Shown one piece after another: positions 1-22,341 of a DNA stretch of 22,341 nt. Every line of letters starts with the position of its first letter. Position 1 is the first letter of the stretch. The notes under the pieces are model-generated. The model worked only from the letters and a program-made list of their open reading frames with translations, did no database searches and had not been told where the DNA came from. The position numbers and the translations under genes were made by a program. The stretch covers positions 1-22,341 of IMG/VR virus record IMGVR_UViG_3300033153_001670, one strand, 5' to 3'. The stretch is from a virus.

Positions 1-4
1 TTTT

Positions 5-586
5 TTATTGTGGTAAATAACTGTATCTTGAATTTGTTACTTTTATTCCCAATTGTTCTATATTATCTCTAATTGTGTTTCTAAATACTATTGGAGATTT
101 AAATTGTGTTCCTGCATCAGGAAATATGTCATCATTTTGTTCTGTTCCATATTCTGGAAATAAACTATTGTTAAAACATAAGTAATCTACCAATCTTTCA
201 CTAAAATATTCAGCCTTATTCTTTACTGAACGTCTTTTCTTATCATATACTATCATATCCACAGATAATGCATTATCACCTCCTTGTGGTTGTAATAACC
301 CATTATTTCTTGGTCTTAAATATATAGATTCTAATGATTCATAATATGACCAGTATAATAAACTATCTTGAATATAATCATCTACAAGAGATTTATAATT
401 TCCTGTCAAAGTTCCTGCATCAACATCATCTATTATCTTATCATATAATTTTGTTCCTAGTAATCTAGTTATGTGAATAATCTGTGCCTCTCTAATTGTT
501 GATTTAATTAAAGAAGGGTCTAAATTATTGTTTATATCTGTAAATGCTTTTACTTTAGCTTCCGATATTAGTAATGTATTTTGCAT
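5..586 (-). CDS. Probable head-tail connector/adaptor protein
   Basis: A 193-residue soluble protein with no signal peptide or membrane segment. It starts with the ATG at 584-586, which shares one base with the portal stop codon (TAATG), so it is probably translated by re-initiation after the portal gene. Its N-terminal half is largely helical in appearance, with a run of acidic and aromatic residues (DDYIQDSLLYWSYYESLES, about residues 69-87). This size and position directly after the portal gene fit the small head-completion or adaptor proteins that bind the portal ring. The function is inferred mainly from position; no catalytic motif is visible. It could instead be another minor head protein. 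The stop codon lies 4 bases inside the window edge, so the gene is complete. Confidence 0.5.
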   Translation of the reverse strand: MQNTLLISEAKVKAFTDINNNLDPSLIKSTIREAQIIHITRLLGTKLYDKIIDDVDAGTLTGNYKSLVDDYIQDSLLYWSYYESLESIYLRPRNNGLLQPQGGDNALSVDMIVYDKKRRSVKNKAEYFSERLVDYLCFNNSLFPEYGTEQNDDIFPDAGTQFKSPIVFRNTIRDNIEQLGIKVTNSRYSYLPQ

Positions 587-1821
587 TATATTATTCCTTC
601 GTTTTTTGGTTTCTCTTGTATGTTAACTATATTTTCTTCTATACCATCTTCTAGTATCTCACCTGAACCACTTTCTTCATCTACTGATGTTACTACTTCT
701 GTTTCATCACCATCTTCAAATATTCTTGTAGTTTCTACACCTAGTGTTATATCCATTCCATTTACTTTAAATATATCTGTAAATACTGTTAAGATATCAG
801 ATTGTATTGGTTCTATTACTGTTTTTTGGAAATGTGCATAAGCTTCTAACATCTCTGTTCTACCACCTAACTGACCTTCTGTTTTAATTCCTAAAATCAT
901 AGGAGATGTAATCCTATGAGATGTAAGTATCTTTTGAGTGACCATATCATTAACAGTAGTGTAATACCCATCAGCACCATTTTGTGGTATTGGTGTGATG
1001 ACAGGTGCTTCTTCTTTGTTAGCAACATCCATATAAATAAGAGAACCAGCATTATCACTTCCTGCATATGCCTCTCTTAATTGTTGTTCTATTACTCCTC
1101 GTTCTTCATTATCAGCATTTGTAAATGTTGTAATTGAAAGGGACGGAGCTAATCCATTTTTAATATTGTTTTTATGAAAATTATCTATTTCTGCATCAAG
1201 TGCTATAATGTTAAGACCTGAATTATAATCCGGTAGAGGATAATACCTCATACCTGGTTCATAGTTTCCAGCATAGATAATTTGTGATGGAGATGTTCTA
1301 TCTAACTTATTAAATCTAGGTATATAAGTTAAATCTTCTTTTGGAAGTCTTAATCTCCCTCTGTTTTGGAATGCAGATGAAATGTAATATCCTGGAACAA
1401 TTCCTCTGTTATTCATCTTATGTGCTCTTACATAAGAAAAATCTATGTGATATACTTCTGCAATTTTTGTTCTATCGTTAGACCATATTACTTCTAATGC
1501 AAATCCACCAAACATTACTTTATCTAAAGCTACTTTTTTGAATATATCATTCCAACTTTCACCTTCTTTGTTTGCATATTCTAAAATACTCTCATCTTCT
1601 GTTGTTAATCCTTGTCCTACAACAGCATCTCTCTTAGATGATATCGCAGTTCCATTTATAGAAGATTTGTTGTATAATTCAATTATATACTGTGGAAACT
1701 CATTTGCTTCCCCATAATATACTACATCACCTTTATCATCTTCAAATACTTTTGTAGTAGGATAATAATAATCTCCGTACTTAGGAATGATAGTTAGTTT
1801 ATGTTTATTTAATTTTTTCAT
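586..1821 (-). CDS. Portal protein
   Basis: Phage portal protein, the dodecameric ring through which DNA is packaged at one vertex of the head. About 411 residues, the usual size for compact portals. The order of features fits the family: an early segment following a GEANEFPQYI motif, a helical stem region, and a late conserved segment HRITSPMILGIKTEGQLGG followed by the long helix containing TEMLEAYAHFQKTVIEPIQ. The C-terminus is acidic and probably flexible. An ATG at 1857 in the same frame would add 12 residues but overlap the upstream gene by 35 bases. The ATG at 1821 lies 1 base after that gene's stop and has AAGGG just upstream, so I prefer it. The stop overlaps the next start (TAATG). 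Placement after the capsid gene is unusual; portals normally precede it. Confidence 0.85.
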   Translation of the reverse strand: MKKLNKHKLTIIPKYGDYYYPTTKVFEDDKGDVVYYGEANEFPQYIIELYNKSSINGTAISSKRDAVVGQGLTTEDESILEYANKEGESWNDIFKKVALDKVMFGGFALEVIWSNDRTKIAEVYHIDFSYVRAHKMNNRGIVPGYYISSAFQNRGRLRLPKEDLTYIPRFNKLDRTSPSQIIYAGNYEPGMRYYPLPDYNSGLNIIALDAEIDNFHKNNIKNGLAPSLSITTFTNADNEERGVIEQQLREAYAGSDNAGSLIYMDVANKEEAPVITPIPQNGADGYYTTVNDMVTQKILTSHRITSPMILGIKTEGQLGGRTEMLEAYAHFQKTVIEPIQSDILTVFTDIFKVNGMDITLGVETTRIFEDGDETEVVTSVDEESGSGEILEDGIEENIVNIQEKPKNEGII

Positions 1822-1822
1822 A

Positions 1823-2314
1823 TTACCCTTGATATATTGTAAATTTTGCATCGTCATTCGATGTTATATAAAGTGTTTCTTTTGGAGCTACTGCACCTGA
1901 TACAAACATTCTATCACTTCCTTGTGGTATTGAATTGTTTGATGTTGGTAGAAATGGATTACTCCAAGTTCCTTCAGTATCAGTCCATAATGGTGTTGCT
2001 TCTTTCCAAATATAAAAAGGTCTAATACCATATCTAAATTCTATTTCGTATGTTGTCCCCGCTTTAACATACATCTCACCAAGATTTGTAGTAGAGCCTG
2101 TAACAAGATTTATTGGAGTTACCCTCCATCTATTGTTATTCATCTCTAAACTTGCGGTTGCAAATGAACTTACTTCCGAAGAACCACTATCATTTGCTAA
2201 AGTTTCATATGCAAGAATATAGTTTGACTTTGAACCTGTTGGTGGGTTAACCCATGCAACAACCTCATAAGGCCATACTAATTCGTTTACTTGGTTTTCT
2301 TTTACTGTTTGCAT
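1823..2314 (-). CDS. Virion-associated protein of unknown function, between tail tube and portal genes
   Basis: I do not recognise this 163-residue protein. It looks mostly beta-stranded, rich in Ser, Thr, Asn and aromatic residues, without a signal peptide, membrane segment or cysteines. A segment near the middle (YVKAGTTYEIEFRYG) resembles a beta-sandwich strand pair. The gene lies between the probable tail tube gene and the portal gene, in the same direction, so a structural role such as a minor capsid, decoration or neck protein is likely but unproven. Its ATG has no SD sequence (leader AGTAGATT). A hairpin plus T-run lies just upstream at 2336-2373, which may lower its expression compared with the tail tube gene. 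The stop codon is separated from the preferred portal ATG by one base. Confidence 0.6.
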   Translation of the reverse strand: MQTVKENQVNELVWPYEVVAWVNPPTGSKSNYILAYETLANDSGSSEVSSFATASLEMNNNRWRVTPINLVTGSTTNLGEMYVKAGTTYEIEFRYGIRPFYIWKEATPLWTDTEGTWSNPFLPTSNNSIPQGSDRMFVSGAVAPKETLYITSNDDAKFTIYQG

Positions 2315-2335
2315 AATCTACTTACTGTATTATAT

Positions 2336-2373
2336 AAAAAAGATAATAGTGGAGGGAAATTAATCCCCCCACT
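2336..2373 (-). terminator. Hairpin with T-run after the tail tube gene
   Basis: Read on the minus strand, a 9-bp stem with one A-C mismatch (arms at 2365-2373 and 2348-2356, loop of 8) follows the tail tube stop codon. It is followed after 6 bases by six T residues (2341-2336). This is a plausible weak intrinsic terminator or attenuator separating the highly expressed scaffold-capsid-tail tube block from the genes beyond it. The gap before the T-run makes it less than ideal. Confidence 0.45.
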
Positions 2374-2389
2374 TTACCTTTAATCACTT

Positions 2390-2926
2390 TTATTGTGAAA
2401 CAGTTATTCCTGTTAATGCACCAGCCAAGCTTGAACCAGAGATAAAATCTGCTGGTTGTGGTTCTTGAGCAGTGAATGTTAAGGTGTAACCATTTGCGTC
2501 ACCTAAAGCAGTTCCTGACTGACCTTGTCCGGCGTTAAGTACAGCTCCATTTCTTCTACCTACATAAATAAACTTCTCTGAAGCAGAATCATTATTCGTT
2601 TCAACAACGATTTTTAAGTCTGGGTTCTGAGCAAGTATTTTTACTTGGTTTCTAGTTGAAGTTTGTAATTTCGCGAACGCGGCGTTTACCGTAGCCTCGT
2701 AAAAGACCGTTTGGTTTTCAGTTGAACCATTGATTGTTTCTGTAAAATCAGAAGTTCCCCTTTGTAAATCAAACTGATAAAAAACTCCTGTACCATCAAT
2801 ATCAGATATTTCGTTTGAAGTATCTGTAATAGATGAAACTGAGCCAGAGAGGATGTAAATCGCTTTGATTCCACCTGAGTTGTCTCTACATCCTAATGCA
2901 AATCCACTTGTAATATCACATGCCAT
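2390..2926 (-). CDS. Probable major tail (tube) protein
   Basis: A 178-residue protein whose opening (MACDITSGFALGCRDNSGGIK) matches a family I recall as abundant structural proteins of Bacteroidota phages, usually placed next to the major capsid gene and considered the tail tube subunit. The rest is beta-rich, with the conserved pattern of a short strand block (GTGVFYQFDLQRGTSDFTE), a helix (NAAFAKLQTSTRNQVKILAQ) and a late segment ending in LTFTAQEPQPADFI. This arrangement fits a tube-type beta-sandwich with one helix. It has one of the strongest SD sequences in the window, which fits a high-copy virion protein. The tail-tube assignment rests on family memory and context; a head decoration protein is the main alternative. 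Confidence 0.55.
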   Translation of the reverse strand: MACDITSGFALGCRDNSGGIKAIYILSGSVSSITDTSNEISDIDGTGVFYQFDLQRGTSDFTETINGSTENQTVFYEATVNAAFAKLQTSTRNQVKILAQNPDLKIVVETNNDSASEKFIYVGRRNGAVLNAGQGQSGTALGDANGYTLTFTAQEPQPADFISGSSLAGALTGITVSQ

Positions 2927-2934
2927 AATTTATT

Positions 2935-2942
2935 CCTCCTTT
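2935..2942 (-). promoter_or_regulatory. Strong ribosome binding site of the tail tube gene
   Basis: AAAGGAGG on the minus strand, 8 bases before the ATG at 2926. It is a near-perfect match to the anti-SD of 16S rRNA and stands out because most genes in this window have no SD. Confidence 0.85.
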
Positions 2943-2948
2943 AGTTGA

Positions 2949-3866
2949 TTATAGGTTGTTAGTTACCCAAAAAGATGGGAATGCTACTTGAACACCTAAT
3001 TTAGTTACAATTCTATGTTTCAGTTGGTCACCATTGATGTCATACCACATTTGGAAGTTATCCAAATCAGATACTAAGTCAGTTCCAATTGCGATTTGTC
3101 TAGCTGGACCAGTTACGATTCTGTTAGAACCTGCTAATCCTACTGTTCCTACAACTCTTAAGTTAGCGAATGGGTGCATTGCTGAAAGTAATGAACCTCT
3201 ATTCTCTACTGTATTCGGGTCATAGAAATAGTTGTTTGCTTTTCTTAATCCTACGATGTACTTTCTAAAGTTAGCGATTGACATAAATACTGTTAAGTCA
3301 TCTCTATCTTGTACGTCTGCTGGTACGTTCTCTAATTGCTCATCAATCTGGTCTAAAATGTTATCAGATGTTGGAGCTGATTGAGATACGAATACTGCAT
3401 CAGATGAACCTGAAGCTAATAGTGTATTAAGACCATTAACACAGTCACCAGCACCAGTTGTAGCCGTCCAAATAAACTCATCGTTTTTCTTTTGGAAGTT
3501 AGCAACTAATTGAGATGCATATTCTTCTGCGAATGCATAAGTTTCAGGATAAGAACCTTTAGGGCCTAATAGACCAATATACTTCTTATCTAAATCTCTT
3601 AAACATAGTCCATCGTATGAACTTCTTTGACATACTTCTAAATCTCTTTGAGTATATGTCACTTCTCCAGATGCAGATGTAATACATCCGAATCCGTCTT
3701 GTATTTGTAAATCTACTTCTTGTAGATTTAAGGGCTCTTTATATTTAATCCCTTCAATTACGGTTACATATTCCGCAGTAGAACCAGCGATTACTGATTT
3801 TACTAGGAATTCACCTGCTAATTCATTGTTAAAATCTGCTAATGCAGATACGTTAAATCCTGCCAT
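2949..3866 (-). CDS. Major capsid protein (HK97 fold)
   Basis: A 305-residue protein that builds the icosahedral head shell. It lies directly after the scaffold and protease genes in the direction of transcription, the normal place for a major capsid protein. The sequence shows an N-terminal arm, a P-domain-like long helix region (YAFAEEYASQLVANFQKKNDEFIW), and a C-terminal half with LTVFMSIANFRKYIVGLRKANNYF and a late beta segment (RIVTKLGVQVAFPSFWVTN), a pattern typical of HK97-fold capsids of Bacteroidota phages. It is short for the fold and has no obvious long prohead delta domain, consistent with use of a separate scaffold protein. Five Cys residues are present, unusual for a cytoplasmically assembled shell. 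The ATG is preceded by a good SD. Confidence 0.85.
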   Translation of the reverse strand: MAGFNVSALADFNNELAGEFLVKSVIAGSTAEYVTVIEGIKYKEPLNLQEVDLQIQDGFGCITSASGEVTYTQRDLEVCQRSSYDGLCLRDLDKKYIGLLGPKGSYPETYAFAEEYASQLVANFQKKNDEFIWTATTGAGDCVNGLNTLLASGSSDAVFVSQSAPTSDNILDQIDEQLENVPADVQDRDDLTVFMSIANFRKYIVGLRKANNYFYDPNTVENRGSLLSAMHPFANLRVVGTVGLAGSNRIVTGPARQIAIGTDLVSDLDNFQMWYDINGDQLKHRIVTKLGVQVAFPSFWVTNNL

Positions 3867-3874
3867 GATTAATT

Positions 3875-3880
3875 CTCCTT
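3875..3880 (-). promoter_or_regulatory. Ribosome binding site of the major capsid gene
   Basis: AAGGAG on the minus strand, 8 bases before the capsid ATG at 3866. It overlaps the end of the scaffold gene, coupling the two. Confidence 0.85.
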
Positions 3881-4589
3881 ATTTTTTGTTTTTGTTTTTG
3901 ATTTTAAGTAATCTTTCAAATTGTCTTTTCTTATCCTCGTTTATTGGATTATAAGAAGTATCCTTCTTTGAAACATTTCTCGATTTAATTTCTGCTTTGG
4001 TTCTTTCCGCTGCAGGTGCTAATGCAAATTCTTCAACCTTAGTTTCAGTTGCAGAAAACTTTTTCTTCATTTCTTCAATTTCTTCTTTCAATTCTTCGAT
4101 AATCGGTAGAACTGATTCAGCAATTGCTTTAATGATTTCTTCTTTGTCTTCTAGTACAACTTCTTCTTCGATTATTTCTTCTTCGAATTTTTCATCAGAC
4201 TTGTTTGATTCAGTTTCTTTTGTATCTTCAGACATTTTTTCTTCGATTACAATTTCTTCTTCCTCAGCCGCTTCAATTTCTCCTTCAGAAATTTCAACAA
4301 TTGAACCACCTTCGGTTTTAATAAACACACCTCCTTCCAACGCGTGTTCTCCATCCGGTGCTGGTACACTACCATCATCTGTTTTAACAAATATTGGTAA
4401 TCCCACAGAGAGTTCTTCTCCTTCATAAGTAAGAGTAAGTTCTCCATCAGCCGTTAAAATTTCTCCAAAAGATTGTTCAGCAGCAACTTCTGACAATTCA
4501 ACTTTAGTTTCTTCCACAGTTTCTTCTACTGTTGGTTCAACTAAGTTAAAATGTTTTTTAACTAAATTCTTTAGTTCTTCGTTGTTCAT
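3879..4589 (-). CDS. Capsid scaffold-like protein
   Basis: A 236-residue, strongly acidic, low-complexity protein between the maturation protease and the major capsid gene, the classical place of a scaffold. Residues 40-100 form a beta-rich module with the motif VPAPDGEHALEGG. Residues about 105-185 are Glu/Lys-rich and predicted coiled coil. The C-terminus (from about residue 197) is basic, ending in a Lys/Asn-rich tail, as is usual for capsid-binding scaffold ends. An ATG at 4616 in frame would add 9 residues, but the ATG at 4589 has an ideal SD 6 bases upstream and is chosen. The C-terminal segment of the upstream protease has a similar DGTYELTNG motif, so the two proteins may share a module. 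It is probably cut by the XkdF-like protease during maturation (inference). Confidence 0.75.
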   Translation of the reverse strand: MNNEELKNLVKKHFNLVEPTVEETVEETKVELSEVAAEQSFGEILTADGELTLTYEGEELSVGLPIFVKTDDGSVPAPDGEHALEGGVFIKTEGGSIVEISEGEIEAAEEEEIVIEEKMSEDTKETESNKSDEKFEEEIIEEEVVLEDKEEIIKAIAESVLPIIEELKEEIEEMKKKFSATETKVEEFALAPAAERTKAEIKSRNVSKKDTSYNPINEDKKRQFERLLKIKNKNKK

Positions 4590-4595
4590 AATAAA

Positions 4596-4601
4596 CTCCT
4601 T
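4596..4601 (-). promoter_or_regulatory. Ribosome binding site that fixes the scaffold start
   Basis: AAGGAG, inside a longer A-run, lies 6 bases before the ATG at 4589. It lies after the alternative ATG at 4616, and so supports the shorter protein. Confidence 0.8.
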
Positions 4602-4615
4602 TTTTGGTTTTAACA

Positions 4616-6781
4616 TTAATTGATATTGAACGAACCCTCTACTGCTTTAGAATCTATAACTTTCAATGTTGTCCCATTTGTAAGTTCATAAGTTCCATCA
4701 GGCAATATAGCTTTTCGCTCACCATCTTTTAGAATAAATACTACCAAGGTTTTGTGGTCAATTACTATCTCACTTCCACCTTCAATAGTTCGGTAATAAA
4801 ACTTAGTTTTGCTCATATTAATCAGCTTGTCAGAAAAATACCCTTCCACGCTGTATCCACGAACTCTACCAGTCTTTACCCATTCCTCCCATACACTTGA
4901 ATTTTTTACCTTCATTATTCCAAACCAAGTTCCTTTTGAATATTTTTCACCGGTTAAAGCAAATGATTTGTCCTTTTCAGGGTCTTGAACCAACCAAGAT
5001 TCCACTAATACAACATCTTCTAGTTTTACACTATCACTATGTTCTAAATTAGTTTGGTCTTGATTTTTGTTCATCAAGTATTTGTAAGCAATTTTTTCAA
5101 TGGTTTCTTCGGTAAAATATACCCAAAATTCACCATTATTCTCATCAAAACGATATATCAACTTACGAGGTATCATTAAAGGCCCTGCTATAAGTTGTTT
5201 CTCTTCTGATTCGAATTGTATTTTTGAGAATGCATCTTGTGTTGCACTCTTATCTATTAAAGTTTCTGAATTAGGATTCCTATTCATTGTAGGTTTAGCA
5301 TTAACAGAAGAAGATTCATCTACACTTCTTTGTTCTGTTTTTCTTTCCCTACCATTATTCTTTTCATACACTAATCTTGTCCAATAGTGTCTACATCCAT
5401 ATGAACCCTTGTATGTAAAAATATCATATATACCAAATTGTGAATTATCACCACCAATTGACATACTATTGATATCTTCTTTTCTGAATATTAAATTCTT
5501 ATCTAATACTCTTCTACAAAAAGTTCTGTTTTTAGAATCTTTTGGACCTGTATATTTGTATCTAATTCTAAACTTACCATAATCTTCTATGGAAGGTTCG
5601 TTGGGTTTTGAAGATATTGCGAACTTTTGTTCATCTTCAATCAACACCCAACCTTCCTTCACTAGGTCCTCTTCTCTCTCTCCTATCTCATCCAAGCGTT
5701 CTAATATCTTCTCTTGAGTATCTTGAGGTAAATCATCTAAGTATTTCTTTTTATCCTTTTTATTCTTTTTTAAAAGTTCTTCTACTTCTTCTAAAAATGC
5801 TTCTGTTGCTTCATCGTGATTTTCACACGGCATATAAAATGTAAATCCTTCTATCTCATGTTCATGTATCCCATCACATCCTATCATATCAGAAACTTTT
5901 TCTGCTTCTTCTTTTGTAGTGAATAGTGGTAATCCATCTATATAATCTACTAATTCAAAGTAAAACCCTAAATAATCTTCTATGTTAAAATTATCAGGTT
6001 TCTTTATCTTTCTTAAATTCTCGGTGTATTGTCCAACTAACTTTCCGTCAACAGTTTCTATCAAAGCTGCTGGCCTATCTTCTGTTGGAGACAATTCAAA
6101 ATCTGTACCTGGTACTTTTAATTTACCACTTACTCGTAGTTGTTTGATTTGTCCTCTTCCTCTATCTGCATCTTCTCCTCTACCTGCGAACGTCCAAGAT
6201 ACATAATCTCCTACCGAAAATCCTCCTGCGTTTTCTACAAATCTTTCAACAGGAGATTTATCACTACCTGTTGGTATATAATCTGATATATCTGCTATAT
6301 CTGATACATTTATATCTCCTTGAAACAAACCTAATTCTTTTAATTTAGATTCTGCCCATCTCTTTCCACCTAGACCTCCCCATAACATATATGATATGTA
6401 TCCGCAAGATGTTTTATCTCCTTCATCATAATAAACTTGTGCTCTTGATAAATAAGAGTACATGCGTTTAATCGTTTCTACTGAAATCTTTTCTTTCTTA
6501 GCCAATTGTTGACCTCTTACCTTGCCAACCTGAGTTGCGCATTTGTTTCCTTGTTTCTCGTTTAGTTCAATACCTTTTTTAGCATTGTTACTAACTGAAT
6601 CAGGATAATCACTATAAGATTCAAATAATTGTTTTTGTGAAGAAAAATAAATCCAATCAGATTCTATTGCAGGTTGTTCCACGAGGGCAATACCATCTAC
6701 GCCTGAATCTTCATCGAATTCGTCTATTTCTAATGCAATGATTGTAGGAGCTTTGTAGTTCTCTAAGTTTTCTAAATCCAT
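4616..6781 (-). CDS. XkdF-type prohead maturation protease with large multi-domain insertion
   Basis: A 721-residue protein. The C-terminal part (about 525-660) matches the XkdF/S78-type phage serine protease: GPLMIPRKLIYR, then NLEHSDSVKLEDVVLVESW with probable catalytic His581, then GTWFGIMKV, and RGYSVEGYF with probable catalytic Ser644. The first 48 residues (ending VEQPAIESDWIYFSS) resemble the usual N-terminus of the same protease, so residues about 55-515 look like an insertion. The insertion contains a helical module with KCATQVGKVRGQQLAKKEKIS and a GG motif (65-150), a Tudor-like module similar to DUF2945/HVA1 (187-260: VGDYVSW...PAALIE), a Cys/His-rich module (283-325: CDGIHEHE, YMPCENHDEA), a Lys/Glu-rich linker and another module with KPNEPS and CRHYWTRLVY (391-475). 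The C-terminal end (685-712) resembles the scaffold module. It probably cleaves scaffold and capsid proteins in the prohead. No SD precedes the ATG. Confidence 0.8.
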   Translation of the reverse strand: MDLENLENYKAPTIIALEIDEFDEDSGVDGIALVEQPAIESDWIYFSSQKQLFESYSDYPDSVSNNAKKGIELNEKQGNKCATQVGKVRGQQLAKKEKISVETIKRMYSYLSRAQVYYDEGDKTSCGYISYMLWGGLGGKRWAESKLKELGLFQGDINVSDIADISDYIPTGSDKSPVERFVENAGGFSVGDYVSWTFAGRGEDADRGRGQIKQLRVSGKLKVPGTDFELSPTEDRPAALIETVDGKLVGQYTENLRKIKKPDNFNIEDYLGFYFELVDYIDGLPLFTTKEEAEKVSDMIGCDGIHEHEIEGFTFYMPCENHDEATEAFLEEVEELLKKNKKDKKKYLDDLPQDTQEKILERLDEIGEREEDLVKEGWVLIEDEQKFAISSKPNEPSIEDYGKFRIRYKYTGPKDSKNRTFCRRVLDKNLIFRKEDINSMSIGGDNSQFGIYDIFTYKGSYGCRHYWTRLVYEKNNGRERKTEQRSVDESSSVNAKPTMNRNPNSETLIDKSATQDAFSKIQFESEEKQLIAGPLMIPRKLIYRFDENNGEFWVYFTEETIEKIAYKYLMNKNQDQTNLEHSDSVKLEDVVLVESWLVQDPEKDKSFALTGEKYSKGTWFGIMKVKNSSVWEEWVKTGRVRGYSVEGYFSDKLINMSKTKFYYRTIEGGSEIVIDHKTLVVFILKDGERKAILPDGTYELTNGTTLKVIDSKAVEGSFNIN

Positions 6782-6812
6782 CTAATATATTATATATTAA
6801 TATATCTAGTGG

Positions 6813-7265
6813 TTAAACTTTTTTATATACAATACAACAAACACTACCATAGGATACTTTAAACTCATCTGCAATCGTTTGTAAAAGATTTACTATTTTA
6901 CCATTATATGTTTTTCTTTGTTGATAAAATGTATCTTTTATTTGTTTGTTTCTTTCAGATGGGTAATTAAATCTTTGTTGCATATTTTCATATTGTGTTC
7001 CCCATTGTAGATTATCTACATAATTGTTCTTTGGGTTATTATCTTTATGCATTACAATATCAACATATTTGTTTACTTTCTTAATAAATGCCATTGCTAC
7101 TAATCTATGTACATACATCCATTTACCATTTAAACAAACTTGTAAATGTCTATTACCATTTGTTGCTCTTGGTTTTAACCAAATACCTTTATGAATAGAT
7201 AAAACTCTACCTTGATTTGATATTAAGTAATTTGGGAATTGTGTAAGTGATTTAAATTTTTCCAT
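6813..7265 (-). CDS. Free-standing homing HNH endonuclease (NUMOD4-HNH)
   Basis: A 150-residue DNA nuclease of the homing type. Residues 5-24 (SLTQFPNYLISNQGRVLSIH) fit NUMOD4, a DNA-binding module. Residues 52-95 carry the HNH core (VHRLVAMAFI, VMHKDNNPKNN, NLQWGTQYEN) with likely metal/catalytic His53, His73 and Asn residues around 80-81. The last 25 residues (IVNLLQTIADEFKVSYGSVCC) look like a helix-turn-helix specificity tail. Such genes spread by cutting a related genome lacking them. It lies between the tape measure and protease genes, 54 bases after the tape measure stop, and has no SD. The neighbouring tape measure is frameshifted near its 3' end, a possible side effect of homing. No intron core was recognised, so I treat it as intronless. 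Confidence 0.85.
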   Translation of the reverse strand: MEKFKSLTQFPNYLISNQGRVLSIHKGIWLKPRATNGNRHLQVCLNGKWMYVHRLVAMAFIKKVNKYVDIVMHKDNNPKNNYVDNLQWGTQYENMQQRFNYPSERNKQIKDTFYQQRKTYNGKIVNLLQTIADEFKVSYGSVCCIVYKKV

Positions 7266-7319
7266 ATCTAATTGTTTATAGTTTAATACTATAACAGTTG
7301 GAAATGGTTTTGTACTGAT

Positions 7320-7652
7320 TTAGTTTCTACCTACTACTCTTCTTTGTGTAATTCTAGCATTTGCTTCTTGTGCCGATGTTACTTCACCAGCAATCACATA
7401 CGCCCTTACGGGTTCTTGTCCTCTACTTGATGCTTCTGCAACATCAAGTTGTGCTTGTGTTTGTGATGATGCCGTTGCTGATGTTGGAGCTTGTGATGAA
7501 AATCCTGCTCCTACACCTGCTGCTACAGGATTAAATGAACCACCTCTACTACCAGGTGAGGTAGAGTTAATTTGTTTTAACGATGCAATAGTTGTTGCTC
7601 CTAGTAATGCAAATTGTGATGCAATATATAAAGGAGCTGAAACGATAGTTCC
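7320..7652 (-). pseudogene. Out-of-frame 3' end of the tape measure gene
   Basis: After the stop codon at 7653-7655, this other frame reads open for 110 codons and gives a convincing tape measure C-terminus. It begins GTIVSAPLYIASQFALLGATT and continues with a Ser/Gly/Ala-rich stretch and the ending PVRAYVIAGEVTSAQEANARI, a pattern I recall at the end of tape measure proteins of marine phages. There is no good start codon. It therefore continues the gene at 7567-9027 by a +1 shift, through mutation, sequence error or recoding. Confidence 0.8.
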
Positions 7653-9027
7653 CTATAAGAACGTTTGCCGATGCTACTGCTTTAGATTCACCAAATAATG
7701 CAGCCAGAGCTCCTTGGAAATTATCTATTGTAGAATTAAGAACCTGGTCTTTCATATCAGCTTCTGCTTCTGCAATTGCTATATTAGCATCTGAAGTATC
7801 TTTAACAGCTTGATTTTCTGCATCAAGGATTTCTTTTTTCCTTGCAAGATAGTTTGCATCTAAATCTTCTTTTGATAAATTAAACTCATCTAGTTTAGCA
7901 AGTTTCTCTTCATACTCTCTATCAAGTTTTTCTCTCTCTGCATCAAACTCTGATAAACCAAGTAGTTCAGCTTCTAACTTCTCTTCTTCTGCTAAAGCTT
8001 TAGCATCATCTTTCCTTTTCTTTAAATCTTCTGCAATTTTATCTAATCTTGATTTTTCTTTTTCTTCTTCTGCAATTCTTTCTTGTTCTTTCTTCTCTCT
8101 CTCTTCTTTTCTCTTAGCTGCAGCTATTTCATTTGCCTTATCTACTTCATCTTGTTTCTTCTTTAACAATCCAGCTTCAAATACTGCTAAATCATTTATT
8201 GCATTCTTTTGTTCTTCACTACCTTCTTCTGTAAGTTTAATTAACTTTTCATATTTCTCTCTTTCTAATGCAACAGTATCTTCACCAGCAGCTTTTCTTA
8301 ATTTGATTTCTCTATCTAAATCTTTTACTCTACTATCAGTTGCTTTCTTTGTTGCTTCTGCAGCTAATTCTTCTTCTGTTGCAACTAATCCTAAAGACCT
8401 ACCTAACATCTTAAAGAAATTAACAGTTTTCTGTAATATAGTATTAAGTGGTTTTATCTTCTTAATTAAATCTCTTGCTTTATCACTAAATAAAACAAAT
8501 CCTGCAACTACTGCTGTAATGGCAATTACTACTAACCCAATAGGGTTCAAACTCAATACAAAGTTAAATGCTTTTTGTGCTGCAGCTGCTGCCTTTGTTG
8601 GACCTGGTAGTTTCTTTGTAAAGTTAGCTAACTGACCTACACCTTCACCTACATCTTTTATACCGATACCCAAGGCAATTGCTGATGCTGCTTTCTCTTC
8701 GAACTTACCGAACTGTTCTGATTCTACACCAAGTAATCCTAATCCACCAACTACACCTTGTACCGTACCTCCTAATACCTTTAGAGAACCATCTAAGGCC
8801 TGTATTTTATCCTCACCTCTTATACCCTCAATTTGGTTATTAACTTTCTCTAACTCTCTTGTAGTGTCTTGAGAACGTTTAGCCAAATCTTCAAATGCTT
8901 GGGAGTTTCTATCAACCTGTTGTAGCTCTTCGTTAATCTGAGCTAATTCTTCTTCTAACTGTCCAAGAGTCTTTACTGAATTATCAGTATTTACCTTTAC
9001 GTTGTATTGTATAGTTTGTTGTGCCAT
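7567..9027 (-). CDS. Tail tape measure protein, main part (frame broken near the 3' end)
   Basis: The tape measure fills the tail tube during assembly and sets tail length. The N-terminal 70 residues are coiled coil with the ELEEELAQINEELQQ pattern common in these proteins. Residues 75-150 are Gly/Ala-rich, a hydrophobic segment lies at about 155-180, and residues 235-430 are a long charged coiled coil (many Glu/Lys/Ala). From residue 458 (about 7654) the reading frame leaves the conserved protein and ends in 27 unrelated codons (GNYRFSSFIYC...). The correct C-terminus continues in another frame to 7320; rejoined, the protein would be about 568 residues, short for a tape measure. The start ATG has no SD and lies in an A/T-rich leader next to the divergent regulatory region. 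The gene is separated from the other tail genes by the plus-strand island. Confidence 0.85.
   Translation of the reverse strand: MAQQTIQYNVKVNTDNSVKTLGQLEEELAQINEELQQVDRNSQAFEDLAKRSQDTTRELEKVNNQIEGIRGEDKIQALDGSLKVLGGTVQGVVGGLGLLGVESEQFGKFEEKAASAIALGIGIKDVGEGVGQLANFTKKLPGPTKAAAAAQKAFNFVLSLNPIGLVVIAITAVVAGFVLFSDKARDLIKKIKPLNTILQKTVNFFKMLGRSLGLVATEEELAAEATKKATDSRVKDLDREIKLRKAAGEDTVALEREKYEKLIKLTEEGSEEQKNAINDLAVFEAGLLKKKQDEVDKANEIAAAKRKEEREKKEQERIAEEEKEKSRLDKIAEDLKKRKDDAKALAEEEKLEAELLGLSEFDAEREKLDREYEEKLAKLDEFNLSKEDLDANYLARKKEILDAENQAVKDTSDANIAIAEAEADMKDQVLNSTIDNFQGALAALFGESKAVASANVLIGNYRFSSFIYCITICITRSNNYCIVKTN
7650..7656 (-). other. Frameshift point in the tape measure gene
   Basis: Minus-strand ATAGGGA. 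Reading ATA and then skipping one G moves from the 486-codon frame to the conserved C-terminal frame just past a TAG in the second frame. No classical slippery heptamer for -1 shifting is present, and the shift needed is +1 (or -2). A one-base insertion, or loss of a short segment, is the simplest reading. Confidence 0.7.
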
Positions 9028-9126
9028 ATAATAAATTATATTTTCTATAATAAAATGGTATGGATAAATACCACTACCTCAAAATATATATAAGTATATA
9101 TAAGTGGTAAGTCACTCTACGCATCT

Positions 9127-9135
9127 ATTATACTC
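9127..9135 (-). promoter_or_regulatory. Minus-strand GAGTATAAT box upstream of the tape measure gene
   Basis: GAGTATAAT on the minus strand about 100 bases before the tape measure ATG at 9027. It is a candidate -10 for the leftward operon (tape measure, HNH, protease, scaffold, capsid and on). No consensus -35 was seen at 16-19 bases. Confidence 0.35.
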
Positions 9136-9158
9136 ACTTTGGATACTTACCACACTAC

Positions 9159-9187
9159 AAGAGGGGCTTCGGCCCCTCTTTTCTTTG
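9159..9187 (+). terminator. Intrinsic terminator with C(UUCG)G tetraloop
   Basis: Perfect 9-bp stem AAGAGGGGC / GCCCCTCTT (9159-9167 and 9172-9180) closed by TTCG in the very stable C(UUCG)G context and followed by TTCTTTG. It is the strongest terminator in the window. The T-rich side is on the plus strand, so it acts on rightward transcription; the minus-strand side has no T-run. Confidence 0.85.
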
Positions 9188-9189
9188 TA

Positions 9190-9222
9190 TGACACCATGT
9201 CATGACAAATTGTCAGTATAAT
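9190..9222 (+). promoter_or_regulatory. Tandem 13-bp operator-like dyads abutting a TATAAT box
   Basis: Two perfect dyads, TGACA-CCA-TGTCA (9190-9202) and TGACA-AAT-TGTCA (9203-9215), are directly joined with no gap and are followed after one base by TATAAT (9217-9222). Adjacent identical half-sites next to a -10-like box look like a binding site for a dimeric regulator acting on rightward transcription of the plus-strand island. I found no convincing -35 box at normal spacing, which would fit an activator-dependent or regulated promoter. Confidence 0.6.
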
Positions 9223-9240
9223 TTTTTACGTTTTTCTGGA

Positions 9241-9270
9241 TTGCTCTATATTTATTAATAAGAGTATAAT
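9241..9270 (+). promoter_or_regulatory. Sigma-70-like promoter candidate for the plus-strand island
   Basis: TTGCTC (9241-9246), an 18-base spacer and TATAAT (9265-9270). The -10 lies inside the 9-mer GAGTATAAT, which recurs at 9326-9334 on the same strand and at 9127-9135 and 12154-12162 on the minus strand. The nearest plus-strand gene starts at 9598, so the leader would be long. Confidence 0.45.
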
Positions 9271-9325
9271 ACAACAGATGCACATTACATAAACTACATT
9301 ACGAACACTCTAAGACTGGAACTAT

Positions 9326-9334
9326 GAGTATAAT
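9326..9334 (+). promoter_or_regulatory. Second GAGTATAAT box upstream of the plus-strand genes
   Basis: Exact copy of the GAGTATAAT motif, 60-odd bases downstream of the first. No clear -35 element. It could be an alternative -10 or a phage-specific motif. Confidence 0.3.
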
Positions 9335-9413
9335 ATCCCAAACTTTAGGTAATCACCCCTATTGGTTCAGGTAAATTTTCTATTTTTAATTTTTCCCTAC
9401 CAGACGCGCACTG

Positions 9414-9525
9414 CAGCACTTAATAACTGACAAATTAAAATAAAAAATAACAACCTAGTACTGACAGCACTAGCAGCACTGACTTAGTATTACTAGTACG
9501 AGGTTGATACTTTTATTTTTAAATT
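9414..9525. repeat. Clustered short repeats and a long imperfect inverted repeat
   Basis: Three copies of CAGCACT (9414-9420, 9465-9471, 9474-9480) and three of ACTGAC (9426-9431, 9460-9465, 9478-9483) are packed in 70 bases. They overlap an inverted repeat: CAACCTAGTACT (9451-9462) pairs with AGTACGAGGTTG (9495-9506) at 11 of 12 positions around a 32-base loop, and is flanked by an A-rich side (9433-9450) and a T-rich side (9507-9525). It could be a bidirectional terminator, a regulator array or part of an origin; the sequence does not decide. No gene is seen between 9335 and 9597. Confidence 0.5.
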
Positions 9526-9597
9526 ATTCTAACTTAACCACTATACTAAAATATATATAAATATATATAGAGTATAACTTATTAAAATTAAAGTAAA

Positions 9598-9759
9598 ATG
9601 TGGAAATATTTAACAACTGAAGACATGTCTGGTTGGATAAAAGAATTAAAATATAAAAATAGTAATTTATATTGGAAATTATCAGCACAATGTAGAGCTA
9701 GAATACCAATGACTAAAGTAGCATATATACAGTTAAAGAAGAAATATACAAATGAATAG
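9598..9759 (+). CDS. Small basic protein of unknown function (53 residues)
   Basis: A short gene (53 residues) opening the plus-strand island. The protein begins MWKYLTTEDMSGWIKELKYK and ends in the lysine-rich QLKKKYTNE; it has three Trp and one Cys, with no membrane segment. The ATG follows an A-rich leader (AAAGTAAA) without SD. Its last codons overlap the start of the next gene by 8 bases in another frame, which supports both being real and translationally coupled. I do not recognise the family. Confidence 0.55.
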   Translation: MWKYLTTEDMSGWIKELKYKNSNLYWKLSAQCRARIPMTKVAYIQLKKKYTNE

Positions 9760-9925
9760 AGAAGAAAGACTAAGAGCTATTATAGAGGAGTTAAAGTATG
9801 AGAATCGTAAAGTAGAGTATGGTTCAGCATTAGAAAGGTTAACTAGACGTGTAGTAGAGTTAGAAGAAAAGGTAGAAGAATTAAAAGAAATCATTTACCA
9901 GCTTCGTGCAAAAAATATAATATAA
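9752..9925 (+). CDS. Small coiled-coil protein of unknown function (57 residues)
   Basis: A 57-residue, highly charged protein starting MNREERLRAIIEELKYENRK, with a continuous helix and heptad spacing of Leu, Val and Ile (LERLTRRVVELEEKVEELKEIIYQL), so very likely a coiled-coil dimer. It starts inside the end of the preceding gene (ATG 9752-9754) and ends 19 bases before the bS21 gene. Short coiled coils in such positions may be regulators or assembly factors, but nothing specific can be said from sequence. Confidence 0.6.
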   Translation: MNREERLRAIIEELKYENRKVEYGSALERLTRRVVELEEKVEELKEIIYQLRAKNII

Positions 9926-9944
9926 TAGATAAAGTTACAATAAT

Positions 9945-10229
9945 ATGGCAAAATTAGTTTCAGTTAAACTAAAAAAAGGTGAGAACTTCAACAAACTACT
10001 TTCACGATTTAAAAGAAAAGTTAGAAAATCAGAACATCTTATAGAGTATAGAAATAGACGAGAGTTTTTAAAACCCTCAGTTGTAAAAAGGCGTCAAAAA
10101 CAATTAGCTGTTAGAGAACAAGAACTTGCAACTAAAAAAGAAAAGATAGAGAATGGTGATACATCAGTAACTCTATATTCTAAAAAACCAAAGAAAGTAA
10201 AACCAAAGAAAGAAGATAAACAAAAATAA
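9945..10229 (+). CDS. rpsU: Phage-encoded ribosomal protein bS21
   Basis: Residues 1-55 match small-subunit ribosomal protein bS21: a short N-terminal strand (MAKLVSVKLKKGENFNKLL), the hallmark SRFKRKVRKSEHLIEYRNRREFLKPS, then a basic helix (VVKRRQKQLA). Bacterial bS21 is usually 55-70 residues; this one has 94 because of a Lys/Glu-rich C-terminal extension (about 60-94). bS21 sits on the 30S platform beside the 3' end of 16S rRNA and influences how the anti-SD is used. Homologues are known in several marine and freshwater phage genomes, where they are thought to replace or compete with the host protein in phage-modified ribosomes. The ATG is preceded by TTACAATAAT without SD. The gene lies in a five-gene plus-strand cluster between two coding blocks of the opposite strand. 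Confidence 0.85.
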   Translation: MAKLVSVKLKKGENFNKLLSRFKRKVRKSEHLIEYRNRREFLKPSVVKRRQKQLAVREQELATKKEKIENGDTSVTLYSKKPKKVKPKKEDKQK

Positions 10230-10232
10230 ATA

Positions 10233-10529
10233 ATGGAATCAAAATCAAGATTGTTAAATATAAATTACCTAAATTATAAGAAACAAAAACAAAGTTTAAA
10301 AAAGGAATATCCTAAACATATATTTAAAAACACATCCTCAGGAAGACATTCAATACCTTATCCAAAAGAAGATAGAGAACTCTATCAAGATTATGTAAAA
10401 AAGATAGCTGATTTACTATTTGAACCAAATGGTGATTTCCAAAAGTATTCTTGGGATGCTATGTCAGAACAAGAGAAACTTATTTCTGATAGATTTATTA
10501 ACGGAAGAAAACCATATGATTTATCATGA
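10233..10529 (+). CDS. Unknown protein following bS21 (98 residues)
   Basis: A 98-residue basic protein, rich in Lys, Tyr and Ser, without signal peptide or membrane segment. It begins MESKSRLLNINYLNYKKQKQ and contains SSGRHSIPYPKEDRELYQDYVKKIADLLF and a C-terminal WDAMSEQEKLISDRFINGRKPYDLS. The ATG lies 3 bases after the bS21 stop, and its own stop overlaps the next start (ATGA), so it is tightly coupled to both neighbours. I do not recognise the family. A role linked to bS21 or the following glycosyltransferase is possible from position only. Confidence 0.65.
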   Translation: MESKSRLLNINYLNYKKQKQSLKKEYPKHIFKNTSSGRHSIPYPKEDRELYQDYVKKIADLLFEPNGDFQKYSWDAMSEQEKLISDRFINGRKPYDLS

Positions 10530-11218
10530 TTGAATTAGTAATACCCACACTTTATAAAGAACCAGCACTAACAAACTTAAAAGAGATGTTACCAAAGTAT
10601 TTAAAATACGATTTGGTTTCTCATGTACACATTATAGATAATGGTTTAGCATTTGATGAACACTTTCCATTTTACAAAGATTTAGAACCTAAATTAAAAA
10701 TACACAAACCTAATTCATATAACGATTGGATGATTAACAAAGCTTGGAACAAAGGTGTTTCCCTTTGTCAAGACCAATCTATCGTTGGTATTCTAAATGA
10801 TGATATTATATTTGATTTAGATATCTTTGAGTATATTGCATACTTTTCAGAAGGTATGGGTATTTTAGGTATGCACGATACAAACTATAAGTGTGAAGAA
10901 AAAAGATATGAAATAGTAGAGATACCACAACATTGTATGGGTTGGGGTTGTGCTATATTCTTTGATAAATTAAATTGGAGTAGAATACCTAATGATATAA
11001 AGTTATATTTTGGAGATACTTGGCAATTTCATATGAATGAGATTCCTTGTAAAGCTCTTAAAGGAGTTCCTATGAAAGATAGTAAAATATCTGCTACTTT
11101 ATCAAATGGTGAGTTGATTGAAGGTTTTGATAAACAATATAAAGAAGATTACGAACAGTTTAAGAAACTAGCTCAACAAAAAGATTTTAATGTTGGTTAT
11201 ATCAAACATGAGTTTTGA
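10526..11218 (+). CDS. GT2-like (GT-A fold) glycosyltransferase
   Basis: A 230-residue protein with the outline of a GT-A glycosyltransferase. It has an opening strand typical of GT2 enzymes (MIELVIPTLYKEPALTNL), a second strand with HIIDNG, and an ILNDDIIF segment in which Asp92-Asp93 take the position of the metal/nucleotide-sugar binding DxD. There follow GMGILGMHD, a CMGWGCAIF segment resembling the acceptor-side GG/GC loop, and LYFGDTWQF. It probably transfers a sugar to a phage or host target in the cytoplasm. The start overlaps the preceding stop (ATGA). The 3' end overlaps the convergent gene at 11197 by 22 bases. The target is not given by sequence; the neighbouring poly-Thr adhesin is one candidate. 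Confidence 0.7.
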   Translation: MIELVIPTLYKEPALTNLKEMLPKYLKYDLVSHVHIIDNGLAFDEHFPFYKDLEPKLKIHKPNSYNDWMINKAWNKGVSLCQDQSIVGILNDDIIFDLDIFEYIAYFSEGMGILGMHDTNYKCEEKRYEIVEIPQHCMGWGCAIFFDKLNWSRIPNDIKLYFGDTWQFHMNEIPCKALKGVPMKDSKISATLSNGELIEGFDKQYKEDYEQFKKLAQQKDFNVGYIKHEF

Positions 11219-12150
11219 CCTACCTTCTGTATCCATTCCCAATACCTATAACTAGATTTAGTTTTATCAGCATCTAACAAAGTATATTTGTAAGGTAACC
11301 TCTTATCGTAATCACCCTTATAGAATAACTTATCTCTTAGATTTGCAGTAACTCCAGCATTGTGGAAGAATGGATAAGTTTCCCAATCTTCTATTGGATT
11401 AGTAGCAAACATAAAGTTAAATTCTTTTACAACCCTTGTACTTACACCTCTTTTCCATCCAGTCCATAATTCAGCCCACATACTCATAGTCCAATGTTGT
11501 AACTCATGATAAGGTTTACCTTGTTTCTGATATTGTTGTTTTATCTTTTCAGATACTTGAGGTACTTCTCGCCAGAACCTCATAGAGAGATTATAAACAT
11601 CTCTCCAATACTTACTATCAACTTTCTTAATAAGTTTCTGTGCTCCTCCACTACCACCTTGATTATAAACTACATAACGTTTATCTATCTCTGCAATCTC
11701 ACACATCTTATCCAACACCTCCTCTCCTTTACTTCTAATATACTCTGCTCCTATATAAGAAATAGTATTTGATAAATACCAATGTTCATCTTGTAGAAAT
11801 GGTATAAAATCCATAGGTCTAGTAAATATAAAATCTGCATCGTGAAAGAATACAGCTTCATTATTTAGATGTGGATTCATTATCCAATGTTTCTCTAATA
11901 GATGTGCTTGTAATGATGGTGGGTAATTGTTATCTAAAGGTCTTGTATCATAGTAAAACCAAAAGTTTACACTAGGATATTTGTTTTGTAGTTTTTTCCA
12001 ATCTAAGGGGATTTCTTTCCATTCCCTATCTAAACCTTGAACTGCATGTATCTGTTGAGGAGATACTCCCATATGTAGGAAATTCTCTATATATACTTCT
12101 ACTTCCCAAGTGTAGCGAGAGATAGCTGGTTGACACGATAAATAAATCAT
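11197..12150 (-). CDS. DxD-type glycosyltransferase-like protein
   Basis: A 317-residue protein with marks of a GT-A enzyme: an opening beta strand (MIYLSCQPAISRYTWEVEVYIENFL), then VFFHDADFIFTRP with an Asp104-Ala-Asp106 motif that fits nucleotide-sugar/metal binding, QGGSGGAQKL, and a late FFHNAGV with a His typical of the C-terminal metal ligand. The overall layout recalls enzymes that glycosylate Ser/Thr/hydroxyproline residues of proteins, though I cannot prove that here. It lies downstream of the poly-Thr adhesin on the same strand, which makes that adhesin an attractive substrate. The ATG is preceded by the motif GAGTATAAT at 12154-12162, only 3 bases away. It ends in a 22-base tail-to-tail overlap with the other glycosyltransferase-like gene. 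Confidence 0.6.
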   Translation of the reverse strand: MIYLSCQPAISRYTWEVEVYIENFLHMGVSPQQIHAVQGLDREWKEIPLDWKKLQNKYPSVNFWFYYDTRPLDNNYPPSLQAHLLEKHWIMNPHLNNEAVFFHDADFIFTRPMDFIPFLQDEHWYLSNTISYIGAEYIRSKGEEVLDKMCEIAEIDKRYVVYNQGGSGGAQKLIKKVDSKYWRDVYNLSMRFWREVPQVSEKIKQQYQKQGKPYHELQHWTMSMWAELWTGWKRGVSTRVVKEFNFMFATNPIEDWETYPFFHNAGVTANLRDKLFYKGDYDKRLPYKYTLLDADKTKSSYRYWEWIQKVGQNSCLI

Positions 12151-12153
12151 AAT

Positions 12154-12162
12154 ATTATACTC
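12154..12162 (-). promoter_or_regulatory. GAGTATAAT box next to a start codon
   Basis: Exact copy of the 9-mer found in the 9127-9334 region, here 3 bases before the ATG at 12150. It is too close to be the -10 of a normal promoter for this gene, so it may be chance in AT-rich DNA or a translation-linked motif. Confidence 0.2.
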
Positions 12163-12171
12163 TTTATATAG

Positions 12172-12606
12172 TTATATATATTTTTTGAGCTTGGTTAACT
12201 TAGATTCCATATAATCATTAGTTCCCATTTCTGATATATAATCTTCTACAAAGGATATTGCTTCTTCAACTGTTTGACAATTTAGCTCATCTATTACTAT
12301 AAAATCTCTATCGGTTTCATCTATGAATATATCTAAATAATATCCTTCAGGTGATTTCCAAGTAGCACGATTTAAAACAGATGATTGAAAATCAGAATCA
12401 AACCAAGTAAATCTACCATTATCAAAAAGGGGATTACAACGATTAACAGAATCTATCTTAACATCTATCCATGTCTTTGGGTAATCGTTCTCTAAACCTT
12501 GTTTAAAACGAGAATAACCACCCAATACAACCATATCAGGTATAAGTTTCTGTACAGATTTTATCCAAGTATCTATATCAATACTAAATGTTTTTTTTCT
12601 AAACAT
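12172..12606 (-). CDS. Unknown protein between adhesin and glycosyltransferase (possible nucleotidyltransferase-like fold)
   Basis: A 144-residue acidic protein. It starts with the ATG at 12604-12606 that shares one base with the adhesin stop (TAATG); an in-frame TTG two codons earlier is a less likely start. It contains VLGGYSRFKQ followed by TWIDVKID and later YYLDIFIDE. A Gly-Gly followed by paired Asp strands is reminiscent of the polymerase-beta nucleotidyltransferase fold, but the second Asp of the first pair is missing, so catalysis is doubtful. The C-terminus is helical (TVEEAISFVEDYISEM). Coupling to the adhesin points to a role in its assembly, folding or modification, without direct evidence. 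Confidence 0.55.
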   Translation of the reverse strand: MFRKKTFSIDIDTWIKSVQKLIPDMVVLGGYSRFKQGLENDYPKTWIDVKIDSVNRCNPLFDNGRFTWFDSDFQSSVLNRATWKSPEGYYLDIFIDETDRDFIVIDELNCQTVEEAISFVEDYISEMGTNDYMESKLTKLKKYI

Positions 12607-15143
12607 TAACAAGTACTTGCAGTTCCTAAATCACCAAACCCATCTGATTCTCTACAAATATTTCCATCTGTCCAAAAGTTAGCATCTGCTGGAGTTCCAA
12701 CTAAATCTGAATAGATTACAGTTGCAATAGCGAAACTTGGTTCATTTAAATAAACTAGTTGAGAGTTTCCACCAGGATAGTTAGAACATACACTTGAACA
12801 ACTTACAGAACCATACTCTAAAGTAAATGGATAATAACATTGGTCTCCTTCAGTAATATTACCACTAGCAGATGTTACGAATGCTGAACCTGATAGAGCA
12901 CATACACTAAATCCAAAATCTTCTGCAATACTTACACTCTGTGCTACTCCCTCACAATCATCCCAACTAAATGAACAACCACTACCAACTGCTCCACTTC
13001 TACATTCCATATCATACTCTATACAATCTGCTGGATTAAGTGTAGTTGTTGTAGTTGTAGTTGTTGTAGTACTTGTTGTAGTTGTACTCGTTGTTGTTGT
13101 AGTAGTTGTAGAGGTTACATCACCACAATCAGAACTACATGATACTCCTGTTGGAGTAGCAACACCACTTACAGTAACAACACTTACTCCTCCACCTGCT
13201 TCTACACAAGCAACTGCATCTTGGTCAGGTCCTAAGAAATATCTTACTGTATTACCTGCACAACAATCAACATCAAAGGAACAAAATCCTCCTACTGCAG
13301 TTGATGGACAAAGTAAATCGTATTCAGTACAAGCCGCCGTTGTTGTAGTTGTAGTTGTTGTTGTAGGTGTAAGATTAACTTCAAGAGACCAAGAAGTTGC
13401 ACTATCTATATTTTGAGAACCATGTCCAAGAACTACACCTGTTGAAGGATAAGTAAGTTGTCCACTATCAGTATCTTGTATAACACCATCTGCTTTTAAT
13501 ATTGTTTGATAATTTATCGTACCATAATCAGGTGTACCACTTACATTGATAGTACTATTAACTGTTTGTATTCCACCAATAGATGCATTTGAACCTGTAT
13601 TTGTTGTACCAATAGGTATATCATTTAATCTTAAGTCATAAGGAGTACCTAGAAAACTAAAATCAATATCATTAGCTGATTGAGTAAATTCAGTATCAGT
13701 ACTATTACTACCTGTAATCTCTACTCTCTTTGTAGGAGGAGCAGTAGTAGTTGTGGTTGTAGTAGTTGTTGTACTTGTTGTTGTAGTACTTGTTGTGGTA
13801 GTACTTACATCTCCACATAATGAAGAACAAGGTGATTCGGGTGATGCTGGTGATGCAGTACCACTCGTTGATAATACAGTTACAATACTTCCACTTTCAA
13901 CACAGGCAACAGCATCTTGGTCTGCACCTAAATCATAAACTACTGTTACACCATCACAACAAGGAACACTATACTCACAGAAACCACCAGCTGCTGATGA
14001 TGGACATAATAAATCCCATTCTATACAATCAGGTGCTAGAGTAGTTGTAGTTGTTGTAGTAGTAGTTGTACTCGTAGTTGTAGTTGTTGTGGTAGTAGTT
14101 GTTGTCGTTGTAGGTAAACAATAAAAAGAACCATCATTTAATTTAGTATGTAAATCAGTTAACTGTGTTGGTGTTAACTTTCTATCATACATTAAAAATT
14201 GTCTAAATCCACCTGCATTTCTAAACAACTGATTCATTTCTGATATATTTGCTGATGTTCCTGCAAAATAATATTCAGTTGCAAAATCATCATTATCAAT
14301 ACTCATTGTCATTGCATCTAAAGAAGTATCACCACCTGTATTAGCTGTAAAAGCAATTGTTCTCCATTCATCCGAACCAACAAAGTTTGGTACATCAAGA
14401 GGTGATAGTGAAGATGTTGCATCAATACCAGTTCCACCATTAGTCATCCATTTTGATGTATCTGCAGTTTTATTTGGAGAACTTGGACTTGGTTTAAAAA
14501 CAGTTCCTGCTCCTATTATATTTAATCCTTCATTTCCACCAGCATCATCTAAATTATTAAACTGTGATGCTCCTCTACCTGAATAAGTATATCCAGCTAA
14601 TCTACCTTTCATTCTATAAATAAAGTGATAGTCTTTTCCAACTTCAAACTCCCAACCATTTCTAGTATAATCTAAATTAGAACCACTATAAGTTAAACCA
14701 TCTCTCCATGCATTAGCATAATCTCTTGTTGCTGAGCCTGTAAAGTAAAAAGCTTCATCACCTACATTCCAAGTTCCATTAGCTGCAAACCATGAATTAT
14801 CGGGTGATAAAGATGAAGATACAATGTTTGTTAATTCAAAACTAGCAGTATCAACATAGTTATCTAATTGTGTATTAAGATATATTCTAAGATTATCACA
14901 ATCAATACCTGAAACAGTACCAATAGTTACCTCGTTTGTACATAAACCTTCTGATTCTAATCTTATACATTGTGTAGCTTCATCTACAGTCACAACAGCT
15001 GTTGAACCAACTGTTGGTAAGAAAACATCATTACCATTTGGAGCTAAACTATAAGAAGCACAGTTTACACTATAATACACATCAAAGTAAGGCCCTGCAT
15101 TACTTCCTGATGTTAACGTTATTAATTTATCTATATTTGCCAT
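12606..15143 (-). CDS. Large Cys-rich, poly-threonine tail adhesin / receptor-binding protein
   Basis: About 845 residues, modular, without signal peptide. It has an N-terminal module (1-100) that may attach to the tail, and a beta-sandwich region (about 105-340) resembling a LamG/concanavalin-like carbohydrate-binding domain (ending RQFLMYDRKLTPTQL). Next come a Thr tract (~345-368), Cys-rich repeat 1 (~373-445: CIEWDLLCP, GGFC, CC, DQDAVACVE, CSSLCGD), a second Thr tract, and a beta domain (~470-592). These are followed by a third Thr tract, Cys repeat 2 (~605-675), a fourth Thr tract and a more divergent Cys repeat 3 (~706-786). The C-terminus ends WTDGNICRESDGFGDLG. Many cysteines suggest disulfides or metal sites outside the cell. 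It lies directly after two tail-tip-like genes, fitting a host-recognition fibre or tip protein. The Thr tracts are likely rigid linkers and possible O-glycosylation sites. Confidence 0.75.
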   Translation of the reverse strand: MANIDKLITLTSGSNAGPYFDVYYSVNCASYSLAPNGNDVFLPTVGSTAVVTVDEATQCIRLESEGLCTNEVTIGTVSGIDCDNLRIYLNTQLDNYVDTASFELTNIVSSSLSPDNSWFAANGTWNVGDEAFYFTGSATRDYANAWRDGLTYSGSNLDYTRNGWEFEVGKDYHFIYRMKGRLAGYTYSGRGASQFNNLDDAGGNEGLNIIGAGTVFKPSPSSPNKTADTSKWMTNGGTGIDATSSLSPLDVPNFVGSDEWRTIAFTANTGGDTSLDAMTMSIDNDDFATEYYFAGTSANISEMNQLFRNAGGFRQFLMYDRKLTPTQLTDLHTKLNDGSFYCLPTTTTTTTTTTTTTSTTTTTTTTTTLAPDCIEWDLLCPSSAAGGFCEYSVPCCDGVTVVYDLGADQDAVACVESGSIVTVLSTSGTASPASPESPCSSLCGDVSTTTTSTTTTSTTTTTTTTTTAPPTKRVEITGSNSTDTEFTQSANDIDFSFLGTPYDLRLNDIPIGTTNTGSNASIGGIQTVNSTINVSGTPDYGTINYQTILKADGVIQDTDSGQLTYPSTGVVLGHGSQNIDSATSWSLEVNLTPTTTTTTTTTAACTEYDLLCPSTAVGGFCSFDVDCCAGNTVRYFLGPDQDAVACVEAGGGVSVVTVSGVATPTGVSCSSDCGDVTSTTTTTTTSTTTTSTTTTTTTTTTLNPADCIEYDMECRSGAVGSGCSFSWDDCEGVAQSVSIAEDFGFSVCALSGSAFVTSASGNITEGDQCYYPFTLEYGSVSCSSVCSNYPGGNSQLVYLNEPSFAIATVIYSDLVGTPADANFWTDGNICRESDGFGDLGTASTC
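12780..13025 (-). repeat. Cys-rich repeat 3 of the adhesin (divergent)
   Basis: About 82 codons starting CIEYDMECRSGAVGSGC and ending CSSVCSN. It has diverged from repeats 1 and 2 and contains extra residues before the last Cys pair. Confidence 0.65.
13041..13115 (-). repeat. Poly-Thr coding triplet tract 4
   Basis: Minus-strand ACN codons (mostly ACA and ACT) coding about 24 residues of Thr with a few Ser, joining Cys repeats 2 and 3 of the adhesin. Confidence 0.85.
13119..13331 (-). repeat. Cys-rich repeat 2 of the adhesin
   Basis: About 71 codons, clearly homologous to repeat 1: CTEYDLLCP, GGFCSFDVDCC, DQDAVACVEAGG, CSSDCGD. Both copies sit between Thr tracts, consistent with duplication of a domain-plus-linker unit. 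Confidence 0.8.
13339..13370 (-). repeat. Poly-Thr coding triplet tract 3
   Basis: The shortest tract, about 10 Thr codons, lying between the central beta domain and Cys repeat 2. Confidence 0.8.
13743..13806 (-). repeat. Poly-Thr coding triplet tract 2
   Basis: About 20 Thr codons interrupted by Ser (AGT), between Cys repeat 1 and the central beta domain. Confidence 0.85.
13809..14027 (-). repeat. Cys-rich repeat 1 of the adhesin
   Basis: About 73 codons. It shares with repeat 2 (13119-13331) the pattern C-x-E-[WY]-D-L-L-C-P, GGFC, CC, G-x-DQDAVACVE, C-S-S-x-CGD. Repeat 3 (about 12780-13025) keeps the first and last Cys motifs but has lost the CC pair and the DQDAVACVE block. Confidence 0.8.
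14038..14113 (-). repeat. Poly-Thr coding triplet tract 1
   Basis: About 24 Thr codons with one Ser, between the LamG-like region and Cys repeat 1. Codons alternate among ACA, ACT, ACC and ACG, so the protein run, not a pure DNA microsatellite, is conserved. Confidence 0.85.
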
Positions 15144-15146
15144 ATC

Positions 15147-17330
15147 TTAATTATCTTCTGATGTAAAATTAAAATCACAAAAGATACTAGGAAATCCTGC
15201 ATCATTTACAGTAATCAGTTCTAATCCTACTACATCATTGTAATTTAAGTTGTATCCTTTTATCTTATTTATTCTATACCATTTATCTTCTACAAAGATT
15301 TTATCATTTAATTCTATTCCTGCAATCTCATCAGGTTCGAACTTTATTTCAGCAGATAGTATCTTACTATCACTTCCATACAAATCGTTTATATAATCAC
15401 TCCAATACGTTTTATACGAGGTTATAGAACCTGTTGCATTAGCATCAAAGGCTGGTGGATAAAACGATTCGTTAAAATGTAAATTATTTGTTGAACCACT
15501 AACAACAGGTAAACTATCATAGTTTGATATTGTAGCATAATCTTGAAAAGGTTCACTTGCTGCTCCAATAAAAGAACCTGTTGGTAAAGTTCCACTTACC
15601 TTATATCCTAATCTTGGTTTAAATTTAAATGTCTTTTTTTCTATTTCACTATTATCTGTTTTGTATAATTGTGGTATAATATTATCATTTGTTCCACTTA
15701 TTGTATCTAAGATAACAGGTGCAAAATAAGCTCCTACTTTTCTTTCTCCTTGTGGTACATCAGATGCAGCATTAACTATTTCAGTTCCCCATTGTAATCC
15801 TTCTGCATTTTCTAATACACTTTTGGATAATCTATCATTATCTCTGTTATCTTCATACTTCAAAGTTTTTTGTTGATTACCTAATGTAGAACGTAAACTA
15901 ATTCTATCTGCTTGTTGTATCTTATATGTCCAATCTACCTTCTTACCACTATTAGACCAGTTGTTAAAAGTTTCTATTTTAAGAACTCTATTTTCTGTAT
16001 AGACTGGTTCTATCACTAAATTTAGTTTCTGTATTAGACCTCTTAAAACATCTATACATTTCGTTTGTGGTTCAAACTGTTGTCCTAATTGTATAGTTCC
16101 TGTTTCATAATTGATTGGTGAATCACTAGCTACAAATTGTGATGTAGCTTGTATTATAATAGTAGGTTGAGTTCCAACTGTTATTTTATCTGTTCTTTGT
16201 AATTTAACAGTATCTCCTAAATTAAGATTTATTAAACCACTTGATACAAAAAGAGCTTCAGATTCTCCTTCTTGTCCTACATCAAATACTAAACCACCAA
16301 ATGCAACTCTTTGAGTTCCATTTACCATAATTCTCCAATCAATATCAGTTCTACTTGTCATAGCAGGTGCAGCTGCAACACTACCAGATATAATAGCATC
16401 AAATTGATATGTTCCTGCTTTTGGAGCTGTATATACACCTGTTGTAGGGTTATATGAGTTTGATGGGTCTGAAACTTCATTATCAAAAATAACATCACTA
16501 TATGTTGGTATAGTTGGAGCGTTTGATGTAATGTTAAACGCAGAAAGAGGTTCAGATGTAAATGTAAAATCTGAGAAACCAGTTCCTTTAACAGATAAGT
16601 TCTCTGTTTGTTTAGGCATTATATATAAGTTATCAAATAAAGGTTCTAAAGAAGATGAATAAGCAAATTCACCTTGTTCAAATATTTTATCTAATACTAG
16701 GGATACTCTAATTGCAGGTGTAAGTTGTTGTACTTGTAATGAAGAGGTTTCGTTGTTAATATATCCTAGTCTAGCTACTACCTCTGTATCTATTGCTATA
16801 TTTGGTAAAGAACCTGTATTTTCTAATCCATCTCTACCTTGGTCTATTAGGGGATAATAAACATCACCACCAAATAAATCATTCTCCCAACTACCTGTTA
16901 CATTTGCAACTGAAAAAGCATGGTCATAATCACTCCAATCTAAATCACTTACAGCAACTGTTTTAATTGAATCATTAAAAGTTACTACACTATTTGTTAT
17001 TGTTACTTCGTAATTAAATCCTCCATTGGGTGTTCTAACTACTTCATCTAAAAATAAACTACCTTCTAATAGGGTATCTGATTTACTAATAACTGATGCA
17101 TCAACTGAATTACCTAAACCAGGTACACCTGTTACACCAACTTTATAAGCGTGTTTAAAAAACCTATTGTTCTTCTTTGAACCAGGTAAAGTAAATCCTT
17201 GTGATGTTGCTCCGAATACTTCTCCTATATCTCCATTTTCAATAGCAGAAACATCTACTCTAATAGGTGTATCTTCTAATACATCTAAATCATATATTAC
17301 ACCATCATATTGTGCTCTAATAAATGCCAT
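15147..17330 (-). CDS. Tail tip / baseplate-like protein with inserted C1q-like domain
   Basis: A 727-residue beta-rich protein. The N-terminal part (IYDLDVLEDTPIRVDVSAI, then GFTLPGSKKNNRFFKHAYKV) follows a pattern I recall from tail-tip or baseplate-hub-like proteins of Bacteroidota phages. Residues about 275-400 (NPTTGVYTAPKAGTYQFDA, IDWRIMVNG, SGLINLNLGDTVKLQR) have the signature of a C1q/TNF-like jelly roll, a trimeric binding module. The region after it (415-500, IDVLRGLIQKLNLVIEP, KVDWTYKIQ) and the end (WYRINKIKGYNLNYNDVVGLELI) resume the tail-tip pattern. It ends 3 bases before the adhesin ATG, so both products are probably made together and may contact each other. There is no SD (leader AAGATAATTT). 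Confidence 0.65.
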   Translation of the reverse strand: MAFIRAQYDGVIYDLDVLEDTPIRVDVSAIENGDIGEVFGATSQGFTLPGSKKNNRFFKHAYKVGVTGVPGLGNSVDASVISKSDTLLEGSLFLDEVVRTPNGGFNYEVTITNSVVTFNDSIKTVAVSDLDWSDYDHAFSVANVTGSWENDLFGGDVYYPLIDQGRDGLENTGSLPNIAIDTEVVARLGYINNETSSLQVQQLTPAIRVSLVLDKIFEQGEFAYSSSLEPLFDNLYIMPKQTENLSVKGTGFSDFTFTSEPLSAFNITSNAPTIPTYSDVIFDNEVSDPSNSYNPTTGVYTAPKAGTYQFDAIISGSVAAAPAMTSRTDIDWRIMVNGTQRVAFGGLVFDVGQEGESEALFVSSGLINLNLGDTVKLQRTDKITVGTQPTIIIQATSQFVASDSPINYETGTIQLGQQFEPQTKCIDVLRGLIQKLNLVIEPVYTENRVLKIETFNNWSNSGKKVDWTYKIQQADRISLRSTLGNQQKTLKYEDNRDNDRLSKSVLENAEGLQWGTEIVNAASDVPQGERKVGAYFAPVILDTISGTNDNIIPQLYKTDNSEIEKKTFKFKPRLGYKVSGTLPTGSFIGAASEPFQDYATISNYDSLPVVSGSTNNLHFNESFYPPAFDANATGSITSYKTYWSDYINDLYGSDSKILSAEIKFEPDEIAGIELNDKIFVEDKWYRINKIKGYNLNYNDVVGLELITVNDAGFPSIFCDFNFTSEDN

Positions 17331-17333
17331 AAA

Positions 17334-18527
17334 TTATCTTCTTGATTTAGGTTTGTTTGCGTATTGGTAATTTATTCTATAAGTAAATAATTTTTGTCCT
17401 CTTGGATTTGTTTTCTTTTCTGCTGCCTGATTAGTAATGATAATAGGAACGAACCCACCATCGTACTGAACATATACAGAAGGAGATTGGAATAACTCTA
17501 ATAACCATTCAGATTCTTCTGTTGTTAACCAATCAGTCTGTGCTCCAAAGTTCTTTTGTATTGCCTTGTTGTATATTGTAGTTCCTCTTCTCCCTTTATC
17601 AAAAGAAACATTACCATCTGTTGTAGAGTAATTAACAAACTCTTGTTCAAATGTATCTTGTCTATAAGTTTGATTTTCTGTTTTAGTTAAGTTAGCAGTA
17701 TAATAATCCCAAGTACCTAATTTGTTTATAAATGCAAATCTTGTTCCATTCTCATTTATACAACTACTTAATCTTTCAAATCTTCTATCACCCTCATTTT
17801 GATTTGCAACAACTGTATAATAAGACCAAGTATCACTAGAGAATACAGAACCAAGTGTTCCATCATTAATAAAGTTTTGAGGTCCTGTTGGATAATGAAC
17901 TAATCTACTACCTTCACTATCATCATGTGAACCACTAAACGTATCTGTAAAGAACTTCTGTGCTAGGATACCATCATTCTCATTATAGATTGTTACCCTA
18001 TAACTTTCTACAAAAGAATTTGCTAAGTTAAAATGTGAAAGAGTTCCATAATCTTCTGTTCGTATATATTGTGTGTTTGGTGAGTTAGAAAGAAAATCAT
18101 TAAAATAAGAACCTGATTGCCAGTTCAAACCATCTACTAATTCTTCTACTGCAGGATATACAGTTAAAGAAGAGGTTATCTGTGATGGAGTTACAACCAA
18201 AGATGAAGAAGGAGATGTTCCATATTCTTCTCCAAACTCTATCGAGAAACTTCTTGTGTTGTTGTTAGATGAACTAACTATTGTTGGAGTAGTCCATACC
18301 TCATCCCAATCAGTATAATCGTGTAAAACATCACTTAATTCAAACACACCAAAGTTATTTTGATTACCAGGTTGTTTTATTCTTACTAGGGTTTCACTAG
18401 AACCAGTAGGTTTTACATCACATATATACTTTGCTTGTGGAGCTAACGTTAGGTTAGTAAGGGAATACACAACTGTTGCTTGTGTTCCATTCGGGTCTGT
18501 TGGTCTTTGTATGAATTGTACTGCCAT
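17334..18527 (-). CDS. Tail structural protein, probably distal tail
   Basis: A 397-residue, beta-rich protein without signal peptide or membrane segments. The central and C-terminal parts (TRFAFINKLGTWDYYTANL, RGTTIYNKAIQKNFGAQTDWLTTEESEWLLELFQSPSVYVQ, FVPIIITN) recall a family of distal-tail or tail-tip proteins common in phages of Bacteroidota, in which the FxNxLGxWD motif is conserved. The C-terminus is basic. It lies between the gp10-like gene and the tail-tip gene with 3-base gaps on both sides, so it belongs to one translational unit of tail proteins. The exact place in the tail is inferred from order alone. Confidence 0.6.
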   Translation of the reverse strand: MAVQFIQRPTDPNGTQATVVYSLTNLTLAPQAKYICDVKPTGSSETLVRIKQPGNQNNFGVFELSDVLHDYTDWDEVWTTPTIVSSSNNNTRSFSIEFGEEYGTSPSSSLVVTPSQITSSLTVYPAVEELVDGLNWQSGSYFNDFLSNSPNTQYIRTEDYGTLSHFNLANSFVESYRVTIYNENDGILAQKFFTDTFSGSHDDSEGSRLVHYPTGPQNFINDGTLGSVFSSDTWSYYTVVANQNEGDRRFERLSSCINENGTRFAFINKLGTWDYYTANLTKTENQTYRQDTFEQEFVNYSTTDGNVSFDKGRRGTTIYNKAIQKNFGAQTDWLTTEESEWLLELFQSPSVYVQYDGGFVPIIITNQAAEKKTNPRGQKLFTYRINYQYANKPKSRR

Positions 18528-18530
18528 AAT

Positions 18531-18998
18531 TTATGTTGTTGTTGCTCCGTTTAATTTAAATAAATCTAATATTTCATCATTTATATCTTCTTCTCCTGCC
18601 ATGATTAATTTATCTGCATAATTTTCTACACTTCTATTTACTGCTCCTACAATAAAAGGTCTAGGTCTAAATCCTTTCTCTGCAATTGATTTACGAACTG
18701 CAAAAGGTAAATTACCACCTATTGTTTTAGATTTAAATTGACCTGGGTCAAAAAGAGATTCTGGATTAGGATTAATCTTACTTTTAGTTCCATTTACACC
18801 ACTATCTTGGTAGAAACCATAGTTCTCCATAGTTAAAGAAAAACGAGGTTCTTTATCATTATCTTCGTATCTAACTTGAACTGAATTAGCTAACCTACCT
18901 GTCTTAAACAATCCCTTATTGATGATACCATCTTTTAAGTTATCTTGTAAGAACTGAGCTAGTTGTTCTAATACCTCTCTTATATTCTTTATTTCCAT
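18531..18998 (-). CDS. HK97 gp10-like neck / tail completion protein
   Basis: A 155-residue protein with the outline of the HK97 gp10 family: an N-terminal amphipathic helix (REVLEQLAQFLQDNL), FKTGRLANSVQVRY, MENYGFYQDSGVNG and RPRPFIVGAVN, which are the typical blocks of this neck-associated or tail completion protein. It probably helps join tail to head. The ATG lies inside the 3' end of the small membrane protein gene (10-base overlap). It has AAGGAAG a few bases upstream, one of the few SD-like leaders in the window. Confidence 0.7.
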   Translation of the reverse strand: MEIKNIREVLEQLAQFLQDNLKDGIINKGLFKTGRLANSVQVRYEDNDKEPRFSLTMENYGFYQDSGVNGTKSKINPNPESLFDPGQFKSKTIGGNLPFAVRKSIAEKGFRPRPFIVGAVNRSVENYADKLIMAGEEDINDEILDLFKLNGATTT

Positions 18999-19150
18999 TT
19001 CTTCCTTATATAATAATATATTTCTTTTCCTAGTACACCACCAATACCACCGATTATACCTAATAATAAAGCCATTCCAACTTCATATAAGCTCATGGTG
19101 TAAATTGATGTAAATGTAAAACCACTTAAAAATGAGAAGTTGTTATTCAT
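18989..19150 (-). CDS. Small single-span membrane protein (53 residues)
   Basis: Residues 1-18 are short and polar/aromatic (MNNNFSFLSGFTFTSIYT). Residues about 24-42 (VGMALLLGIIGGIGGVLGK) form one glycine-rich hydrophobic helix, and the end is basic (EIYYYIRKKWK). It overlaps the start of the gp10-like gene by 10 bases and starts 5 bases after the stop of the upstream gene at 19155, so it is embedded in the tail gene operon. The size and single membrane span could fit a pinholin-like or tail-tip membrane protein, but no lysis genes are next to it. Function unknown. Confidence 0.65.
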   Translation of the reverse strand: MNNNFSFLSGFTFTSIYTMSLYEVGMALLLGIIGGIGGVLGKEIYYYIRKKWK

Positions 19151-19154
19151 AATA

Positions 19155-19598
19155 TTATGCTATATCACAGTAAGATATTTCCTTACTATCTGTTATTAAT
19201 GTTGCTGTCATTATCCAACCTACTGCCTTATCTTGAAATGCTTCTACCAAAGGAATTAAATTATTCATTTGTATCTGTATAGGATATTGTACAGGCCCAT
19301 CTAATATATAACCATATAAATCATACAACCCTTGTTCTGTATTATTAAGAACTATCCTCATATCCTCATCTCCCAATTTAGGAACATCTAAAGAATAAAA
19401 TTCAAAAGTTATTTCTCTTTGTCTACCATCTACACCAGTTAAACCAGGTGATGTTAAAGGCCTCATAAATAAAAGTGGATATCCCCTATTTACTGCAGCA
19501 TCAATATATTCAATACTACCGTGTCCGAACCCTTTAAAGTAATTGTGGTTATTCACAAAATACTCTACTGTATTTACTAATTCATCGTATCTTACCAT
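19155..19598 (-). CDS. Minor tail protein, possibly tail terminator
   Basis: A 147-residue alpha/beta protein: helix (YDELVNTVEYFVNNH), then FGHGSIEYIDAAVNRGYPLLFMRPLTS, a strand pair (REITFEFYSLD) and a helix after DEDMRIVLNNTEQGLYDLYGYIL. This order matches my memory of tail-terminator-like proteins in Bacteroidota phages, which cap the tail tube after it reaches full length. No SD is present (leader GATAGAACAAC). It lies between the tail chaperone gene and the small membrane protein. The assignment is moderate; it may be another neck protein. Confidence 0.5.
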   Translation of the reverse strand: MVRYDELVNTVEYFVNNHNYFKGFGHGSIEYIDAAVNRGYPLLFMRPLTSPGLTGVDGRQREITFEFYSLDVPKLGDEDMRIVLNNTEQGLYDLYGYILDGPVQYPIQIQMNNLIPLVEAFQDKAVGWIMTATLITDSKEISYCDIA

Positions 19599-19604
19599 GT
19601 TGTT

Positions 19605-19898
19605 CTATCTTCTCTTGTATTGATTTAATATTTTCTTTTGTTGTTTATTTTCTTCTTTAACTATATCACTTTCTAAAGTTAGCCAGTTTAACATTGTAAC
19701 AAAGTTTACTTTTGTAACATCTTTCTCACCAGTTAACCTTAAGATTCCCCCATCTTTTGAAAGGTGGTAGAGTGTGTAGAACCATCCAAAATGTTCTTGA
19801 ATACTTGGTCCATCCCCTCCTTCCACATCTTCTTCTCCGATTGGTTCAACACTTGGGAAGATTGAAGGAAATTGTTTGATAATTGAATTCCGATTAAC
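19605..19898 (-). CDS. C-terminal extension of the tail assembly chaperone, reached by -1 frameshift
   Basis: This frame has no ATG of its own; the first start-like codon is a GTG at 19824-19826, giving 73 residues (from VEGGDGPS). Read upstream, the frame stays open back into the T9 run at 19899-19907, where a -1 slip from the gene at 19739-20446 would join them. The fused product would have 280 residues and contain HFGWFYTLYHLSKDGG and a helical VNFVTMLNWLTLESDIVKEENKQQKK end. That ending resembles the tail chaperone C-terminal part in related phages. Producing a short and a long form from one gene is the rule for gpG/gpGT tail chaperones. Confidence 0.6.
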   Translation of the reverse strand, partial: VNRNSIIKQFPSIFPSVEPIGEEDVEGGDGPSIQEHFGWFYTLYHLSKDGGILRLTGEKDVTKVNFVTMLNWLTLESDIVKEENKQQKKILNQYKRR

Positions 19899-20446
19899 AA
19901 AAAAAAATTATAGGCTCCTAATGCAATACTCATAGGAAGGTTTCTGAAAATCTCTTTTCTCCATTCTCGTTTCTCGTTATCGTAATCTTCTACTGTATAA
20001 TACTTAAACAGAGTTTCTGCTTTTCCTTGTATAAACTTTATATCGTTTTTAACTTTCCATTCAAAAGAATTAAATCTATCTTTTACTATCGGTCTATAAA
20101 TTATAGATATAACATCTAAGACATTACCATCTTGTAATTGTTTTTCTAAATCGATATACTCACCTGCATTCATCTTAGATATAGGTTGTAATCCATATTG
20201 TATTCCTTCAAATTCAAATATAGGTAAAAAGATTGCTTCTGTTGTTGTAATCTTATCGTGTATATCTAAATACACTTTTTGTAACGATGTAATATCCCAT
20301 GTACGAATAAACTCTTCATCATAGTTAGAAATAGCAGAAACAATCCTAATGATTTTCTCTACTTCTGAGAGATGTTCAAACTGCCCTAACTTTTGATAAT
20401 GCTCAATTGTAAATTCAACTGGTATATCTATTTTTATATTCTTCAT
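19739..20446 (-). CDS. Probable tail assembly chaperone, short form
   Basis: A 235-residue, mostly helical, acidic protein: MKNIKIDIPVEFTIEHYQKLGQ, a helical region with VEKIIRIVSAI, then FEFEGIQYGLQPISKMNAGEYIDLEKQL, ISIIYRPIV and NLPMSIALGAYNFF. The pattern matches a Bacteroidota phage family that I recall as tail assembly proteins. From the T9 run on, the zero frame (LLIGIQLSNNFLQSSQVL...) looks less conserved than the alternative frame. Chaperones of this type bind the tape measure during tail assembly; normally they lie just upstream of the tape measure gene, but here it is 10 kb away. The ATG has no SD. The gene follows TerL with a 40-base gap. Confidence 0.5.
   Translation of the reverse strand: MKNIKIDIPVEFTIEHYQKLGQFEHLSEVEKIIRIVSAISNYDEEFIRTWDITSLQKVYLDIHDKITTTEAIFLPIFEFEGIQYGLQPISKMNAGEYIDLEKQLQDGNVLDVISIIYRPIVKDRFNSFEWKVKNDIKFIQGKAETLFKYYTVEDYDNEKREWRKEIFRNLPMSIALGAYNFFLLIGIQLSNNFLQSSQVLNQSEKKMWKEGMDQVFKNILDGSTHSTTFQKMGES
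19898..19907 (-). other. Slippery T9 run, candidate -1 programmed frameshift site
   Basis: Minus-strand AAT TTT TTT TTG in the chaperone frame, containing the heptamer T TTT TTG that follows the X XXY YYZ rule. A -1 slip would continue into the open frame that ends at 19605. A sequencing error in the homopolymer is the alternative explanation. Confidence 0.6.
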
Positions 20447-20486
20447 ATACTTTATTATATTTTCTTTAATTACTTGGTATGGATAA

Positions 20487-21704
20487 TTACCTTAACCCAC
20501 TTATTATCAATTTCTTTCTTATTGGATTTGAAATACGATTCCAATTACATATTGCTAAACTCATTACTGTATCATCATGCATACCACTCATTGCCTGATA
20601 AGAGATTTTACCACTCGGTAGGTATTTGTATTGAAATGCGTGTAACTCTTTGTAGAGGGGTTCAAATAAACTCACAGAGGGTAATTCTATATTCATATCA
20701 GCTATATCACTAATTAATCGTCGAACAATGTTTTCTTTTGATGAGTTAGAAGTAACGAATGGCTTTGTATCCTTATACTGTTTCTTAATCATCTCTACTA
20801 TCGGGTCACCAACACCATTAGATTCTACTAAGAGTTGTGATTTATATTGTTTACAAAAGTAAACTACTTTGTTTACAATCTCACTATAATCTATTCCTCT
20901 TGCTCTCCACATATATACAACTCTACCCAATTCATCCATAATAGTTAACACAGAGTAATCTTGTTTAGTACCAACATCTAATCCTGCTACTGTTCTTTTA
21001 TTAGTAGGTATCCAATTCTCTTGATTACATACTTCATCTATATTTGTAAATACTTCACCATCACCCTCTTGCCATTCTGCTAAGAACTCTTGGTTAAAGA
21101 TAGATGGAGGTAAGGACTCTTTCTGTTCTTTTATAAATTCTTCACTAATGTATGGGGATATAGTAGATGGAGCTGTATAAGAGTTATAGTTCTTATCTTC
21201 TCCTCTTTGGAAATATAAGTAAAACCAATTCTTTGCCTTAGGTGTTCCTGCAATCAAACACTTCTTTCCTTTAGCAGATAAAGTAGGTAGAATAGATTTA
21301 TTAAAGGCATTATCACTCACATCTTGTGCCTCATCGATAAAACAATAATCTATACTTAACCCTCGTATTGTTTCTGGCTTCTCTGCAGAACGAAAGTATA
21401 TCCTTGTTCCATTTATTAAGGTTATAATCTTCTCACTCTTATTAGCTTCTTTAGTTATAGGTGTATATTCTATTGCATCTAATATCTGTGATAGAACCTT
21501 TACCGCCATTGAGTAATAGGGAGATACCCAAAGTAAAGTACTCTTAGGTTTGTTTATACCATAGTATAATAGCATGTTGATAAGAAGGAGAGTCTTACCT
21601 ATCTGTCTGCCACATACCATAACGTAAAACATATCATCTTTACCGAGGATATCATCTATTATTCCTTTTTGAAATGGATATGGTTTAAATCCTTTGTATT
21701 GCAT
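20487..21704 (-). CDS. terL: Terminase large subunit
   Basis: The DNA packaging motor of 405 residues. The ATPase half has Walker A (GRQIGKT, 32-38) and Walker B followed by the catalytic Glu (CFIDEAQD, 121-128), and the coupling-like segment AGTPKAKNWF. The C-terminal RNase H-like nuclease has Asp243 (AGLDVGTKQD), Glu294 (LLVESNGVGD) and Asp377-Asp378 (GMHDDTVMSLAI), the three-acid metal site. It is somewhat short but complete. The ATG shares one base with the terS stop (TAATG), so the subunits are coupled. It cuts concatemers and drives DNA through the portal encoded at the far left. Confidence 0.95.
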   Translation of the reverse strand: MQYKGFKPYPFQKGIIDDILGKDDMFYVMVCGRQIGKTLLLINMLLYYGINKPKSTLLWVSPYYSMAVKVLSQILDAIEYTPITKEANKSEKIITLINGTRIYFRSAEKPETIRGLSIDYCFIDEAQDVSDNAFNKSILPTLSAKGKKCLIAGTPKAKNWFYLYFQRGEDKNYNSYTAPSTISPYISEEFIKEQKESLPPSIFNQEFLAEWQEGDGEVFTNIDEVCNQENWIPTNKRTVAGLDVGTKQDYSVLTIMDELGRVVYMWRARGIDYSEIVNKVVYFCKQYKSQLLVESNGVGDPIVEMIKKQYKDTKPFVTSNSSKENIVRRLISDIADMNIELPSVSLFEPLYKELHAFQYKYLPSGKISYQAMSGMHDDTVMSLAICNWNRISNPIRKKLIISGLR

Positions 21705-22054
21705 TAATTAAAATCAAAAGTTATACTACCTGTAGTCTGTTGTTGTATCTCTTGTCTTTCTACATACCCACGATGTTTACCTTTGGTTTTAAGATAAAAG
21801 ATTTGACCTGTAATGTTTCCTTGTTCTATTTGTTTAAAAAGAGCACCCTCTACAAAATCTAATGTAGCATCTTGTATTTCATCTACTTCTTTTTTAAATC
21901 CTTCATCTTCTTTACACCATCTATAAAACGCTGTTCTAGCTACCTTTGCCTTCTTACAAGCAGAAGTAACTACCCCATGCGTTTCTTCTAAACACTTTAA
22001 AACTCTCTTCTGTGCAAGGGTTCTCCTTTTAGTCTGTCCTTTTTGTTTCTTCAT
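21704..22054 (-). CDS. terS: Terminase small subunit
   Basis: A 116-residue DNA-binding protein. A basic N-terminus (MKKQKGQTKRRTLAQKR) is followed by a helix-turn-helix (about 21-50: LEETHGVVTSACKKAKVARTAFYRWCKED) of the kind found in small terminase subunits. A helical oligomerisation segment (VDEIQDATLDFVEGALFKQIEQGNITGQIFYLKTKGKHRGY) and a Gln-rich tail come after it. It recognises the packaging start site on concatemeric DNA. The start overlaps the end of the CDGSH-type gene by 26 bases in another frame. Confidence 0.85.
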   Translation of the reverse strand: MKKQKGQTKRRTLAQKRVLKCLEETHGVVTSACKKAKVARTAFYRWCKEDEGFKKEVDEIQDATLDFVEGALFKQIEQGNITGQIFYLKTKGKHRGYVERQEIQQQTTGSITFDFN

Positions 22055-22145
22055 CTTTCTTTATTTTCTTATGAGAACCATCACAATAGCCTTCTTTATC
22101 TTTACTCAATCCACACTTACATTCGTACTTAAATTTAAATCCCAT
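22029..22145 (-). CDS. Minimal CDGSH iron-sulfur-type protein (38 residues)
   Basis: A 38-residue protein with CKCGLSKDKEGYCDGSH at 9-25. The ligand pattern C9-x-C11, C21 and H25 matches the three-Cys one-His [2Fe-2S] site of CDGSH (mitoNEET-type) proteins, with one residue more than usual between the second and third Cys. Residues 1-8 (MGFKFKYE) supply a beta strand and 26-38 are basic/acidic and flexible. The domain is normally over 35 residues and works as a dimer, so this is near the minimum. It starts 3 bases after the methyltransferase stop and overlaps terS by 26 bases. The ATG has no SD (leader AAATAAATT). Role in the phage unknown; redox sensing or metal binding is inferred from the motif. 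Confidence 0.7.
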   Translation of the reverse strand: MGFKFKYECKCGLSKDKEGYCDGSHKKIKKDEETKRTD

Positions 22146-22148
22146 AAT

Positions 22149-22341
22149 TTATTTCTTTTTTGTTATTGTATCACCTCTATGTTGTACATCGTTCTCTTCT
22201 AAGAACTCGTTAAATGCCTTTCTTACAGATGGATATTGTAAATCATCAACTATAATCTTACCATCTTCTGCTAATACTTCAAGAGATAATTCTAAATCTT
22301 TTTTAGCTCCTTCATACGAATGGTCACCATCTACATATATA
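22149..22341 (-). CDS. Partial class I SAM-dependent methyltransferase (C-terminal part)
   Basis: Only the last 64 codons are in the window; the N-terminus lies beyond the right edge. It begins IYVDGDHSYEGAKKDLELSL, the typical IDGDHSYEGVKKDL signature of methyltransferase-24-like Rossmann enzymes, followed by LAEDGKIIVDDL where the usual motif is GGxxxxDD. The acceptor is unknown; phage versions have been associated with sugar (O-antigen-like) or other small substrates. Here it could modify sugars made for the adhesin, a speculative link. It is the first minus-strand gene at the right and is followed closely by the CDGSH-type gene. Confidence 0.75.
   Translation of the reverse strand, partial: IYVDGDHSYEGAKKDLELSLEVLAEDGKIIVDDLQYPSVRKAFNEFLEENDVQHRGDTITKKK

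Follow-up and report, generated by a model that had tools for sequence, protein, structure and literature searches.

What would a phage gain from supplying its own copy of ribosomal protein bS21? No other ribosomal protein is encoded by viruses as often. In Flavobacterium johnsoniae, Tyr54 of bS21 stacks against A1534 and steers the 16S tail toward bS18/bS6; both in vivo and in vitro, Y54A ribosomes give about 3-fold more output from a Shine-Dalgarno (SD) reporter, and removing the C-terminal part of bS21 raises it 4- to 5-fold (PMC9976891). The DNA analyzed here, a virus record of 22,341 bases that we call the window, encodes a bS21 and carries SDs before a few of its virion genes. The original prediction left two readings side by side: the phage protein changes access to the anti-SD in favor of SD-bearing genes, or it mimics host bS21 so that the anti-SD stays hidden. 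For which of these does the locus argue?

A bS21 cassette in a small phage genome

The minus strand of the window carries TerS, TerL, portal, tape measure and virion genes. The tape-measure gene and a second glycosyltransferase-like gene flank a cassette on the plus strand, p1-p2-bS21-p4-GT1 (Table 1). Because the 28,928-base sequence of a syntenic relative (G002) has ends that overlap by 130 bases at 99% identity, we take the phage genome to be about 28.8 kb (roughly 29 kb) and circularly assembled. The names capsid, scaffold and tail tube follow from gene order and size, as the PHROGs matches carry no function. An HNH endonuclease ORF (phrog_59; 6813-7265) sits between the tape-measure and protease genes and has no counterpart there in G002. 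A tail protein (12606-15143) has long Thr tracts between repeated Cys-rich modules. Scanning for -7/-33 promoters gave scattered matches only.

The original prediction presupposed a Bacteroidota host, and the portal, tail-tube and tail matches support it. Among portal matches in named phages, 100 of 109 were to phages of Bacteroidota (71 Bacteroides, 24 Phocaeicola, 4 Nonlabens and 1 OM05-12), and the tail-tube and tail-protein matches were to Nonlabens phages only. The nearest cultured relative is Nonlabens phage P12024S (Inhavirus), related through the portal, tail tube and tail protein at 23-29% identity; no bS21 is annotated in it, and its matching genes have no SDs. A portal search of 297 Bacteroidota genomes found matches in 2, too few to name a host. 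At the level of the phylum, a Bacteroidota host is likely from these comparisons.

Both the bS21 homologue and its C-terminal extension were borne out. PF01165 matches residues 6-59 of 94 at 44.8 bits against a curated cut-off of 27, and the protein has 94 aa compared with 64 aa in F. johnsoniae bS21. Among solved structures, 9i5v and F. johnsoniae 7jil match it best. The predicted model has three main helices (pTM 0.40) and is uninformative on ribosome contacts. A single-protein scan of genomes turned up no host protein close to the phage bS21.

Table 1. Positions in the window of the genes, residues and SDs discussed; energies are in kcal/mol
Feature	Position	Strand	Remarks
Putative g1, head-completion or connector-like gene	5..586	-	phrog_35048; weak match to phrog_21325, virion structural protein
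SD of g1, GAAGGA	595..600	-	-6.5 here (moderate); -8.7 to -9.4 in relatives
Putative tail-tube gene	2390..2926	-	phrog_19091, function not annotated; homologue in Nonlabens phage P12024S
SD of tail-tube gene, AAAGGAGG	2935..2942	-	-12.0; retained in G002 and G006 despite different flanks
Putative major capsid protein gene	2949..3866	-	phrog_11320, function not annotated; gene order
SD of major capsid gene, AAGGAG	3875..3880	-	-8.2; at or below -6 in 25 of 26 rows of its clade
Putative scaffold gene	3879..4589	-	starts at internal ATG 4589, not 4616, from SD spacing and ortholog starts
SD of scaffold gene, AAGGAG	4596..4601	-	-8.8; -6.8 in relatives
p1, 53 aa, bS21-linked	9598..9759	+	conserved beside bS21 in G002, G006, G303, G304, G305 and L016
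p2, coiled-coil-like, between p1 and bS21	9752..9925	+	in G002, G006 and L187; weak coiled-coil matches only
Phage bS21, 94 aa	9945..10229	+	PF01165; leader -0.8
Arg57 codon, site of F. johnsoniae Tyr54	10113..10115	+	ungapped alignment with 7jil and 9i5v
bS21 C-terminal extension, Lys-rich, residues 65-94 (about 30 residues)	10137..10226	+	missing from F. johnsoniae bS21; low model confidence
p4, 98 aa, bS21-linked	10233..10529	+	no recognized family; HMM matches only on non-Tyr54 bS21 contigs
SD of gp10-like gene	19001..19007	-	-5.1 here; -1.4, 0.2, -3.1 and 0.9 in relatives

Residue 54 and the linked proteins p1 and p4

The aromatic residue that marks position 54 (F. johnsoniae numbering) in the anti-SD-sequestering bS21 of Bacteroidia type is absent from the window bS21, which has Arg (Arg57) there. 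Since Chen et al. found an aromatic residue at this position in 61 of 61 bS21s from Bacteroidetes phages (PMC9723584), Arg57 is a departure for a phage bS21. The same Arg occurs in L002, L003, G303, G304 and G305, making six family members in all. Across 80 viral bS21 loci and the window, residue 54 was Tyr in 38, Arg in 29 and Ala in 9, with a few others, and many of the non-Tyr proteins look proteobacterial.

Is the Arg, then, peculiar to phages? It is not: Arg is common there among Bacteroidota beyond the Tyr54 group (58 of 90 genomes, in a sample partly chosen by score), which rules it out as a phage-only trait. In a bS21 tree of only 55 columns, built without column 54, the phage Arg54 proteins grouped inside the Tyr54 Bacteroidia side (98/94) and the Arg54 hosts were separate from them (96/98). 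Joining the phage clade with the Arg54 hosts was not formally rejected by the AU test (p = 0.118). Because the tree nests the phage proteins among Tyr54 Bacteroidia, Tyr54 was probably lost within the phage lineage.

One host group, G071, has the local AVREQ signature in common with the window bS21. Together with G067, G048, G052, G098 and others (L428, L439-L441 and L447), it is a Bacteroidota lineage with an Arg54 bS21 and SD-poor genomes. SD frequencies in genome segments of the G071 group, compared with shuffled leaders, were 13% and 10%, 24% and 8%, and 14% and 20%, about equal in two of three. SDs were near chance in the sampled Bacteroidota host segments generally (12-47 genes each), for Tyr54 and Arg54 alike.

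At all loci examined, p4 and p1 were confined to contigs with a non-Tyr54 bS21, except for the end of the L187 contig, which stops before bS21. A scan of viral contigs with p4 only returned nine loci, every one with a bS21, and the two new ones (L482 and L483) have Arg54. The small proteins accompany non-Tyr54 bS21 (L012-L014, L016-L019, L482 and L483) even where bS21 is inverted (L016), and the linkage holds despite another capsid type (L012 and L482). p4 is predicted to be helical (pLDDT 81); its fold had no match in the PDB and one viral model without a name, A0A516LX63.

SDs of the head module

Duplex energies were computed between the 20 bases before each start and ACCUCCUUUCU, which we take to be the F. 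johnsoniae 16S tail. The strong SDs predicted for the tail-tube, capsid and scaffold genes were all found (Table 1). The moderate one at the gp10-like gene is not conserved in four relatives and is probably due to chance. Most other starts lack an SD, as had been claimed, but a fourth had been overlooked, at g1. The proposed restriction to virion genes was too broad: it holds for the head module, and the tape-measure, long tail protein, TerL and protease genes mostly have none. Hence SDs as a general property of virion genes are ruled out in favor of the head module only.

Leaders at or below -8 kcal/mol preceded 3 of 25 window genes; shuffled leaders averaged 0.14 and never gave 3 in 1000 rounds. 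Under a harsher control that used every ATG in the window, 4.2% reached this threshold, and the real proof of the SDs is therefore their conservation. G002 and G006 retain them with other flanks and other spacing. An SD at or below -6 preceded the four head genes in 20 of 20 cases (the window, G002, G303, G304 and G305), compared with 5 of 58 for the other shared genes, so that the same genes bear SDs in all five phages.

About 150 related loci were recovered by scanning with alignments of portal and capsid. Where capsid identity was at least 76%, SDs were present at the capsid gene in 14 of 14 distinct leaders and at the tail-tube, scaffold and g1 genes in 92%, 90% and 88%; at 50-63% identity they were mostly absent (capsid, 8%; tail tube, 15%; scaffold, 7%; g1, 21%). 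The SD-positive contigs formed one 26-row clade in the capsid tree (100/100 support), and the other 48 rows were nearly SD-less. Besides the window, G002 and G006, bS21 scored above the cut-off in 4 of 19 records of the SD-positive clade, the other 15 being fragments, and in none of 14 long records (16-27 kb, one of them complete, G325) of SD-less clades. These bS21s have Arg in the window, G002, G006, G303, G304 and G305 and Tyr in G316, a complete 27-kb relative with a 127-base end repeat, in which bS21 adjoins TerL instead of the tape-measure gene. The G316 bS21 is probably an independent acquisition within the same SD-positive clade. Searching with bS21 identified three further SD-positive family members with Arg54 (L016, L017 and L019).

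Counted over genes, which are non-independent, SDs at or below -6 occurred in 36 of 116 genes of Arg54 phages versus 10 of 207 in bS21-less sisters, or 23 of 254 (again non-independent) when G322 and G323 were included among the sisters. G322 and G323 (L345-L348) are relatives of about 27 kb that have strong SDs, mostly on non-head genes, and no bS21.

Does Arg54 predict SD use more widely? Phages L012 and L482/L483 have an Arg54 bS21 and p4, yet their capsid-region genes lack SDs, and in G005, also Arg54, SDs are at chance level. Conversely, SDs occur with a Tyr54 bS21 in L021 and L023 and at the tail-tube gene of G316. In L021 and L023, several genes in the neighborhood of bS21 have SDs, among them the one immediately downstream (-8.2). 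As a general predictor, Arg54 is ruled out by these phages; it is neither necessary nor sufficient for SD use, and the link is specific to the window's clade. There, head SDs coincide with bS21, but the SDs were gained roughly once and bS21 once or twice. With an SD gain that amounts to about a single event on the tree, the association depends on one or two changes.

Possible effects on the host ribosome

We propose, tentatively and at somewhat short of an even chance, that the Arg57 bS21 weakens anti-SD sequestration and that the head-module SDs exploit the anti-SD so freed. Ordinary host ribosomes would translate the phage bS21, which has no SD. The product, an exchangeable ribosomal protein lacking the Tyr54 contact to 16S A1534, would compete with host bS21 for the 30S platform. 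Subunits that took it up would grip the 16S 3' tail more loosely, leaving the anti-SD available, and the head-module mRNAs (scaffold, capsid, tail tube and g1), SD-bearing unlike most host and sister-phage genes, would then initiate better. The sequences show the genes, the residue difference, and the conserved SDs with their confinement to the head module and to the bS21-bearing clade; incorporation into host ribosomes, the weakening by Arg, its timing and its benefit are inferred.

Arg in place of Tyr54, and head SDs in the bS21 clade and not in its bS21-less sisters, lend partial support to the predicted change in anti-SD access; the single SD gain or so, Arg54 without SDs, and SDs with Tyr54 or with no bS21 tell against it. 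Further points against the mechanism are that Arg is able to stack on a base, that the other components of the pocket, bS18 and bS6, come unchanged from the host, and that Arg is common in Bacteroidota genomes with which the AU test would still allow the phage clade to be joined. On balance, the evidence favors a freed anti-SD over mimicry, unproven as this is.

Could the phage protein instead replace host bS21 and keep the anti-SD hidden, or bias mRNA choice through its N-terminal half as in the model of Chen et al., with Arg57 tolerated and the head SDs caused otherwise? Phage bS21s have generally been proposed as substitutes that select phage mRNA (PMC9723584), Arg is the usual residue in many Bacteroidota that do not belong to the Tyr54 group and likewise have SD-poor genomes, and Arg54 phages without SDs exist. 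However, the Tyr contact has been tested in F. johnsoniae and matters (PMC9976891), the phage protein nests with Tyr54 proteins, and head SDs in the window's clade and not in its sisters are left unexplained; we regard this reading as unlikely. Still less probable, in our judgment, is that the head SDs exploit bS21-less ribosomes, host bS21 being titrated, displaced or degraded in infection and the phage bS21 serving other mRNAs or later repair. Such ribosomes do initiate faster on SD mRNA (PMC9976891), p1 and p4 could act in the exchange, and G322 and G323 have SDs without a phage bS21, but no protease or displacement factor was recognized and p4 has no known fold match. A host shift, in which the SD-positive clade infects an SD-reading lineage, strong SDs simply go with high expression and the phage bS21 resembles that of the host, is equally improbable: Arg54 occurs in many Bacteroidota lineages, and the G071 group shares AVREQ, yet SDs in that group are about as frequent as in shuffled leaders in two of three genomes, most phage genes have no SDs, and the tree puts the phage bS21 elsewhere.

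The freed anti-SD that we favor has a parallel in the host. Host rpsU has an extended SD and is autoregulated by bS21-less ribosomes; there, too, an SD is read by ribosomes with a freed anti-SD. In the phage the SDs are on head genes, and bS21 itself has none: its leader energies are -0.8 in the window and G002, -1.0 in G006, -2.2 in G303, -1.3 in G304 and 0.2 in G305, unlike the rpsU median of -16.0 in Tyr54 host genomes. Lacking an SD, the phage bS21 would therefore escape rpsU-type feedback.

Phage bS21, its late expression and ribosome re-tuning have been published as ideas (PMC9723584, PMC6375957, PMC9976891). The Bacteroidetes myophages of Chen et al. 2022 (PMC9723584) also have a Bacteroidetes-type bS21 on the strand opposite the structural genes, with late selection of phage mRNA proposed; theirs is aromatic at position 54 and lies beside TerL/capsid genes in genomes of up to 331 kb, whereas the window phage, at about 29 kb, has Arg54, the p1-bS21-p4 cassette and head-module SDs. 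The Y54A and C-terminal deletion mutants of F. johnsoniae (McNutt et al. 2023, PMC9976891) likewise lose the Tyr54 contact, and better use of SD mRNA would be expected of both; they are laboratory variants of a host protein, whereas the phage protein has Arg and a Lys-rich tail. The bS21 of Pelagibacter phage HTVC008M, a virus protein shown to enter E. coli 70S ribosomes, differs in its proteobacterial host and residue context (Mizuno et al. 2019, PMC6375957). A literature search, mainly of open-access papers, returned no report of a Tyr54-less bS21 in Bacteroidota phages, of head-module-restricted SDs or of p1/p4 linkage. The novelty is the Tyr54-less variant and its linkage, not phage bS21 as such.

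In this phage, the key residue of the one host system understood mechanistically is changed, and within its clade, though not among the sister phages, a defined set of genes bears the matching mRNA signal. A fuller version, in which a swapped-in Tyr-less bS21 makes SD-blind Bacteroidota ribosomes read SDs that evolved only on capsid-module genes, is doubtful; it would amount to a phage-made specialized ribosome with a defined cis code, possibly aided by p1 and p4. Viral ribosome specialization of this kind is directly testable in F. johnsoniae with existing reporters. The comparisons suggest, and do not prove, that the phage re-tunes the host ribosome for particle production.
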